From assembly GCF_001425005.1 (NCBI RefSeq), contig NZ_LMDB01000039.1, positions 62,001 to 126,000 of the forward strand: a stretch of 64,000 nucleotides of DNA, in the 5' to 3' direction. Made by a program: the position numbers and the translations under genes. Shown piece by piece: positions 1 to 64,000 of this stretch. This DNA is from Duganella sp. Root336D2. Its GTDB lineage: Bacteria; Pseudomonadota; Gammaproteobacteria; Burkholderiales; Burkholderiaceae_D. The notes below the pieces were generated by a model that ran no database searches, was not told the origin of the DNA, and worked only from the letters and a program-made list of their open reading frames with translations. Every line of letters begins with the position of its first letter. Positions within the stretch are counted from its first letter, which is position 1.

Positions 1-124
1 CGTTGAAGTCAGCCGGCCCTTCGATCAGCACATGGGCCGGCTGCAGGCTGCGGATCTTGTGCGCCACCAACCGCGCGCAGGCGGGGCTGTGATGGCGAAC
101 GCCGATGATGACTGGCTCTGTCAC
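1..124 (-). CDS. DUF5682 family protein, N-terminal fragment (YehM-like)
   Basis: Only the first 41 codons are inside the window; the gene runs off the left edge. The reading starts at a GTG whose bases overlap the TGA of the upstream MoxR gene (GTGA), so the two are translationally coupled. The visible protein contains IGVRHHSPACARLV followed by a VLIEGPADFN motif, which is the hallmark start of DUF5682 proteins. These are large proteins of unknown activity that are typically encoded next to MoxR ATPases and VWA proteins. The function is unknown; the family call is based on this short but characteristic segment. Confidence 0.75.
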   Translation of the reverse strand, partial: MTEPVIIGVRHHSPACARLVAHKIRSLQPAHVLIEGPADFN

Positions 125-1230
125 GGCAAACGATGCCTTGCTTCGAAATAGGCTTGCCAGTGGGGCCCGTTCCTGCGCGCGACCTTTTGCTCGAAGTAGC
201 GGCGCAGCTTGGCGCGGTCGTCGGCATTGTCCTTGACCACGGTGCCGGCGATGCAGTCGACCAGGTCGGCCGGGCTGCCGTCGCGCTGCTCGAGGAACCA
301 GGCGCGCACGCCGACGGCATGGGCGACGTTGACTGCTTCCGCCGTCGACATGACAGCAGTCAGGCGGTCCATCGCGGCGTCGCCGCTGTGCGCCTGCGAG
401 GCGCCGCGCAAGTCGCGGAAGGTGGTCACCAGCAGTTCCAGCACCGGTACCGGCAGGCTGCGCGGAATCGCGCTCTTTTCCAGCAGGCGCGCCGAAGCCT
501 CTTTCACCAGCGCCAGCTCATGGTCGAAGTCGAGGATAGGGAACACGGTTTCGAAGTCGAAGCGGCGCTTGAGCGCCGCGCTCATTTCATTCACGCCGCG
601 GTCGCGCGTGTTGGCGGTGGCAATGATGTTGAAGCCGTCGCGTGCGTACAGCATGCCGTCCTCGCCCGCCAGTTCCGGCACGCTCATGACGCGGTCCGAC
701 AGCATGCCAAGCAGGCAGTCCTGCACTTCCAGCGGCGCGCGCGTGATCTCTTCGAAACGCACGATCTGGCCGTCGCGCATGCCCTGGTACAGCGGTGCCG
801 GCACCAGTGCGCGCGGACTTGGGCCTTCGTTGATCAGCAACGCGTAGTTCCACGAATACTTGATCTGGTCTTCCGTGATCGAAGCGCCGCCCTGGATGGT
901 CAGGGTCGACTTGCCGCAGATGGCGGTAGCCAGCAGCTCGGACAGCAGCGACTTCGCCGTGCCCGGCTCGCCCACCAGCATCAGGCCGCGGCCCGTCGCC
1001 AGCGTCACCAGCATGCGTTCGATCGACGCCGCAGGCGCCACGATCTTGCGCTCGATTTTCAACTCGTCGTCGCCCAGGATGAATTTGCGCGCGGCGGTCA
1101 GGCTCAGCGCCCAGCCCGGCGGACGCGGGCCGGTATCATTGTCGCGCAGGCGTTGCAGCTCCTGCGCATGGAGGATCTCCGCCGGTGGGCGCTGCAAAGT
1201 CGGTGCTTCTTTGGTTGTACTTTTCTTCAT
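121..1230 (-). CDS. MoxR-family AAA+ ATPase (YehL-like)
   Basis: This 369-residue protein has a Walker A motif GEPGTAKS at residues 87-94, a Walker B-like IVRFEEI around 156-162, and a sensor region with IIATANTRDRG near residue 205, all typical of MoxR AAA+ ATPases. Such proteins act as ATP-driven remodelling factors, usually together with a VWA-domain partner. The ATG lies only 4 bases after the stop of the WGR-DUF4132 gene and the 3' end overlaps the DUF5682 gene, so the three are almost certainly one operon. The order DUF4132, MoxR, DUF5682 matches the E. coli yehI-yehL-yehM locus. The cellular substrate is unknown. Confidence 0.9.
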   Translation of the reverse strand: MKKSTTKEAPTLQRPPAEILHAQELQRLRDNDTGPRPPGWALSLTAARKFILGDDELKIERKIVAPAASIERMLVTLATGRGLMLVGEPGTAKSLLSELLATAICGKSTLTIQGGASITEDQIKYSWNYALLINEGPSPRALVPAPLYQGMRDGQIVRFEEITRAPLEVQDCLLGMLSDRVMSVPELAGEDGMLYARDGFNIIATANTRDRGVNEMSAALKRRFDFETVFPILDFDHELALVKEASARLLEKSAIPRSLPVPVLELLVTTFRDLRGASQAHSGDAAMDRLTAVMSTAEAVNVAHAVGVRAWFLEQRDGSPADLVDCIAGTVVKDNADDRAKLRRYFEQKVARRNGPHWQAYFEARHRLP

Positions 1231-1234
1231 GGTG

Positions 1235-4200
1235 TCATGCCCGCAAGGATTCGATGTCGCGTATCAGTTCACTGGTGGCGATCGGGTCGAGGATCGCCAG
1301 GCTTTCGGCCGCCTTGATCTCCCCCCAGCTGGAAGGTGAGCCGACCGAAATGGTTTGCAGCGTTTGTTCAGGATATTCGTCAACCATGCCCACGATGATG
1401 CCGGGATCAAGCCTCAATTCGATCACCCTGGTTTGGTTGAGCGGCTTGTGGAAGAACCAGATGCCGCCGCCATCCTGGGCCTGCCCGCGCCGCCAGCCTT
1501 TGTTGACCAGGCCAAGCACGCGGCCGGTGGGAACGACTGCGCCTTTCCAGCGCTCCAGGACCGTCACTGCCTGCTCGTCGGCGCCCAGTGCATAGGTATC
1601 GCGCCCAAGCTGGGAGAACGGCTGCAGCAGCTCATAGTCCGCAAACAGCTGGCCGAACTGCGCCGCAACTTCCGCCGCCAGTTCGAGCGCATGCGGCAGG
1701 CCCACGCGGATATTCGCACCTTCCGGCATTGTGAAGCGGTCGTCCTCGCCCGTGGTCCAGCTGCCATCCTCCGCCACGCGGAAGCATGCCAGCAGTCTGC
1801 CGCCGGCGTTCTCGCCATCCGCCACTTCGTAGGCGCCCCACACCAGGCGCTGCACCAGGTGGCGCACCAGAGGATGGCCGGCCAGGAACATGCGGAAGTG
1901 TTCGGGCAGCCAGCGGCGTTGGCTGCACATGGCCCACTCCAGCCTCACGACCTGCTGGCTGGCGATGGTGCGGGCGTCTTTCTTCAGCAACTTGTAGCGG
2001 TCGACGGCGGCACCGGCCAGCGCTTCGTCGTCGCTCTGCTTCGGCTTGGGCAGGTCGGCCAGGCGCTTGCCTTCGCTGTCGCGAACATATGGCTTCAGCG
2101 CCTCGTCGAAACCAACGCGGAACTGGCGCGGTCCGAAGTCCAGCAGCACGCTGCCGTTGTCATCCAGGCCCAGGTCGGGCGCCAGGCGGTCTTCCAGTTC
2201 CTCGGTGGTCAGCTCGCGTGCCTCCGCGATCTTGTCGATCTTTTCGCGCGCCTTGTCCTGCAGGCCCTTGAACTTGACCTTCTGCGCGATGCCGTTCAAC
2301 AGCATCAGGGCCGTGTCGGTGCCGATGTCGGCCAGCACGTCCAGCGCCGATACGGCACGGGCATGCGCCGATTCCCCTGGCCAGGTGCGGATAAATGGGG
2401 TGAGCTTGCGCGCCGTGTCGTCCGTTCCCAGCCAGCCCAAGGCGGTCATGGCCCAGCCTTCCTTGGAGTTGCCGCCTGCATTCAGCCAGGACGAGAAGCA
2501 ATCCCAGGCGAAGTCCACCAGCGATTCGGCAGTGCAGGCATCCTTGACCTGTGTGATGCCCGGGTACAGCCCATCCACAGTCGGGAACATCAGCATGGTG
2601 CCGATGTGGTCCAGCGCACTGTCCGGCACCGCCTTGCCGGCACCGGCGCCGCAGCTGTCATTCAGCACAGGGCGGCGCCATCCCAGCGGCGCCCAGAAGT
2701 CAGGCAGCTTGGGCAGCTTGGCGGGCAAGCGCTCTAGCGGATCTTCATCGAGCAAAGCACGCAGCGCTTTGGCGATCGCCGCATCCTCGTAACGCGCGGC
2801 CATTTCGAAGATCAGGGCCTCATGGCCGTTCGCGCCCAGGTAGCGCAGCGCCGACGCCGCGCAATCCCGGTCCTCGCCCGCCTTGCCAAGCGCCGGCGCG
2901 AGCAGGCCGCAAATGGCATGCGCGGGGAAGCGCAGCAGCCACTGGCGGGCGTCTTCCTTGATCTTCTTGAGTTTCGCGGCTGCGCGCGCCATAGGCAGCG
3001 CCAGGCCGGTGGAGCCAAAGCATTTGGCTAGGGCACCTACGTCGTTGGTGCGTCGCGCCACCATCGCTTCGAAGCCGGGAAGCGCCGGTAAGCCAAGCTT
3101 GGCAAGCAGGCCGGCGACACGGGGATGATACGGGTCAACCTCGCGTTCCAGCTTGTTCCAGGCCTCTGCACGCATCGCTTCCGGCAGCAGCGCAAGCACC
3201 ACCGCACAAACCTGGCGACCAGGGTATGCCTCCTGGTACAGGCGCCATGCCTCGGCCAGCCCGTTGGTATCATTGTTCTCAATGGCCTTGACGGCCAGCG
3301 CCCTGATGGTCAGCTGGTCGGACGCATCGCCATAGAACCCGAGCTCCCAGGCCAGCGAGACCGGATTCAAAGGTTCTTTCCTGAAGCGCCCCCACATCTG
3401 GCTGTGAGCCGCAAGCCATTCCTCGCGGTCGATACCATCCCAGCGCTCGACCGGCGCCAGCCGCAAGGGCGGCACGACCAGTGCCGCAGCCGGCTTCTTG
3501 CGCGGCCGCAGCCAAGGCGGATCGGCCAGTACGCCCGGCAAGTCCTCCCGAGCCGCGACCGGCATCGAGGTGCCCAGTTTCTCAAGCTGGCGTTGCAGCA
3601 ACGCTTGCGCTGCAGGGCTCAGCCAGGCCATCAACTGCGGAACCTGATCGGCATGGATACGCAGCAGCGTCGTGAGGGACGTCTGCAATACTTCGCCCTC
3701 CTTGCCACGCCGCTCTCCAAGCTCCGCCAGCGCGGCAATGCCCGCCAGCGGCGCATGCGCCAGCGCAGCAGAGAAGTTGGTACGCGCCATTTTCAGCGAT
3801 ATGGCGGTCCACGTATTGGTATCGGAAACCACGGCAAGTACCTCAGCGAGCAATTTGATGGCTTCCGGGGTACCGACATAAGACATGGCTTCGCAGCCTG
3901 GTTCGCTGTAAGGCATCAATTTCAGGATTGCGAAGGCATCTGCCCCGCGCTCCTGTATGACCGTCGCGGCCAGCATCGGATTCCTGCACCAGCGCTCGTG
4001 ATCCGAAATCTTGATGTCGAACTTTTCCGCCAAGCCGGGATCGCTGGCCGTCATCAACAGGAGTGGCAAGGTATTGGCCGCTTGCCCCTTGGCCAGTTCG
4101 GGCGCCAGGCGATCGGAAATCTCCGGCCGCTCGGGCAGTTGCGCTGCCAATCCTGCCTTGCGCATGATATGAACAGTGGGAATGGCGTGCTCGATCTTGT

Positions 4201-5086
4201 CGGCGCACACCTGCCATATCGCTTCCGGCGCTGACGAAAGCTGGCGCCGCATGGCGACTTCGACCGGCGTAAGTGGCTCCGATACGCCAAGTTCAGTGGT
4301 GATGACGGACCTGGCGCTGACCTTCCGCTTTAAGTTGCCCGCGTTCGTCCAATGCATCTGTATCCGCTGCATTTCGATGAAAGCGTCGACGCAATGCTCC
4401 AGTCCTTTATGCTTGGCCAGCACGTGAACCATCTGTTCCGCCAGCACATCGTTCTTGCCCTCCCAGTCCCACGGAAGCTTGGCAGCCATGGCCAGCAATA
4501 CCGCGTCCGACAGCACGGAACCGTCCAGGGTCCGGGTCCGCAATCTCTCCCATGCTTCTTCAAATGCCGGACGAAGTTCGGCGTACGTCGCCTCGGCATC
4601 CGGCAACTGGCATTCGAAGATGCGGCGCAATACGTCCTGCGCGTCGACCACCGGCACAGGCTTGGGAAAACGGCGCGATGGCAAGGCTGCTGCCGCCAGC
4701 TTCCGGGGCAATGCAACCGGCGCCCTGTGCGCCAGCCACGGCGGCGTGGTCGACGGATCGGCGGCAGCTACAGGCGCTGCGACGGCAGCGGGGGCTGGAG
4801 CAGCAACTGCCGCATCAGGCGCCTCAGGCTTCGGCTCGGCCAGAGGCTTGGGAGCAGCCTTGCCAATCGAAGCTGGCGTAATATCGATTTCGACATAGCC
4901 CTTGCCGGTCTTCTCGGCGATGAGCTTCGCCATGGCGGCGCCGCACTTGGCGTCGTCGGCGAAGGATTTGGTCTGGCTCTGTCCCTGTGTGCCGATGCGG
5001 CCCCAGCGCAGGTTCAGGTCCAGCCCATCCTGTTCAATTTCCCAAAACTTGTTCGAGCTGCTGTCGGAGAATTCAAAGCGGCGCAT
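1235..5086 (-). CDS. WGR and DUF4132 domain protein, copy 1 (YehI/MolR-like)
   Basis: This 1283-residue protein opens with a WGR domain (residues about 1-75, W28-G29-R30 in the diagnostic position), followed by an Ala/Pro linker to about residue 115, a PPWL segment, a long alpha-helical HEAT-like region, and the conserved DUF4132 C-terminal region from about residue 985. WGR domains in other proteins, including PARPs, contact nucleic acid; DUF4132 has no established activity. E. coli YehI/MolR has the same architecture. It is the last of four tandem paralogues and the closest to the MoxR gene (4-base gap). Only 33 bases separate it from copy 2, with no copy of the 5' element found before copies 2-4, so it is probably cotranscribed with copy 2. 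The C-terminal 480 residues are much closer to copy 4 than the central region is. Confidence 0.9.
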   Translation of the reverse strand: MRRFEFSDSSSNKFWEIEQDGLDLNLRWGRIGTQGQSQTKSFADDAKCGAAMAKLIAEKTGKGYVEIDITPASIGKAAPKPLAEPKPEAPDAAVAAPAPAAVAAPVAAADPSTTPPWLAHRAPVALPRKLAAAALPSRRFPKPVPVVDAQDVLRRIFECQLPDAEATYAELRPAFEEAWERLRTRTLDGSVLSDAVLLAMAAKLPWDWEGKNDVLAEQMVHVLAKHKGLEHCVDAFIEMQRIQMHWTNAGNLKRKVSARSVITTELGVSEPLTPVEVAMRRQLSSAPEAIWQVCADKIEHAIPTVHIMRKAGLAAQLPERPEISDRLAPELAKGQAANTLPLLLMTASDPGLAEKFDIKISDHERWCRNPMLAATVIQERGADAFAILKLMPYSEPGCEAMSYVGTPEAIKLLAEVLAVVSDTNTWTAISLKMARTNFSAALAHAPLAGIAALAELGERRGKEGEVLQTSLTTLLRIHADQVPQLMAWLSPAAQALLQRQLEKLGTSMPVAAREDLPGVLADPPWLRPRKKPAAALVVPPLRLAPVERWDGIDREEWLAAHSQMWGRFRKEPLNPVSLAWELGFYGDASDQLTIRALAVKAIENNDTNGLAEAWRLYQEAYPGRQVCAVVLALLPEAMRAEAWNKLEREVDPYHPRVAGLLAKLGLPALPGFEAMVARRTNDVGALAKCFGSTGLALPMARAAAKLKKIKEDARQWLLRFPAHAICGLLAPALGKAGEDRDCAASALRYLGANGHEALIFEMAARYEDAAIAKALRALLDEDPLERLPAKLPKLPDFWAPLGWRRPVLNDSCGAGAGKAVPDSALDHIGTMLMFPTVDGLYPGITQVKDACTAESLVDFAWDCFSSWLNAGGNSKEGWAMTALGWLGTDDTARKLTPFIRTWPGESAHARAVSALDVLADIGTDTALMLLNGIAQKVKFKGLQDKAREKIDKIAEARELTTEELEDRLAPDLGLDDNGSVLLDFGPRQFRVGFDEALKPYVRDSEGKRLADLPKPKQSDDEALAGAAVDRYKLLKKDARTIASQQVVRLEWAMCSQRRWLPEHFRMFLAGHPLVRHLVQRLVWGAYEVADGENAGGRLLACFRVAEDGSWTTGEDDRFTMPEGANIRVGLPHALELAAEVAAQFGQLFADYELLQPFSQLGRDTYALGADEQAVTVLERWKGAVVPTGRVLGLVNKGWRRGQAQDGGGIWFFHKPLNQTRVIELRLDPGIIVGMVDEYPEQTLQTISVGSPSSWGEIKAAESLAILDPIATSELIRDIESLRA

Positions 5087-5119
5087 CGGAGTTCAATCAT
5101 TCAGAAAGTTTGCAGGCAT

Positions 5120-8100
5120 TCATGCCCGCAGGGATTCGATGTCACGTATCAGTTCACTGGCGGCGATCGGGTCCAGCGGGGGTGCGCCCACCGTGACGAC
5201 TTCCAGCGCCTGCTCCGGGTTCTCGCTGACCATGCCCGCATAGATACCTGGTTCGAACGTCAGCTCGATCATCCTGGCGCCGCCAACCGGTTTCTGGAAC
5301 GAGCAGAACGTGCCGCCGCCAATCATATCGCCGCGCCGCCAGCCCTTGCTGGCCAGGCCCATGACGCGGGTGCTGGCGACCAGCATTCCCTTCCAGCGCG
5401 CGAGCTGCGCTTGCGCCAGCTCGCCGGCATCCAGTGCATAGGTATCGCGCCCCAACTGGGCAAACGGCTGCAGCAGCTTGTAGTCGACAAACAGCTGGCC
5501 AAACTTTGCGGACGTTTGCGGAGACAACTCCAGTGCATGAGGCAAACCCACACGGATGTGCTCACCTTCCGGCAGCGTGAATACATCGTCGTCGCCATTG
5601 GCGTAGCTGCAGTCTTCCGCCACGCGGAAGCAGTCCAGCAATTGTGCCCCGTCCTCGCCTGCCGCGTAGACGCCCCAGACCAGGCGCTGCGCCAGATGAC
5701 GCACCAAAGGATGCTCGACCAGGAACTGGCGGAAATGTTCTGGACGCCAGCGGCGGCGGCTGCACATCGCCCATTCCAGGCGTGCGACCTGCTGGCTGGC
5801 GATGGACCGGGCATCTTTCTTCAGGGTCTTGAACCGTTCGACCGCGGCGCCGGCCAGCGCCTCGTCATCGCTCTGTCTTGGCTTGGGCAGGTCACGCAGC
5901 ATGTTGCCGTCTTCATCACGTACAAAAGGCTTCAATGCCTCGTTAAAACCGGCGCGGAAGCGGCGCGGACCGAAGTCCAGCACCATGGTACCGTCCTGCC
6001 CGAGACCCAGGTCGGGCGCCATGCGGTCTTCCAGCTCCTCGGTCGACAGGCCGCGCGATTCGGCAATCTTGACGATCTTGTCGCGCGCCTTATCTTGCAA
6101 CGGCTTTTGCTTGGCCTTCTGCGCGACGCTGTTCATCAGCATCAGCGCGACCTCGCTGCCGATGTCGGTCAGCACGTCGAGCGCAGCTACCGCACGTGCA
6201 TGCGCCCCTTCCGGTGGCCACGCCTTGATGAATGGCATCAGCTTGCGGGCGGTATCGTCCGTGCCGAACCAGCCCAGGGCGGACATCGCCCAGCCCTCCT
6301 TGACGGCGCCGCCGGTATTCAGCCAGGCCATGAAACAGTCCCAGCTGAAGTCCGCCAGCGACTCTGGAGTGCAGGCATCGCGCAGCTGTGCGATGCCGGG
6401 ATAGACTCCGTCGACGGTCGGGAACATCAGCATGGTGCCTACATGGTCGAGCACATCGTTCGGTATCGTCTTGCCGGCACTGGCGCCGCAGGTTTGATTC
6501 AATACCAGGCGGCGCCACCCGAGCGGCGACCAGAACGCAGGAAGCTTGGGAACCTTGGCCGGCAGGCGCTCGAGCGGGTCTTCATCGAGCAGCGCACGCA
6601 CCGCGGCGGCGACGGCCGCATTCTCATAGCGTGCCGCCACCTCCATGACCAGGGATTCATGGCCCTTCGCGCGCAAGTAGCGCAGTGCCGACTTTGCGCA
6701 ATCGCGCTCCTCGCCCGCCTTGCCCAGCGCCGGCGCAATCAACGCGCAAATGGCATGCTCGGGGAAGCGCAGCAGCCATTGGCGCCCCTGCGCTTGCAGC
6801 TTCTTGAGTTTGACCGCAGCGCGCGCCATCGGCGCCGCCATGCCGACAGAACCGAAGCGCGGGGCATACTCGACCCCCTGGTCGAAGCGGTGGCGCAGCA
6901 TCTCCTCAAAGCCTGGAAGCGCCCGCAAGCCGAATTTGGCGAGCAGGATTTCCATGTACCTGCCACTGGCATCCACTGCACTGGAAAGCAGGTTCCAGGT
7001 TTCAACGCCCATATCCCCCGGCAGCAGCGTAAGGAATGGCGGATAGAGACGCGCCCAATTGTCGCCAGGCGCGTAAAGACGCCAGGCCGCTGCCAGCGCC
7101 GTACTATCGGCGCCGGCGATGGCCAGCACCGCCTGCCTGCGGGCTTCGTCGCCAGCCGGCCCCGGGTTACGGCTGAAGCCCAGTTCCGCCACCCACACCG
7201 CAGGATCCTTGAGTGCTCGCTCGAAGGCTTCTTCCCACCATGGGGTCGGCTGGGCCCATGCTTCACGATCGACGTCATCCCATCGCTCAACCGGCGCCAG
7301 GGGCAGGGGTTGCAGGTCCAGGGGCGCAATGGCCTTCTTGCGTGGCCGCAGCCACGGAGGATTCGCCAGCACGGCCGGCAGGTCTTCAAGCGCAGCTTCT
7401 GCCAGGGAGGTACTGACCTGGCCTTGCAGGCGTTGCAGCAATGCCTGCGTCGCCGGGCTGACCCAGGGCAGCAATTGGGGGATGCTGTCGGCATTCAGGC
7501 TGACCAGCGCCGCCAGGCTGGACGACACGACCGCTCCTGACTTGCCCGGCTTTTCGCCGAGTTCCGCCAACGCAGCGATGCCAGCCAAAGGCCATTGCTG
7601 GAGCGCGGCCGCAAGGCGGGCAAGCGCGGTCTTGGTCGTGATCTCGGTGTGCCAGCGCCAATATCGAGGATCGGAAGTCCGCGCCACGGATTCAACGAGC
7701 AGCTTGATGGCATCTGGCGTGCCGATCTGGGTCAGGGCCTCGCTGACGGCATCGCGCGTGACCGCAACGCTGAACGACGAACATGCCTGCACGCCCTGTT
7801 CCGCCAGGATGCTCGCGGCCAGCATCGGGCTGCTGAAATAGCGGTCGACGTCCGGCATTTTTTCGCCCAGTACCCGTAGCAATTCCGGCTCATTGGCCGA
7901 TATCAGCAATAGCGGCAAGGTCGAATGCGCAGGGCTGCCGATAAGTTCTTGTACCAAACGGTTGGACAGCTCGGGACGTTCCGGCAACTGCGCGGCCAGT
8001 GCTGCCCGGCGCAGGAGCGGGGTGGATGGCAGCGCTTTCTCGATCTTGTCGGCACAGGCTTGCCAGACCGCCTCCGGGGCATTGGACAGCTGGCGGCGCA

Positions 8101-8632
8101 AGGCAATTTCAACTCCGCAGAACGGCTCATGCAGGGCCAGTTGAAGGAGGCCGGTGCACTCGATGGTCGCCATCCGCTTCCCGGTCATCCGCGATAGATA
8201 GAGTCCCGCGTGCAGTTTCAGCATTGCCAAGAAAACATCGACGCAATATTCCAGCCCTTTGTGTGCAACGATGGCATCGAGCATCAACTCGCCAAACGGA
8301 TGTTCGTCCCCTTTATCGCTGCGGAACAGGGAATTGTTTGACACGGCAAGCAGGACGGCATCCGACATCAGCGAACCATCCAGGGACTGCTCTTGCAGCC
8401 GCCTTGACGCTTCCACACATGCAGGACGGACCTCGGCATCGCACTTTTCGTGCACGATTTCGATGGCGTCATTCAGGCGGCGGAATATCTCCTTGGGATC
8501 GACTTGCGGGACCGGCTTTGGCGCGCGGCGCGAAGCCAGCGCCACCTGCGTCATCTTTTTCGAAATCGCCAGGGGTTCACCCTGTGCCAGCCAGGGTGGT
8601 GTCGTCATGTCGGGGAGCTCAGTACGGTGCAT
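5120..8632 (-). CDS. DUF4132 domain protein without WGR, copy 2
   Basis: This paralogue is 1170 residues from the chosen ATG at 8632. A TTG 18 bases upstream is also in frame, but the ATG start aligns with copy 3 (MHRTELPDM against MRRLDFTDNS). It lacks the WGR domain and linker; the PPWLAQG segment that follows the linker in copies 1 and 4 begins at about residue 11. The C-terminal DUF4132 region (for example VLDFGPRRFRAGFNEALKPF) and the end IRDIESLRA are conserved with the other copies, whereas the first half is strongly divergent. No clear Shine-Dalgarno sequence is visible. It follows copy 3 by about 50 bases that hold a conserved 5' element. The role is unknown. Confidence 0.88.
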   Translation of the reverse strand: MHRTELPDMTTPPWLAQGEPLAISKKMTQVALASRRAPKPVPQVDPKEIFRRLNDAIEIVHEKCDAEVRPACVEASRRLQEQSLDGSLMSDAVLLAVSNNSLFRSDKGDEHPFGELMLDAIVAHKGLEYCVDVFLAMLKLHAGLYLSRMTGKRMATIECTGLLQLALHEPFCGVEIALRRQLSNAPEAVWQACADKIEKALPSTPLLRRAALAAQLPERPELSNRLVQELIGSPAHSTLPLLLISANEPELLRVLGEKMPDVDRYFSSPMLAASILAEQGVQACSSFSVAVTRDAVSEALTQIGTPDAIKLLVESVARTSDPRYWRWHTEITTKTALARLAAALQQWPLAGIAALAELGEKPGKSGAVVSSSLAALVSLNADSIPQLLPWVSPATQALLQRLQGQVSTSLAEAALEDLPAVLANPPWLRPRKKAIAPLDLQPLPLAPVERWDDVDREAWAQPTPWWEEAFERALKDPAVWVAELGFSRNPGPAGDEARRQAVLAIAGADSTALAAAWRLYAPGDNWARLYPPFLTLLPGDMGVETWNLLSSAVDASGRYMEILLAKFGLRALPGFEEMLRHRFDQGVEYAPRFGSVGMAAPMARAAVKLKKLQAQGRQWLLRFPEHAICALIAPALGKAGEERDCAKSALRYLRAKGHESLVMEVAARYENAAVAAAVRALLDEDPLERLPAKVPKLPAFWSPLGWRRLVLNQTCGASAGKTIPNDVLDHVGTMLMFPTVDGVYPGIAQLRDACTPESLADFSWDCFMAWLNTGGAVKEGWAMSALGWFGTDDTARKLMPFIKAWPPEGAHARAVAALDVLTDIGSEVALMLMNSVAQKAKQKPLQDKARDKIVKIAESRGLSTEELEDRMAPDLGLGQDGTMVLDFGPRRFRAGFNEALKPFVRDEDGNMLRDLPKPRQSDDEALAGAAVERFKTLKKDARSIASQQVARLEWAMCSRRRWRPEHFRQFLVEHPLVRHLAQRLVWGVYAAGEDGAQLLDCFRVAEDCSYANGDDDVFTLPEGEHIRVGLPHALELSPQTSAKFGQLFVDYKLLQPFAQLGRDTYALDAGELAQAQLARWKGMLVASTRVMGLASKGWRRGDMIGGGTFCSFQKPVGGARMIELTFEPGIYAGMVSENPEQALEVVTVGAPPLDPIAASELIRDIESLRA

Positions 8633-8640
8633 CAAAATCC

Positions 8641-8679
8641 AGTTACACAAAGAAGCGTTGTAATTTTGACTTTAACACG
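8641..8679 (-). promoter_or_regulatory. Conserved 5' element of the DUF4132 copies (before copy 2)
   Basis: Read on the minus strand, this element contains CGTGTTAAAGTCAAAATTAC followed by a TTCTTTGTGTAAC segment just before the copy 2 start. The same order of blocks occurs before copies 3 and 4 (GTTATAGTCGAAAATATAAC in copy 4). The AT-rich core includes -10-like hexamers in copies 3 and 4 but no convincing -35. A promoter, operator or RNA control site are all possible. Confidence 0.5.
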
Positions 8680-8686
8680 CGTCCGA

Positions 8687-11600
8687 TCAGGTTAACAAGG
8701 ACTCGATATCCCGCACCAGTTCACTGGCGCTGACCGGATCGAGACTGGCGATGCTACCCTCCCGCATTGTGATAGCACCGATTGCCTGCTCCGGATAGTC
8801 GTCGGTCATGCCTGCGATAATGCCGGGGTCGAGCATCAGTTCGATCACGCTGGATCCTCCCACCGGCTTGCTCAAAAATGAGACACCGCCGCCGTCCATG
8901 GACGATCCGCGGCGCCAGCCCTTGCTGGTCAGTCCCAGCACCCGGCCAGTTGCCACCACCTTGCCTTTCCATCGTTCCAGCGTCTCCGCCGCCAGCTCCC
9001 CGGCTTCGAGCCGGTAGGTCTCGCGGCCAAGCTGGGCAAAGGGTTGAAGCAACTCGTAGTCGGCAAACAGCTGGCCGAACTGCGCTAACGCCGCCTGCGG
9101 CAGTTCGAGCGGATGCGGCAGGCCGACACGGAATTCCTCGCCTGCCGGCAGCGCAGTGTCGTAATCGTCCCAGCCCGTGTAGCCGCCTTCTGCGGATACG
9201 CGGAAGCAGGTCAGCAACTTTCCGCCAGTGGCTTTCCCGTCTTCCAGCGCATAGACGCCCCAGACCAGGCGCTGCACCAGGTGCCGCAGCAGCGGATGGT
9301 CGGCCAGGAACTGGCGGAAGTGCTCGGGGCGCCAGCGGCGGCCGCTGCACATCGCCTGTTCCAGGCGTGCCAGCTGCTGGCTGGCGACGGTGCGGGCATC
9401 CTTTTTCAGTGTCTTGAAACGCTCGGCTGCGGCGCTGGCCATCGCTTCGTCGTCGCTCTTCTTCGGCTTGGGAAGATCCTTCAGGCGCGTTCCGTCGCTC
9501 TCCCGGACACAGGGTTTCAGCGCTTCGTCAAAGCCGACGCGGAACTGGCGCGGGCCAAAGTCCAGCAGCATGCTGCCGTCGTCGTCCAGGCCAAGGCGGG
9601 GCGCCAGGCGGTCTTCCATTTCCTCCCTGGCCAGGCCGCGGTTTTCTGCGACCTGGTCGATCTTCTCGCGGGCCTTGACCAGCAGGCCGGTAAACTTCAC
9701 TTTCTGCGCAATGTCGTTCAGCAGCATCAGCGCGACATCGCTGCCGATATCGGCCAGCACGTCGAGCGCCGCCACTGCGCGTGCATGCGACCCTTCGCCC
9801 GGCCAGGAACGGATGTAGGGAGCGAGCCGGCGCGCCGTGTCGTCATTGCCCAGCCATCCAAGTGCCGACAGGGCCCAGCTTTCCTTGGAAGGCCCGCCGG
9901 CGCTCAGCCAGGCGGTAAAACAATCCCAACTGAAGTTGGCCAGCGACTCCGCCGTACAGGCCTCCTTGAGCTGCGCAATGCCGGCGTACACGCCGTCCAC
10001 TGTCGGCAAGGCCAGCATGGTGCCGATATGATCCAGCGCTTCATCCGGCAATGCCTTGCCGGCATTGGCGCCGCAGGTATCGTTCAAAACAGGGCGGCGC
10101 CAGCCAGCCGGCGCCCAGAAGTCGGGCAGCCTGGGCATTTTGGCGGGCAGCCGTTCGAGCGGATCTTCGTCGAGCATGGCGCGCACGGCAGCGGCGACTG
10201 CCGGATCCTCATAACGCCAACCGATACCGACAATCAGGGATTCATAGCCGTTTGCGCGCAGGAAGCGCAGCGCCGACAGGGCGCAATTACGCTCTTCGCC
10301 TGCCTTGCCGATCGCCGGAGCGATCAAGCCAGCGATGGCATGCTCAGGAAAGCGCAGCAGCCAGCGGCGCGCGTCGTCCTGCAGTTTCTTGAGCTTGGCC
10401 GCAGCGCGCGCGATGGGTCCAGCGAGTTCCACCGCGCCGATATACGGCGCCAGCGGCAGCATCTTGTCGAAGTGCTCGCGCATCATTGCCGCGAAACCCG
10501 GCACGGCTGCCAGGCCAAACTGGCTAAGCAGGTAATCCACGCCATAAGACTCCGCCTCGCCAGCCAGCGCATTCCAGGTTTCGAGGCCCATTTCCCTCGG
10601 CAACAACGTCAGGAAGCGGGTGCAGAGCTGTGCCCTCTCATCGCCTTCGCGGTAAAGCTGCCAGGCTTCGGCAAATTCCTCGCTGTCGGCATTGGCGATG
10701 GCTTGTGCTGCCATGCGGCGCGCTTCATCGCCGGCATATCCCGGATTGCGGCAGAACCCGAGCAAGTCCACCAGTGCTGCGGTGGACTTGCGCGCCTTGT
10801 CGAAGTCTTTCGTATGCCAGCGGTCGAGGGAAGCCCACTGTTCACGGTCGATGCCGTCCCAGTTCTCGACCGGCGCCACGGGCAAGAGCTTCAGCGCAGG
10901 CGCGGCAACGGCCTTCTTGCGGGGGCGTAGCCATGGCGGGTCAGCCAGCACGCCCGGCAGGCCTGCCAGCACCGCCGTTGGTGTCGAAGTATCGTTATTC
11001 TCGCCCAGGCGTTGCAGCACGGCCTGGGCCGCAGGACTGACCCAGGGCAGGAGTTGCTGCACGTGTCCGGGATTGGCGCGCACCAGTTTCGCCAGTTCCT
11101 CCTGCAGCATTTCGCCGTCCTTGCCACGCAGCCCGCCAAGTTCGGCCAGGGCTGCGATGCCCGCCTGCGGCCATTGCTTCAGCGCGGCCGCCAGGTGGCG
11201 CAGCGCCGTCTTGCGTTCAGCCAGCCACCACATCATGTCGTCGGCCATGCCGCGCGCCGGCGTGGCGCAATACACTTCCGCCAGCAGCTTGATGGCTTCC
11301 GGCGTTCCGACCTGGCTCAAGGCGATGGTGGCCCCGGCACTGCTTGCGACCAGCTTCAGGATCGGGACCGCGGCGACGCCCCGCTCCTGCACCACGGTCG
11401 CCACCAGCATCAAATCCGAAGTCCAGCGGTCGTCTTCGAGCAGGTCGCGGCCGAGCATGCCGTGCAGTGCCGGATCATTCGCCGTCAACAGCAGCACCGG
11501 CAGGGTGAGTGATGTCTTGCCTTTGCCGAGCGTGTGCATCAGGCGGTTCGACACTTCCGGACGTTCCGGCAGCTGCGCCGCAAGGCCGGCCCTGCGCACG

Positions 11601-12217
11601 GCAGGCACGTTCGGGATCGCGCGTTCGATCTTGTCCGCGCAGGCATTCCAGACCGATTCCGGCACTGAGGACAACTGCCGCCGCATGGCAACTTCGGCCG
11701 GGGAGAGGGGGTGGCGGTCGCCGAATTGGCGGGTAACCGTGCGCGTCACGCTTACCCGCCAGTCCTTGTAGTTCTTGTGCGCCAGCTTGACCTGCAAGCC
11801 CTGCATCCCGATGAAGGCATCGACGCAATATTCCAGGCCCTTGTGTTCGGCAATCGCATCGAGCACACGCTCCCCGAGTGGCGCTTCGCCCTTTTCCTGG
11901 GAGCCGTGGGCTGGATCGTTTGCGAGTGCAAGCAGGATCGCGTGCGACAGCAGCGAGCCGTCCAGCGAGCCGGTAAGCGTACTCATCCACGCATCGGCAA
12001 AGTCGGCACGCAGGTCGGGGTCAGTGGCAGCGATATCCGGTTTTTCGATCGCGCCCAGGCGCAGCAGCGCCGCTTCGGCATCGGCCTTCGGCACCGCTTT
12101 CGGGAAGCGGCGCGATGGCAAGGCCGCCGCGGCCATTTCAGGGGAAATCGAAAGCGGCACGCCCTGGGCAAACCAGGGCGGTGTCGGGCTGTTGTCGGTG
12201 AAATCGAGGCGGCGCAT
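8687..12217 (-). CDS. DUF4132 domain protein without WGR, copy 3
   Basis: This 1176-residue paralogue begins MRRLDFTDNS and then goes directly into PTPPWFAQG. The first ten residues match the start of the WGR domain in copies 1 and 4 (MRRFEFADNS), so this looks like an in-frame loss of the rest of the WGR domain and linker. The remaining protein has the helical HEAT-like middle and the conserved C-terminal DUF4132 region (LLDFGPRQFRVGFDEALKPC), ending RDIESLLT. It lies between copies 2 and 4 with short gaps containing the shared 5' element on each side. Its function is unknown; family membership is clear from comparison with the neighbours. Confidence 0.88.
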   Translation of the reverse strand: MRRLDFTDNSPTPPWFAQGVPLSISPEMAAAALPSRRFPKAVPKADAEAALLRLGAIEKPDIAATDPDLRADFADAWMSTLTGSLDGSLLSHAILLALANDPAHGSQEKGEAPLGERVLDAIAEHKGLEYCVDAFIGMQGLQVKLAHKNYKDWRVSVTRTVTRQFGDRHPLSPAEVAMRRQLSSVPESVWNACADKIERAIPNVPAVRRAGLAAQLPERPEVSNRLMHTLGKGKTSLTLPVLLLTANDPALHGMLGRDLLEDDRWTSDLMLVATVVQERGVAAVPILKLVASSAGATIALSQVGTPEAIKLLAEVYCATPARGMADDMMWWLAERKTALRHLAAALKQWPQAGIAALAELGGLRGKDGEMLQEELAKLVRANPGHVQQLLPWVSPAAQAVLQRLGENNDTSTPTAVLAGLPGVLADPPWLRPRKKAVAAPALKLLPVAPVENWDGIDREQWASLDRWHTKDFDKARKSTAALVDLLGFCRNPGYAGDEARRMAAQAIANADSEEFAEAWQLYREGDERAQLCTRFLTLLPREMGLETWNALAGEAESYGVDYLLSQFGLAAVPGFAAMMREHFDKMLPLAPYIGAVELAGPIARAAAKLKKLQDDARRWLLRFPEHAIAGLIAPAIGKAGEERNCALSALRFLRANGYESLIVGIGWRYEDPAVAAAVRAMLDEDPLERLPAKMPRLPDFWAPAGWRRPVLNDTCGANAGKALPDEALDHIGTMLALPTVDGVYAGIAQLKEACTAESLANFSWDCFTAWLSAGGPSKESWALSALGWLGNDDTARRLAPYIRSWPGEGSHARAVAALDVLADIGSDVALMLLNDIAQKVKFTGLLVKAREKIDQVAENRGLAREEMEDRLAPRLGLDDDGSMLLDFGPRQFRVGFDEALKPCVRESDGTRLKDLPKPKKSDDEAMASAAAERFKTLKKDARTVASQQLARLEQAMCSGRRWRPEHFRQFLADHPLLRHLVQRLVWGVYALEDGKATGGKLLTCFRVSAEGGYTGWDDYDTALPAGEEFRVGLPHPLELPQAALAQFGQLFADYELLQPFAQLGRETYRLEAGELAAETLERWKGKVVATGRVLGLTSKGWRRGSSMDGGGVSFLSKPVGGSSVIELMLDPGIIAGMTDDYPEQAIGAITMREGSIASLDPVSASELVRDIESLLT

Positions 12218-12225
12218 GAAGTCTT

Positions 12226-12262
12226 ATTACCAAGAAGAAATATTATCTTTTCGACTATATCA
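12226..12262 (-). promoter_or_regulatory. Conserved 5' element of the DUF4132 copies (before copy 3)
   Basis: On the minus strand the block reads GATATAGTCGAAAAGATAAT and continues through TTTCTTCTTGGTAATA to about 9 bases before the ATG. It matches the element before copy 4 over roughly 37 positions with few changes, although the region is non-coding. It sits just downstream of a GC-rich hairpin that follows copy 4. Confidence 0.55.
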
Positions 12263-12267
12263 TGCAG

Positions 12268-12286
12268 GTGTGGGCCCGGCCCACAC
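12268..12286 (-). terminator. GC-rich hairpin between copies 4 and 3
   Basis: The sequence is a perfect inverted repeat with arms GTGTGGGC and GCCCACAC and a 3-base loop, starting 5 bases after the stop codon of copy 4. It has no T-run, so it is a weak or pausing terminator or an mRNA-stabilising hairpin rather than a classical intrinsic terminator. It could reduce read-through from copy 4 into copy 3. Confidence 0.45.
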
Positions 12287-12291
12287 CGTTG

Positions 12292-15200
12292 CTAGCGCAA
12301 GGATTCCATATCCCGGATCAATTCGCTGGCCGCAATCGGGTCGAGAATGGCCAGGCTTTCCGCGGACCGGATCTCACCCCAGGCGGCGGGGGAACCCACC
12401 GTGATCACTTGCAGCGTCTGTTCCGGATACTCATCGACCATGCCCACGATGATGCCCGGATCAAGCGTCAGCTCGATCACCCTGGTGCCGGAGAGCGGCT
12501 TCTGGAAGTACCAGATACCGCCGCCGTCCTGCGCCTGGCCGCGGCGCCAGCCCTTGTTGACCAGGCCCAGCACCCGGCCGGTGGGAACCACAGCGCCTTT
12601 CCAGCGTTCCAGCTTGATGTCTGCTCGCTCTTCGGCAGCCAGGGTGTAGGTATCGCGGCCCAGTTGGGAAAACGGCTGCAGCAGCTCGTAATCCGCGAAC
12701 AACTGGCCAAACTGCCCGGCGGCTTCCTGCGGCAGCTCGAGCGCATGCGGCAGGCCGACGCGGATATTCGCGCCTTCCGGAATCGGGAACACGTCGTCCT
12801 CGGCGGTGGTGTAGCTGCCATCCTCCGCCACACGGAAGCAGCCGAGCAGATTGCCGCCCGCGTTACCGCCCTCTTCCACTTCGTAGACGCCCCATGCCAG
12901 GCGCTGCACCAGGTGGCGCACCAGCGGATGCTCCACCAGGAACTGGCGGAAGTGTTCCGGCAGCCAGCGGCGGCGGCTGCACATGGCCCACTCCAGGCGC
13001 ACCACCTGTTGGCTGGCGACGGTGCGGGCATCTTTTTTCAGTAGCTTGAAGCGGTCCGCTGCGGCCGGCGCCAGGGTTTCGTCGTCGGTCTTCTTCGGCT
13101 TGGGCAGGTCGGGCAAGCGCTTGCCTTCGCTGTCGCGCACATACGGCTTCAGCGCTTCATCGAAGCCGACGCGGAACTGGCGCGGGCCGAAGTCCAGCAG
13201 CACGCTGCCGTTGTCGTCCAGGCCCAGGTCCGGCGCCAGGCGGTCTTCCAGTTCCTCGGTGGTCAATTCGCGCGCCTCGGCGATCTTGTCGATCTTTTCG
13301 CGCGCCTTGTCCTGCAAGCCCTTGAACTTCACTTTCTGTGCGATGCCGTTCAACAGCATCAGTGCCACATCGGTGCCGATATCGGCCAGCACATCGAGCG
13401 CAGTGACCGCGCGCGCATGCGCCGACTCGCCTGGCCAGGTGCGGATATAAGGGGTGAGCTTGCGGGCAGTGTCGTCGGTCCCCAGGAAGCCAAGCGCCGT
13501 CATGGCCCAGCCTTCCCTGGAATTGCCGCCGATGTTCAGCCAGGCGACGAAACAGTCCCACGCGAAGCCTTCCAGCGACTCGGCAGTGCACGCTCCCTTC
13601 AACTGCGCGATGCCGGGATACAGGCCGTCCAGCGTCGGCAGCATCAGCATGGTGCCGATGTGGTCCAGCGCTTCATCGGGCAAGGCCTTGCCGGCACTGG
13701 CGCCACCGCTCTCGTTCAGCACGGGACGACGCCAACCTTGCGGCGCCCAGAAGTCCGGCAGCTTGGGCAGCTTGGCCGGCAGGCGTTCGAGCGGATCATC
13801 CTCGAGCAGCGCTCGCACCGCCGCGGCAATCACCGGGTCCCCGTAGCGCGCGGCGACGTCATGGATCAAGGCTTCGTGGCCGCTGGCGGCCATGAAGCGC
13901 AATGCCGTCAGCGCAGATTCGCGATCCTCACCCGCCTTGCCGACTGCCGGCGCGATCAGCCCGCAGGCCGCGTGCTCGGGGAAGCGCAGCAGCCATTGGC
14001 GTGCGTCCGCCTGTACTTTCTTGAGCTTGGCCAGGGCGCGCGCCATCGGCAATGCCAGGCCAACCGACCCAATGCATTTGGCGTACGACCCGACGTCGCT
14101 CGGGCGGCGCCCCATCATTGCCTCAAGTCCTGGAACGGCCCGCAGGCCCAACCTCGACAACAGGAAGGCAACTCCGTCTGTCCCCATCGCGGCACTCAAG
14201 CCGACCCAGGCATCGATGACCATCGAGTCCGGCAACAACGGCAGGTAATGCGAGTAGATCTCTCGCCACGGCGTGTCAGCTTTGTACAGACGCCAGGCTG
14301 CAATCAGGCCATTGGCGTCTGCATTGCCGATGGCTGCGCAGGCCTGGTCGTGCGCCACCTTATCCGACTCCGAGCCTTGCAAACGGAATCCAAGCGAACT
14401 AACCAGCTTGGAGACGTCTTTACGCGCTTCGGCGAATTCATCTTCCATCCACTCAATAGCGCTTCCCCATAGTTCGCGAGGGATACCGTCCCAACGCTCG
14501 ACAGGGTCCAGCGGCAGCGGCTGTACCGCAATCGCTGCGGCGCCCTTCTTGCGCTGGCGCAGCCACGGCGGGCTGGCCAGCACGGCCGGCAAGTCCGCTG
14601 CCGCAGCGACCTCCAGCGGCTCACTGGCTTTTTCATACAAGCGTTGCAGCAGTTCCTGTGCAGCCGGGCTGACCCACGGCAGGAGTTGGGAAATGTATTC
14701 GGGACGCGCAATCACCAGTTTCATCATCGCCGAGCGCATCACATCCATATCCTTGCCGCGCAGCTCGCCCATTTCCGCCAGGGCTGCAATGCCGGCCAGC
14801 GGCCATTGCTGCAATGCGGTCAGCAGGCGGGCTATCGCCGTCTTGTAAGTGAGGCTGTGCCATCCCTTGCCGGCATTGGTTTTGAGCGCGACGTCAGCGA
14901 GCAAGCCAATTGCTTCCGGCGTGCCGATCTGGGTCAGGGCTTCATTCGCAGTGTCGTTAAACTTGATCAGATCGAGGATCGGGCAGGCATCCACACCGCG
15001 CTCCTGCAGGACGGTGGCGGCCATCATCGGCCCGCTGGTCCAGCGGCTGTAAGGTCCAAAGGTCTTGTTCAGCAAACCTGGTAGTTCAGGATCGGTGCCG
15101 CTCAGCAGAAGCACCGGCCAGGTCACAGGAAGCGCCCCATTGACCCGATCGCGCACCAGGGCGATGGACAACTCGGGCCGCTCCGGCAGTTGCGCGGCCA

Positions 15201-16164
15201 GGCAGGCCTTGCGCACGCGCGGGACGCTCGGGATCGCGGCCTCGATCTTGTCCGCACAGGCTTGCCAGACTGCCTCCGGCGCCGACGACAATTGGCGGCG
15301 CAAGGCAAATTCGGCTGGCGATACAGGCTCGCTATCGCCAAGCTCGCGGGTGACCATGCGCGAAAGGCCTACCTTCAAGGTTCGCCCCACCCACTCGGCC
15401 TCTACCTGGAAATGCTGCAGTTCGATGAAAGCGTCGACGCAATGCTCCAGGCCTTTGTGCCGGGCAAGGGCATCGACCATCAGCTCGGAGATTGGCTTTT
15501 CCGACCAGTCCTCATGGCTGCGCGAACGATTGCAGCACAGTGCCAGCAAGATCGCGTCCGACAGCAGCGAACCGTCCATGCTGCGCGCCTTCAGGCGCTC
15601 CAGCGCTTCCGCAAACGCATCGCGCAGGTCGGCATCGGTGGCATCGAAATCCGGCGCCGGGACGTTGGCCGCGCGGTTCAATACGGCCTGCACGTCGACC
15701 TCGGGCACCGCTTTCGGGAAGCGGCGCGAAGGCAAGGCGGCCGCTGTCATCTTGCGGGAAATCGCCAGTGGCACGCCCTGCAGCAGCCACGGTGGCGTGG
15801 TCGAAGGATCAGCCGCTTCGACCGGCTCTCGCGCTGGCACAGGTGCTCGTGCTGGTGCTGGTGCTGGCGCATCGGCAACAGCAGCTGGCTTTTCCGCTTT
15901 GGGTTTGGATTCCGTTGCCGGCTTGGGCGCGGACTTGCCGATTGATGCGGTGGGCGCCACCCCTGCTTCGACATAGCCCTTGCCGGTCTTTTCGGCAATG
16001 AGCTTGGCCATCGCCGCCGTACATTTGGCATCGTCTGCGAAGGACTTGGTCTGGCTCTGGCCCTGGGTGCCGATTTTGCCCCAGCGTACGTTCAGATCAG
16101 AGCCTTCCTGCTCAACTTCCCAGAATTTGTTCGAGCTGTTGTCAGCGAATTCAAAGCGGCGCAT
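12292..16164 (-). CDS. WGR and DUF4132 domain protein, copy 4
   Basis: This 1290-residue protein is the first gene of the array. It has a WGR domain at residues about 1-75, with W28-G29-K30 in place of the canonical WGR triplet, a long Ala/Pro/Lys linker to about residue 125, the PPWLLQG segment, a helical middle and the DUF4132 C-terminal region. The stretch from about residue 940 to 1025 is nearly residue-identical to copy 1, while residues 150-700 are much more different. The ATG follows a copy of the conserved 5' element. Nothing in the sequence gives a catalytic activity; a nucleic-acid-linked sensor or scaffold working with the downstream MoxR ATPase is an inference from WGR and operon context. 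Confidence 0.9.
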   Translation of the reverse strand: MRRFEFADNSSNKFWEVEQEGSDLNVRWGKIGTQGQSQTKSFADDAKCTAAMAKLIAEKTGKGYVEAGVAPTASIGKSAPKPATESKPKAEKPAAVADAPAPAPARAPVPAREPVEAADPSTTPPWLLQGVPLAISRKMTAAALPSRRFPKAVPEVDVQAVLNRAANVPAPDFDATDADLRDAFAEALERLKARSMDGSLLSDAILLALCCNRSRSHEDWSEKPISELMVDALARHKGLEHCVDAFIELQHFQVEAEWVGRTLKVGLSRMVTRELGDSEPVSPAEFALRRQLSSAPEAVWQACADKIEAAIPSVPRVRKACLAAQLPERPELSIALVRDRVNGALPVTWPVLLLSGTDPELPGLLNKTFGPYSRWTSGPMMAATVLQERGVDACPILDLIKFNDTANEALTQIGTPEAIGLLADVALKTNAGKGWHSLTYKTAIARLLTALQQWPLAGIAALAEMGELRGKDMDVMRSAMMKLVIARPEYISQLLPWVSPAAQELLQRLYEKASEPLEVAAAADLPAVLASPPWLRQRKKGAAAIAVQPLPLDPVERWDGIPRELWGSAIEWMEDEFAEARKDVSKLVSSLGFRLQGSESDKVAHDQACAAIGNADANGLIAAWRLYKADTPWREIYSHYLPLLPDSMVIDAWVGLSAAMGTDGVAFLLSRLGLRAVPGLEAMMGRRPSDVGSYAKCIGSVGLALPMARALAKLKKVQADARQWLLRFPEHAACGLIAPAVGKAGEDRESALTALRFMAASGHEALIHDVAARYGDPVIAAAVRALLEDDPLERLPAKLPKLPDFWAPQGWRRPVLNESGGASAGKALPDEALDHIGTMLMLPTLDGLYPGIAQLKGACTAESLEGFAWDCFVAWLNIGGNSREGWAMTALGFLGTDDTARKLTPYIRTWPGESAHARAVTALDVLADIGTDVALMLLNGIAQKVKFKGLQDKAREKIDKIAEARELTTEELEDRLAPDLGLDDNGSVLLDFGPRQFRVGFDEALKPYVRDSEGKRLPDLPKPKKTDDETLAPAAADRFKLLKKDARTVASQQVVRLEWAMCSRRRWLPEHFRQFLVEHPLVRHLVQRLAWGVYEVEEGGNAGGNLLGCFRVAEDGSYTTAEDDVFPIPEGANIRVGLPHALELPQEAAGQFGQLFADYELLQPFSQLGRDTYTLAAEERADIKLERWKGAVVPTGRVLGLVNKGWRRGQAQDGGGIWYFQKPLSGTRVIELTLDPGIIVGMVDEYPEQTLQVITVGSPAAWGEIRSAESLAILDPIAASELIRDMESLR

Positions 16165-16172
16165 CGTAGTTC

Positions 16173-16211
16173 ATTACCCAAGAGAAATGTTATATTTTCG
16201 ACTATAACACG
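16173..16211 (-). promoter_or_regulatory. Conserved 5' element of the DUF4132 copies (before copy 4)
   Basis: On the minus strand the core is GTTATAGTCGAAAATATAAC, which is itself an inverted repeat (GTTATA and TATAAC around an 8-base spacer), followed by a TTTCTCTTGGGTAATG segment. TATAAC and TATAGT resemble -10 hexamers, but no consensus -35 is seen. This is the copy at the head of the array and the best candidate for its main control site. Confidence 0.55.
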
Positions 16212-16241
16212 TGGGTTTTGGCACGGCCAGCCTGTTCGCCG

Positions 16242-17027
16242 CTACGAGTTCCGTGGACTCAGGTTGCCGGCGATCGAATGCCACTGCTGCCGGTGTTCCA
16301 TGTACCTTGCGAGGCCTTGTGCGAAGAAGGTCTTTTCCTCGATATCCATTTCCCCGGGCAGGTCGTCGCGCAAGGGATCCTGGTAATCGTCCGGCCACTG
16401 CGACGCTTCCAGCACTGCATAGACTGACTTCTCGTCGAGCCATCGCATCGCGTGGGCCTGCTCGTTGGCGTCGGCCAATGAAGCCAGTGCCGCCACGCGG
16501 TCCAGCCCCAACTCGTAATAGCGAGGATCGACACCGTAAAAGAACTCGGCAGGCTTATGCTCAAGAATGTCGCGGAATTCCGAGCGGTAGTCCAGCAAAC
16601 GCAGCTCCAGCGCACGCTTATGCGCATCAACCGTTACCGCATCCGCCAGGACCTTGCCATGCTTCAGGATCCTTGCCGCACGTATCCAGGTCGCGCGGTG
16701 GTTATTGCCATCACGCAGAAGGCCAAGGGCCTGGCTGTAAGCCTGGATGCTGGCCTCAAGATTGAACAGGGAGCGGCGCTCGGCCACCTCCTCGTCGTCC
16801 TTCGTCGCCTGGATCGCCATGTCCTTTTTCTGCAGGTAGAGCGTGAGCAGGATGCCGGCAAAACCCAGGCTGGAGAACAAGGCGTTCAAGGCGCCGAAGG
16901 TATCGCCGATCTGCCCGCGCTCACCTAAGCCAAGCTTGCTGAAGCCATCGGCTGGAATCACCCACAGCGCGAAGCCGGCATAAACCACGATAACTATTAG
17001 GAAGAGGGGTATTGCTATCTTTCTCAT
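16242..17027 (-). CDS. Putative phage abortive infection-like membrane protein (putAbiC-like)
   Basis: The protein of about 261 residues has two N-terminal membrane segments (residues about 4-22 and 44-65). The second contains GDTFGALNALFSSLGFAGIL and continues into LYLQKKDMAIQ, which strongly resembles the start of proteins annotated as putative phage abortive infection (putAbiC). The rest is a soluble, helix-rich domain. The ATG at 17027 is preferred over the TTG just before it because an AGGA box lies about 9 bases upstream of the ATG. It lies between the hipA-like gene and the DUF4132 array on the same strand. The actual anti-phage function is not demonstrated; many such proteins have no tested role. 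Confidence 0.65.
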   Translation of the reverse strand: MRKIAIPLFLIVIVVYAGFALWVIPADGFSKLGLGERGQIGDTFGALNALFSSLGFAGILLTLYLQKKDMAIQATKDDEEVAERRSLFNLEASIQAYSQALGLLRDGNNHRATWIRAARILKHGKVLADAVTVDAHKRALELRLLDYRSEFRDILEHKPAEFFYGVDPRYYELGLDRVAALASLADANEQAHAMRWLDEKSVYAVLEASQWPDDYQDPLRDDLPGEMDIEEKTFFAQGLARYMEHRQQWHSIAGNLSPRNS

Positions 17028-17054
17028 CAAGGCTATTCCTGTGCAGTATCCAAT

Positions 17055-18323
17055 TCACTCGGCCAACAGAAATGCTGAAGCCATGAAATTCTGTTCGCGC
17101 TCAGATATTTTTAGCGCCGTGGCCACTTTTCGCCACTGTCTGACAACATTCACACAATGCTTCATGATCGCGAACGCGTCATCATCAGCTACACGAAAGT
17201 AATGTGCTACCGAGAGCACGAGGTCGATGTCGAGTGCATTGTCACTCTCGCTAATGTTCAGTTTAAGGCCTGCCGATCCCGGTACGGGATTCATGTCATA
17301 CGCAGCGGATAGGCGCCAGCCTTGCCCGGGCTTCAGGATGAATCCATGATTGCGCAAGTGGTCATCCGTATTTGAAACCAGTACATTGAACAGAATCCTC
17401 GTCCAAAGCTCCTGCAGATCGGCATTCGTCTGCGCCCCATGATCGATTAATACCCGGGCCAGCTCCAAATAGCTGACGTCAGCATCGTCGCCATCGCTGT
17501 GGCCCGTGAGCGTCATTGCTGATGCAAAGTGCAGGCGACGCCCTTGGGCGGTGCGGTCAAAACGCCGAACCAGAAAGGTATGGCGGGAACTTGCGAACTG
17601 CCTGGCAAGGCTTGCCGGAACATTCAGTCCGCACTGCCGTGCCAAAGTCTGTACCACCAACTCCCAGGCGCCAACATTTCCCTCATCGCGTAAGCTCGGA
17701 AACTTTGCAATCCATAGACGTCCGTCCGGATCAATCACACTTGCTTTTGGTCGAGCGCCGCCAAGCGATCCTCCTGGCGCAATCAACATTCTCAACCACT
17801 CACTTCCTGCTGGCTCAGTATTATCGTGATCGCGTTCCAGGGCTGCCACTGCAGCCTCCAGCTCACGCAGCTGTACAAACGGCGGCGCGGCCACGTGCGA
17901 TCTGTTATCGAGAAAATCGCCATCATTTCCAATGCGGAATCGAAGACCTCCTACCCGAAATTCATCGTGAACGCCAAGAAGATAGTCGGACTCGACGAGC
18001 CGCCGCTTTGGGTCTTCGATGCCTGCACGCTGATCACGCTCCAAGCGGCGTTTCATCAACAGCCGCCCCCATCTGTCTGGACTCGCGTCAGCAAATATGC
18101 CGAAGGTCTGTCCATGAGCGGGATGCTGCCGCCCGTCATGGAAGCCCAGCCGCGGATCCAAAGAAACGCTCGCTATGTGCTGATTCGATAATGCATCCGA
18201 ATCAAACTCGAACTCAAAGACTTCGTTACCTCCCCCAGCGTGGGCATGCAACGTGCCCAACAGGCTCGGGTTGGGGAGAGGTTCCCAATCTGCGTAAACG
18301 GAGATGCTTTTGGTCACGGTCAA
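17055..18323 (-). CDS. HipA-family serine/threonine kinase toxin
   Basis: This 422-residue protein has the HipA fold signature: a Gly-rich loop GGSLGGARPK at residues 184-193, the ATP-binding lysine in WIAKFPS (K207), a catalytic segment SNTDDHLRNHGF at 317-328 and a metal-binding AYDMNP at 341-346. Characterised HipA proteins phosphorylate aminoacyl-tRNA synthetases or other targets and cause growth arrest when free of antitoxin. The likely start is a TTG overlapping the TGA stop of the antitoxin gene (TTGA), giving tight coupling; a GTG two codons later is an alternative. All catalytic motifs appear intact, so an active kinase is expected. Confidence 0.9.
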   Translation of the reverse strand: MTVTKSISVYADWEPLPNPSLLGTLHAHAGGGNEVFEFEFDSDALSNQHIASVSLDPRLGFHDGRQHPAHGQTFGIFADASPDRWGRLLMKRRLERDQRAGIEDPKRRLVESDYLLGVHDEFRVGGLRFRIGNDGDFLDNRSHVAAPPFVQLRELEAAVAALERDHDNTEPAGSEWLRMLIAPGGSLGGARPKASVIDPDGRLWIAKFPSLRDEGNVGAWELVVQTLARQCGLNVPASLARQFASSRHTFLVRRFDRTAQGRRLHFASAMTLTGHSDGDDADVSYLELARVLIDHGAQTNADLQELWTRILFNVLVSNTDDHLRNHGFILKPGQGWRLSAAYDMNPVPGSAGLKLNISESDNALDIDLVLSVAHYFRVADDDAFAIMKHCVNVVRQWRKVATALKISEREQNFMASAFLLAE

Positions 18324-19090
18324 TCGGCTTTCTTGCCAACTGGAGGAGAGGAGCTGATCAGGTCCGCTAACGATTCAGCGCTGGAAAAGCCGCCGCGTTC
18401 GATCCAGTTGCCGGCTGAAGCCGGACTCGAGGTTCCTGGGAAGGACTTATCAGCATCCTGCCTTGTCCTATTGGCGTTTTCCAGCGAAGCCGATTCCATG
18501 ATCTGCTTCACTCGATTACCGGGTGATTCGCTCAGCACTCTCTTGATCTGCTCGATGGGAAGCGTGGCAGACAATTTCTTTAACTGTTCGCTCGGTAACA
18601 GCTCCACGACTTCCTTCAATCTTGCGCTGGGCAACTGCTCATATACTTTGCGCAGTTGGCTAAGAGGCAGGCCATCCAGCTGTTCCCGTAGAGCTTCATT
18701 AGGCAGGGATGCAATGCGATTAGTGATCCGACTGCTCGCTGCGCCAGCGGCGGCATGCAGTCCCTCTTTGTCGCTATCCAGCTGTTCTCGCCTGCGTGAC
18801 TTTTTATGCAAGGGAATGTCCTGAAGCTCACGCCCTACGGCATCTGCCTTGGCAAGCAAGCCAAGATCGCCTTCAAGTCCCAACACCTGCATTACTGCAA
18901 GGTACGCCCCAATTGTCACACCAGAGCCCCCGTGCTCAACAGCGCGAAGCGTCATGGGCGCCATGCCTGCACGTTCAGCAACCTGCTTTGCTGTCAGCTT
19001 ACGGCGTAAGCGGGCTAGGCGCAGCCTCGCGCCGAATTCGCGCAGCAGCGCATCGGACGCAGGGAGCAATGATGAGATAGTTTTGGCCAT
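18320..19090 (-). CDS. HipB-like XRE antitoxin/repressor with a 12-residue repeat tail
   Basis: The 256-residue protein has an N-terminal helix-turn-helix of the XRE type (residues about 22-55, ending MTLRAVEHG) and a long C-terminal extension absent from short HipB proteins. Residues 129-200 form six consecutive 12-residue repeats that mostly start with LP and carry a basic pair near the middle. The last part is Ser-rich and low in structure. It lies upstream of and overlaps the HipA-like gene, which is the usual antitoxin-toxin order, and it probably represses its own promoter through the repeated AATAATGGCA sites upstream. The role of the repeats is unknown. Confidence 0.85.
   Translation of the reverse strand: MAKTISSLLPASDALLREFGARLRLARLRRKLTAKQVAERAGMAPMTLRAVEHGGSGVTIGAYLAVMQVLGLEGDLGLLAKADAVGRELQDIPLHKKSRRREQLDSDKEGLHAAAGAASSRITNRIASLPNEALREQLDGLPLSQLRKVYEQLPSARLKEVVELLPSEQLKKLSATLPIEQIKRVLSESPGNRVKQIMESASLENANRTRQDADKSFPGTSSPASAGNWIERGGFSSAESLADLISSSPPVGKKAD
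18491..18706 (-). repeat. Six 36-base coding units (12-residue protein repeats)
   Basis: The region codes for LPNEALREQLDG, LPLSQLRKVYEQ, LPSARLKEVVEL, LPSEQLKKLSAT, LPIEQIKRVLSE and SPGNRVKQIMES in direct succession. The period is exactly 12 residues, but the DNA units have diverged, so it is an old repeat maintained at protein level. Confidence 0.85.
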
Positions 19091-19092
19091 GA

Positions 19093-19210
19093 TGCCATTA
19101 TTCTAGCTTAAATCTCGGCTTATGCTCAAAATAATGGCATTACGTTGCCTTTAGCAGCGATTTAGCTAGTATTCCGTACGAAGAACAGAAGAAAAGCTAA
19201 AATAATGGCA
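19093..19210 (-). promoter_or_regulatory. Three-site operator upstream of the HipB-like gene
   Basis: The motif AATAATGGCA occurs at 19130-19139 and 19201-19210 and, inverted, at 19093-19102 (TGCCATTATT). Each copy is preceded by GCT and an A-rich spacer, so the common motif is about GCTnnAATAATGGCA. The inverted copy ends 2 bases upstream of the antitoxin ATG. This layout fits autorepression by the XRE antitoxin. Confidence 0.65.
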
Positions 19211-19251
19211 CATTAGGGCGAATAGCCTTTACTCCCGACCTCCCGAAATTG

Positions 19252-19290
19252 AAAAAGCCCCGCAACTTCAATGAGTTGCGGGGCTTTTTT
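19252..19290. terminator. Bidirectional intrinsic terminator after ssb
   Basis: A 16-base stem (AAAAAGCCCCGCAACT paired with AGTTGCGGGGCTTTTT) with a short loop and T-runs on both strands. It terminates ssb on the minus strand and separates it from the hip locus. Confidence 0.9.
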
Positions 19291-19312
19291 ACAACTAGCT
19301 CAGGGGCATGCG

Positions 19313-19816
19313 TCAGAACGGGATGTCGTCATCCATGTCCGAGAAGTTCGGCGCTGGGCGCGGTGCCGGGCGTGGTGCCGGAGCAGGTGCAGCTTGTGGA
19401 CGTGGAGCCTGGCGTGGAGCTGGTGCATCGTAGCCCATGTCATCGCCACCGCCCATGCCGCCACCCATGCCGCCGGCATCGCCACGGCCGCCCAGCATCT
19501 GCATGTTTTCAGCGATGATGTCGGTTGCGTACTTTTCGACGCCGTCTTTATCCGTGTATTTGCGGGTCTGCAGGCGGCCTTCCACGTAGACGGAAGAACC
19601 TTTTTTCAGGTACTGGCCGACGATTTCAGCCAGGCGGCCGAAGAAGGAAATACGGTGCCACTCGGTCAGCTCTTTCTGTTCGCCGGTGTTGCGGTCTTTC
19701 GAACGATACGAAGTAGCTACGGCGATGTTGGCAATCGCGTCACCGCTAGGCATGTAGCGGATTTCCGGATCGCGACCCAGATTGCCGACGATGATCACTT
19801 TGTTGACAGATGCCAT
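19313..19816 (-). CDS. ssb: Single-stranded DNA-binding protein
   Basis: The 167-residue protein begins [21 protein letters not shown], has the OB-fold core ([14 protein letters not shown], then [10 protein letters not shown]), a Gly/Pro-rich disordered linker from about residue 112 and the acidic tail DDDIPF used to bind partner repair proteins. The length is typical. A clear AGGAG lies 7 bases upstream of the ATG. SSB coats single-stranded DNA in replication, recombination and repair. It is two genes away from uvrA, a common neighbourhood in Burkholderiales. No LexA-like box is visible in its own upstream region. Confidence 0.98.
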
Positions 19817-19921
19817 TTATGAAACTCCTGAAGTGGAACGGGGGCTGTTTCCGACGGCCCCAAAACCACGGAGTTTACCCTAAATTAATATTCGCTCAAA
19901 TATAGCGGGACCTGACGCAGC

Positions 19922-21145
19922 TCAATTTGTTGTCGGGTTAGCCCGCGGCGGCTTCAGCAGACGGAGGGCGATCACCAGGGCGCAGGAAACCGCGCCGCAA
20001 CCGGCCAGGTACACCGTGTTGACGCCATGCTGGCCAGCCAATGCACCAGCCAGCGGGCCAGTCAGCCCCAGCGAAATATCGAGGAAGGCGACATAGGCAC
20101 CCATCGCCGCGCCGCGACTTTGCGGCGGGGTACGCTTGACTGCTTCCACGCCGAAACCAGGGAAGGCCAGCGAGTAGCCGAAGCCGGTCAGCGCGGCGCC
20201 GACGTACACCAGCATTGGCGCCGAGGCCTGCCAGATGCACAGCTGCCCGATCGCCTCTATCAGTACGCACACCAGGGCCACGCGCGCGCCGCCGATCTTG
20301 TCCGGCAGGTGGCCGAACAGCAGGCGTGCGCCGATGAAGGCGGCACCGAAGGCGGTGAACGCCAGCGACGGGCTGCCCCATTCCCTGGCGGTGAACAGCA
20401 GCGAGATAAAGGCGGTAATCACGCCGAAGCCGACGCTGGAGAACGCCAGCCCCATGCCCGGCCACCAGACCGCGCCCAGCACCTTGTAGAACGGGATGCG
20501 GCGCGCACTGGCAGGCGGCAGGCCCTCGATACCAGCCAGTACCACCAGCGCCAGTACCGGCGCCAGCATGCCGGCATACGCGATGCCCTGGAAGCCAGCC
20601 TGCTGGTACAGCGCCATCCCGGCCGGCGCACCGGCGGCATAGGCGCCATACATCGCAATGCCGACCCAGGCCATGACCTTGCCGGCGTTCTGCGGGCCGG
20701 CCAGGCCCACGCCCCAGCTCAAGGCGCCGGTCACGATCAGGCTTTCGGCTGCACCGAGAAGGATGCGGCCGGCGATCAGCACTGCGACCGATGCCTCGGG
20801 CTGCGCAACCATCGGGAGGGAGGCGAGGTAGACCAGCGCGGAGGCGACGGCCAGCACGAAGCCGGTCATCACGGCGCGTTTGGAACCGCGCGTGTCGCAC
20901 AATCCACCGGCCCAGGCACGCGTCAGCAGCGCCGCAACGAACTGGGCGCCGGCGACGACGCCGACCATCAAGGTGCTCAGGCCAAGGCGGTCATGCACGT
21001 GCAACGGCAGCGCCGGCAACGCGATGCCGATGGCCAGGAAGCTGGCGAACACCGCCAGCACGATAGGGAAAATCCTTGGGACGACATTGACGGCCGGCGG
21101 GACGGCTGCCGCAGCGGGAGAAGCAAAATCTTTAGGTGGGCTCAT
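19922..21145 (-). CDS. Major facilitator superfamily transporter
   Basis: The protein of about 407 residues has around twelve hydrophobic segments and an MFS motif A-like loop AGGLCDTRGSKRAVMTG after the second segment. It belongs to the DHA1-like drug or metabolite exporters, but the substrate cannot be read from sequence. The ATG at 21145 (MSPPKDF) is chosen because the reading frame extends upstream into the divergent tetR gene without resembling the family. It is divergently transcribed from the tetR gene at 21258, which probably controls it. Confidence 0.88.
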   Translation of the reverse strand: MSPPKDFASPAAAAVPPAVNVVPRIFPIVLAVFASFLAIGIALPALPLHVHDRLGLSTLMVGVVAGAQFVAALLTRAWAGGLCDTRGSKRAVMTGFVLAVASALVYLASLPMVAQPEASVAVLIAGRILLGAAESLIVTGALSWGVGLAGPQNAGKVMAWVGIAMYGAYAAGAPAGMALYQQAGFQGIAYAGMLAPVLALVVLAGIEGLPPASARRIPFYKVLGAVWWPGMGLAFSSVGFGVITAFISLLFTAREWGSPSLAFTAFGAAFIGARLLFGHLPDKIGGARVALVCVLIEAIGQLCIWQASAPMLVYVGAALTGFGYSLAFPGFGVEAVKRTPPQSRGAAMGAYVAFLDISLGLTGPLAGALAGQHGVNTVYLAGCGAVSCALVIALRLLKPPRANPTTN

Positions 21146-21257
21146 ACAGAATCTTTCATGGTTGACAATGAATTCCGGGAATGCGAGCATTTGCTCACAT
21201 ACAGCCAAAATTTTAGAATCAACAACATCCCGCGAAAACTCGCATTCAAAAGCGCCC
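21146..21257. promoter_or_regulatory. Divergent MFS/tetR promoter region with a short palindrome
   Basis: This 112-base AT-richer gap separates the two divergent starts. It contains a 12-base palindrome GAGCATTTGCTC at 21185-21196, a possible operator for the TetR-type regulator. The palindrome is short and the assignment is tentative. Confidence 0.4.
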
Positions 21258-21896
21258 ATGGTCGAGATCCCGCAACCCCGAAAAGCCCCGCGCCAGGCGC
21301 GCTCCCGAGCCACCGTCGAAGTGATCCTGGAGGCGACGGCTCGCATTTTTTCCGAGCACGGCTACGCCGGAACCAACACCAATTTGATCGCGGAGAAGGC
21401 AGGCATCAGCATCGGCTCGCTCTACCAGTACTTCAAAAACAAGGACACATTGATCGCGGCGCTGCACCAGCGCCACGCGGAACAGGTGCAGCAAACGGTG
21501 GAAGAAGTGCTGGCGCGGCCCTTCGATCCGACGCTGGCCGGGCATATCGGCGCCCTGGTGCAGGCGCTGCTGGCGGCCCACCTGCTGGAGCCGGAACTGC
21601 ACAAGATGCTGGAGCTGCAATTCCCCTATTTCGATGCGCCGCAGTCGGAAAACGAAGCCGACCAGGGCATCTTCAAGCGCGTGCGCGCGTTGCTGGAAGA
21701 TTGGCGAAGCGACATCGCGCCGCCCAACCTGGACCTGGCCACCTGGGTTGTCCTGCAAATCATGGAATCGATGGTGCACGCGGCCGTGATCGACGCGCCA
21801 GGCTTCGAAATGGCCGACATCGAGGCCTCGATCACCAGCGCCGTCATGGGTTACCTGACGTACCGCACAAATACTGGTAATATGTACAGTATTTGA
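21258..21896 (+). CDS. TetR-family transcriptional regulator
   Basis: The 212-residue protein has an N-terminal TetR helix-turn-helix (ILEATARIFSEHGYAGTNTN, then AEKAGISIGSLYQYFKNKD, residues about 18-62) and a helical ligand-binding domain. The start is the ATG at 21258; the open frame extends far upstream through the MFS gene but has no regulator-like sequence there. It is divergent from the MFS transporter and most likely represses it in the absence of a ligand. The end of the gene contains a LexA-type box that probably serves uvrA. Confidence 0.9.
   Translation: MVEIPQPRKAPRQARSRATVEVILEATARIFSEHGYAGTNTNLIAEKAGISIGSLYQYFKNKDTLIAALHQRHAEQVQQTVEEVLARPFDPTLAGHIGALVQALLAAHLLEPELHKMLELQFPYFDAPQSENEADQGIFKRVRALLEDWRSDIAPPNLDLATWVVLQIMESMVHAAVIDAPGFEMADIEASITSAVMGYLTYRTNTGNMYSI
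21874..21889 (+). promoter_or_regulatory. LexA-type SOS box upstream of uvrA
   Basis: The 16-base site CTGGTAATATGTACAG matches CTG-N10-CAG, and the flanks extend the palindrome to ATACTG...CAGTAT. It lies inside the last codons of tetR, about 90 bases before the uvrA start. The dinB box in this window has the same form. Confidence 0.75.
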
Positions 21897-21979
21897 CGCT
21901 GGGCTTGGTGTATCGAGGGCGCGGCGCAAGAATTCATTCGACGCTATAGTATCGGGCTGACCCCGAAAGGTACCCACGC

Positions 21980-24832
21980 ATGGAAGAGATCCGCATCCGC
22001 GGTGCGCGCACGCACAACCTGAAAAACATCAACCTCGACCTGCCACGCAACAAGCTGATCGTGATCACCGGCTTGTCCGGCTCCGGCAAGTCGTCGCTGG
22101 CGTTCGACACCCTGTACGCAGAAGGCCAGCGCCGCTATGTCGAATCGCTGTCGGCCTACGCGCGCCAGTTCCTGCAGCTGATGGAAAAGCCGGACGTGGA
22201 CATGATCGAGGGCCTGTCGCCGGCGATTTCCATCGAACAGAAGGCCACCTCGCACAACCCGCGTTCGACTGTCGGCACCGTGACCGAGATCCACGACTAC
22301 CTGCGCTTGCTGTACGCGCGCGTCGGCACCCCTTACTGCATCAACCACCCGGACCACGCGCTGGCCGCGCAGTCGGTATCGCAGATGGTGGACGCCGTGC
22401 TGGCCATGCCCGAAGGTACCAAACTGATGATCATGGCGCCGGTTGTGGCCAACCGCAAAGGCGAACACGCCGACCTGTTCGAGGCCATGCAGGCCCAGGG
22501 CTTCGTGCGCTTCCGCGTGCAGAGCGGCACCCACGACGCCAAGATCTATGAAGTGGACGAGCTGCCGAAGCTGAAGAAAACCGAGAAGCACACCATCGAC
22601 GTGGTAATCGACCGCGTAAAGGTGAATGCCGAAATCAAGCAGCGCCTGGCTGAGTCCTTCGAAACCGCGCTGCGCCTGGCCGACGGCCGCGCCGTCGCCT
22701 ACGAAATGGACACCGGCGCCGAGCACGTCTACTCGAACAAGTTCGCCTGCACCACCTGCGGCTACTCGCTGCAGGAACTGGAGCCGCGCCTGTTCTCCTT
22801 CAATAACCCGATGGGCGCCTGCCCTGAGTGCGATGGCCTGGGCCATATCGAATTCTTCGACCCGCGCCGCATCGTCGCCTTCCCCAACCTGTCGCTGGCT
22901 TCCGGCGCTGTGAAGGGCTGGGATCGCCGCAACCAGTTCTACTACTCGATGCTGGCAGCGCTGGCCGCGTACTACGATTTCGAACTCGACACGCCGTTCG
23001 AACAGCTGCCGGCGAAAGCGCAGGACGTGGTGCTGCACGGCTCCGGCAAGACCGCCATCCCGTTCACCTACATGAATGAGCGCGGCAAGGCCGTGGTCAA
23101 GGAACACACCTTCGAAGGCATCGTCAACAACCTGCAGCGCCGTTATCGCGAAACCGATTCGATGGCGGTGAAGGAAGAGCTGGCGAAGTTCATCAACGAG
23201 AAGAAGTGCCCGAGCTGCGAAGGCGCGCGCCTGCGCGTGGAAGCACGCCACGTGAAGATCGGCACCGGCAAGCAGGAACGCGCGATCTACCAGATCGCCG
23301 AGAAGCCGCTGCGCGATACCTTGTCATTCTTCGAGCAGCTGAAACTGAAGGGCGCGAAAAAAGACATCGCCGACCGCGTGATCAAGGAAATCGTCTCGCG
23401 CCTGACCTTCCTGAACAATGTGGGCCTGGATTACCTGTCGCTGGACCGCAGCGCCGACACCCTGTCGGGCGGCGAAGCCCAGCGTATCCGCCTTGCGTCG
23501 CAGATCGGCTCCGGCCTGACGGGCGTGATGTACGTGCTGGATGAGCCGTCCATCGGCCTGCACCAGCGCGATAACGACCGCCTGATCGACACCCTGAAGC
23601 ACCTGCGCGATATCGGCAACTCGGTGCTGGTGGTGGAGCATGATGAAGACGCCATCCGCACCGCCGACTACGTGGTCGATATGGGCAAGGGCGCCGGCGT
23701 GCATGGGGGCGACGTGATCGCTTCCGGCTCGCTGAAGGACATCCTGAAGTCGAAGGAATCGCTGACCGCGCAATACCTGAGCGGCAAGCTGAAAATTGAA
23801 GTGCCGAAAAAGCGCCACAAGGCCGACCCGCAGCGCCAGCTGACCATCACCGGCGCCACCGGCAACAACCTGAAAAAAGTTTCGCTCAGCCTGCCGGTCG
23901 GCCTGATGACTTGCGTGACCGGTGTTTCCGGTTCCGGCAAGTCGACCCTGGTCAACGACACCCTGTACCCGGCCCTGTCGCGCCACCTGTTCGGCTCCCA
24001 GACCGAACCGGCACCGCACGAATCGATCAGCGGCCTGGAACACTTCGACAAAGTGATCTCGGTCGACCAGGCGCCGATCGGCCGCACCCCGCGCTCGAAC
24101 CCGGCCACCTACACCGGCCTGTTCACGCCGATCCGCGACCTGTTTGCCACCGTGCCTGTCGCGAAAGAGCGCGGCTACTCGGCTGGCCGTTTCTCCTTCA
24201 ACGTCAAGGGCGGCCGCTGCGAAGCCTGCCAGGGCGATGGCGTGATCAAGGTCGAAATGCACTTCCTGCCGGACGTCTACGTACCTTGCGACGTCTGCCA
24301 CGGCAAGCGCTATAACCGCGAGACGCTGGAAGTCCACTACAAGGGCAAGAGCATCACCGAAGTGCTGGACATGACGGTGGAAGACGCGCACGAATTCTTC
24401 AAGGCCGTGCCGGTCATCGCGCGCAAACTGCAAACCCTGCTCGACGTGGGCCTGGGCTACATCAAGCTGGGCCAGAGCGCCACCACGCTGTCCGGCGGCG
24501 AGGCGCAGCGCGTCAAGCTGTCGCTGGAACTGTCCAAGCGCGACACGGGCCGCACGCTGTATATCCTGGACGAGCCGACCACCGGCCTGCACTTCCACGA
24601 TATCGACTTGCTGATGAAGGTGATCCACCGCCTGCGCGACCACGGCAACACCCTGGTCATCATCGAGCACAACCTCGACGTGATCAAGACTGCCGACTGG
24701 ATCGTCGACCTCGGTCCTGAAGGCGGCGCCGGCGGCGGCCAGATCATCGCCAGCGGCACGCCGGAAGAAGTGGCGGCCAACCCGGCCAGCGTGACCGGCA
24801 AGTACCTCGGCCCCCTGCTGAAGAAGAAGTAA
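21980..24832 (+). CDS. uvrA: Excinuclease ABC subunit A
   Basis: The 950-residue protein has two ABC ATPase modules. The first has Walker [13 protein letters not shown] near residue 31 and a signature [12 protein letters not shown] near 495; the second has [10 protein letters not shown] near 648 and [11 protein letters not shown] near 839. Two CxxC-CxxC zinc modules are present (CTTCGYS with CPEC, and CEACQGDG with CDVC). UvrA dimers scan DNA for bulky lesions and load UvrB in nucleotide excision repair. The length is normal. A GAAAGG box precedes the ATG, and a LexA-type box about 90 bases upstream suggests SOS control. The stop overlaps the next gene by one base (TAATG). Confidence 0.98.
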
Positions 24833-25299
24833 TGAGCCTGCATTCCGTCAAACACTTCCTGGCGCAACACGCGCCGGACCTGGAAGTCATCGAACTGGCG
24901 GAAAGCACCGCGACCGTGGCACTCGCCGCGGCCGCGCACGGCGTCGAGCCGGGGCAGATAGCCAAGACGCTGTCGCTGCGCATGAAGGAAGGCATTGTGC
25001 TGGTCGTCACGCGCGGCGATGCACGGCTGGACAACAAGAAGTTCAAGGCCCACTTCGGCGCCACCGCACGCATGCTGGGCGCGGATGAAGTGGAAGCGCT
25101 GACTGGCCACCCGGTTGGCGGCGTCTGTCCCTTCGGCCTGCCCGGGCCGATTCCCGTCTATTGCGATGTTTCGCTACGCGAGTACACGGAAGTGATCCCG
25201 GCGGGCGGCGCGATCAATGCCGCCGTGCGCATCTGCCCTGAACGCATGGCGACGCTGACTGGCGCGCAATGGATTGATGTCGCGCTGGCGCCAGCCTAG
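24832..25299 (+). CDS. YbaK/EbsC-type aminoacyl-tRNA deacylase
   Basis: The 155-residue single-domain protein has the YbaK/ProX editing fold, with KTLSLRM containing the conserved lysine near residue 45 and the loop GGVCPFGLPG near 97-106. Relatives hydrolyse misacylated tRNA such as Cys-tRNA(Pro) or Ala-tRNA(Pro). Which substrate this member uses cannot be decided here. Its ATG overlaps the uvrA stop by one base, so it is cotranscribed with uvrA, although no functional link is known. Confidence 0.88.
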   Translation: MSLHSVKHFLAQHAPDLEVIELAESTATVALAAAAHGVEPGQIAKTLSLRMKEGIVLVVTRGDARLDNKKFKAHFGATARMLGADEVEALTGHPVGGVCPFGLPGPIPVYCDVSLREYTEVIPAGGAINAAVRICPERMATLTGAQWIDVALAPA

Positions 25300-25309
25300 C
25301 TGCTGCATC

Positions 25310-26050
25310 CTACTCCTGCGGCAGCGGATACTGCTTGCCGTCGTAACGCAGCAGCTGGGTAGCAGGCTTCGTCTCCTTCTGGTTTGATTTGCGCGTGACG
25401 AGAAGATCCGCAAAGCCCTTGGTTCGCGTTGCAGCGATGCCGATGGTGTAGTCGAAACGCTCGATGTCAGGTTCAGGCGCGGGTTCGCCATCTTTTCCTG
25501 GTTCCCACTGCATTTCGCCCATATAGCTCCAGCGGGAAACCGGCATTTCGGAAAGCACCGGCCGGATCGCGGAGCCTTCGCGCACATACAAGGTGCGCAT
25601 TGGGCCGTAGCCGCCTTCCGCATAACGCGGCGAATACGTGTTGATATCGACGCCGAATGCGCGCAGGCCTGGCTGCAGTTGATAGCGCGCTGTATCGATC
25701 CTGATGCCGTCGACGTACCGCATGATGGCGTCTTCTTCGACGACACTCCAATTGCTGGCAACAACCCTGCCCTGCGCCCTGTCAAGCAGGGCGACAAGCA
25801 GCCGCTTGCCGTCTTGCTTCCCGCCTTCGTAGACGAAGACGCCAATGACGTACGGCTCCTTTCCGGGCCACGATTTGCAGGCGCTGGCAATGGCTGACTG
25901 TTCGTCTTCGCTGGCTTTGCGTTTTCCAGTCTCCTTCAGGAAAACGGCAGCCAGTTCAAGTTCCGGCTCGCTGCAGGCCTGGGATTCGGCCAGGGCCGGC
26001 AGCGCAATCATGGCCAGTACAGCCGTGCTCACGGCGCGCTTCAGGTTCAT
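25310..26050 (-). CDS. Exported protein of unknown function
   Basis: The 246-residue protein starts with a signal peptide (MNLKRAVSTAVLAMIALPALAES). The mature part is mixed alpha/beta with no motif that I recognise and contains a single Cys shortly after the cleavage site and another at about residue 58. It converges on the ybaK-like gene with 10 bases between stops. It is probably periplasmic. Confidence 0.75.
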   Translation of the reverse strand: MNLKRAVSTAVLAMIALPALAESQACSEPELELAAVFLKETGKRKASEDEQSAIASACKSWPGKEPYVIGVFVYEGGKQDGKRLLVALLDRAQGRVVASNWSVVEEDAIMRYVDGIRIDTARYQLQPGLRAFGVDINTYSPRYAEGGYGPMRTLYVREGSAIRPVLSEMPVSRWSYMGEMQWEPGKDGEPAPEPDIERFDYTIGIAATRTKGFADLLVTRKSNQKETKPATQLLRYDGKQYPLPQE

Positions 26051-26106
26051 GTCTATCCTCTACAAGAAAGTGCCTGTAAGGATAGACAATGCGCTCCCGG
26101 CTGTCA

Positions 26107-26712
26107 CTAGGCCGCGCGGCGCGCTGCTGCCAACCAGCGTTCCAGCTGCGGGAAGCGATCATAGCCCCAGAACGGCTCGCCGTCCGCCAGCACGAAAGGT
26201 ACGCCGAACACACCCTTGGCCAGTGCATCCTCGTTGCCCTGCTTGAATTGCGCCTTGATCACAGGGTCTTCCAGGCCCGCGAGGAAGGCCGAGCCGTCGA
26301 TGCCCTGGCTCTCCGCGATCCCCAGCAGGACCGCCTTGTCCGCAATATCCACGCCATCGGCGTAATAGGCCTGGAAGCAGGTACGCGCAAACGACACCGC
26401 CGCATCGTCACCATGGTTGGCGCGCACCCACAACATGGCGCGCCCCGGTGCGATCAGCATCTGCGGGAAGGCGCCGGAGGGATTGAAGGGAATGGCCTCC
26501 TCCTGCGCCGTGCGCTGCATATCGCGCGTGACGTATTTCCATTTGACCGGCACCACCGGCGACGGCAGCACCCCGGTTACTTGGGTCAGCGCCGGCAGCA
26601 GCACCGGATGCCACCTCACGGTAGCGCCATTGGCGGCCGCCAGCCATTCGATGCGGCGCGCGGCAAAGTAGGAATAGCCCGAAGCGAAATCAAAGTAGAA
26701 GTCGAGGACCAT
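26107..26712 (-). CDS. 2-hydroxychromene-2-carboxylate isomerase-like DsbA-family protein
   Basis: The 201-residue protein begins MVLDFYFDFASGYSYFA, with the Ser of the SGYS segment where the glutathione-activating Ser lies in HCCA isomerases, and has the cis-Pro loop GVFGVPFVL near residue 172. The fold is the DsbA-like kappa-class GST fold. True HCCA isomerases act in naphthalene degradation, but most genomic members have unknown substrates, and no such pathway is nearby. A GGGAG box lies 7 bases before the ATG. It follows the 38-codon gene by 9 bases and is probably in one operon with it under the adjacent TetR-type regulator. Confidence 0.85.
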   Translation of the reverse strand: MVLDFYFDFASGYSYFAARRIEWLAAANGATVRWHPVLLPALTQVTGVLPSPVVPVKWKYVTRDMQRTAQEEAIPFNPSGAFPQMLIAPGRAMLWVRANHGDDAAVSFARTCFQAYYADGVDIADKAVLLGIAESQGIDGSAFLAGLEDPVIKAQFKQGNEDALAKGVFGVPFVLADGEPFWGYDRFPQLERWLAAARRAA

Positions 26713-26721
26713 GGCCGCTCC

Positions 26722-26838
26722 CTAATAGTTTTCGCCGAAATCGCTATTGTTCTTCGGCAGCCCGCGCAGGATGCCCCACAGGCTGCTATGGCTCATGAAG
26801 TAGATGCCAACCGGCACCAGCAAAAGTAGGAATCGCAT
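26722..26838 (-). CDS. 38-residue membrane protein
   Basis: The short protein MRFLLLLVPVGIYFMSHSSL... has one hydrophobic segment at residues about 3-15 and a polar C-terminus ending SDFGENY. The ATG has a strong GGAGAG box 4-9 bases upstream. It lies 9 bases before the isomerase-like gene and just downstream of a palindrome that also occurs at the tetR promoter, so it is likely the first gene of a regulated two-gene operon. I do not recognise a family. Confidence 0.6.
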   Translation of the reverse strand: MRFLLLLVPVGIYFMSHSSLWGILRGLPKNNSDFGENY

Positions 26839-26851
26839 TTCTCTCTCCAAT

Positions 26852-26869
26852 TTCGCACACCCGTGCGAA
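26852..26869 (-). promoter_or_regulatory. TetR operator-like palindrome before the 38-aa gene
   Basis: The 18-base site TTCGCACACCCGTGCGAA has perfect 7-base arms (TTCGCAC and GTGCGAA). Nearly the same site is found immediately upstream of the neighbouring tetR gene, which makes both likely operators of that regulator. Confidence 0.7.
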
Positions 26870-26913
26870 GCTTGCTTAAAAAAAGGCCGCAGGCGAACCC
26901 GCGGCAACCCAAA

Positions 26914-27531
26914 TCACAAGTCGTTGAAACTCTTGTACGTCGAAATCAGGCGGTTATACGCACGCTGCGCATGGCGCGGCGACTGCTCGTCACGCAGGAA
27001 GCGGGCATCGTGCAGCAGGCCCACTACCAGGCTGTAAATCTCGAACACCAGTTGCTCGGGTTCGGTGTCCGGCCTTAGCTGGCCGGCTTCCATCGCCTGC
27101 AGGATGGTCTTGCGCAGCGAAGCGCGCCATGCCAGCGCACCTTGCGCCAAGCGGTCGCGTACCGCACTGCCTTCGTAATCGTCAAACTCGAAAGCGCCCG
27201 CCGTGTACAGGCAGGACGTGCGCAGTGCCTCGTCTGCAGCACGCTGGAACCAGGCAGCTACCTGGGCCTGCAGCCGGGGCAAGCCGCGCGGCAGCGACAG
27301 CGTCGGCATGAATACCTCGGCGGCAAAGCGGCGGTCGTATTCGTCCAGCACCGCGCACTGCAACTGCTCCAGCGAACCAACGCGCGAAAACACCCCGCTC
27401 TTGCTGATGCCGGTGCGCTTGGCGATCTCGCCCAGCGACAGCTTGCCGATGCCTTCCGCCGCTGCCATTTCCATGGCGGCGTCGAGGATGGTGGCGAAGG
27501 TCGCCTCGCTTTTTGCGGTCAGGGTGTCCAT
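26914..27531 (-). CDS. TetR-family transcriptional regulator
   Basis: The 205-residue protein has a TetR helix-turn-helix at residues about 10-55 (ILDAAMEMAAAEGIGKLSLG, then IAKRTGISKSGVFSRVGSLE) and a helical C-terminal sensor domain. It is followed on the same strand by the 38-residue gene and the isomerase-like gene. A palindrome with TTCGCAC-type arms lies 11 bases upstream of its start and again before the 38-residue gene, so it most likely represses itself and this pair. The ligand is unknown. Confidence 0.9.
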   Translation of the reverse strand: MDTLTAKSEATFATILDAAMEMAAAEGIGKLSLGEIAKRTGISKSGVFSRVGSLEQLQCAVLDEYDRRFAAEVFMPTLSLPRGLPRLQAQVAAWFQRAADEALRTSCLYTAGAFEFDDYEGSAVRDRLAQGALAWRASLRKTILQAMEAGQLRPDTEPEQLVFEIYSLVVGLLHDARFLRDEQSPRHAQRAYNRLISTYKSFNDL

Positions 27532-27541
27532 GTGGCGAACT

Positions 27542-27559
27542 TTAGCACAGCTGTGCGAA
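27542..27559 (-). promoter_or_regulatory. TetR operator-like palindrome before tetR
   Basis: The site TTAGCACAGCTGTGCGAA contains the perfect 12-base core GCACAGCTGTGC and matches the palindrome at 26852-26869 in both arms apart from one base. Its position just upstream of the regulator gene fits autorepression. Confidence 0.7.
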
Positions 27560-27590
27560 ATTACAAGCGATTTATGGTTGGCATTTTGAG

Positions 27591-27866
27591 TTGATTATTC
27601 TGCAAACACGATTACAGTTGCGGACTGGACATCATCGACTGGAGAAATCATGCATCAACCCCGGCGCCATGACTACTCCGCGTATGTTCCATCAGGCCAG
27701 CACACTGGCCGATGGCCGCATCCTGGTCACTGGCGGAGCAGGCAGCCTGTCCGCAGCGCCGCTTGCAAGTACTGAAATCTATGACCCGTCCACCGGCATC
27801 TTCATGCCGATGGCGCCGATGCTGGTCGCTAAACGCGAACACGCCGGACTGGTGCTTACGTGCTGA
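27591..27866 (+). pseudogene. Truncated relative of the kelch-repeat gene
   Basis: The translated stretch MTTPRMFHQASTLADGRILV, followed by a TEIYDPSTG and MAPMLVAKREHAG, matches the first kelch repeats of the large gene at 28047. It stops after about 60 residues of similarity at a TGA. An ATG with a GGAGA box at 27650 is in a different frame from the kelch-like segment, and no signal peptide is in frame. The upstream DNA is also similar to that before 28047. It is best read as a broken, truncated duplicate. Confidence 0.65.
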
Positions 27867-27893
27867 CATTCAGCCAGTAAAAATCGGGCCTTC

Positions 27894-27916
27894 AGACGGC
27901 GGGAACCCCGCCGTCT
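27894..27916 (+). terminator. GC hairpin after the truncated kelch fragment
   Basis: A perfect 10-base stem (AGACGGCGGG and CCCGCCGTCT) with a 3-base loop. There is no T-run after it, so it is only terminator-like. Confidence 0.4.
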
Positions 27917-28046
27917 GCCTCCGCGCCTGCGCCCTTGGCGCGGGCGCGCGAAATATCAAAACTGAATATTTCGTTATTCTTTTTAATTGACTATTTCACA
28001 AATACATATAGAGTTGTGCCTCAGAAATATTCTGAGGAGAAAAGTT

Positions 28047-30587
28047 TTGTACCCCACACCCTTGCGTCACCTCGCAGCCGCCGCTTTGCTGGCCTGCGCT
28101 ACCCTGTCCGCCCAAGCCCAGATTTCGACCGGCACCATGACCGTGCCGCGCAAGCTGCATCAGACCAGCCCCCTGCAGGATGGACGCATCCTGGTGACTG
28201 GCGGCACGCCTTTGCCTGGCAGTACCGTCTACGCCAGCACGGAGATTTTTGATCCCGTTACCGGACAATTTACGCCCGCCGCGCCTATGCTGACTGCGCG
28301 CCAGGAGCATGGCGCCGTCACCATGCAAGATGGCCGCATCCTGGTGGCCGGCGGTGTGTCACTCAACAACGCCATGACCAACTCGGCGGAAATCTTCGAC
28401 CCCGTCACGGGAAGCTGGAGCGCCACCGGCAATATGAACACACAGCGCTATCGCACCATTGCACGCTTGCTGCCGGACGGTCGCGTGATGGTGATGGGCA
28501 AGGATAGCTACTCGACTGGCAGCTTTGCCGACATTTTTGATCCAGCAACCGGCACCTTCACCAAGACTGGCAATTACGTCGACAATTCCGGCTGGCACGG
28601 CCTGATCGTACTGGCCGACGGCCGCGTAATGAAAGTCGGCGGCCAGGCCAGCACGGCCACCGGTCCCTATTATCCGTACAGCACGCGAGCGGAAATCTGG
28701 GATCCGGCCACCAACCAGTGGACTGCTACCGGCCCGATGGCGGTTGGGCGCTCGGGAATACAGCCGATACTGCTGGCAGACGGCAAAGTCCTGGTGGCGG
28801 GCGGCCGCAACGCCATGACCCTCAACAGCACGGAAATCTATGATCCCGCCACCGCGACATTCAGCGCTGGCCCGAATATGCCAACAGGATTTGAGCCCCA
28901 GGCGGCGGCCATGCTGCCAAACGGCGATGCGCTCTACCTTGCGGGCTTCCAGCGCCAGCTGATGCATTACCGGGCGGCTGATGCGCGCTGGAGCCTGACC
29001 GGCGCGCAACGCACCAACGCGGTCGATTCGGCCTTGTCGCGCTTGCCGGATGGGAATGTCTTGATTTCTGGCGGGTCTACCCTGAACGATGCAACGAACT
29101 ACGCCGCAGTCTGGGACCAGGCCTGTGCCGGCCAGGTCGCGGGCATAGTAGGCAGCACGCAAACCGTCGGCAGCGACGGCGGCGCAGTGAATTTCACCGT
29201 GACGGCCTCGCCAGGATGCCGCTTTGAAGCGGCCAACCTGCCGGCCTGGCTGACCCTCGCCGGCAGCAACCCGCTACAAACGCCGGCCAGCGGCCCTGCT
29301 ACCGTTACCTTCACGGCGGCCGCCAACCAAACTGGCGCTGCGCGCAACGGATCCTTCCTGTTGGCCAACGAAACCGTGACCGTGATGCAGGCAGCTTCCG
29401 CAAACTGCACTTCCACGCCGACCGTATCGCCGGCAATCAGCACGCTGACGCGCAGCGGCGGCACCGGCTATCTGAACGTAACAGCCAGTGCCGGCTGCCC
29501 TTGGACAGTCTCGGCCATGCCAAGCTTTGTCACCGTGAAAGGAGCAAGCAGCGGCACCGGCAACGGCTATATCACTTACTCGGCTGCTGCCAACCCCGAC
29601 ACGGCGGCACGCAGCGGCTCCGGGCAGATCACCTCGCTGGGCCAAGCGACCGTATTCTCCTTCACGCAGGATGGCGTTCCCTGTCCGACCGCACCGACGG
29701 TCACCTTGAACTCTTCCAACTTCCCTGCTGCGGGCGGCACGGTGAGCGGCAGCGTCAACGCACCGGCCACCTGCAACTGGAACATCAGCTTGCCAAGCTG
29801 GGCCGCAGTAACGGCTAGCAATAGCGGCAATGCCAGCGGCAGCGGCAACAGCCCGATTGCCATCACTGCAGCAGCCAACACGGGCGCTGCCCGCAACATT
29901 TCCGCCGCCGTATCGGGTCCGGGCGCCTCCTCCAGCTTCACCCTGAGCCAGGAAGGTTCTCCTTGCCTGAACTGGACCATCAGCCCGACCAGTCTTGCCA
30001 TTCCGGCGGCCGGCACCAGCAGCAGCTTCACGGTGACGGCACCCGGCAGCTGCACCTGGAACTTGAGTGGATTGCCGTCCTGGCTGACCCTCACCAGCCC
30101 CGGCACCAGCAGCGGCAGTGGCAACGCCACCCTCGGCTTCACCGTGGCGGCCAACACGGGTGCGGCGCGCAGTGCCACCGCAACCATGTCCGGCTCCGGC
30201 CCGGCGCTGTCGGTCAACCTGAGCCAGGCATCGACCCAGGTAACGTCCTGCAGCACGCCAATCACCAGTGGTAGTCCGGTCAGCGGCTTGCTCAAGTCGA
30301 ACGGTTGCCCGGCGGGTGCGCGCGGCAGCAGCTATTACGTCGACCGCTATACCTTCTCTGGTACGGCCGGCAAGGTCGTGACGATCGCCATGTCGTCATC
30401 GAGCTTCGACACATACCTGTACCTGCGCGACCAGGCCGGCAATGTGGTCAAATCGGATGATGACGGCGGCGGCGGCACCAACTCGCGCATCAGCTTCAGC
30501 TTGCCATCCACCGGCACCTACACCATCGAAGCTACCAGCTACGGCAGCAATGCGACCGGTGCCTACAACCTGACCTTCACTCAGTAA
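28047..30587 (+). CDS. Secreted kelch-repeat protein with BACON-like repeats and PPC domain
   Basis: The protein of about 846 residues begins with a TTG preceded by GAGGAG; this start gives a clean signal peptide ending LSAQA. Residues about 25-350 form kelch-type beta-propeller repeats (DGRILVTGG, TEIFDPVTG and variants). Residues about 355-735 hold four similar Ig-like modules with the pattern C-x-W-x-(I/V)-S...SFxxSQxG, resembling BACON or similar adhesive domains. The C-terminus (about 745-846) is a PPC-type beta-sandwich (YTFSGTAGKVVTIAMSS, then FDTYLYLRD). No catalytic domain is visible. It is probably an extracellular binding protein. Its end overlaps that of the converging acetyltransferase gene by 7 bases. 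Confidence 0.85.
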   Translation: MYPTPLRHLAAAALLACATLSAQAQISTGTMTVPRKLHQTSPLQDGRILVTGGTPLPGSTVYASTEIFDPVTGQFTPAAPMLTARQEHGAVTMQDGRILVAGGVSLNNAMTNSAEIFDPVTGSWSATGNMNTQRYRTIARLLPDGRVMVMGKDSYSTGSFADIFDPATGTFTKTGNYVDNSGWHGLIVLADGRVMKVGGQASTATGPYYPYSTRAEIWDPATNQWTATGPMAVGRSGIQPILLADGKVLVAGGRNAMTLNSTEIYDPATATFSAGPNMPTGFEPQAAAMLPNGDALYLAGFQRQLMHYRAADARWSLTGAQRTNAVDSALSRLPDGNVLISGGSTLNDATNYAAVWDQACAGQVAGIVGSTQTVGSDGGAVNFTVTASPGCRFEAANLPAWLTLAGSNPLQTPASGPATVTFTAAANQTGAARNGSFLLANETVTVMQAASANCTSTPTVSPAISTLTRSGGTGYLNVTASAGCPWTVSAMPSFVTVKGASSGTGNGYITYSAAANPDTAARSGSGQITSLGQATVFSFTQDGVPCPTAPTVTLNSSNFPAAGGTVSGSVNAPATCNWNISLPSWAAVTASNSGNASGSGNSPIAITAAANTGAARNISAAVSGPGASSSFTLSQEGSPCLNWTISPTSLAIPAAGTSSSFTVTAPGSCTWNLSGLPSWLTLTSPGTSSGSGNATLGFTVAANTGAARSATATMSGSGPALSVNLSQASTQVTSCSTPITSGSPVSGLLKSNGCPAGARGSSYYVDRYTFSGTAGKVVTIAMSSSSFDTYLYLRDQAGNVVKSDDDGGGGTNSRISFSLPSTGTYTIEATSYGSNATGAYNLTFTQ

Positions 30588-31069
30588 GGATCAGGACTCC
30601 AGACGGCGTACATCTCGCCGTCTTCCTCTACGCCTGCCTCAATGAAACTGCAGGCGGCGTAGAGGTCCTTCGCCACGGCATTATCGGGACGGTAGCTGGT
30701 CCAGATGCGCTGCACATCCCCATGCTTCTGGATTTCCGCCAGCGCCAGGTCGACCGCGCGGCGGCCATGCCCCCTGCCCTGGTAGCGGCGGTCCACCATC
30801 AGGTGGAAGATCGCGTAATCGCCCGGTTCTTCTTCGGCGCCGGGAGCGGCGTACATCAGGAAGCCGACCACGCCGTCCTTGTCGGCGATGGCGCGGCAAT
30901 GGTAGTTCGGGTGGAAGCTGGCTTCTGCAATCGCGTACATGGTGTCCGACGCATGGTCCTGCTGGTGATCATGCAGTTCCAGTTCAGCGATGTTGGCGAA
31001 ATTCTCCTTGGTGACCACGTGCAGGTTGGTGGTGATCCATTTCCTCAGGAAGCGTTGATATGGTCTCAT
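30581..31069 (-). CDS. GNAT acetyltransferase, spermidine acetyltransferase (BltD/PaiA)-like
   Basis: The 162-residue protein has the GNAT core with the acetyl-CoA loop RRYQGRGHGRRAV near residue 94 and the downstream SYRPDNAVAKDLYAACSF segment. It resembles BltD/PaiA-type polyamine acetyltransferases. An AAGGAG box lies 7 bases upstream of the ATG. It is the second of two related GNAT genes, 20 bases downstream of the first, and is likely cotranscribed from the attenuator-controlled promoter upstream. The true acceptor substrate is not known. Confidence 0.88.
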   Translation of the reverse strand: MRPYQRFLRKWITTNLHVVTKENFANIAELELHDHQQDHASDTMYAIAEASFHPNYHCRAIADKDGVVGFLMYAAPGAEEEPGDYAIFHLMVDRRYQGRGHGRRAVDLALAEIQKHGDVQRIWTSYRPDNAVAKDLYAACSFIEAGVEEDGEMYAVWSPDPY

Positions 31070-31089
31070 TAATGACTCCTTCTTCTTCG

Positions 31090-31536
31090 TTACAGCTCTA
31101 GTACTGCATTCATTTCGCCATCCTCGTCGACGTCGGTTTCGACGAAGCCCATGCTGGCGTAAAGCTCTTTAGCCCTGTTGTTGTCCGGCTGGTAGCTGAT
31201 CCAGATCTTGCGCACGCCGCCGCGCGCACGGATCTCGGCCAGCGCCATATGCAGCGCCTCGCGGCCATAGCCCTTGCCCTGGTGCAGGATGTCCACCATC
31301 AGGCGCCATACGCCGAACTCGCCGGGGTGGCCCTCCAGTTGCAGGTCGACATACATCAGGAAGCCAACCGGCTCGCCGCCGGCGTAGATGCCGCGCGGCT
31401 GCATCTCCGGATAGAAGCTGGCTTGTGCGATCGAATAGGCGTTGCTGGCGATGTAGTCGCGCTGGTAGTCCAGCAGCCGCAAGTCGGTGATGTCGTCGAA
31501 GTTCTGTCGCGTGACAGCTTTGAGTTGGATCTCCAT
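31090..31536 (-). CDS. GNAT acetyltransferase, BltD-like
   Basis: The 148-residue GNAT protein has YIASNAYSIAQASFYPEMQP, then GFLMYVDLQ, the acetyl-CoA loop HQGKGYGREAL and SYQPDNNRAKELYASMGF, an order of motifs typical of BltD/PaiA-type spermine/spermidine acetyltransferases. It is a close relative of the next gene. The ATG is preceded by GGAGGAAAGGA. The gene lies directly downstream of an intrinsic terminator with a leader peptide, so its expression is probably controlled by attenuation. Acetylation of a polyamine or an antibiotic-like amine is plausible but unproven. Confidence 0.9.
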   Translation of the reverse strand: MEIQLKAVTRQNFDDITDLRLLDYQRDYIASNAYSIAQASFYPEMQPRGIYAGGEPVGFLMYVDLQLEGHPGEFGVWRLMVDILHQGKGYGREALHMALAEIRARGGVRKIWISYQPDNNRAKELYASMGFVETDVDEDGEMNAVLEL

Positions 31537-31569
31537 GATTCCTTTCCTCCATGCGCCGGGACCAAAAAA

Positions 31570-31607
31570 ACAAAAACCCCGGCAAGTATCCTTACCGGGG
31601 TTTTTGT
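31570..31607 (-). terminator. Attenuator terminator of the GNAT operon
   Basis: A 13-base stem (ACAAAAACCCCGG with CCGGGGTTTTTGT) followed by a T-rich run on the minus strand, ending about 35 bases before the GNAT start codon. Upstream of it, GCTCGGGG can pair either with a GCCC segment at the leader stop codon or with CCCCGAGC at 31621-31628, giving mutually exclusive hairpins. Confidence 0.85.
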
Positions 31608-31669
31608 CGTGGGACGTCCGGCTCGGGGGTGGCGATTTGCCAGCAGCCCCGAGCGCACGCGCATCAGGG

Positions 31670-31711
31670 CTATCTGGTGTGCTTAATGCAGGTGATAGCG
31701 AAATTGCGCAT
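31670..31711 (-). CDS. Leader peptide MRNFAITCIKHTR
   Basis: A 13-codon open frame starts 7 bases after an AAAGGA box and ends with TAG just where the first attenuator hairpin begins. It lies between a good promoter and a terminator, the arrangement of translational attenuators. It has no run of a single amino acid, so sensing a general translation block is more likely than sensing one amino acid. The same layout precedes rtcB. Confidence 0.7.
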   Translation of the reverse strand: MRNFAITCIKHTR

Positions 31712-31754
31712 GACTGTCCTTTCTTAATCTGGGTTATGAAACTAACGAGCGCTG

Positions 31755-31784
31755 ATTCTGCGCTCTGCGCGAATGTAGTGTCAA
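31755..31784 (-). promoter_or_regulatory. Promoter of the GNAT attenuator operon
   Basis: On the minus strand TTGACA (31779-31784) and CAGAAT (31755-31760) are separated by 18 bases. The rtcB promoter has the same two hexamers with the same spacing. Confidence 0.75.
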
Positions 31785-31893
31785 GAAAAACTTTGTATAA
31801 ATATCCACCCGATGCACTTGTTCAGGACAGCGTCGCATTTAGCGCGTGACCATCCGTGCTCCACTGATCGCGCAGGTTTGCTACCGTCAATCC

Positions 31894-32610
31894 ATGATGA
31901 GCGTCTACAAGCTTGCGCTACCGCTGCTGCTGGCCTTCCATGGGCTCGCCGCTGCGGCCGAGCCCAGCCGTATCAGCGTGCAGACGCTGGCAGCGGGCAA
32001 GGAAGTTGCGCGCATCATGCTGCCGATCGGGCAGCAGCACAATGTGCAGGTGGAGGCAAACCAGGTCGAGCAGGATAGCCGCGGCACCACCCATGCGCGC
32101 GGCAATGTACGCGTGATCATCCGCACGGGCGGCGCCGCCACCACCATCGCCGGCGAAGAGATCATCATCAAGCGCAAGGTGCTCGATACCCGCGAACTGG
32201 CCGCCATCCGTGCACTGGAAGGCATGGGCGCCCCCGGCAAGCGCGATGCGGCGCGCGACCGCAAGGAGTTGGCGCGGCTGAAGACCATCGTGGCCTCGCA
32301 CGGTTGGCCCGGCACGCGCTTCGCCGGACCCGAACTTTCGCAGAACGCCTTTGCGGTCCTGATGCGCATGCCTGAGAAGGAACTGGAGGCCCTGCTTCCA
32401 GCCCTGCGTGAAGCGCAAGCCGAGAACGACGTGCCTGGCACGCAACTGGCGCAGGCCGAGGACCGGCTGCGCATCGCCAAGGGACTGCCGCAACGTTATG
32501 GCACCCAGCTCGCCGGCGGCAAGCCCGTTGTGATCGAAGACGCCAACGAGCTCAATATCCGGCGCAAGATGATGGGGCTGCCGCCGATGCCTGTCTCCTC
32601 CGGCCAATAG
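31894..32610 (+). CDS. Exported protein with DUF6624-like C-terminus
   Basis: From the ATG at 31894 the protein is about 238 residues with a signal peptide (MMSVYKLALPLLLAFHGLAA). After it comes a segment VEANQVEQDSRGTTHARGNV that resembles the repeat of LptA/OstA-type proteins. The C-terminal half has KTIVASHGWPGTRFAGPE and ends with AEDRLRIAKGLPQRYGTQL, the pattern of DUF6624 proteins. No enzyme activity is known for that family. A GTG at 31846 would add a non-signal extension and is less likely. The stop abuts the converging VWA gene. Confidence 0.7.
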   Translation: MMSVYKLALPLLLAFHGLAAAAEPSRISVQTLAAGKEVARIMLPIGQQHNVQVEANQVEQDSRGTTHARGNVRVIIRTGGAATTIAGEEIIIKRKVLDTRELAAIRALEGMGAPGKRDAARDRKELARLKTIVASHGWPGTRFAGPELSQNAFAVLMRMPEKELEALLPALREAQAENDVPGTQLAQAEDRLRIAKGLPQRYGTQLAGGKPVVIEDANELNIRRKMMGLPPMPVSSGQ

Positions 32611-34416
32611 CTATTCCGTAATGTAGAAGACCTCTCCGCGCGGGCTAAATGGCAAGCGGCGCGCATCGGCCAGCAGGTAAGCGTGATCCATGCTGGTCTC
32701 GAGCTTGTCTTCGCACCAGCCGTCCGTCACCACCAGGACGGGCCCATGCGCCGGCATCTCGCCTTTCCGCGCCAGGTCGCGCAAGTGGTCGAAGCCTGGC
32801 TGCAGCACGGTCCCGCCGCGCCCGCGCAGCGTAAAGCGGTCCAGCAGGTTTTCCGGCTCGACCCAGCCGCAGTCGTAGGCCATGGCATCGCAGCACACCA
32901 GCCGCACGGCAATCACGTCGCGCGCCATCGCATAGCTGGCAATGGCGCCAAGCGCCTTGCCCAGCATCGCCGGCTCCATCGAGCCGGACGTGTCGAGCAG
33001 CACGCCAAAGACGCGGCTCTTGCGTTCCTCTTCCGGCGGCTTGCACAGCATTGGGCGGGGAATGTCCGGCGTAGCCCCTTGCCGGCGCGACGGCCGCACA
33101 TAGCTGCGCCGCATTTCCAGCGGCGGGAAGCGCTCATCGAACCAGTGCGCCAGCCGCGCATCCCAGGGAATGGGCGGCTGTGCCAGGCTGCGGATTTCTT
33201 CCAGCAGGCCGGCCGGCACGGTGCCGCGGCGGCCATCGTGTTCCCAGCGGTCCATGCCTTGCGCCAGCGCGCGGCGGCAATACTCCTCGGCGTCGGTGAA
33301 CGGCGCACCGCTATCCTCGCCCAGCAAGTCGGGCTGGCCGGTACCGCGCAGCGTGGCGAGCTTGCGGGCACGGCGAATATCGCGCGCCAGGCCGTCGTAG
33401 ATTTCGTCGGCGGATTGTCCGGCCAGATCAGCGTCATACAGCATGCCGATGGCAGGCGGCGAACCGACCTGCATCTCGAGCAGCCAGCTGTTGATGGCGA
33501 AATCGCAGGCGACATTCCACAGCACCGGATCGCGTCCGCGCCGGCGTGAAGCATGATTGAGCCCGGCGTGCAGCAATTCGTGGGCGAGCACGAACAGCGT
33601 TTCATCATCGTTCAGGCCTGCCGCCGGATTGATCCAGATGCGGCGGGCACCGACGTCGATGGCTGCGACACGAATGTCGTATTGCTGGCAGATGCGGATA
33701 TCGTTCTCCAGGTCGAAGCTGGCGGCCAGTGCGCCCAGCAAGGGATAGCGGTCCATCATGCGCCGGCGCGCACGGTGTTCGCGGCTGTGCGGCTGGGCCG
33801 CCTGGCTCGCAGGCGCACCGCCGGCGATGGCAAGCGCCCTGCCAACGCCGCGCGCGATGCCATCCGCCAGCAATTCTTGCCAGGGCACAGGCGTCTGGCG
33901 TCGCCATGCGACCGGCTTTTCGTCGAGCGCCGCGAACAGCGATGCGCCGCCCGCGATATCGGCGTGCCAGGCCAGCAGCGGCGCGGGACAGCCCTCGGTG
34001 CAAAAGCGCTGCAGCAAGGTTTCCACGCTAGCGTCCACGCATTCCGGCAAACGCCACTCCTCCGGCAATTCACCGAGCTTGAGTTCAGCACAGAAGCGCG
34101 ATGCAGACACCAACGCCGCCACTTCCCACAGGTCTGCCGGTTCACGGCGCCGCACCAGTCCAAGCCCAAGGCAGGAAAGCATGATGCCGACCACGCGCGC
34201 CCATTCCTCCGGCTGCGCGCGGCGTTTCGGGTGCAGCCATACCGTACCGCCGGGCGAGAGTGCCAGCCATCCCTTGGCGGGAGCTATTTGATGCGTCGGA
34301 TCTGGGCGAAATTGAACCTGCTTGGCGATTGCGCCCAGGACCGGATGCGCCTGCACCAAGGCAATGCCGGCCTGGCGCGCAGCCGCCGCTGGATCGGGCT
34401 TCTTGTCCTTGCTCAT
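32611..34416 (-). CDS. VWA-like metallopeptidase-domain protein (DUF2201 type)
   Basis: The 601-residue protein combines a zinc-peptidase-like motif HELLHAGLNH (residues 279-288) with a C-terminal VWA-like domain whose metal site is DTSGSM (475-480). This architecture is that of DUF2201 proteins, which are regularly encoded with a MoxR ATPase. Its start overlaps the MoxR stop (ATGA), so it is the last gene of the rtcB operon. By analogy with other MoxR-VWA pairs it may be an ATPase-controlled adaptor or protease, but the HELLH motif has not been shown to be active in this family. Confidence 0.87.
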   Translation of the reverse strand: MSKDKKPDPAAAARQAGIALVQAHPVLGAIAKQVQFRPDPTHQIAPAKGWLALSPGGTVWLHPKRRAQPEEWARVVGIMLSCLGLGLVRRREPADLWEVAALVSASRFCAELKLGELPEEWRLPECVDASVETLLQRFCTEGCPAPLLAWHADIAGGASLFAALDEKPVAWRRQTPVPWQELLADGIARGVGRALAIAGGAPASQAAQPHSREHRARRRMMDRYPLLGALAASFDLENDIRICQQYDIRVAAIDVGARRIWINPAAGLNDDETLFVLAHELLHAGLNHASRRRGRDPVLWNVACDFAINSWLLEMQVGSPPAIGMLYDADLAGQSADEIYDGLARDIRRARKLATLRGTGQPDLLGEDSGAPFTDAEEYCRRALAQGMDRWEHDGRRGTVPAGLLEEIRSLAQPPIPWDARLAHWFDERFPPLEMRRSYVRPSRRQGATPDIPRPMLCKPPEEERKSRVFGVLLDTSGSMEPAMLGKALGAIASYAMARDVIAVRLVCCDAMAYDCGWVEPENLLDRFTLRGRGGTVLQPGFDHLRDLARKGEMPAHGPVLVVTDGWCEDKLETSMDHAYLLADARRLPFSPRGEVFYITE

Positions 34417-35486
34417 GCCGTTTCCTTCTGGCCGCGGCCGGCCAGCCGCGGCAGGTCGCGTGCTACTTCGACCAGGAACCAGGCCGGCAGGCGGCGTCCT
34501 TGCGCATCTTCACCGAGCAGCGATTGCGCGATTTCGACGCTGATGCGCGCCAGGTCGCGCAGCATATCCTTGGCGCGGATCGACAAGGCATGGTGCGCGC
34601 TGCGTACCGCTGATTCTTCCTCCGGCAATTCCTTCAGCAAGTGGGCGCGGAAAGACTGCGCGAGGAAGTACAGCACGTCGCGGTCCGCCGGAGAATCCGG
34701 CCAATGCTGGTCGCCCTTGATGATGGCATGCAGGCCGTGCTTGTGGCGCAACTGCTTAATGAAACCTTTGAAGTTGCCGGCATGGTTGGGCGAGAGCAAG
34801 CCGTAAGCCAATGCATCGAGCATTTCTTCGCCAGCATCCTCACCGAACGAATGCAGCGCATCGGACAGCATATGCCAGCTGCGCGGCGTTGAAAACGGCT
34901 CCTCATGCTTCGGCGGTTCGCTCCACAAGTGATCGGGGCGCAGCTGGATGTATTCCAGCACCCATGGGTGGATGCCGCCCTCGCCCTTGGCCCATTCGAG
35001 CCACTGGCGATGGTCGGAGCGCAGGTGGATATGCGCCATGCGGTTCACCAGCGCGGACGGCATCGGCTTGACGATGGCGGCGTCCTTGGCGCGGTTGCCC
35101 GCGCCAATCACGATAGTCCCTTTCGGCAAGTTGTACTCGCCGATGCGCTGGTCCAGGATCAGCGAATAGAACGCCTTCTGGATTTCGTGCGACGACGCAT
35201 TCAACTCGTCCAGGAACAGCACGAACGGCTCATCGCGCACGATGTTCGCCGGCGGGAAGAAGCGCGAGCACTTGCCGTCGATCTGCGGGATGCCCAGCAG
35301 GTCTTCCGGCGCGAGCTGGCTGCCGAGCAAAGAGACGCACTCCATGCCCACGGCTTCCGCAAAGCGGCGCACCAGGGCGCTCTTGCCGATGCCCGGCGGC
35401 CCCCACATGAATACCGGGCGTGTAATTGCAACGTGCAGCAGAAAGTCGATCGCCTGCTGCTGGTTCAACATGATTGCTGATTGCAT
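34413..35486 (-). CDS. MoxR-family AAA+ ATPase of the rtcB operon
   Basis: The 357-residue ATPase has Walker A GPPGIGKS at residues 29-36 and Walker B LFLDEL at 90-95, with an IVIGAGNRAKD sensor segment near 125. It is unlike the MoxR protein at 121-1230 outside the ATPase motifs, so the window carries two separate MoxR systems. A GGAGG box in the end of the 48-codon gene precedes its ATG by about 10 bases, and its stop overlaps the VWA gene. It probably remodels or activates the VWA-peptidase partner. Confidence 0.92.
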   Translation of the reverse strand: MQSAIMLNQQQAIDFLLHVAITRPVFMWGPPGIGKSALVRRFAEAVGMECVSLLGSQLAPEDLLGIPQIDGKCSRFFPPANIVRDEPFVLFLDELNASSHEIQKAFYSLILDQRIGEYNLPKGTIVIGAGNRAKDAAIVKPMPSALVNRMAHIHLRSDHRQWLEWAKGEGGIHPWVLEYIQLRPDHLWSEPPKHEEPFSTPRSWHMLSDALHSFGEDAGEEMLDALAYGLLSPNHAGNFKGFIKQLRHKHGLHAIIKGDQHWPDSPADRDVLYFLAQSFRAHLLKELPEEESAVRSAHHALSIRAKDMLRDLARISVEIAQSLLGEDAQGRRLPAWFLVEVARDLPRLAGRGQKETA

Positions 35487-35490
35487 GCGC

Positions 35491-35637
35491 TTACTCCTCC
35501 CGTTCCAGCTGGCGGCGCAGTTGCTGTTTCAACGCGCGGCGCGATTGTTCGATGCGCTGGTGGCCGCCGGCCTTGCGCTGGCGCGCCAGCACGGCCAGCG
35601 GGTTGCGCGGCTTAGGTAGTTTGATGGTTACCTTCAT
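35491..35637 (-). CDS. 48-residue basic protein between rtcB and moxR
   Basis: The protein begins MKVTIKLPKPRNPLAVLARQ and continues as an Arg/Gln-rich helix (SRRALKQQLRRQLEREE) to a TAA. An AAAGGA box formed by the rtcB end lies just before the ATG, and the stop is 4 bases before the moxR ATG, whose ribosome site it supplies. The tight packing and good ribosome site support a real gene. It is strongly basic and could bind RNA; I do not recognise a family. Confidence 0.75.
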   Translation of the reverse strand: MKVTIKLPKPRNPLAVLARQRKAGGHQRIEQSRRALKQQLRRQLEREE

Positions 35638-35640
35638 TGC

Positions 35641-36849
35641 TTATCCTTTCACGCACACGACTTGCTTCAGCGTGTGCACGATTTCGACCAGGTCGGATTG
35701 GTGTGCCATGACCTGGTCAATGTCTTTGTAGGCGGCGGGGATTTCATCCACCACGCCACCGTCCTTGCGGCATTCGATGCCCTGCGTCTGTTCGGCCAGG
35801 TCGAAACGATTGAATTTGCGTTTCGCCTCGCTGCGGCTCATGCGCCGTCCGGCCCCGTGCGAGCAGGAGCAGAACGATTCCTCGTTGCCCTTGCCGCGCA
35901 CGATGTAGCTGCGGGCACCCATGCTGCCGGGGATGATTCCCAGCTCGCCTTCGCGCGCCGAGATGGCGCCCTTGCGGGTGACGTACAGCTTGTGGCCGAA
36001 GTGCGATTCCTGCGCCACGTAGTTGTGGTGGCAGTTGATCGCTTCGCCATCGAGTTTGAACGGCGGGACGTGCGGCTCCAGTGCCGCCACCACGCGGCGC
36101 ATCATTTCGCGCCGGTTCAACATGGCATAGTCCTGCGCCCAATCCACCGCTTCCACATAGTCGTCGAACAGTTCCGAACCCTCGCTGAAGTAGGACAGGT
36201 CGCGGTCCGGCAAGTTCACCTTGTGCCGCATCATCTCCTTGCGTGCAGCGGAAATGAAGTAACGGCCGATGACATTGCCGATGCCGCGCGAGCCCGAATG
36301 CAGCATGATCCAGACGCGCTGCTCTTCATCGATACACAACTCGATGAAGTGGTTGCCGCCGCCCAGGGTGCCAATCTGGCAGATCCAGGTCTGCGCAAAC
36401 TTGTGCTGCATCTTCATGATGCCCTTGTGGCGCGCCACGATGCGGTCCAGGCGGTCGTTCAGCGGACGCCCAACGCGGGCGTGGGCGGAGCCGCGCACCT
36501 TGTCGAAGGCGTGCTGTTCGAAGCCGACCGGCACCAGCGTTTCGATGGCGCTGCGCACGCGCGCCAGGTTGTCCGGCAACTGGCTCGCAGTCAGCGTGGT
36601 ACGCACGGCGTTCATGCCGCAGCCGATGTCGACGCCGACAGCGGCAGGGATGATGGCGCCGCGCGTCGGGATTACGCTGCCGACGGTTGCACCGATCCCG
36701 GCGTGGACGTCGGGCATGGCTGCCACGTGCGGATGCACGATCGGCAGGTTCGAAATATTCAGCAGTTGCTGGATGGCCGAATGATCAATGTCATCCGTAT
36801 AGATGTGCACAGGCACCAGGCCTTTGTGCAGGCTTTGCTTGATTGGCAT
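35641..36849 (-). CDS. rtcB: RNA ligase RtcB
   Basis: The 402-residue protein has all RtcB hallmarks: DIGCGM near residue 74, GGGNHF near 163, HSGSRG near 184, HHNY near 273 and SHGAGRRMSR near 334, whose His is the guanylylation site. RtcB joins 2',3'-cyclic phosphate or 3'-phosphate RNA ends to 5'-OH ends using GTP and Mn2+, in tRNA and rRNA repair. It heads an operon with a 48-residue protein, a MoxR ATPase and a VWA peptidase-like protein. Upstream is an attenuator with a leader peptide, and the start codon itself lies in a hairpin. No rtcA or rtcR is in the window, so control differs from E. coli. Confidence 0.97.
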   Translation of the reverse strand: MPIKQSLHKGLVPVHIYTDDIDHSAIQQLLNISNLPIVHPHVAAMPDVHAGIGATVGSVIPTRGAIIPAAVGVDIGCGMNAVRTTLTASQLPDNLARVRSAIETLVPVGFEQHAFDKVRGSAHARVGRPLNDRLDRIVARHKGIMKMQHKFAQTWICQIGTLGGGNHFIELCIDEEQRVWIMLHSGSRGIGNVIGRYFISAARKEMMRHKVNLPDRDLSYFSEGSELFDDYVEAVDWAQDYAMLNRREMMRRVVAALEPHVPPFKLDGEAINCHHNYVAQESHFGHKLYVTRKGAISAREGELGIIPGSMGARSYIVRGKGNEESFCSCSHGAGRRMSRSEAKRKFNRFDLAEQTQGIECRKDGGVVDEIPAAYKDIDQVMAHQSDLVEIVHTLKQVVCVKG

Positions 36850-36867
36850 AACGTCTTTCGTTATGCC
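36845..36867 (-). promoter_or_regulatory. Hairpin enclosing the rtcB start codon
   Basis: On the minus strand GGCATAACG and CGTTATGCC form a perfect 9-base stem around AAAGA. The rtcB ATG is in the 3' arm and the AAAGA ribosome-binding-like sequence is the loop, so the fold could limit initiation. Confidence 0.65.
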
Positions 36868-36884
36868 GGGGCTGTAGAAACAAA

Positions 36885-36912
36885 AACCCCGGCGAGTTTC
36901 CTGGCCGGGGTT
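36885..36912 (-). terminator. Attenuator terminator of the rtcB operon
   Basis: A 9-base stem (AACCCCGGC with GCCGGGGTT) followed by TTTTTGTTT on the minus strand, about 40 bases before the rtcB start. Upstream, CTCGGGGC can pair with GCCCCG at the leader stop codon or with ACCCGAGC at 36932-36939. Confidence 0.85.
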
Positions 36913-36976
36913 CGTGTTGGAAGAACGACCGGCTCGGGTGGCTTGATTGCCTGCCCCGAGCGCGCGCGCTGCGGGG

Positions 36977-37015
36977 CTATCGAAGTTGCAGATTGTTGAT
37001 AGCCGTACGTGGCAT
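36977..37015 (-). CDS. Leader peptide MPRTAINNLQLR
   Basis: A 12-residue open frame preceded by AAAGGA and ending with TAG exactly at the base of the first attenuator hairpin. It has the same position relative to promoter and terminator as the leader peptide before the GNAT genes, and both end in Arg before a TAGCCC sequence. It is the likely sensor of ribosome progress for rtcB expression. Confidence 0.7.
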   Translation of the reverse strand: MPRTAINNLQLR

Positions 37016-37061
37016 GGTCGTCCTTTCGAAAATTCGGGTTAATAAAAAATCAGTGGACGCG

Positions 37062-37091
37062 ATTCTGCTCCCGCACTGAACGGGATGTCAA
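37062..37091 (-). promoter_or_regulatory. Promoter of the rtcB operon
   Basis: TTGACA (37086-37091) and CAGAAT (37062-37067) on the minus strand with an 18-base spacer that contains an inverted repeat TCCCG/CGGGA. It matches the GNAT promoter in both hexamers and spacing. Confidence 0.75.
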
Positions 37092-37117
37092 GCAGAATTT
37101 TTATCGCTGGGAGATAT

Positions 37118-37714
37118 TCAATTTTCCTGGCCGAGCTGAACCGGGTCGCCGAACATCTGGTTCCATTCTTCGATACTGGACGGCACGAATTTATCGTCCT
37201 GCTTTTTCAGCAATGCTTTTTCTTTCCCGATGATTGCGAACGGCGGATAGCCGTCGCGCCGGACCAGCTCTCCCCGGACACCGCGCGCACTCAGTTTTCC
37301 GGAAAAGCTCAGGAACACTTTCGCATCGCGTTTTTCGGGAGGGATGTTCTTGCCGGCATGGCTCCCTGCCGAATACTTCGCCTTGAATGAAATTGTTTTC
37401 GCCTTTTCATTCAAAGACACATCGTACAGCTTCGCGCTTACCGGTTCCGGTGAACCTGTCGCAACGGCGATCCTGCCGAAAACGACCTTACCCTGCCTGA
37501 ACAAGTCCAAGTAATAGCCGGATAGCGCATGTGGGTCCTCACTGTCGTCCCATACCTGGTTCGAATAATGTCCAATCAGCGATGGCGCTGTTGCTTCTGC
37601 ATACGCCGGCGCAAAAGTCCCGAGCAGCAGTGCCCCCGCAGCCAGGGCATTAATGGCCAGTTGTCGACCAGTGCGGCTTATCCGAGTTACCGCCGACAAA
37701 TTTCTTAACGCCAT
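37118..37714 (-). CDS. Exported protein, candidate immunity to the M15-type effector
   Basis: The protein has a signal peptide (ending GTFAPAYAEA) and a mature part of about 155 residues without motifs that I recognise. Its start region overlaps the end of the peptidoglycan-hydrolase gene; an ATG at 37714 or a TTG at 37726 are both possible, giving 65-77 bases of overlap. Export to the periplasm and position directly after a PAAR-hydrolase pair fit an immunity protein that protects the cell wall from sister-cell effector. This role is inferred from context only. Confidence 0.7.
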   Translation of the reverse strand: MALRNLSAVTRISRTGRQLAINALAAGALLLGTFAPAYAEATAPSLIGHYSNQVWDDSEDPHALSGYYLDLFRQGKVVFGRIAVATGSPEPVSAKLYDVSLNEKAKTISFKAKYSAGSHAGKNIPPEKRDAKVFLSFSGKLSARGVRGELVRRDGYPPFAIIGKEKALLKKQDDKFVPSSIEEWNQMFGDPVQLGQEN

Positions 37715-38273
37715 ATGTTGCCCCAATCTCTTTAAGTTGCGTATTCATGCCCGTGCGAGGAGCCGTGTTCACTTCGACAGTCGTACCATCCTTGTTGGCC
37801 ACTGTGATGTTGCCGGTCCAGGTGATCGACATGTCGATTGCCTCGCCCGTCCCGTGCAGCGTGTTCAGGGCCGGCGGTGTGTTGACGCCCAGCCCCTGGA
37901 TGCCGAAGCCATTCACCATCGCAGTTGCGCCGGCGACCGACTGCTCCGGCGTGGGATGGACCCAGTTAATGTGAACGCCTTCCATTGCAGGCACAGTCGC
38001 TGCATCAACGCCGTTCCTGGCGATCTTGTGCGCCCAATGCATCATGTATGCACGCTCTTTCGGCCGGAAGGTATTGGCGATGCGCACCTCCGCGCCAGCT
38101 GCTTCCAAGGCAGCAATGAAGCCGTCAACGGCAGCCTGGAAATCCGCGCTCAGATGGTCCGTCGTGTTCTGGGCCGGAAAGCGTGGTACCCAGACTGCTC
38201 CGCTCAGCTCATCGACAACATTAACAACTGCAGGTGTCTGATCCGTTTGCGGCGTGAGTGTGGCTGTGGTCAT
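37650..38273 (-). CDS. M15/VanY-like peptidoglycan peptidase, candidate T6SS effector
   Basis: The 207-residue protein has the M15-type zinc-site pattern HGTGEAID (H140 to D147) and a C-terminal PHW (H201-W202), with an upstream FRPKERAYMMHW segment near residue 69. Such enzymes cleave D-amino-acid peptide bonds in peptidoglycan. There is no signal peptide, which suits delivery by a secretion system rather than Sec export. The gene overlaps the PAAR gene by 53 bases and the downstream exported protein by at least 65, so the three are translated together. A VanY-like housekeeping role is less likely without a signal peptide. Confidence 0.8.
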   Translation of the reverse strand: MTTATLTPQTDQTPAVVNVVDELSGAVWVPRFPAQNTTDHLSADFQAAVDGFIAALEAAGAEVRIANTFRPKERAYMMHWAHKIARNGVDAATVPAMEGVHINWVHPTPEQSVAGATAMVNGFGIQGLGVNTPPALNTLHGTGEAIDMSITWTGNITVANKDGTTVEVNTAPRTGMNTQLKEIGATYGVKKFVGGNSDKPHWSTTGH

Positions 38274-38868
38274 AGTATGGAATCTCTATCTTTGCGTTTT
38301 GGGCATAATCGGAAATTACCTTTTCCGTGTGCCCGTTCTTGTCGGTTTTCCCGATGAACTCCCGGCCATCGTCCAGCACGATCCGGTAGCGGACATTGGC
38401 CAGGCTGGCCTGGTTGGCGTCCTTGGCATGGAAGAACAAGTCGAACTTCTGCTCGGCCTCGGCCGCGTCCTCGCTGGCAGCCAGCGATTGTGCAACGCCA
38501 CTGCCCGCAAGAGCCTTGCTCGCAGCGGGTGCTGTGACCGGCGGTGGAGCTGCTGCAGCCTTGGGACTTGCGCCGGCAGCAGCGGCGGAACTTTTCCCCT
38601 GGCCGTATTCAACGGTATCGGTGAACTGGCTTGGAATCAGGGTGGCACCGCAGGAAGTCTTCATCCCGGCAAGTGCCACGCCCTTGCCGTAGAAGGTGGT
38701 GGTCATCGCCCCTTCGACGATAGGGTAATCCCCTTTGCACTTCGGGCAATGCACCTTGTGTCCGATATAGGCGATGGGTTTGCCGTGGCAGATGTCCTGC
38801 ATCGAACCTTCGAGCACCGTGCCGTTATGGCTTGTGGTATCGCCCAGACGGATTATTTCTCCTGCCAT
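38221..38868 (-). CDS. PAAR-domain protein (T6SS spike tip) with C-terminal extension
   Basis: The first 95 residues form a PAAR domain (IRLGDTTSHNGTVLEGS, HCPKCKG, GMKTSCGATLIPSQ), the cone that caps the VgrG spike of type VI secretion systems. A Pro/Ala-rich linker at about 100-135 leads to a small beta-rich domain (FFHAKDANQASLANVRYRIV, then DGREFIGKTDKNG), a module often seen after PAAR that resembles effector adaptors. It ends in a His/Cys-rich tail. It precedes and overlaps the hydrolase gene. No core T6SS genes are in the window, so the cassette is an orphan that must use a system encoded elsewhere. Confidence 0.87.
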   Translation of the reverse strand: MAGEIIRLGDTTSHNGTVLEGSMQDICHGKPIAYIGHKVHCPKCKGDYPIVEGAMTTTFYGKGVALAGMKTSCGATLIPSQFTDTVEYGQGKSSAAAAGASPKAAAAPPPVTAPAASKALAGSGVAQSLAASEDAAEAEQKFDLFFHAKDANQASLANVRYRIVLDDGREFIGKTDKNGHTEKVISDYAQNAKIEIPYYDHSHTHAANGSDTCSC

Positions 38869-38963
38869 ATGATCTCACCGAATTCTCATCATTATTGCGA
38901 TAATAATAACTGATCAGAAAAATTGCCCGCGCACAATACGCGGTCGGAGAATGGGGGCAGGAG

Positions 38964-39443
38964 ATGCTGTATCACCGCTTTGCATTTGCCATTGCGCTTG
39001 TCATCGGATGTTCTACAGCCAGCGCGGGGAGCCTGGCCAAGGCGTATGCCGACAAGTCGAACAACGTCCATGTCGTGACAGCGTCCGGCAAGGACATCAA
39101 GTTGACGACGGACCGGCGGGCGGATGACGTCCGGCTCGCGCCCGATGGCGAGTCCGCCACCTGGCTCGTACTTTCGTATTTCGCTGCGGATGGCAGGAAG
39201 TGGCCAACCGAGCTGCATGTCTATCACGCCGGCCGCACGCGCTCCAGCAAGTGCGGGCTGATCATTCGAGAATACTGGTTCTGGAAGGACGGCTCTCACG
39301 TCGCCACCGATTGCGGAGGCCTGCATTTCTCCGGAATCGAAACGCTGTACGAGCTGCGTACCATGAAAGAGGTCGACAGCTTCGACCAGGCGGAAGTACC
39401 GGTCGAGAAGCGTCCGGAATGGTCGACAGCGAGCAGGGAATAA
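38964..39443 (+). CDS. Exported protein of unknown function
   Basis: The 159-residue protein has a signal peptide (MLYHRFAFAIALVIGCSTASA) and a beta-rich mature domain containing a Cys pair at about residues 97 and 118. I do not recognise a family. It stands alone on the plus strand, and its stop codon overlaps a bidirectional terminator shared with pckG. Confidence 0.72.
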   Translation: MLYHRFAFAIALVIGCSTASAGSLAKAYADKSNNVHVVTASGKDIKLTTDRRADDVRLAPDGESATWLVLSYFAADGRKWPTELHVYHAGRTRSSKCGLIIREYWFWKDGSHVATDCGGLHFSGIETLYELRTMKEVDSFDQAEVPVEKRPEWSTASRE

Positions 39444-39471
39444 AAAAACGCGCCACGTGGGCGCGTTTTTT
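39443..39471. terminator. Bidirectional terminator between the exported protein and pckG
   Basis: The stem AAAAAACGCGCC pairs with GGCGCGTTTTTT around a 4-base loop, with A/T runs on both sides, so it can terminate both converging transcripts. Confidence 0.9.
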
Positions 39472-39488
39472 GTCGAAGCGAAAGCAGC

Positions 39489-41351
39489 TTAGCCGTTCAG
39501 GCGCTGTTCCAGCTTGGCCATATTGTCCTTCAGCTCTTGCGGCAGGTGGTATGCCAGCTTCTCGAACAGTTCAGCGTGCAGTTTCAGCTCCGCGCGCCAT
39601 GCGTCCTTGTCGATCGAGGTGATGGTCTCGAACTCTTCGGCGGTGAATGGCAGGCCGTCCCAGGAGATGTCGCCGTAGCGAGGAGTGGTGCCGAAGATGT
39701 TCTCGACGCCGCCGCCATTACCTTCAACACGTTCCAGCATCCACTTCAGCACGCGCATATTGTCGCCGAAGCCTGGCCATACGAAGTGGCCGTTTTCGTC
39801 GGTGCGGAACCAGTTGACGCAGAAGATCTTAGGCAGGGTGGCGCCCTTGCCTTCCAGGCGCTTGCCCATGTCCAGCCAGTGCTGGAAGTAGTCGCTCATG
39901 TTGTAGCCCATGAACGGCAGCATGGCGAACGGGTCGCGGCGCACCACGCCCTGCTGGCCGGCGGCTGCAGCGGTGGTCTCGGAGCCCATGGTCGCGGCCA
40001 TGTACACGCCTTCGATCCAGTTGCGCGCTTCGGTTACCAGAGGCACGGTTGTAGAGCGGCGGCCGCCGAAGATGAAGGCGGAGATAGGCACGCCGGCTGG
40101 ATCGTCCCACGCCGGGTCGATCACCGGGTTCTGGGTTGCAGCCACGGTAAAGCGCGCGTTCGGGTGCGAGGCCTTGGTGCCGGACGCCGGGGTCCAGTCC
40201 TTGCCTTGCCAATCGACCAGGTGCGCAGGCGCTTCCTTGGTCAGGCCTTCCCACCAGATATCGCCGTCATCGGTCAGTGCGACGTTGGTGAAGATGGTGT
40301 TCTCGTTCAGGCAGGACATGCAGTTCGAGTTGGTCTTGGTGTTGGTGCCAGGAGCCACGCCGAAGTAGCCTGCTTCAGGGTTGATCGCGTACAGGCGGCC
40401 ATCCTTGCCCGGCTTGATCCAGGCGATGTCGTCGCCGATAGTGGTAACTTTCCAGCCGTCGAAGGTCTTCGGCGGGATCAGCATGGCGAAGTTGGTCTTG
40501 CCGCAAGCCGATGGGAAGGCCGCAGCAACGTAGTGCTTCTTGCCTTCCGGGGACTCAACGCCCAGGATCAGCATGTGTTCCGCCAGCCAGCCCTCGCCGC
40601 CGTTCTTGGCGTCGTTGTAGCCCATGGTGGAAGCGATGCGCAGCGCAAAGCACTTCTTGCCCAGCAGCGCATTGCCGCCGTAGCCGGAACCGTAGGACCA
40701 GATTTCGCGGGTTTCCGGGAAATGCACGATGTACTTGGTGGCGTTGCATGGCCATGCCACGTCTTTTTCGCCGGCAGCCAGCGGCTTGCCAACGGTGTGG
40801 ATCGCCGGCACGAACTCGCCATCGGTACCCAGCACGTCATACACGGCCTTGCCCATGCGGGTCATGGTGCGCATGTTGACGGCGACGTATGGGGAGTCGG
40901 ACAGTTCCACGCCGATGTGGGCGATCGGCGAACCCAGTGGGCCCATCGAGAACGGCACCACGTACATGGTACGGCCAGCCATGCAGCCGTCGAACAGGCC
41001 GTTCAGGGTGCCGCGCATTTCCTGCGGGTCCATCCAGTTGTTGGTCGGGCCGGCCGCTTCCTTGGTCTGCGAGCAGATGAAGGTGCGGTCTTCAACGCGG
41101 GCGACGTCGGTCGGGTCGGAGCAAGCCAGGTAGGAGTTTGGACGCTTTTCGGCGTTCAGCTTCTTCATGGTGCCCGCGGCAACCATTTCAGCGCACAGGC
41201 GGTCGTATTCTTCCGCCGAGCCATCGCACCAGTAGATGCGGGCAGGCTTGGTCAACGCGGCAACTTCCGCCACCCAATTGATCAGTTTTTGCTGTTTGAT
41301 GTAAGCTGGTGCGTTCATAGTTGCAACGCCTCCCATAACGGGCTGATTCAT
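39489..41351 (-). CDS. pckG: Phosphoenolpyruvate carboxykinase (GTP)
   Basis: The 620-residue protein has the PEPCK P-loop [16 protein letters not shown] near residue 280, an [11 protein letters not shown] segment and [14 protein letters not shown] near residue 430, all diagnostic of the GTP-dependent family. It converts oxaloacetate to phosphoenolpyruvate at the start of gluconeogenesis. A GGAGG box lies 5 bases before the ATG at 41351; an ATG eleven codons in is an alternative. It is transcribed alone with a strong terminator. Confidence 0.97.
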
Positions 41352-41699
41352 AGTACCTCCAATGCCAATAAAGAATTCTGTCTTGTCCCGGCACGGCAGG
41401 AATCGTCGTCAGCTGATAGCTTGCGCGGAAGAATTTTGCTTACTTCGGCGAAATACGGCGGTTCTGTCGATGCGCCCGATTACTCGAGGGCGCAAGCGCC
41501 AGGCGGGGGGGTGCTCAGGCGCTGGAACATATACTGCTGGAGCCTGGTTGGGCTCCTTGAATTGGCCGATTGTACACCTGCGATCCAGCGATTCCGACCA
41601 AAATGTAGGAATATTGCCCGACCAATGTAGTAGGCTATTCCAGATATTCACAAACCTGTTATTTCCCTACTATTTTCATCACAAAATCTGCTAACTGAC
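41352..41699. promoter_or_regulatory. Divergent promoter region of pckG and the dehydrogenase gene
   Basis: This 348-base gap holds no convincing gene. It contains a direct repeat CCGACCAAAATGTAG (41594-41608) and CCGACCAATGTAG (41618-41630), about 23 bases apart, which could be tandem regulator sites. TTCACA (41647-41652) and CTATTT (41670-41675), 17 bases apart, are a possible promoter for the plus-strand gene. A GGAGCC/GGCTCC hairpin lies near 41543. Confidence 0.4.
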
Positions 41700-42650
41700 A
41701 TGAAAATTGCGATTCTCGATGATTACCAGGATGCAACGCGTAGCCTGGAATGCATCAAACTGCTGGATGGCCATGAGGTCAAGATTTTCAACAATTCCGT
41801 GCGCGGCATGGGGCAACTGGTGGCCCGGCTGGCGCCATTTGAAGCGCTGGTCTTGATCCGCGAGCGCACTGCGTTTAGCCGAACATTGCTGTCCAAACTG
41901 CCCAATTTGAAAGTGATTTCGCAGACTGGCAAGGTAAGCGGCCACGTCGACATGGAGGCCTGCCGCGAGCTTGGCATCACCGTGCTGGAAGGCGTCGGCT
42001 CGCCGACTGCGCCAGCCGAGCTGACCTGGGCGCTGGTAATGGCGGCGAGGCGCAAGCTGTTCCAGTACGCAGGCAAGCTGCGCGATGGGCAGTGGCAGCA
42101 AGTGTCGATCAGTCACGAGCACAACACGCTGGGCCTGGTGTTGGCCGGCAGCACGATGGCGATCTGGGGCTACGGCAAGATCGGCAAGCTGGTGGCGGGT
42201 TATGCGAAGGCGTTTGGCATGCGCGTGATCGTCTGGGGTAGCGAGTCGAGCCGCGCGGCAGCGGCGGCCGACGGCTACCAAGCGGCGGCTTCGCGCGAAG
42301 CATTTTTTGCGGAGGCGGATGTGCTGTCGCTGCACCTGCGCCTTGCCGACGGCACGCGCGGCGTCGTCACCGCCGAAGACCTGGCGCGCATGAAGCGCGA
42401 TGCCTTGTTCGTCAACGTCAGCCGTGCCGAGCTGGTTGCGAGCGGCGCTTTGGAAGAAGCGCTGAAGTCCGGCCATCCAGGCTATGCAGCACTGGACGTG
42501 TTCGAAACCGAACCGCTGCCGGAAAATTCGCCGCTGCTGCGCATGCCGAATGTGCTGTGCACCCCGCACCTAGGCTACGTCGAGAAAGCCAGTTACGAGC
42601 TGTACTTCGGCCACGCCTTCCAGAACCTGGTCAAGCACCTCAACGGCTGA
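41700..42650 (+). CDS. D-2-hydroxyacid dehydrogenase (PGDH-like)
   Basis: The 316-residue protein has the NAD-binding motif WGYGKIGKLVAGYAKAFGM near residue 155, the catalytic Arg in NVSRAEL near 240, the Glu in VFETEPLPE near 270 and the His in CTPHLGYV near 288. This is the D-isomer 2-hydroxyacid dehydrogenase family, close to phosphoglycerate dehydrogenase-like proteins without the C-terminal ACT domain. The natural substrate is not evident from the context. It is divergent from pckG. Confidence 0.92.
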   Translation: MKIAILDDYQDATRSLECIKLLDGHEVKIFNNSVRGMGQLVARLAPFEALVLIRERTAFSRTLLSKLPNLKVISQTGKVSGHVDMEACRELGITVLEGVGSPTAPAELTWALVMAARRKLFQYAGKLRDGQWQQVSISHEHNTLGLVLAGSTMAIWGYGKIGKLVAGYAKAFGMRVIVWGSESSRAAAAADGYQAAASREAFFAEADVLSLHLRLADGTRGVVTAEDLARMKRDALFVNVSRAELVASGALEEALKSGHPGYAALDVFETEPLPENSPLLRMPNVLCTPHLGYVEKASYELYFGHAFQNLVKHLNG

Positions 42651-42653
42651 GCC

Positions 42654-42770
42654 CGTGTCACACCTTGGGGTCATCACGGGGACGCCGAGTCCCTAAGTGT
42701 GACACGAGCTGAAGCATTACACGGCTGTGTCCGTGTCACAGTTGGGGTGTGACCCCAGGGTGTGACACGG
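42654..42770. repeat. Two GTGTCACA-type hairpin elements
   Basis: Inverted repeats CGTGTCACAC...GTGTGACACG (42654-42706) and CCGTGTCACA...TGTGACACGG (42731-42770) lie in tandem, the second with an inner GGGGT/ACCCC stem. They resemble the GTGTCAGGCAC hairpins at 61304. The second element forms the 3' end of the converging gene at 42717. Confidence 0.65.
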
Positions 42771-43496
42771 GCTGGGCTGTGGGGGCATGGCGTGGACTTT
42801 GCTCCAGAGGCCGGCCCAGCCTGGGGGCCAGGTGATCGATTCGCCGCTGTAGGGCGGGAGGTTGGCGCGGACCGGCGCTACTGGCACCGGCGGCATGTCG
42901 GTCAGCGGCCCGCCATGGGGGCGCTGCATGTCGAGGCTGTACATGTAGCCGGGGAGCAGGGCGTCGCAGACTTGGGCGAACCAGTTGGTGTGGTCTTCGT
43001 CGCGGCCGAGGGCTTGCGCCAACCCGTGCGGGTCGAACCTGGCCAGCGCGTGCACCAGTTCTTCCGTCGTGGCGCCGGGCTGGTCGCCCCAGCCCATCAC
43101 GGGATTGAAAATGTAGTCGGCGCCGGAGCCGTACCAGCCTTCGCGCCAGGAGCGCTGCATCCAGTCGCGCGGTCCGGTGAACAGGTGCCAGCGCCAGTGC
43201 AGCCCGGATGCCTTGGGCCAGGAGTACAGGTATAACTTCTGGTAGCCGGCCTTGTGCAATTCGCGCACCACCGCCATCAACCGCGCATGCGGCATGCGGT
43301 CGGGCGGGGCGCGGCGGAACAGGATTGCTTCGCCGTCGGCAAACTGCACTTCGTCGGTGGAGAGATTCAGGTCGAGCGTGCGCGACTCGTTGCCAAACCG
43401 GGCGGAAATCCAGCCGGTCAGCAAATTGACAGCCGTAATCACGCCATACCCGCGGTAGCGGTGGAAAATCACGGTTCCTGGTGCGAGCGCTTTCAT
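42717..43496 (-). CDS. Hypothetical protein
   Basis: The protein of about 259 residues begins MKALAPGTVIFHRYRGYGVI, a beta-rich start that resembles CarD/Tudor-like small barrels, followed by an aromatic-rich domain (YLYSWPKASGLHWRWHLF and DWMQRSWREGWYGSG) that I cannot assign. An upstream ATG at 43601 would add 35 residues and start only 11 bases from the divergent gene; the later start is preferred. The last residues (CHTLGSHPNCDTDTAV) are encoded by an intergenic-type hairpin repeat, so the original C-terminus may have been replaced. Confidence 0.65.
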   Translation of the reverse strand: MKALAPGTVIFHRYRGYGVITAVNLLTGWISARFGNESRTLDLNLSTDEVQFADGEAILFRRAPPDRMPHARLMAVVRELHKAGYQKLYLYSWPKASGLHWRWHLFTGPRDWMQRSWREGWYGSGADYIFNPVMGWGDQPGATTEELVHALARFDPHGLAQALGRDEDHTNWFAQVCDALLPGYMYSLDMQRPHGGPLTDMPPVPVAPVRANLPPYSGESITWPPGWAGLWSKVHAMPPQPSPCHTLGSHPNCDTDTAV

Positions 43497-43612
43497 GGTC
43501 TTGCCGGGCAAAAAACCCAGTGTAGTCAACTGTTCAGCGGAATGCCAGCCGGAAGGCGCAAACTTTTTTCGGCTATCATGCACGCCATTCATCGATTTCA
43601 TTTTAATTCATC

Positions 43613-44098
43613 ATGACCCTGCGTATCATCGCCACCGGCGGCACCTTCGACAAGCATTACAACGAACTGAATGGCACCCTGGCTTTCACCGAAAGTCACT
43701 TGCCTGCTGCGATCAAGCGCGCCCGCATCACCACGCCTTGCGAGCTGGAAGTCGTGTCGCTGCTGGATTCTCTGGACATGGTGGATGCCGACCGCCAGCG
43801 CGTGCTGGCTGCTTGCCAGGGCGCTCCCGAGAAAGCGATCGTGATCGTGCACGGCACCGATACCATGCCGCAGACCGCTGCCGTCCTCGGCCCCGCGATC
43901 AAGGACAAGACCATCGTTTTCACCGGCGCCATGATCCCTTACGAGATCGATAATTCCGACGCGTTCTTCAATATGGGGTTTGCCTGCGGCGTGGCGCAAG
44001 TGCTGCCGCCCGGCGTGTACGTGGCGATGAATGGCCAGATCTTCGCGTGGGATAACGTGCAGAAGAACAAAGCGGCCGGTGTGTTCCAGCCGCTCTGA
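43613..44098 (+). CDS. Asparaginase-domain protein, N-terminal domain only
   Basis: The 161-residue protein has the two threonine motifs of type I/II asparaginases, ATGGTFDK at residues about 7-14 and VHGTDTMPQ near 79-87, but lacks the whole C-terminal domain of a 330-residue asparaginase. Short proteins of this kind occur widely in Proteobacteria as stand-alone genes, so it is not simply truncated. Both catalytic threonines are present. Its substrate is unknown; amide hydrolysis is a fair guess. Confidence 0.85.
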   Translation: MTLRIIATGGTFDKHYNELNGTLAFTESHLPAAIKRARITTPCELEVVSLLDSLDMVDADRQRVLAACQGAPEKAIVIVHGTDTMPQTAAVLGPAIKDKTIVFTGAMIPYEIDNSDAFFNMGFACGVAQVLPPGVYVAMNGQIFAWDNVQKNKAAGVFQPL

Positions 44099-44099
44099 A

Positions 44100-45560
44100 T
44101 CATTTGAGTCTCGCCAGCGTTTGCTGGAAGCGCGCGGCGTCCTGGTAGCCGATTACGCGCGCCCGCTCTTTGCCCCCGCCATCGAACAGAATGATGGCGG
44201 GCGGTCCAAACAGGCCATAGCGTTTCAGCAGGGCCTTGTCTTCCTCGCTATTGGCCGTGACGTCGGCCTGTAGCAGCACGGTGCCTTCCAGGGCTGACTT
44301 CACCGGCGCGGCGCGGAAGGTGAACTTTTCCATTTCCTTGCATGATATGCACCAGTCGGCGTAGAAGTCGAGCATGACGGGGCGGCCTTTCGCCAATTCG
44401 GCCTCGAGCTGTTGCACATTGGCGACCGGCTTAAACGGAAGCGCGGAAACGTGAGGGTTAGGTAGCAGCGGCCACGCCATCCACACGGCCAGCGCCAGCA
44501 GCATGATGCCGAAGCCGCGCTTGACCCATTCCATCCATGCACCAGCGCGCGGCAGCAGGCTGCCAGCCGACAGGCCGACCAGCACCAGCGGCACGCTCAT
44601 GCCGGCCGCCATTGCAAACAGCGCGCTGCCGCCGACCAGCACGTCGCGCGTCTGGCTGATGTAGACCAGCGCGCCTGCCAGCGGTGCTGCCACGCAGGGG
44701 CCGACCATCAGCGCGGAGATGGAACCCATGCCGAATACGCCCGCCAGCTTGCCGGCTGTGCGGCGATTGGCGCTGTCGGCCAGGCGCGATTGCAGGATCG
44801 CAGGCAATTGCAGTTCGTAGAGGCCGAACATCGAGAGCGCCAGCGCGGAAAGCAGCAAGGCAAAGGCGCCGATCAGCCACGGTTTTTGCAGCGAAGCGGC
44901 TAAGCCTTCGCCGGCCAGTCCGGCTGCGACGCCGAAGGCGGTGTACACCAGTGCCATGCCCAGTGAGTAGGCGCCAGACAACAGGAGGCCGCGCCGGCGG
45001 CTTGGCTTTGCGCTGTCGCCGACTATGATCGAAGACAGGATCGGAACCATCGGCAGCACGCAGGGCGTGAAGGCCAGGCCAAGGCCAAGCAGCAGGAACA
45101 GGGGCACGATCGTGAGTAATTGGCCGCCTTGCAGCGCTTGCGCCAGCGGTGCCGCCGCCTCCAGCGTGACGCCGGAATCCATTGGCGAGTAGCACAGGCC
45201 CGCGTCGGCGCAGCCCTGGCTCGTCACGCGCAGCACGAAGGGACCTTCGCCCTGCACCGGCACGCGCAACGTGACGCGGTGGCGGTAGGTTTCCACCTCC
45301 TTGTCGAAGGTCTGGTCGAATTTCACTTTACCTGGCGGCAGTTCGGGTGCACCCAGTTTGGCCCCGTCCGCAGTGAAGCGGAACCGGTCGCGGTACATGT
45401 AGTAGCCGTCGGCAATGTCGAAACTGACCTCGGCGGCGCCGCCGTCCGCCATCCGCGCCGAGAAGCGAAATGCGGCTTCGGGTTCGAGGAAGTCCCCAGC
45501 CATCGCCCGAGCCATCCCCAGCGCTGCGAGCAGCAGCGCCAGCAACAGGCGCCGCATCAT
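44100..45560 (-). CDS. dsbD: Thiol:disulfide interchange protein DsbD
   Basis: The 486-residue protein has a signal peptide, a periplasmic alpha domain with the Cys pair CADAGLC (residues about 105-111), a transmembrane DsbD/CcdA region of about eight helices (TPCVLPMVPIL near 165, VGPCVAAPLAGALVY near 285), and a C-terminal thioredoxin domain with DWCISCKEME. It carries electrons from cytoplasmic thioredoxin to periplasmic partners. It is shorter than the E. coli protein but has all three redox pairs. Its ATG overlaps the stop of the TlpA-like gene (ATGA), which is a likely partner. Confidence 0.93.
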   Translation of the reverse strand: MMRRLLLALLLAALGMARAMAGDFLEPEAAFRFSARMADGGAAEVSFDIADGYYMYRDRFRFTADGAKLGAPELPPGKVKFDQTFDKEVETYRHRVTLRVPVQGEGPFVLRVTSQGCADAGLCYSPMDSGVTLEAAAPLAQALQGGQLLTIVPLFLLLGLGLAFTPCVLPMVPILSSIIVGDSAKPSRRRGLLLSGAYSLGMALVYTAFGVAAGLAGEGLAASLQKPWLIGAFALLLSALALSMFGLYELQLPAILQSRLADSANRRTAGKLAGVFGMGSISALMVGPCVAAPLAGALVYISQTRDVLVGGSALFAMAAGMSVPLVLVGLSAGSLLPRAGAWMEWVKRGFGIMLLALAVWMAWPLLPNPHVSALPFKPVANVQQLEAELAKGRPVMLDFYADWCISCKEMEKFTFRAAPVKSALEGTVLLQADVTANSEEDKALLKRYGLFGPPAIILFDGGGKERARVIGYQDAARFQQTLARLK

Positions 45561-46558
45561 TGCACCTGCAAGGCTTGCACTGCCTGCGCCAGGCCGCGCT
45601 CTTCAGGGCCCATGACGCGCGCTACGCGGCCTTGCCGGTCAAGCAGAACAATGCTGGGAATCTGGCGTACGCCGAAGGCATTGAATAGCGCTCCGTCCTT
45701 GTCCAGCCGCATGGCCATGCGCGACTTTTTGCTGCGGGCGAATTCCGCGACCTCCTTTTCCGACGACCATACCGGCGATGCGACGGCAGTCCATTCAACC
45801 CCCGGCGTTGCGGCCAGCGCCTCGGCTTCTTCACGCATGCGTTGGCAGGCCTGTGCAATCGCAGGGCGGCTTTCGCGAAAATAGGATTCGCACCAGGGGG
45901 AAAAGAACATCAGGGCGCGCGGCTTGTCCTGTACGACGGGCAGCGGCAGGCCTTGCGCAATGTCGCCAACTTTCAGGGCTGGACGGGGCGCCGCAGCAGC
46001 AGCCGGCGCCAGCGCCAGGGGAGTCGCGACCGCGCGTTCGTTTACCGCGCTTTGCAGGGCGTTCTCAAGTTCCTTGTCGTGCAAATGGCCGATGTGCCGG
46101 ATGCGACCATCGCGGCCAATCACGATGTGCTGCGGCGTTACGCGAAGGTTCAGGTTGGCCGCCAGCGAACCGTCATCGATGACGATTGGCATATGCAGGC
46201 CATGCTGGCTGCGGTAGTTTTTCACTTCCGATTCGGTATCGCTGTAGCCGGCATTGACTGCGACCACGGCAAGCTTGTCGCCGTACTGCTGGAAAGCCTT
46301 CTTGAACGCGGGCATCTGCTCTCGGCAGGGAACGCACCAGGTGGCCCAGAATTTGAGGTAGACCGGCTGCTTGCCGTAGTACGAAGCGAGGTCGATACGC
46401 TGGCCGTCAATGGTTTGCAGTACAGCGGCGGGACCCGGCTGGCCTAACAACGCCTTGCCGGCCAGTCTGGCGCGGCTGGCGCCGCTGCCTGCTTCATCGG
46501 CATGGGCGGCGACGGTGGAAAGGCTCACCAGCAGTGCGGTGATCAGGGGTTTGAACAT
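45557..46558 (-). CDS. TlpA-like protein with two thioredoxin-fold domains
   Basis: The 333-residue exported protein has a signal peptide and a first thioredoxin domain with the intact pair WCVPC (about residue 75). A second thioredoxin-like domain after the Pro/Ala linker at about 185 has WCESY at the matching place, so the resolving Cys is missing. It ends with IPSIVLLDRQGRVARVMG, the usual cis-Pro strand. It is cotranscribed with dsbD, which probably keeps the first domain reduced. A role in cytochrome c maturation or disulfide isomerisation is likely; the degenerate domain may bind rather than reduce. Confidence 0.87.
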   Translation of the reverse strand: MFKPLITALLVSLSTVAAHADEAGSGASRARLAGKALLGQPGPAAVLQTIDGQRIDLASYYGKQPVYLKFWATWCVPCREQMPAFKKAFQQYGDKLAVVAVNAGYSDTESEVKNYRSQHGLHMPIVIDDGSLAANLNLRVTPQHIVIGRDGRIRHIGHLHDKELENALQSAVNERAVATPLALAPAAAAAPRPALKVGDIAQGLPLPVVQDKPRALMFFSPWCESYFRESRPAIAQACQRMREEAEALAATPGVEWTAVASPVWSSEKEVAEFARSKKSRMAMRLDKDGALFNAFGVRQIPSIVLLDRQGRVARVMGPEERGLAQAVQALQVQ

Positions 46559-46587
46559 GATGGCTTTCGTGGATTGGTAGGAAAACC

Positions 46588-48066
46588 ATGGTACCTTTGC
46601 CTTGGTTCACTCTAAAGACGCAAGAATGCGCTGAATTTATGTACCATTCGATCAAGCTCGCCATTGACCGCAAAGCCGCTGCCACGTTGGCAGACCAGAT
46701 CTTCCTCGGCCTGCGCGGGGCGATCAGCGATGGCCGCCTGGCGCCGCAGGCACGGCTGCCGTCCTGGCATGACCTGGCGGCTCAACTGGGAGTCGCGCGC
46801 GGCACGGTGCGGCAGGCTTATGAGCGGCTGCGCGATGAACAACTGGTCTACGCCGCAGGCGCGGCCGGCACTTTCGTCTGTGCCGGAGGCGCTGTGGCAG
46901 GCGCAGGCCGGCAAGGCAGCGAGTCTACACGCGCTGCACCGGGTGCTGCAGTGCTGGAAGTGGTGCGGGCCTTTCCCGGTCGCGCCGTCAGCACCAAACC
47001 TTTCCAGGTCGGCGTGCCGGCCCAGGATGCCTTTCCCTTCAAGACCTGGTCGCGCGTGATGGGCCGGGCTGCCCGCGCAGCGGCTGCGTTGCCCCTGTCC
47101 TATCCCGATCCGCGCGGCGAATATTCCCTGCGCGCGGAAATCGCGGCTTACCTGTGCGTGGCGCGCGGGCTCGATTGCACGCCCGGGCAGGTGCTGGTCT
47201 GCAACGGCTACGCTGGCGCGCTGGGACTGGTCCTGCGTGCACTCGAGTTGAAAGGCGAGCAGGCATGGATTGAACAGCCGGGGTATATGGCTACCCGCGA
47301 TGCGCTCGCTGCGGCGGGCCTGCAGCTGGTGCCGGTCCCGGTCGATGCCGAAGGACTGGACGTGGCAGCCGGTGTGCACCTGGCGCCACGTGCCAAACTG
47401 GCGGTGGTGACGCCTGGCCAGCAGGCGCCGCTCGGCGTTACGCTGTCGCTGCGCAGGCGCCAGGTCTTGCTGGAGTGGGCGGCGCAGGCCGGCGCCTGGA
47501 TCATCGAGGACGACTACCTGGGCGAATTGCAGCCGCAAGGCCGCGCCGCGCCGGCATTGGCATCGCAGGACCGCAAAGGCCGCGTGCTACACCTTGGCAC
47601 GTTCAGCAAGACGCTGACCCCTTCGCTAAGGGTGGGTTTCCTCGTAGCGCCGCCGGAGCTGGCCGACTTGCTGGCGCAAACGGCTTCCATTTGCGCCAGC
47701 GCGCCACCGCCGGTGGTGCAGCTGGCCGTTGCGGAGTTCCTGCATAGCGGCGCCTACCTGCGCCATTTGCGGCACATGAAGCGCTTGTACCAGGAGCGCA
47801 GGAACGCATTGGGCGCGGCGCTGGAACAGCTGGGCGCGGTCCATGCGCCGGCGGCACTGGGCGTGCTGCTGCAATTGCCGCAGGGAGTCAACGATGTGGA
47901 AGTCGCTACGCGGGCACGCAGCCTTGGCATGGCGCCATCCGCCTTGTCCGGATGGTATGCCGGGGCAGCACCCGCCAGCGGCGGGCTGCTGCTTGGTGTG
48001 ACCAATGTGCCCGAGGACACGGCTGCGGGCTATTGCGAGCGCCTGCTGGCGCTCACGCGGTCTTAA
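46588..48066 (+). CDS. MocR/PdxR-like GntR-aminotransferase transcriptional regulator
   Basis: The protein of about 492 residues joins a GntR winged helix ([20 protein letters not shown], residues about 55-90) to a type I aminotransferase domain with [10 protein letters not shown] near 305 and the PLP-binding lysine in [13 protein letters not shown] near 338. MocR proteins sense vitamin B6 or amino compounds. A TAGGAAAACC box supports the ATG at 46588; an ATG at 46639 is an alternative nearer the family start. It is divergent from the tlpA-like gene with a 29-base gap, so it may control that operon. Its end overlaps rdgC by 4 bases. Confidence 0.9.
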
Positions 48067-48959
48067 GCTTTCGCTTCGCCGCCCAGGGCGTCAACCACAT
48101 CCTGCAGCAGCTTGGACAGCTCGCCGGTCATCAGCATGAAGTCGCCGTCGAAGCGTTCGTCGTCGTTACGGGTAACGGCGTCGTTTTCCTTCATCACGTC
48201 CAGCGGCTTGACGCCCTTGATGGCCAGCGCTTCGGTCAGCACGAAGCTGATCTTGCTGTCCCAGGTCATGGCCAGGCGGGTGCACTGCTTGCCGGCCGCG
48301 ATGTGGCGGCGCACTTCTTCCGGCTCCAGGGTGTGGCGCACATAGCGCACCGCCGCCTTGCTCTCGCCGGTGGCGCGCAGTTCGGTGTCCATGTCGACGG
48401 TGAAGCCGGCCGGCGCTTCGTCGTCCTGCAGCCAGGCGGTCATCACGCCGACTGGCGAACGCTGTACGCGCAGGCTCTCGATCGGCATGCGGTCGACCGC
48501 TTTCAGCAGCATCTTGATGATGTCGTCGGCCTTGGCCGGGCTGGCGGCATCGACCACCAGCCAGCCGTTGACCGGGTCGATCCAGCACCAGGTGTTGCTG
48601 CGGATGGTGAAGGCGCGCGGCAGCAGTTCGTCGTGCACGCGTTCCTTGAGTTCTTTCATGGCTTTCTTGCCAGGGGCGAAGCCTTGCTGCTCTTCCATTT
48701 CAGCAGCGCGCGCCTTGGCAACCTGGTTGACCACGGTCGATGGCAGCAGCTTTTTCTCGGTGCCCAGCACCATCAGCATCTGCTTGTTGACGACGTGCAC
48801 CAGGCCGCCGTTCGGGCGCGGTTTGTCCCAGCCCTGGCGCATCAGCTCATTGCTGCTGGCAGGAGAGAAGGACTGCGGCTGGAGGGCCTCTTCGAGTTGT
48901 TCTGGAGTAAATGCCCAAGGCGCGGGCAGACGGTAGACCTGGAGATTCTTAAACCACAT
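48063..48959 (-). CDS. rdgC: Recombination-associated protein RdgC
   Basis: The 298-residue protein starts [11 protein letters not shown] and has the RdgC family segments [18 protein letters not shown] and [18 protein letters not shown], with the usual length. RdgC is a ring-forming double-stranded DNA-binding protein that limits RecA-dependent recombination and matters for replication restart. It is transcribed alone, converging on the MocR gene. Confidence 0.97.
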
Positions 48960-49012
48960 ACTTGTTTGCAGCCTAGCTGAGCATTTTCAAAGGAACGACA
49001 TTTTAGCAGGAG

Positions 49013-49654
49013 CTATTTGGGGCAGCGAACGATAAATGTTTTACCGTTGTTGTCGACGGCGTTCAGCCCTGCCTTGTCGCGGTTGCCGCGCTTGAGAATG
49101 CAGTAGCTGCCGAGGGGCGTGGTGACGCGTGCCAGGCTGTCGCCGTTGGGCAACACCGTTTCGGTCATCGAAAAGGCACCGGACCCTTTGTAGGCCAGGG
49201 CGATGTCCTGCGCCAGTTTCGGTTCGTGCGCCAGGGCCCGGTCATTGTCATTTTTGCTCTCTTTGCGCAGTTCGCGGTCGACCCCGATGGCCGCTGAACG
49301 GGCTCGCTCAACCAGGCTTCGCACCTCGGGCGCCGGTTGCGCGAAGGGATCGGGCGCAGCCGCCTCCGGTGGCAGCTCGGCCCGCGGCGGCATGCTGGCG
49401 GCTGCCGGGACTGCGGGTCCTGCCGCCGTGGGCAAAGGCGCTGCACTGCGGCGCGAGCGCGGCGCCGAGGGAACCCGCGGCGCCTCCGGTTGCGGCTGCC
49501 GGTCCGCGATGTGCATCAGGAATACCATCTCCCCCTCACGCTGCGCCTCGGTCGCAATGGTGGGCGTTGCGGTCAAGCGCCAGCAAACCAGCAGGGCCAG
49601 GTGCAGGCCAGCAATCGGGAGCAGCCAGCCATGCCGCCGTCGCAGCGCGCTCAT
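49013..49654 (-). CDS. Membrane-anchored protein of unknown function (paralogue 2)
   Basis: The 213-residue protein has one N-terminal membrane segment (LLPIAGLHLALLVCW, residues about 10-25), a Pro/Ala-rich periplasmic linker and a C-terminal part with LVERARSAAIGVDRELRKES and ending IVRCPK. It is a paralogue of the gene just upstream, which has ESLLERNRKLAAGVDRQLRKES and ends VKTCP. The ATG overlaps the upstream stop (ATGA). The layout recalls TonB-like anchors but without a TonB domain. I do not recognise the family. Confidence 0.72.
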   Translation of the reverse strand: MSALRRRHGWLLPIAGLHLALLVCWRLTATPTIATEAQREGEMVFLMHIADRQPQPEAPRVPSAPRSRRSAAPLPTAAGPAVPAAASMPPRAELPPEAAAPDPFAQPAPEVRSLVERARSAAIGVDRELRKESKNDNDRALAHEPKLAQDIALAYKGSGAFSMTETVLPNGDSLARVTTPLGSYCILKRGNRDKAGLNAVDNNGKTFIVRCPK

Positions 49655-50289
49655 GGGCAGGTCTTCACTTGATATTTGTTTCCGTCGCGGAAAGGGTCCT
49701 GCCCCGCCGCCCCCACCAGGTTCACCACTTCGCACCATTCCTGGCCGCCGGCGCGGTAGCGTTTCACGCTGCGGCCGTCAGCCATGGTGGAGACTTGCTC
49801 GAGCACCACTTCCCCTTTATAGGCGCGGGCCAGCTGCCGGGCCAGCGGACTTTGCTCTGGCACAATGGTGGCGAACTGGTTCAGGCTTTCCTTGCGTAGC
49901 TGGCGGTCAACGCCGGCGGCCAACTTGCGGTTTCTCTCGAGCAGGCTCTCAGCCGGCGCCGCCGGTTTGGCAAACGGATCGCCGGGATCGCCGGCGCTCG
50001 CCGGCACCGTCACTGCCTCGGCGAGCGCCGGCTCGCTAACGGACGCTGCGGGCGCGGGGACGGCGCGGACCGAGGGCAGGGGCGGCTTCGGCCGCCCCGC
50101 CGCGCGCCGGGCAGGCGCGGCGGCGGTGCTGGGCTCGGGAGGCGCCAGCAGGTAGACCAGTTCGCTTTCACGCAGAGGACCGGCTTCGCGCCGCTCGGGC
50201 AGGCCGCGCCAGCACAAGAACACTGCAAGGTGCAGCAGGGCGATAACGGCCAGCCAGGCGCGCCGCGCCGGGCGGAAATCTGCTTGCAT
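49651..50289 (-). CDS. Membrane-anchored protein of unknown function (paralogue 1)
   Basis: The 212-residue protein has the same plan as its neighbour: a short cytoplasmic start, one membrane segment (WLAVIALLHLAVFLCW), a Pro/Ala-rich linker, the shared motif AAGVDRQLRKES and a small C-terminal domain with two Cys residues (EWCEVV and KTCP). In the other paralogue the Cys positions are similar (YCILKRG and RCPK), suggesting a disulfide. It is the first gene of the pair. Function unknown. Confidence 0.72.
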   Translation of the reverse strand: MQADFRPARRAWLAVIALLHLAVFLCWRGLPERREAGPLRESELVYLLAPPEPSTAAAPARRAAGRPKPPLPSVRAVPAPAASVSEPALAEAVTVPASAGDPGDPFAKPAAPAESLLERNRKLAAGVDRQLRKESLNQFATIVPEQSPLARQLARAYKGEVVLEQVSTMADGRSVKRYRAGGQEWCEVVNLVGAAGQDPFRDGNKYQVKTCP

Positions 50290-50343
50290 AGGGTATTCCG
50301 TTTTGCAGCCGGACTCAGCTTGCCAGCTCGCGTAGCGAAAATA

Positions 50344-51495
50344 TCACATATTGGCAAAAAGATCACCCTGCGCCGGCTGGGCTTGGGCGGCCTCTTCCAG
50401 CGTGCACAGGGCCGACATGCGCACGCCGAGCAGGCGCAGCCGGTCATCCAGCGGCACCCGGCGCAGGCATTCGCCGGCGGCGCGGCGGATGGCGGCGGCA
50501 TCGGCCGTGGGCGAGGGCAGGGTCAGGTCGCGCGTCACGGTGCGGAAGTCGGCATAGCGCAGCTTGATGCCCACGGTGCGGCCGGCGTAGCGCTTGCGCG
50601 CCAGGTCATCGGCCACCTTCTGGCACAGGCGGGTGAAGATCTCGGACAGCTCGGCGCGGTCGCGCTTGACGTGCAGGTCGCGCGAAAAGGTGGTTTCGCG
50701 GCTGACGCCTTTCGGCTCGCTGCGCGTGGCAAGCTCACGCTCGTCGTGGCCATGGGAAATGCGCTGCAGCCATTCGGCGTAATTGAGGCCGAAATGCTCC
50801 TGCAGCAGGGCTGGGTCGGCCGCTGCCAGCTGGCCCACCGTGTCGATGCCGAGCGCGACCAGCTTTTTCTCCGCCTTGGGGCCAATGCCGTTCACCTTGC
50901 GCACCGCCAGCGGCCAGATGCGCGCCGCCACGTCGTCATGGCCGACCACGGCCAGGCCGTTGGGCTTTTCCAGGTCGGAGCAGATCTTGGCCAGCAGTTT
51001 GTTGGGCGCCACGCCGATCGAGCACGACAGCCCGGTGGCGGCGCGCACCGCGTCCTTGATGCGCTGGGCCAGTTCGCGCGTTTCACCCTCGACCTCGGTC
51101 AGGTCGATATAGATTTCGTCAATGCCGCGGTCTTCGATCTGCGGGGCGATGGCGGCCACCGCCGCCTTGAACAGGCGCGAGTACTTGCGGTAGGAATCGA
51201 AATCCACCGGCAGCAGGATGGCGTCCGGCGCCAGCGCCGCCGCCTTCATGGTGCCCATGGCGGAAAACACGCCCAGCGCCCGCGCTTCATAGGTGGAAGT
51301 GGTAATCACGCCACGCCCCGCGTAATCGCGCAGGCGGGAAAACTCGCGGGTGCCGTCCGGCAGCTCGCGCGGCTGGTGGCGTCCGCCGCCGCCGATCACG
51401 ACGGGCAGGCCGCGCAATTCCGGATAGCGCAACAGCTCCACGGACGCGTAAAAGGCGTCCATGTCGAGGTGGGCAATGCGGCGGGGCCAGTCCAT
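50344..51495 (-). CDS. dinB: DNA polymerase IV (Y-family)
   Basis: The 383-residue protein has the Y-family catalytic motifs: HLDMDAFYASVE at residues 8-19 and SIDE-equivalent RGIDEIYIDLT near 123, followed by GLSCSIGVAPNKLLAKICSD. The helix-hairpin-helix (VNGIGPKAEKKL) and little-finger domains follow. Pol IV performs error-prone translesion synthesis. A LexA box lies 28 bases upstream of the ATG, so SOS control is expected. The extreme C-terminus lacks an obvious beta-clamp motif beyond QGDLFANM, which may serve as one. Confidence 0.96.
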   Translation of the reverse strand: MDWPRRIAHLDMDAFYASVELLRYPELRGLPVVIGGGGRHQPRELPDGTREFSRLRDYAGRGVITTSTYEARALGVFSAMGTMKAAALAPDAILLPVDFDSYRKYSRLFKAAVAAIAPQIEDRGIDEIYIDLTEVEGETRELAQRIKDAVRAATGLSCSIGVAPNKLLAKICSDLEKPNGLAVVGHDDVAARIWPLAVRKVNGIGPKAEKKLVALGIDTVGQLAAADPALLQEHFGLNYAEWLQRISHGHDERELATRSEPKGVSRETTFSRDLHVKRDRAELSEIFTRLCQKVADDLARKRYAGRTVGIKLRYADFRTVTRDLTLPSPTADAAAIRRAAGECLRRVPLDDRLRLLGVRMSALCTLEEAAQAQPAQGDLFANM

Positions 51496-51522
51496 AACAA
51501 ATAGTCGAGTTCGCTTGTGATA

Positions 51523-51538
51523 CTGTAATTATATACAG
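51523..51538 (-). promoter_or_regulatory. LexA box upstream of dinB
   Basis: The 16-base site CTGTAATTATATACAG is a perfect CTGT-N8-ACAG SOS box. It lies in the divergent gap between dinB and the plus-strand binding-protein gene, 28 bases from dinB. Confidence 0.9.
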
Positions 51539-51576
51539 CATTTTACGCAAGGTGCCCACTGGATATACTGCTGGGC

Positions 51577-52401
51577 ATGCGCATCCTTCCACTGCTGTTC
51601 GCTTTCGCCGCCGTCCCGGCCCTTGGCGCTGCCACCTGCCCCGCTCCCTTGCATGCCGGCGCCAGCGATCTTGGCCTGGCGTCGTTCCGCGAGGACGACA
51701 AGGTCGGCGGAGCCGCCATCGACGTTGTGCGGGAACTGGCGCGGCGCACCAACTGCCCCCTGAATATCAGCTGGTACCCGCGGGCGCGGCTGTGGGCCGA
51801 GTATGCAAACGGCCGCATCAACCTGACCGCGAGTTCCGCCCGCAGCGCCGAACGCGACCGCCTGGGCCAGTTCGTGCCTTTTGTGACGACGCGCTTCGAC
51901 CTGGTGCTGTCGCACCGCGTGCCGGCCACCTTCAAATCGCTGGCTGAACTGGTGGAGCATGGCAGCGCGCGCCTGAACCTGGTACGCGGCATCCTGTATG
52001 CGCCTGAAGTCCTGACCCAGGTCGAGCGGCTGCGCGGGCAAGGCCGGGTCGAGGTGGTCAACGACTTTGATATCGCTTTCAGGAAAATGGCCTCGCAGCG
52101 CGCCGAGGCGACCCTGGCGCCGATGACCATTTACTCGCGCTACCTGCAAAGCGCCGGCCTGCAAAAGCAGGCCCGCGTGATGCCGGTGACCGAATCGGCA
52201 GCCGTGCTGGCCGGCGCCTATCTTTCGCGCGACGGCCTGGCGCCGGCGGCGCGCAAGGTGTTTGCCGAAACCTTGCTTGGCATGGTGGCCGACGGCACCG
52301 TGGCTCGCATTTACGGCAAGTATGTCGGCGAGGCGAATGGCCGCAGCCTGGTGCCGGACCACGGGCGTGGCATCATTTCCGCCTACCAGCCGGCACCCTG
52401 A
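51577..52401 (+). CDS. Periplasmic solute-binding-like protein (SBP family 3)
   Basis: The 274-residue protein has a signal peptide (MRILPLLFAFAAVPALGA) and a PBPb-type fold with GGAAIDVVRELARRTNC near residue 46 and the RIYGKYVGE C-terminal segment. It resembles the stand-alone amino-acid-binding-like proteins common in Oxalobacteraceae, with no ABC permease or ATPase nearby. It may be a sensor or an orphan binding protein. The adjacent chemoreceptor gene could be coincidental. Confidence 0.85.
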   Translation: MRILPLLFAFAAVPALGAATCPAPLHAGASDLGLASFREDDKVGGAAIDVVRELARRTNCPLNISWYPRARLWAEYANGRINLTASSARSAERDRLGQFVPFVTTRFDLVLSHRVPATFKSLAELVEHGSARLNLVRGILYAPEVLTQVERLRGQGRVEVVNDFDIAFRKMASQRAEATLAPMTIYSRYLQSAGLQKQARVMPVTESAAVLAGAYLSRDGLAPAARKVFAETLLGMVADGTVARIYGKYVGEANGRSLVPDHGRGIISAYQPAP

Positions 52402-52484
52402 GTTTGCTGTGGCGCTGATCGCGGCGCCGCGTTACCATGCCTGTGCGATCATCGAAACAAAAACCACTTTCCGGCGAGGCTTGC

Positions 52485-54383
52485 ATGAGCTTTTCGAACA
52501 TGAATATCGGTGTCAAGCTGGCGCTCGGTTTTGCGCTGGCTATTGCGATCCAACTGGCGATGTCGCTGACGGGGATCAGCCGCCTGAGCCACAACGCGAA
52601 CCTGACGGACAGGCTGATCAGCGATCGCTACCTGAAGGTGCAGCTGACCAACGAAATGCGCAGCTATTCCAACCGTTCGGCGCAGGCGCTGCGCAACGCC
52701 ATGCTGGCACCGGACAAGATCAGCAGCGATGGCTTCCTGGCCAGCATGGCGGACGCCGACAAAGCGGGTGCCGCGGCTGCGGAGAAACTGCAGAAGATCC
52801 TGCTGTCGGACGAGGCGAAGAAGCTGTTTGCCGAGGAAACCCAGGCGTTTGAAACCTTCCGCGCCAAGCGCGACGAAGTGCTCAAGCTGTTCAAGGACGG
52901 CGACCAGGACAGCGCGGTGCAGATCCTGTTCAAGCAGGCCATTCCGCTGCAGAACGCCTACTTCGGCAAGCTCGATGCGATCCTGGATCAGCAGAACAAG
53001 CTGATGGCGCATGATGGCGATGAGGCGACCAGGTCCGCTTCCAATGCAACGATGCTGATGATCGGCCTGCTGGTGCTGGCGACGATATTGTCGATTCTGG
53101 CAGGGTACCTGATCACGCGTTCGGTAACGGGCCCCTTGCTGCAAGCCGTGGAAGTAGCGGAGACCGTGGCGCACGGCGACCTGACTGCCGACATCGACAC
53201 CAGCCGCAAGGATGAAACCGGGCGCTTGCTGCATGCGCTCAAGGACATGGTGGCTTCCCTCAAAAGCACCGTAGGTTCGGTTCGCACTTCCACCGATACG
53301 ATCAATACCGCGGCAGCGGAGATCGCGGCGGGCAACCTGGACCTGTCGCGCCGCACCGAACAACAGGCGGCAAGCCTGGAGGAAACCGCCTCGTCGATGG
53401 AAGAGTTGACGTCCACGGTGCGCCAGAATGCGGACAACGCGCGCCAGGCCAACCAGCTTGTGGTGTCGGCGGCGGCCCACGCCAACGAGGGCGGGCAGGT
53501 GGTGGGCGAGGTGGTCGATACCATGGGCGGGATCAAGGCCAGTTCGGCGCGCATGGCGGACATCATCAGCGTGATCGATGGCATTGCGTTCCAGACCAAT
53601 ATCCTGGCGCTGAATGCCGCTGTCGAAGCGGCACGCGCCGGCGAACAGGGGCGCGGCTTTGCCGTGGTGGCGTCGGAGGTGCGCAACCTTGCGCAGCGCA
53701 GCGCTGCGGCGGCCAAGGAGATCAAGGAGCTGATCGACGATTCGAACGCGAAGGTCGATGCCGGCGGTGCGCTGGTGGATCGCGCCGGGGCCACCATGCA
53801 GCAGATCGTGGCATCGGTGCAGCAGGTGGCGGACATCATGAACGAGATTACGTCGGCCAGCCAGGAGCAATCCTCCGGCATCGAGCAGGTGAATACGGCC
53901 ATCGTGGAGATGGATAACGCGACGCAGCAGAATGCCGCGCTGGTGGAACAGGCTGCGGCTGCGGCGCGCAGCATGCAGGAGCAGTCGGAGCGGCTGGTGG
54001 AGGCGGTGGCGGTGTTCCGGATGGAAGGCTCGGCAGGGACATATTTGGCGGCGCGGACGCCGGCGGCTCCTGCCGCCCGCGCAGTCAGCGTGCCGGCGCG
54101 CGCGACAATCCCGCCGTTGCGGGCAGCACGCGGGACGGCCGGCGCCGGCCTATCGCGGCGCGCGGCGGCCGCGGCCAGCGGGCAACCGAGGGCCAGGGAA
54201 GCGGCGGCGGACGACATCATCGAGGCCGACGTCGCGGCTACGCAAGCCTCCGCCGGAGCGCGCAGCGCATCGGCAAAACCTGCGGCAAAACCTGCGGCAA
54301 AACCTTTGGCAAAATCCCCGGCAAAACCTGCGGCAGCACCAGCGCGCGCAACGCCTCCTGGCGACGACTGGGAAGAGTTTTAA
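52485..54383 (+). CDS. Methyl-accepting chemotaxis protein
   Basis: The protein of 632 residues has a first membrane helix (about 8-28), a four-helix-bundle ligand domain, a second membrane helix near residue 190, a HAMP domain and the signalling hairpin with [20 protein letters not shown]. The ATG at 52485 (MSFSNMN) with a GAGG box fits the family better than an upstream start. The C-terminus is a Lys/Pro/Ala tail ending DDWEEF, similar to the WETF-type peptide that tethers CheR and CheB in Tar and Tsr. The ligand is unknown. Confidence 0.95.
54273..54332 (+). repeat. Five 12-base tandem repeats in the chemoreceptor tail
   Basis: Five units of GCAAAACCTGCG or close variants code for a repeated Ala-Lys-Pro-Ala tetrapeptide in the flexible linker before the C-terminal DDWEEF. 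Such a repeat can change length by slippage without a frameshift. Confidence 0.85.
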
Positions 54384-55189
54384 GCCGGCAGCTTGCGGAA
54401 CCACTCCGCCGTCGCCTCGTCGGCGGGGAAGAACGCCTCCATGCGCAGTTCATGCAGCGTCACGTCATGCGGCGTGCCAAGCGTGGTGATGGTGGTGAAC
54501 AGATTGAGTTCCACGCCGTCCTTGCGCACCGTGAACGGCAGGAATGGCAATGCGCGGCGATCCAGGTTGGCAGTCTGCGACGCGGCCCGGATGCCCGGCA
54601 TCGCCAATAGCTCCTCCAGCAGCCTGGTCGCTTCGCTGCCAGGCCCATCGCCCATGGCCTCGCGCTGGATCCACTGCAGCAGGTCGGCGCTGACATCTTC
54701 CCAGTTGACGATGTACTTGCGCAGGCCATCCGGCGCCAGCGTCAGCTTGATGACATTACCGGTGCTGGGCGGTCCGTCGAGCAGCCACTCGATCATCTTG
54801 CCGGCCGGGCCATTGCTCATGACCAGGTTCCACAAGCGGTCCACCACCAGCGCTGGATAAGGCGCCTGCTGCCGCAGCATGAAATCCAGCGCCTGCATCA
54901 CCGCCTTCATCTCGGGGTCGGACAGGTTGCGCTCCTGGTAGGCCGGCGCATAGCCGGCCGCCAGCAGCATCACATTGCGCTCGCGCAGCGGGATATCCAG
55001 CACGATGCCGAGTTTCAGGATCATCTCGCGGCTGGGCTGCGAGCGCCCGCTTTCCAGGAAGCTGATATGGCGCTGCGAGATGCCGCTCTCGGTCGACAGC
55101 CGCAGCTGGCTGAAGCCGCGCTTGCTGCGCCAATAGCGCATCGCCGCCGCGAAATCGCTGAAATACTGCCCTGGTGCTGCTGCGCCCAT
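54380..55189 (-). CDS. XRE-family regulator with MmyB-like ligand domain
   Basis: From the ATG at 55189 the protein is 269 residues. It has an N-terminal helix-turn-helix ([20 protein letters not shown], then LESGRSQPS) and a C-terminal domain of the MmyB ligand-binding type ([18 protein letters not shown] near residue 110). The frame runs further upstream, but that part has low similarity to protein. It lies 14 bases after the SnoaL-like gene and probably forms an operon with it. The ligand is unknown. Confidence 0.87.
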
Positions 55190-55203
55190 TCGCCCGCCTT
55201 TCC

Positions 55204-55542
55204 TTAATCGAGGAACCCGGTTACGCTGGCCAGGCGGCCATCGGCCGCAAGCACCGCGATGTCGGTGCCGCGCGCCACCGGATCTGCTCCCGGCGCGCCC
55301 AGCGTCCATGAGAAGCGTAGCATGTCGTTGTGGCTGGCCGGGGCACCGGACAGCTCGAAGCGGTGGCCGGGAAAGAGGCCCTGCGCAGCGCCGATCATCG
55401 CCTCCAGGCCTTCGTGGCCGGCGCCTTGCATCAGCGGGTCCTTGTAGGCTGCAGCCGGATCAAAGGCTGCCTCCACTGCTGCGCGGCGGGCGCCGGTGTC
55501 GCGTTCATTCCAGGCGGCCAGGTATTTTTCGACGATTTGCAT
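55204..55542 (-). CDS. SnoaL/NTF2-like protein
   Basis: The 112-residue protein begins MQIVEKYLAAWNERDTGARR and has YKDPLMQGAGHEGLEAMI, the usual pattern of polyketide-cyclase-like SnoaL/NTF2 small barrels. AGGAGA precedes the chosen ATG by about 7 bases. Members may be enzymes or ligand-binding proteins; the reaction here cannot be inferred. The downstream MmyB-type regulator is likely cotranscribed. Confidence 0.85.
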   Translation of the reverse strand: MQIVEKYLAAWNERDTGARRAAVEAAFDPAAAYKDPLMQGAGHEGLEAMIGAAQGLFPGHRFELSGAPASHNDMLRFSWTLGAPGADPVARGTDIAVLAADGRLASVTGFLD

Positions 55543-55643
55543 GGTGTTTCTCCTATCGTTGGTTGGTGAGGCCATTGTCAACAAATCGGCGCCGTGCGAC
55601 GATTACCTCCCAGGTAATAGAAAATGAAGAACAGGAGCATTAC

Positions 55644-56273
55644 GTGAAATCGATTTTGTTTGCGGCCAGCCTGGCCATCACCAGCGCCACCGCTGCGGCA
55701 GCGGCCGCAGCGCCATCGGCATCAGCGAAGGCGGCCAAGCCTGCCGCCGCTCCGGCCCCAGCCGCCGTGCAGGTGCAGACGCGCGAGGTGCCGGTCAATG
55801 ACTTCATGCAGGGCCGCCTGCCGTTCCAGATTGCCCTGAACGTGCCTGTACCGGCGGAGTTCCAGCAGTCCAAGGTCAAGAAAATCGGCTATTCATACTG
55901 GATGCGCCCTGAGGATGCGGCGACAGCCACGGCCGCCAACCTGCCGACCCGCAATGGCTACATGTACGGCTCGACCGCCACCAACGTCACGTACGACCCG
56001 GCCCACCATGTGTTCTACGGCATCAACGATCCGGGCTCGCTGAACAAACTGCGCGGCGCAGCGACCAATATCCAGGTTCAGGAGTTCAAGGAGGCGAAGA
56101 ACCCGGCCGTGATGATTTCCATGATCAGCGGCACCACGGGTCAGCCGGCCTACTTCATGTACATGGCAACCGGCAAGAAGAAGGAGACCTTCTTCCTGTC
56201 CTACCGTGCACCGGATGGCCGCAAGGACATTGGCGATGCGGTGTGGGCCAAAATGGCCGCCGCCATCAAATAA
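55644..56273 (+). CDS. Exported protein of unknown function
   Basis: The 209-residue protein starts at GTG with an AGGAG box 7 bases upstream. It has a signal peptide followed by a 25-residue Ala/Pro/Lys linker and a compact domain with MQGRLPFQIALNVPVPAEF and FLSYRAPDGRKDIGDAVW. I do not recognise a family. Its stop lies inside the end of the converging glycerate kinase gene (8-base overlap). Confidence 0.75.
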   Translation: MKSILFAASLAITSATAAAAAAAPSASAKAAKPAAAPAPAAVQVQTREVPVNDFMQGRLPFQIALNVPVPAEFQQSKVKKIGYSYWMRPEDAATATAANLPTRNGYMYGSTATNVTYDPAHHVFYGINDPGSLNKLRGAATNIQVQEFKEAKNPAVMISMISGTTGQPAYFMYMATGKKKETFFLSYRAPDGRKDIGDAVWAKMAAAIK

Positions 56274-57525
56274 CCAGGATCGCCCGGAAGTCGTTCACAT
56301 TGGTGCGCGTGGGCCCGGTGACCACCAGGTCGCCCAGTGCGGAGAAGAAGCTGTAACCGTCGTTGTTGTCGAGCAGGGCTTGCGCGTCGAGTCCCAGCGC
56401 GGCGGCGCGCTGCAGCGTCTCCGGCCCCAGCACGGCGCCGGCATTGTCTTCGGTGCCGTCAATGCCGTCGGTATCGCAGGCAATGGCGTGTACGCCCGGC
56501 GTGCCTTGCAATGCAACGGCCAGCGCCAGCAGGTATTCCGCATTGCGTCCACCGCGGCCCGAGCCGCGCACGGTGACGCTGGTTTCTCCACCGGACAGGA
56601 TGACGCACGGCGCCCGCAGCGGGCTGCCATGATGGATCACGCCCTGCGCCAGCGCCGCATGCGATACCGCCACGGTCCGCGATTCGCCCTCCAGCCGGTC
56701 GCTCAATATGAGCGGGCGCAGGCCCTCGGCGCGGGCGACGTCGGCCGCCGCCTGCAGGGCATGCCTGGCGGATGCAATCACGGCCACGCTATTGCGCGCC
56801 AGGCGCGGGTCGCCGGGCTTGGGGGTTTCCTGCGCCGGGTCTTCCAGCACGGCGCGCACGGCCGGTGCGATCTCGATGCCATATTGCTGCAGGATGCGCA
56901 GCGCGTCCTGCGCGGTCGATGCATCGGCCAAGGTAGGGCCACTGGCCACTACCGCCGGATCGTCGCCAGGCACGTCCGACAGCACCAAGGTCACCACGCG
57001 CGCCTCGCCGCAAGCCAGCGCCAGCCTGCCGCCCTTGACGGCCGACAGGTGCTTGCGCACGATATTGATGTCGCCGATCGGCGCGCCGCTGCGCAGCAGG
57101 GCCTTGTTGATGTCACGCTTCTGTTCCAGCGTCATGCCGGGGGCCGGCAGCGACATCAGCGCCGAACCGCCGCCGGACATCAGGCACAGCACCATATCGT
57201 CCGGTCCCAGCCCGCGTACGGCGGCCAGCATGCGGCGCGCGGCGGCCTGGCTGGCGTCGTCCGGCACCGGGTGGCCGGCCTCGATCACCTCCACCTGCCT
57301 GGTTGGCGCCCCGTGGCCGTAGCGCGTCACCACCACGCCGCTGAGGGGACCATGCCAGCGCCGCTCCACGCCCTGCGCCATGCGCGCAGAAGCCTTGCCG
57401 GCGCCGATGATGACGGTGCGGCCTTTGGGCGGCGGCGGCAGGTGGGCCGCGATGGTTTCCAGCGGGTCGGCGGCGCGCAGCGCGGCGTTGAACAGTTCGG
57501 ACAGCAGCTCGCGGCCAGTCTTCAC
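56266..57525 (-). CDS. Glycerate 2-kinase (GckA/TtuD, MOFRL type)
   Basis: The protein of about 419 residues starts at a GTG overlapping the MFS stop (GTGA) with AGGAG in the MFS tail. It contains GAGKASARMAQG near residue 43, CLMSGGGSALMSLP near 115 and the C-terminal MOFRL segment SGGETSVTVRGSGRGGRN near 320. Family members phosphorylate glycerate to 2-phosphoglycerate; some were originally described as hydroxypyruvate reductases in tartrate utilisation. The open frame continues far upstream through the MFS gene but is not coding there. It forms an operon with the transporter, which may import a glycerate precursor. Confidence 0.9.
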   Translation of the reverse strand: MKTGRELLSELFNAALRAADPLETIAAHLPPPPKGRTVIIGAGKASARMAQGVERRWHGPLSGVVVTRYGHGAPTRQVEVIEAGHPVPDDASQAAARRMLAAVRGLGPDDMVLCLMSGGGSALMSLPAPGMTLEQKRDINKALLRSGAPIGDINIVRKHLSAVKGGRLALACGEARVVTLVLSDVPGDDPAVVASGPTLADASTAQDALRILQQYGIEIAPAVRAVLEDPAQETPKPGDPRLARNSVAVIASARHALQAAADVARAEGLRPLILSDRLEGESRTVAVSHAALAQGVIHHGSPLRAPCVILSGGETSVTVRGSGRGGRNAEYLLALAVALQGTPGVHAIACDTDGIDGTEDNAGAVLGPETLQRAAALGLDAQALLDNNDGYSFFSALGDLVVTGPTRTNVNDFRAILVI

Positions 57526-58793
57526 AGCATTTCTCCTTTGCTGCCGACGCACAGCAGCACCAGTGCGCCGCCGGCGGCCAGGCTGGCTGCCACCAGCAGC
57601 ATGCCGTTGGCCGTGCTGTGCGTTGCATCCTTGATCGCGCCCACCAGGTAAGGGCTGGCGAAGCCGGCCAGGTTGCCCAGCGAATTGATCATGGCGATGC
57701 CTGCCGCCGCCGCCGAGCCGCCCAGCATGGCTGTCGGGATGCTCCAGAACACCGGGAAGGTGCTGAGGATGCCCGCCGTCGCCACGCTCAGCGCGGCCAG
57801 CGCCAGCACCGGGTTGTTGGCATAGTGCGTCGACGCCAGCAGCGCCGCTGCGCCGATGAAGGCCGCCAGCGCAACGTGCCAGCGGCGCTCGCCCGTGTGG
57901 TCCGAATGGCGCGCGACCAGGATCATCGCCACCGCGGCGATACCGTACGGGATGGCCGTCAGCAGGCCGATATCCAGCACGTCCTGCACGCCGCTGTTGC
58001 GTATCAGCTGCGGCAGCCAGAAGCCCACGCCGTACAGTCCCATCACGAGCAGGAAGTACGCCAGGGCGAGGATCCACACCCGGCTGCTGCCGAACACATG
58101 GCGCAGGCCCCATTGCGCGCGCGGTGCGCCGTCGCTTGCCAGCTCGCGTTTCAGCAGCGCCTTTTCCTCATCGCTCAGCCAGCCCGCATCATCGATGCCA
58201 TCGTCCAGCAGCGCCAGCGTCAGCACGCCCAGCACCACTGCCGGCAGGCCCTCCAGCAGGAATAGCCACTGCCATCCGGCCAGGCCGCCATGTCCGGCGA
58301 AATGCGACATGATCCAGCCCGATAGCGGTCCGCCCACCACGCCCGCCACGGCGACGCCGCTCATGAAGATGGCGACGATGCGGGCGCGCCGCTGCGCGGG
58401 ATACCAGTAGGTCAGGTACATGATCACGCCGGGGAAGAAGCCTGCCTCCGCCACGCCGAGCAGGAAGCGCATCGCGTAGAAACTGGTCGAGCTGGTGGTG
58501 AACAGCATGGCCGCCGACAGCAGGCCCCAGCTGGCCATGATGCGCGCGATCCAGCGCCGCGCACCAACGCGCAGCATCAGCAGGTTGGATGGCACCTCGC
58601 ACAGGAAGTAGCCGACGAAGAAGATACCGGCGCCCAGTCCGTACACGGTATCGGAGAACTGCAAGTCGGCCTGCATCTGCAGCTTGGCAAAGCCGACGTT
58701 CACCCGGTCCAGGTATGCCACCACGTAGCATAGGAACAGGAAGGGCAGCAGGCGCTTGCCGACGCGCGCATACAGCTTTTCGGTAGTGATCAT
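57522..58793 (-). CDS. MFS transporter of the anion:cation symporter family
   Basis: The 423-residue protein has about twelve membrane segments, the start KLYARVGKRLLPFLFLCYVVAYLDRVNVGFAK and the ACS-family FLLGVAEAGFFPGVIMYLTYW motif near residue 108. Such transporters take up sugar acids, tartrate or related carboxylates. Linkage to glycerate kinase suggests a tartrate, glycerate or sugar-acid substrate. The ATG has only a weak AACAAGA upstream. Confidence 0.9.
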   Translation of the reverse strand: MITTEKLYARVGKRLLPFLFLCYVVAYLDRVNVGFAKLQMQADLQFSDTVYGLGAGIFFVGYFLCEVPSNLLMLRVGARRWIARIMASWGLLSAAMLFTTSSTSFYAMRFLLGVAEAGFFPGVIMYLTYWYPAQRRARIVAIFMSGVAVAGVVGGPLSGWIMSHFAGHGGLAGWQWLFLLEGLPAVVLGVLTLALLDDGIDDAGWLSDEEKALLKRELASDGAPRAQWGLRHVFGSSRVWILALAYFLLVMGLYGVGFWLPQLIRNSGVQDVLDIGLLTAIPYGIAAVAMILVARHSDHTGERRWHVALAAFIGAAALLASTHYANNPVLALAALSVATAGILSTFPVFWSIPTAMLGGSAAAAGIAMINSLGNLAGFASPYLVGAIKDATHSTANGMLLVAASLAAGGALVLLCVGSKGEML

Positions 58794-58859
58794 TCTTGTT
58801 GTATTTCTAACTATGGCACCCTAGAATCATTGCACATTTTCCCCCTTGGAGCTGAAGAA

Positions 58860-60971
58860 GTGAGCAAACACCTTATCACCGGCCTGCTGTTACCCCTGCT
58901 GGCCGCACCAGCCTTCGCCGCGGACCTGCCGCAGCCGCCGATCGCCGAAAAAACGCAATGGATGGAGACCCGCCACGGCGAGCAGGTGAGCGACGATTAC
59001 CGCTGGCTGCAGGAAAAGACCAATCCTGCCGTCATTGAATACCTGAATGCGGAAAATAGCTATACCGCCGCCATGACCGAAGGCATCAAGCCCTTCGCCG
59101 ATGCCTTGTACAAGGAGTTCAAGGATCGCACGATGCCGGCCGACCTGTCGGTGCCTGCGCGCCGCGGCGATTACTACTATTACACCCGGATTGAGGCGGG
59201 CAAGCAGTACCAGCTCAACTGCCGCCGCCTGGCAGCCAAGGACGGCAGCTACGACGCCTCCGCTGCGGAAGAAATCATGCTGGACCAGAACGCGATGGCT
59301 GAAGGCCTCAAGTTCTTCCACGTGGGGATGATGGTCGCCAGCCCGGACGCCAGGCTGCTGGCCTATACCACCGATAACAACGGCTTCCGCCAATATGAGC
59401 TGCACGTGAAGGACCTGGCCAGCGGCAAAGTGCTGTCGACCAGCATGCCGCGCGTGACCAGCGTAGCCTGGGCTGCCGACAACAAGACCCTGTTCGTCGT
59501 ACAGGAAGATGCCACCACCAAGCGCGCCGACCGCCTGTTCCGCGTTACGCTCGACGGCCAGCCTGAGCAGGTCTACCACGAGGCTGTGGAGCAGTTCTCG
59601 CTGGACGTGATGGGCAGCCTGGATCGCAAGCATATCTACCTGCTGTCCGGCGCGACCGATACCACCGAAGTGTTCATGCTGCCGGCAGACCGGCCGAAGG
59701 GCAGCTTCAAGTCCGTGCTGGGCCGCAGCAAGGGCCACCGCTACTTCGTCAGCCACCGCGACGGCCAGCTCTACATCCGCACCAACAAGGACGCCAAGAA
59801 CTTCCGCCTGGTCAGCGCACCGGTCGCCAACCCGAAAAAGTGGACCGAGGTCATCCCGCATGACAAGGACACCCTGCTGCAAGGCGTGAGCTTGTTCAAA
59901 GGCTTCCTGGCGGTGAACGAGAAATCGCGCGCCCTGGGCCGTACCCGCATTTACGACTTCGGCAGCAAGAAGTGGCTGACCGTGAAGTTCGACGACGAGG
60001 TGTATGTGTCCACGCCTTCCACCAACCTCGATTACGGCCTGGCCAAATACCGCATCAGCTACCAGTCGCCGCTGGCCCCGCCCGCCACCATCGACGTGGA
60101 CATGAAGACCGGCGAACGCACCGTGCTGAAAAAGCAGGAGGTGGCGGGCGGCTTCGACTTCAGCCAATACGAGACCAGACGCCTGTGGGCAACCGCGCGC
60201 GACGGCGTGAAAGTGCCGATCTGGGTCGCCTACAAGAAAGGCGTGAAGCTGGATGGCTCGGCGCCGATGGTGCTGTACTCCTACGGCTCTTACGGCATTG
60301 CGCAGGAAGCGAACTTCTCGCTGACCCGACTGAGCATGCTGGAACGCGGCGTGATCTACGCGGCGGCGCATATCCGCGGCGGCAACGACATGGGCGAGCA
60401 ATGGCATGACGACGGCATGCTGATGCACAAGAAGAACACCTTCAACGACTTCATCGACAGCGCCGAATACCTGGTCAAGGAAAAATGGACTTCGCGCGAG
60501 CGCCTGGCGATCCAGGGCGGCAGCGCCGGCGGCCTGCTGATGGGTGCCGTGGTGAACATGCGTCCCGACCTGTTCAAGGCGGTGCACGCGGCTGTGCCGT
60601 TCGTCGACGTGATGAACACCATGATGGATGCCAGCCTGCCGCTGACTACCGGCGAATACCTGGAGTGGGGCAATCCGAACGAAAAACCGGCGTACGACTA
60701 CATGCGCAGCTATTCCCCGTATGACAACATCTTATTGAAAGATTATCCAGCCATGCTGGTCACCACCGGCCTGAATGACAGCCAGGTGATGTACTGGGAG
60801 CCGGCCAAGTACGTGGCCAAACTGCGCCGCAATAAGACCGACAGCAATCCGCTGCTGCTGAAGGTGAACATGGGAGCGGGCCACGGCGGCTCGTCCGGCC
60901 GCTATAACGCGCTGGGCGAGAAAGCCTTCGAAATGGCCTGGCTGCTGTCGCAAATCGGGGTTGCCAGATAA
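58860..60971 (+). CDS. S9-family prolyl oligopeptidase-like serine peptidase
   Basis: The 703-residue protein starts at a GTG with GGAG upstream and has a signal peptide ending LAAPAFAADL. It has an N-terminal beta-propeller region and a C-terminal alpha/beta-hydrolase catalytic domain with the Ser in GGSAGGLL near residue 558, the Asp in NDSQV near 640 and the His in GHGGSSGRY near 676. These enzymes cleave short peptides, mostly after proline or basic residues. It is probably periplasmic. It is divergent from the MFS gene. Confidence 0.93.
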   Translation: MSKHLITGLLLPLLAAPAFAADLPQPPIAEKTQWMETRHGEQVSDDYRWLQEKTNPAVIEYLNAENSYTAAMTEGIKPFADALYKEFKDRTMPADLSVPARRGDYYYYTRIEAGKQYQLNCRRLAAKDGSYDASAAEEIMLDQNAMAEGLKFFHVGMMVASPDARLLAYTTDNNGFRQYELHVKDLASGKVLSTSMPRVTSVAWAADNKTLFVVQEDATTKRADRLFRVTLDGQPEQVYHEAVEQFSLDVMGSLDRKHIYLLSGATDTTEVFMLPADRPKGSFKSVLGRSKGHRYFVSHRDGQLYIRTNKDAKNFRLVSAPVANPKKWTEVIPHDKDTLLQGVSLFKGFLAVNEKSRALGRTRIYDFGSKKWLTVKFDDEVYVSTPSTNLDYGLAKYRISYQSPLAPPATIDVDMKTGERTVLKKQEVAGGFDFSQYETRRLWATARDGVKVPIWVAYKKGVKLDGSAPMVLYSYGSYGIAQEANFSLTRLSMLERGVIYAAAHIRGGNDMGEQWHDDGMLMHKKNTFNDFIDSAEYLVKEKWTSRERLAIQGGSAGGLLMGAVVNMRPDLFKAVHAAVPFVDVMNTMMDASLPLTTGEYLEWGNPNEKPAYDYMRSYSPYDNILLKDYPAMLVTTGLNDSQVMYWEPAKYVAKLRRNKTDSNPLLLKVNMGAGHGGSSGRYNALGEKAFEMAWLLSQIGVAR

Positions 60972-60995
60972 TTTTGAGGTTTTTTGGAAAAACGC

Positions 60996-61025
60996 TTGCG
61001 CAGGTTCGAAAATCCATCCTATAAT
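60996..61025 (+). promoter_or_regulatory. Promoter of the tRNA-Val/tRNA-Asp operon
   Basis: A perfect TATAAT at 61020-61025 lies 18 bases after TTGCGC (60996-61001). It is followed by a GC-rich GCGGCC discriminator typical of stringently controlled stable-RNA promoters. Confidence 0.8.
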
Positions 61026-61071
61026 GCGGCCTCTTCTGAACGTTGTGACAAACGTTCAACAGTGAAGGCAG

Positions 61072-61147
61072 GGGCGCTTAGCTCAGTTGGTAGAGCGGAT
61101 CCCTTACAAGGATTAGGTCGGGAGTTCGAGCCTCTCAGCGCCCACCA
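61072..61147 (+). tRNA. tRNA-Val (anticodon TAC)
   Basis: The 76-base gene has acceptor arms GGGCGCT and AGCGCCC, a D-loop AGCTCAGTTGGTAGAGC, the anticodon loop CTTACAA with TAC, the T-arm GTTCGAGCC and an encoded CCA. It reads GTA valine codons. Confidence 0.97.
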
Positions 61148-61164
61148 GTCACTGCGGAAGAATT

Positions 61165-61241
61165 GGAGCGGTAGTTCAGTTGGTTAGAATACCGGCCTGT
61201 CACGCCGGGGGTCGCGGGTTCGAGCCCCGTCCGCTCCGCCA
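61165..61241 (+). tRNA. tRNA-Asp (anticodon GTC)
   Basis: The 77-base gene has acceptor arms GGAGCGG and CCGCTCC, the anticodon loop CTGTCAC with GTC, the T-arm GGTTCGAGCC and an encoded CCA. It lies 17 bases after tRNA-Val in the same transcript. Confidence 0.97.
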
Positions 61242-61251
61242 ATATTCAGAG

Positions 61252-61282
61252 AAAAGCCCCGAAGAAATTCGGGGCTTTTTTC
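61252..61282 (+). terminator. Intrinsic terminator of the tRNA operon
   Basis: The stem AAAAGCCCCGAA pairs with TTCGGGGCTTTT around a 4-base loop, followed by a T-run, 10 bases after tRNA-Asp. Confidence 0.92.
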
Positions 61283-61303
61283 ATTTCCAGAACCGGTAAA
61301 CCT

Positions 61304-61374
61304 GTGTCAGGCACAAGTGCCTGACACTGTCTGCTCATCTCGCACACCAGGGGTCAGACCCTTGGGTCTGCCCC
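61304..61374. repeat. GTGTCAGGCAC / GGGGTCAGACCC hairpin element
   Basis: A perfect 11-base inverted repeat (GTGTCAGGCAC and GTGCCTGACAC, 61304-61327) is followed by a second near-perfect one (GGGGTCAGACCC and GGGTCTGCCCC, 61350-61374). I recall similar elements as common intergenic repeats in this bacterial family. A role as terminator or mRNA stabiliser is possible. Confidence 0.7.
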
Positions 61375-61387
61375 CCGCCTTACCGGT

Positions 61388-62968
61388 TTAAGCAGCAATC
61401 GCCGCCGGCTCATCATCCGCCGAAGAGCGGATCAGGTAATCGAACGAGCCCAGTGCCGCCTTCGCGCCTTCACCGACCGCGATCACGATCTGCTTGTACG
61501 GCACCGTGGTCACGTCGCCTGCGGCAAACACGCCGGTCTCCGAAGTCTGCCCCTTGGCATCCACCTCGATCTCGCCATGCTTGGACAGGTCGATGGTGCC
61601 CTTCAGCCATTCGGTATTCGGCACCAGGCCAATCTGCACGAACACGCCTTCCAGCTCTATGCGATGCGACTGGCCGCTCTCACGGTCGGTATAGCTCAAG
61701 CCATTGACCTTCTTGCCGTCGCCGTGAACCTCGCTGGTCTGCGCCGATTTGATCACCTTCACATTGCGCAGGGTGGCCAGCTTGCGCTGCAACACCGCAT
61801 CCGCGCGCAGTTCCGCGCCGAATTCGATCAGGGTCACATGCTCCACGATGCCGGCCAGGTCGATCGCCGCTTCCACGCCAGAGTTGCCGCCGCCGATCAC
61901 CGCTACGCGCTTGCCCTTGAACAGCGGGCCATCGCAGTGCGGGCAGTAGGCAACGCCGTGGTTGCGGTATTCCTTCTCGCCCGGCACATTGATTTCGCGC
62001 CAGCGGGCGCCGGTCGAAATGATCACGGACCTGGCTTTCAGCACGGCGCCGCTTTCGGTGTGGACTTCCTTGATCTTGCCCGGCACGATCTTCGAAGCGC
62101 GTTGGGTGTTCATGATGTCCACGTCGTATTCCTTGACGTGCTGCTCCAGTGCGACCGCGAATTTCTGGCCGTCGGTTTCCTTGACCGAGACGAAGTTCTC
62201 GATCGACAGCGTATCCAGCACCTGGCCGCCGAAGCGGTCGGCAATCACGCCGGTGCGGATGCCTTTGCGCGCCGTGTAGATGGCCGCAGCAGCGCCTGCA
62301 GGGCCGCCGCCGACGATCAGCACGTCGAACACGTCTTTCTTGCTCAATTCAGCCGCAGCGCGGGCCGAGGCGCCGGTATCCAGCTTGGCGAGGATTTCCT
62401 CGACGTTGGTGCGGCCCTGGCCGAAGTGCTGGCCGTTCAGGTACATCATCGGCACAGCCATCACCTGGCGTTCCTCGACTTCTTTCGGGAACACGCCGCC
62501 ATCCACTGCCACCACCTTGATGCGCGGGTTGATCACGGACATGGCGTTCAGTGCCTGCACCACTTCAGGGCAGTTGTGGCAGCTCAGTGAGATGAAGGTT
62601 TCGAAGACGAAATCGCCGTCCAGGTTGCGGATTTGCTCGATGACTTTTTCATCCAGCTTGATCGGGTGGCCGCCGACTTGCAGCAGTGCCAGCACCAGGG
62701 AGGTGAATTCGTGGCCCATCGGGATGCCGGCGAAGCTCACGCCGATATCGCTGCCTTTGCGGGTGATGTCGAAGGAAGGCTTGCGGGCCTTGTCGTCAGC
62801 GCCTGCAACGATGGTAATCTTGCCGTGGCCTGCGGATACGATGTCCTGCAGCAGGGCCGACATTTCCTGCGATTTGGCGGAGGCGTCGGTGTTCGCCACG
62901 ATCTCGATCGGGTGGACAACGCGCTCCAGGTAGGAGGAGAGTTGGGCTTTCAGGTCTGCGTCCAGCAT
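61388..62968 (-). CDS. ahpF: Alkyl hydroperoxide reductase subunit F
   Basis: The 526-residue flavoprotein has an N-terminal double thioredoxin fold with the redox pair CHNC (residues about 130-133), an FAD-binding [17 protein letters not shown] near 217, the active-site disulfide CPHC near 342 and an NAD-binding [15 protein letters not shown] near 357. It transfers electrons from NADH to AhpC. The length matches the family. It lies downstream of ahpC with a hairpin in the gap. Confidence 0.98.
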
Positions 62969-63021
62969 GGCTATTCCTTTCTTGATTAGTCGCTTGCGGT
63001 AGGTACCGCTTCAACGCCCCA

Positions 63022-63043
63022 AGGCGACCCCGTGGGGTCGCCT
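63022..63043 (-). terminator. Hairpin between ahpC and ahpF
   Basis: A perfect inverted repeat AGGCGACCCC and GGGGTCGCCT with a 2-base centre lies 27 bases after the ahpC stop. It lacks a T-run, so partial termination or 3'-end stabilisation of ahpC mRNA is more likely than full termination, giving more AhpC than AhpF. Confidence 0.55.
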
Positions 63044-63069
63044 GTTCAAGCCATTAGCAGACGAGATGC

Positions 63070-63633
63070 TTAGATCTTGCCGACCAGGTCCAGCGATGGC
63101 TTCAGGGTTGCCGCGCCTTCGGTCCACTTGGCTGGGCACACTTCGCCTGGGTGGGAAGCCACATACTGGGCTGCCTTCACTTTGCGCAGCAGTTCAGCTG
63201 CGTCGCGGCCGATGCCGTTGTCGTGCACTTCCAGCACTTTGATGAAGCCTTCCGGATTGATCACGAAGGTGCCGCGCAGCGCCAAGCCTTCTTCTTCGAT
63301 CATCACTTCGAAATTGCGCGACAGGGTGCCGGTTGGGTCGCCGATCAGGGCGTACTGCACTTTCTTGATCGCGTCGGAGGTGTCGTGCCATGCCTTGTGG
63401 GCGAAGTGGGTGTCGGTCGAGATGCCGTACACGTCCACGCCCAGCTTGGCGAATTCTGCGTGGTGGTCTGCCAGGTCTTCCAGCTCGGTTGGGCACACGA
63501 AGGTGAAGTCGGCTGGGTAGAACACGAATACGGACCACTTGCCTTTCAGGGATTCTTCGCTCAGGTCAACGAATTTGCCGTTGTGGTATGCGGTGGCCTT
63601 GAATGGTTTTACTTGGGTGTTAATCAGGGACAT
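63070..63633 (-). CDS. ahpC: Alkyl hydroperoxide reductase subunit C (peroxiredoxin)
   Basis: The 187-residue protein has the peroxidatic Cys in [14 protein letters not shown] (about residue 47) and the resolving Cys in GEVCPAKW (about 166), the typical 2-Cys peroxiredoxin arrangement. It reduces hydrogen peroxide and organic hydroperoxides and is recycled by AhpF. GAGGAAA precedes the ATG at 63633; the frame continues upstream but without family similarity. An OxyR-like half-site lies about 90 bases upstream. Confidence 0.98.
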
Positions 63634-63722
63634 TGTGGTTTCCTCGTGGGTTTGTGAATCAATGAGACGCCAGTTTAAGGCCTTCTCGTAGATTTGAAAA
63701 TTTGATTGTTCAAATAGACTCA

Positions 63723-63737
63723 ATAGTCTTTGCCTAT
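63723..63737 (-). promoter_or_regulatory. OxyR-like half-site upstream of ahpC
   Basis: The 15-base sequence ATAGTCTTTGCCTAT matches ATAG-N7-CTAT, the half-site pattern of OxyR. The adjacent half-site is degenerate. OxyR commonly activates ahpC, but no oxyR gene is in the window. Confidence 0.5.
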
Positions 63738-63789
63738 TGGAACCGCGAAACGCGATCGTTATTATCGCCTTTTGTGGGCAATCAGGTTG

Positions 63790-64000
63790 TCAGTCCGTCA
63801 GGATTTCGAGCAGGCTGGCGGCTTGGCAGGCCAAGCGGTCGACATCGGCGGGATCGAAGTCGGCGTGCATCTTCTTGCGTACGCCAAGTTCGTTGAGGAG
63901 GAGGTGGTGGCGCGGAGCGACGCCTTGTTTGGCCAGGCATTCGCGGGCGCAGGCCAGCGGGCAGCCGTCGATGGCGATGATGGTGCGGCCGGATTGGGCC
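63790..64000 (-). CDS. DGC-domain zinc-binding protein, C-terminal fragment
   Basis: The last 70 codons of a gene that starts beyond the right edge. The visible part has AIDGCPLACARECLAKQG with the DGC-x2-C motif, which defines the DGC family of putative zinc-binding proteins. It ends SLLEILTD. Function is unknown. Confidence 0.8.
   Translation of the reverse strand, partial: AQSGRTIIAIDGCPLACARECLAKQGVAPRHHLLLNELGVRKKMHADFDPADVDRLACQAASLLEILTD

Follow-up and report, generated by a model that had tools for sequence, protein, structure and literature searches.

The leaders of two operons in the window, the 64,000-nucleotide stretch of Duganella sp. Root336D2 DNA analyzed here, contain copies of a probable RNA switch without earlier description that is found in relatives of Janthinobacterium. 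We put at roughly 55% the probability that this element is a ribosome-controlled transcription attenuator similar to that of the his operon, with an added lock on the ribosome-binding site of its own leader. Control of bacterial RNA repair is known mainly through RtcR, a sensor of tRNA halves. If our reading is correct, expression of one lineage of rtcB would depend on a ribosome translating a leader of 12 codons instead of on RtcR, and a leader RNA that hides its own ribosome-binding site could serve to report slow translation generally.

The two leaders in the window

Both leaders lie on the minus strand, one before a pair of GNAT genes and the other before an rtcB operon. The first-pass annotation had proposed that they are one shared element; their alignment, with a mean column identity of 79%, and the family of 80 elements described below agree with this. 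The promoters, AAAGGA boxes, leader ORFs, hairpins and terminators it described were read directly at both loci; the intrinsic terminator was borne out, and its mutually exclusive hairpins are supported as a possible pairing scheme. The segments of an element, which covers approximately 150 nt, run in the order leader Shine-Dalgarno site (SD), a (in the ORF), b (from the leader stop), c, d, d', e and f. All features below are on the minus strand.

31755..31784, minus: GNAT promoter TTGACA-N18-CAGAAT (TTGACA 31784-31779, CAGAAT 31760-31755), read directly
31722-31717, minus: AAAGGA box of the GNAT leader
31670..31711, minus: GNAT leader ORF, MRNFAITCIKHTR-TAG (ATG 31711, TAG 31672-31670)
31572..31724, minus: whole GNAT attenuator; match to covariance model R3 of 99.3 bits (E 1.9e-23), a score not independent of R3, whose 34-element training set holds both window elements
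31612..31619, minus: GNAT d', GGACGTCC, pairing with the SD arm GGACAGTC (31712-31719) with one bulge; duplex -8.0 kcal/mol, computed on locus L036, whose two arms match these
31572..31605, minus: intrinsic terminator of the GNAT leader
31090..31536, minus: GNAT 1; nearest solved chains annotated as spermine/spermidine acetyltransferase (E 6.8e-15)
30581..31069, minus: GNAT 2, downstream of GNAT 1 in the same direction
37062..37091, minus: rtcB promoter TTGACA-N18-CAGAAT (TTGACA 37091-37086, CAGAAT 37067-37062), read directly
37026-37021, minus: AAAGGA box of the rtcB leader
36882..37028, minus: whole rtcB attenuator; R3 match of 124.4 bits (E 9.6e-30), likewise not independent
37016..37025, minus: SD arm of the rtcB leader, AAGGACGACC, pairing with d' (36921-36930); duplex -14.7 kcal/mol
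36977..37015, minus: rtcB leader ORF, MPRTAINNLQLR-TAG (ATG 37015, TAG 36979-36977)
36998..37004, minus: segment a, GGCTATC, within the rtcB leader ORF, pairing with GATAGCC (36975-36981)
36972..36979, minus: segment b of the rtcB leader, TAGCCCCG, starting at the leader stop; partner a or c
36954..36961, minus: segment c of the rtcB leader, GCTCGGGG; partner b or d
36932..36938, minus: segment d of the rtcB leader, CCCGAGC
36921..36930, minus: segment d' of the rtcB leader, GGTCGTTCTT; anti-Shine-Dalgarno, or putative antiterminator with e
36881..36912, minus: intrinsic terminator of the rtcB leader (segments e and f) with T run
35641..36849, minus: rtcB (PF01139, E 6.4e-131), the attenuated paralogue
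35491..35637, minus: gene for a small basic protein of 48 aa, after rtcB
34413..35486, minus: MoxR-like AAA ATPase
32611..34416, minus: DUF2201 metallopeptidase-like/VWA protein

The anti-Shine-Dalgarno segment after the second hairpin had gone unremarked in the first-pass annotation, as had the GGCTA/TAGCC helix within the leader ORF and the small basic gene (35637-35491) after rtcB.

Spread and cargo of the element family

Covariance searches for further instances recovered 80 elements in 74 genomes, all within one GTDB family and distributed over 12 genera. Two of the refuting conditions named in the first-pass annotation, an unconserved leader ORF and a lack of other copies with covariation, were checked, and neither applies. 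The element has no match in Rfam 15 at threshold. Models built from relatives find many full-length copies within the family and none in samples from outside it, which argues that the element is more than chance. In searches of 399 genomes from the order and 369 from the class, the only matches outside the family had E-values of 6.7e-7 or weaker; we presume them to be terminator-like. These broader searches were run with tighter filters and with a small number of scored candidates in each genome, and could have overlooked distant relatives. Of 79 elements, 67 are preceded by a TTGAC(A/G) box, a 17- or 18-nt spacer and a -10 box of the CA type. Four weak matches (L140-L143) are excluded from every count. 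L134, whose leader likewise ends with TAG at b, is left out of the SD:d' permutation tests and those that followed, and L139 is left out of the a:b and codon tests because its segment a differs. The reference set, which omits L110 and in which the terminators of L023-L026 escaped the search pattern, comprises 73 distinct elements, from which 34 were selected for alignment A5; the named loci overlap the sampled genomes, so the two sets are not independent.

The most constant cargo of the element is an uncharacterized small basic protein, rich in Lys and Arg and roughly 48-60 aa long, whose gene follows 72 of the 73 non-GNAT elements (directly in 24) whether or not rtcB is present. No hit to it exceeded the cut-off in Pfam (five sequences), NCBIfam (three) or PHROGs (three); the window protein had one sub-threshold Pfam match (PF18113, E 0.05), and the best match to PDB profiles had an E-value of 1.5. 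An AlphaFold2 model consists of one helix (residues 31-47; pLDDT 72, pTM 0.37). Elsewhere in the class, a single genome has a relative of the protein (L188), and the 3.1 kb of that locus contain no match to the window RtcB. The small basic protein is a candidate translation-stress factor, and it stays under the switch even where rtcB has been lost.

Every orthologue of the window rtcB in the family sample (45/45) has the element upstream, and a second rtcB type (21 loci) lacks it throughout. The copy before GNAT genes is confined to seven genomes of one genus. Six of these also have the rtcB copy, at a distance of 3-6 kb, so the GNAT copy looks like a local duplication. In L027 the element precedes a single GNAT gene, unlike the pair behind the other copies. 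A core regulon of rtcB and acetyltransferase genes, as had been suggested from the window, was rejected, since the broadly shared cargo is the small basic protein.

Leader folding and the proposed switch

With the terminator included, the stretches of both leaders fold better than every one of 200 shuffles (z -4.8 and -4.2). Once the terminator is removed, the GNAT stretch retains a z of -3.3 (0/200 shuffles as good) and the rtcB stretch is weakly better than shuffles (z -1.9; 9/200 as good). Given a MAFFT alignment of 34 elements and no structure, RNAalifold recovered SD:d', a:b, c:d and e:f, with 9 of the 30 pairs altered on both sides. The named structure has 10 double-changed pairs against 5.1 in shuffles (0/500 as high), a comparison in which the choice of elements leans towards the modelled structure because the search model already contained these helices. 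The mean own energy of SD:d' was below that of all 5000 permutations (47 distinct pairs), and that of a:b likewise. Judged from the sequences, this covarying SD:d' helix hides the leader Shine-Dalgarno site. The e:f terminator pairs in 97.9% of cells over the 34 elements and is followed by a T run. The alternative pairings b:c and d':e can form in 92.3% of cells and are mostly invariant, having 2 double-changed pairs against 1.7 in shuffles (311/500 as high); in the permutation test of d':e, 82 of 5000 were as good.

We propose that in the resting RNA SD:d', a:b and c:d would form a three-way junction in which SD is hidden and e is left free, so that the e:f terminator forms. A ribosome at the leader stop would leave c:d and SD:d' free to form, and transcription would still terminate. 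If a ribosome stayed over the first codons, it would cover SD and a, allowing b to pair with c; d', deprived of SD, would then pair with e, delaying the terminator and letting RNA polymerase enter the operon. The operon encodes the small basic protein and, usually, the RNA ligase RtcB, whose production would thus be raised when translation slows or freezes near the beginning of the leader.

This scheme was modelled by partition functions with ribosome masks on 56 distinct twelve-codon elements, with assumed footprints and with expected pairs divided by the nominal helix. Predicted d':e pairing was 0.76-0.84 with the A site at codons 2-5, 0.09 without a ribosome and 0.04 with the ribosome at the stop. 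A single ribosome on codons 7-9 is predicted to free b:c and not d', giving d':e of 0.11-0.24 over two footprints. For disomes, modelled on the same 56 elements, d':e reached 0.75 with ribosomes at the start and codon 10, and 0.49-0.60 with the second ribosome at codons 11-13. These models favour an element that senses ribosomes located early on the leader, a view close to the "general stalling" proposed in the first-pass annotation. Alternative states were folded for 15 hand-chosen elements; at full length, e:f was 7 to 23 kcal/mol more stable than the best structure without f in all 13 elements compared. Because the terminator stays thermodynamically favoured at full length, antitermination could only be kinetic.

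The segments of the his attenuator are lettered A to F. As in the scheme proposed here, the his operon attenuator (RF00514, His_leader) has a short leader ORF and alternates A:B/C:D/E:F with B:C/D:E, and it likewise has an extra hairpin between the pause hairpin and the terminator (PMC1183508). In contrast, our element has no His run, pairs its leader SD to d' after the second hairpin, and precedes the small basic protein and rtcB. Membership of His_leader was rejected, as the window elements score 30.8 and 23.2 bits against a gathering cut-off of 49; nine related elements had no match to RF00514 at E 0.5. A further parallel is offered by drug-induced leader attenuators such as Bacillus subtilis yxjB with tylosin, where ribosome arrest on the leader blocks termination and the controlled gene protects translation (PMC6851288). 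Compared with that account, our element differs in sequestering its own leader SD and in belonging to another phylum; of 58 distinct leader peptides, just 3 contain the macrolide arrest motif R/K-X-R/K as given there.

Between b and c, most rows of the alignment share a GCATG stretch that the consensus fold leaves unpaired, and the other loops, judged by eye, vary freely. A helix between the start codon and this linker (CATG/GCATG) is a possibility that we tried and set aside: 85.9% of cells pair, yet covariation is absent and 133 of 5000 permutations were as good.

Leader codons and alternative readings

The distance from the start codon to b is divisible by 3 in 78 of 78 elements, with four leader lengths (11, 12, 13 and 16 codons), and the stop lies at b in 78 of 79, L137 stopping two codons earlier. 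The divergent L139 retains a 9-codon ORF with TAA just before b. Conservation of the leader thus holds for the frame and not for individual codons, and no amino acid is fixed across the family. The Arg-TAG ending noted in both window leaders does not extend to the family, in which the last sense codon of 79 leaders is R in 24, H in 21, K in 8, T in 8, F in 6, N in 4, S in 3, I in 2, Y in 2 and P in 1. The base before TAG tracks the a:b helix (pair 34-65: UA 16, GC 9, AU 4). Arg-TAG as an arrest signal was rejected, given the variable last codon and a preceding base explained by that helix.

As the first-pass annotation stated, the leaders contain no run of codons for a product amino acid, and the cargo is not biosynthetic; however, they are not neutral, being enriched in mixed NAN codons. 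On clusters at 70% identity, in-frame NAN codons make up 53%, where shuffling positions cluster by cluster gives 39% (sd 3.6; 0/2000), and NAY codons 32.5% against 20% (sd 3.5; 1/2000); a cruder shuffle test gave 3 and 4 of 2000. The NAN share is 19% in frame +1 and 43% in frame +2. At codon Ala+5, NAN accounts for 18.6 of the 20 weighted clusters, counts that overstate independence because the 20 clusters descend from one ancestor. NAN codons (Asn, His, Tyr, Asp, Gln, Lys) are read by tRNAs with U35.

This enrichment, with the nearly constant NAN at Ala+5, would fit a codon-specific sensor of damaged or missing U35 tRNAs, in which tRNA loss, for example through anticodon nucleases, makes the first ribosome stall late in the leader, a second queues on the start and the switch opens; the d':e of 0.75 predicted for the queue at the start and codon 10 agrees with it. 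In addition, tRNA-Tyr, -His, -Asn and -Asp are cleavage targets of colicin E5 (PMC9223846) and RtcB operons elsewhere respond to tRNA halves (PMC7790460), which also speaks for such a sensor. However, the 20 clusters share ancestry, the leaders have no invariant amino acid, an RNA loop may account for part of the A bias, and a lone ribosome at codons 7-9 is predicted to leave d' unfreed. We therefore regard the sensor as unlikely, and have similar doubts about its fuller form, a translation-based detector of tRNA loss whose NAN codons would poll U35 tRNAs, among them the targets of colicin E5-type anticodon nucleases, and in which the disome opens the attenuator for a helper small protein and for RtcB, which could repair those tRNAs. 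If it were true, there would be a second, RtcR-independent sensing of broken tRNAs, and the small basic protein would aid damaged ribosomes or tRNAs.

Ribosomal proteins provide a precedent for autogenous control by binding of a protein to its own leader. Here the small basic protein, or RtcB, might bind the three-way junction and control its own transcription, the ORF being secondary; in its favour, 72 of 73 non-GNAT elements place a structured leader ahead of a gene for a short protein rich in Lys and Arg. We consider it improbable, as the GNAT copies have neither gene directly behind them, though six of the seven genomes have both at a distance of 3-6 kb, and the leader frame is kept in 78 of 78. 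Equally improbable is an ordinary strong terminator with a structured 5' UTR that keeps expression low and constant, without any switch: e:f is favoured in every full-length state modelled, but the SD:d' helix, which covaries across genera, would then be needless. A small-molecule riboswitch with an incidental short ORF would suit the stable three-way junction before a terminator and the conserved, unpaired GCATG linker, but it is very improbable given the variability of the remaining loops, the lack of an Rfam 15 match at threshold and the conserved ORF frame.

The favoured ribosome-controlled attenuator can also be set beside known rtcB systems. With the RtcR-controlled rtcBA operon it shares the RNA ligase RtcB, here under putative stress control; RtcR is a sigma-54 activator whose CARF domain binds tRNA halves (PMC7790460, PMC12606134). 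In contrast, the window rtcB has a predicted sigma-70-like promoter (TTGACA-N18-CAGAAT) and a putative attenuator, with no adjoining RtcR; the sole RtcR found in the window's genome (G000) is on contig C16, divergent from another rtcB paralogue. The RtcB2-PrfH repair operon (PMC9223846) likewise pairs RtcB with a small partner gene, but the partner here is a basic protein of roughly 48-60 aa instead of a release factor.

Two like leaders and their relatives

The features of the window discussed here are as follows.
36882..37028, minus strand: leader attenuator element upstream of rtcB
35637-35491, minus strand: small basic gene directly after rtcB
35486-32611, minus strand: MoxR-like AAA ATPase and DUF2201/VWA genes, after rtcB and the small gene
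31846-32610, plus strand: DUF6624 protein gene, between the rtcB operon and the GNAT leader
31572..31724, minus strand: second copy of the element, upstream of the GNAT genes
31536-30581, minus strand: tandem pair of GNAT genes

The first-pass annotation had noticed that the rtcB and GNAT operons have like upstream regions, and this observation stands: the same parts are present in both (TTGACA-N18-CAGAAT, AAAGGA, a leader ORF with a TAG stop, GC hairpins and an intrinsic terminator), and the two leaders align with a mean column identity of 79%. The leader has 13 codons in the GNAT copy and 12 in the rtcB copy. With the terminator included, both leaders folded better than every one of 200 shuffles; once it was removed, the GNAT stretch again did better than all 200, and 9 of 200 shuffles folded as well as the rtcB stretch.

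A covariance model built from nine elements (R2) found full-length elements in 11 of the 74 genus genomes and 73 of the 392 sampled from the family (79 elements in the latter, E 1.8e-12 or better), a count that leaves out 28 further family genomes with weaker matches only (up to E 0.001). The genus search contributed one extra element, in genome G006, which brings the total to 80 elements, spread over 74 genomes from 12 of the 44 sampled genera. Outside the family, a second model of 34 elements (R3) found no full element in samples of 399 order and 369 class genomes. A pattern scan of named genomes returned 25 stretches in Janthinobacterium, Collimonas, Paucimonas lemoignei, Massilia glaciei and Rhodoferax, all 25 of which score as full elements, in genomes that overlap with those of the other samples.

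Neither window leader matches Rfam 15 at its cut-offs. Membership of the Rfam His_leader family was rejected: the window leaders reach 30.8 and 23.2 bits where 49 is required, and nine other elements gave no match at E 0.5. Among the open-licence papers listed by the literature searches, none describes leader-peptide attenuation of rtcB, judged by title or the start of the abstract. The element is a real RNA family, and no description of it was found in the literature searched.

RNA structure and leader ORF

The segments of the element are, in order, SD (the Shine-Dalgarno arm of the leader), a (within the leader ORF), b (from the leader stop), c, d, d', e and f, with e:f forming the terminator. 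Given no structure, RNAalifold recovered SD:d', a:b, c:d and e:f from a MAFFT alignment of 34 diverse elements, which had been gathered with a model already holding these helices; in 9 of its 30 pairs, both sides have changed in one sequence or more. A separate count on the structure as named here gives 93.0% of cells paired and 10 double-change pairs, compared with 5.1 in shuffles (0 of 500 as high), and the number of further pair types is only slightly above chance (26 vs. 24.1; 29 of 500). SD arms pair with their own d' at a mean of -11.7 kcal/mol, compared to -9.5 (sd 0.34) when partners are permuted (0 of 5000; 47 distinct pairs), and a:b behaves alike (0 of 5000; 41 pairs). The alternative set, b:c with d':e, can pair in 92.3% of cells but is mostly invariant, with 2 double-change pairs vs. 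1.7 in shuffles (311 of 500 as high); covariation of d':e is weak (82 of 5000 permutations as good). All these shuffles take no account of relatedness among elements.

The start codon lies a multiple of 3 from b in all 78 elements with TAGC at b, and reading in frame from the start first reaches a stop at b in 78 of 79, the exception (L137) stopping two codons earlier. In the divergent L139, a TAA stands immediately ahead of b. Leaders ending at b have 9, 11, 12, 13 or 16 codons. The proposed Arg-TAG ending was ruled out as a family motif, since the last codon varies. After a conserved Ala, NAN codons make up 53% compared to 39% expected (0 of 2000 position shuffles within clusters; 19% and 43% in the other two frames) and NAY codons 32.5% compared to 20% (1 of 2000), numbers from 78 leaders in 20 clusters that overstate the case because the clusters descend from one element.

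The predicted switch

In ribosome-mask modelling the elements behave as a switch. Partition functions were computed for 56 distinct 12-codon elements, with positions P-14 to P+14 masked and the transcript ending at e; values give the expected pairs as a fraction of those in a nominal helix. With no ribosome, the model gives SD:d' 0.87 and d':e 0.09. A ribosome with its A site at codons 2-5 leaves SD:d' at 0.00-0.08, with d':e at 0.76-0.84 and b:c at 0.96-1.00; d':e is 0.37 at codon 6. At codons 7-9, b:c is 0.77-0.89, yet SD:d' is back at 0.77-0.89 and d':e is 0.11-0.18, and from codon 11 to the stop c:d reaches 0.96-0.97 with d':e at 0.04-0.09. A second footprint shifted these states by about one codon and left their order unchanged. 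When two ribosomes queue, the rear one sitting on the start, modelled d':e is 0.75 with the other at codon 10 and 0.49-0.60 with it at codons 11-13. From the mask and queue values, the 'on' signal would be a ribosome kept near the leader start or a queue behind a stalled ribosome, and untranslated and fully translated leaders alike would be 'off'. Counting against this reading, the full terminator was more stable than every f-free structure in 13 of 13 elements, by margins of 7 to 23 kcal/mol, so that read-through would depend on timing.

The element is probably a new form of ribosome-mediated attenuation, whose anatomy is firm and whose trigger we infer. It has the same helix logic as the his attenuator, in which control is sharpened by an additional hairpin lying after the pause hairpin and before the terminator (PMC1183508); it differs in its SD lock, mixed codons and cargo. 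Drug-induced leaders such as yxjB (PMC6851288) work in a broadly similar way. RtcR controls rtcBA through tRNA halves (PMC7790460), and colicin D and ribosome drugs act as inducers (PMC12606134); these findings suggest a reason for which an rtcB gene might be linked to ribosome distress. The tRNAs cut by colicin E5 are tRNA-Tyr, -His, -Asn and -Asp (PMC9223846).

Genes under the element

Among the 80 elements, 45 are followed by rtcB and then a match to the small basic gene, 1 by rtcB without a small-gene match, 3 by an incomplete or interrupted rtcB and then the small gene, 24 directly by the small gene, and 7 by GNAT genes (a pair in six, a single gene in L027); the 46 counted as rtcB include L130, whose match covers residues 1-320 only. 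By these counts, 72 of 73 non-GNAT elements have the small gene behind them. An orthologue of this rtcB (E 1e-175 or better) occurs in 45 of 392 family genomes, and the element lies upstream of all 45, at 30 to 360 nt, the longest distance being taken from an incomplete match. At 21 loci of a second rtcB type (57-62% identical), no element was found at E 0.01. The second rtcB of the window's genome (contig C16:4672-6816, L190) is divergent from an RtcR gene, and RtcR is present in 28 of the 74 genomes of the genus.

GNAT copies were found in only seven genomes, all of this genus, and in six of the seven the rtcB copy of the element lies 3-6 kb away. The suggested regulon of rtcB and acetyltransferase genes is better restated as one of the small basic protein, either alone or together with RtcB, to which the GNAT copy is a local offshoot.

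The small basic protein (of the window and of L052, L058, L108, L109, L113 and others) has about 48-60 aa, with PRNPL, AGAH and RR motifs, and gave no family match above cut-off in Pfam, NCBIfam or PHROGs; a profile search scoring 7988 candidates gave 1677 relatives at E 0.001, the best 120 of which were listed. Its gene stays behind the switch in places that lack rtcB. At L126 and L132, short rtcB remnants lie between attenuator and small gene, which suggests a loss of rtcB with retention of the switch and the small gene. In a Rhodoferax MAG (L161), MoxR-like AAA ATPase and DUF2201/VWA genes follow rtcB and the small gene in the same order as in the window. Matches to the DUF6624 protein adjoin all seven GNAT copies, and the PDB proteins closest to the first GNAT are annotated as spermine/spermidine acetyltransferase.
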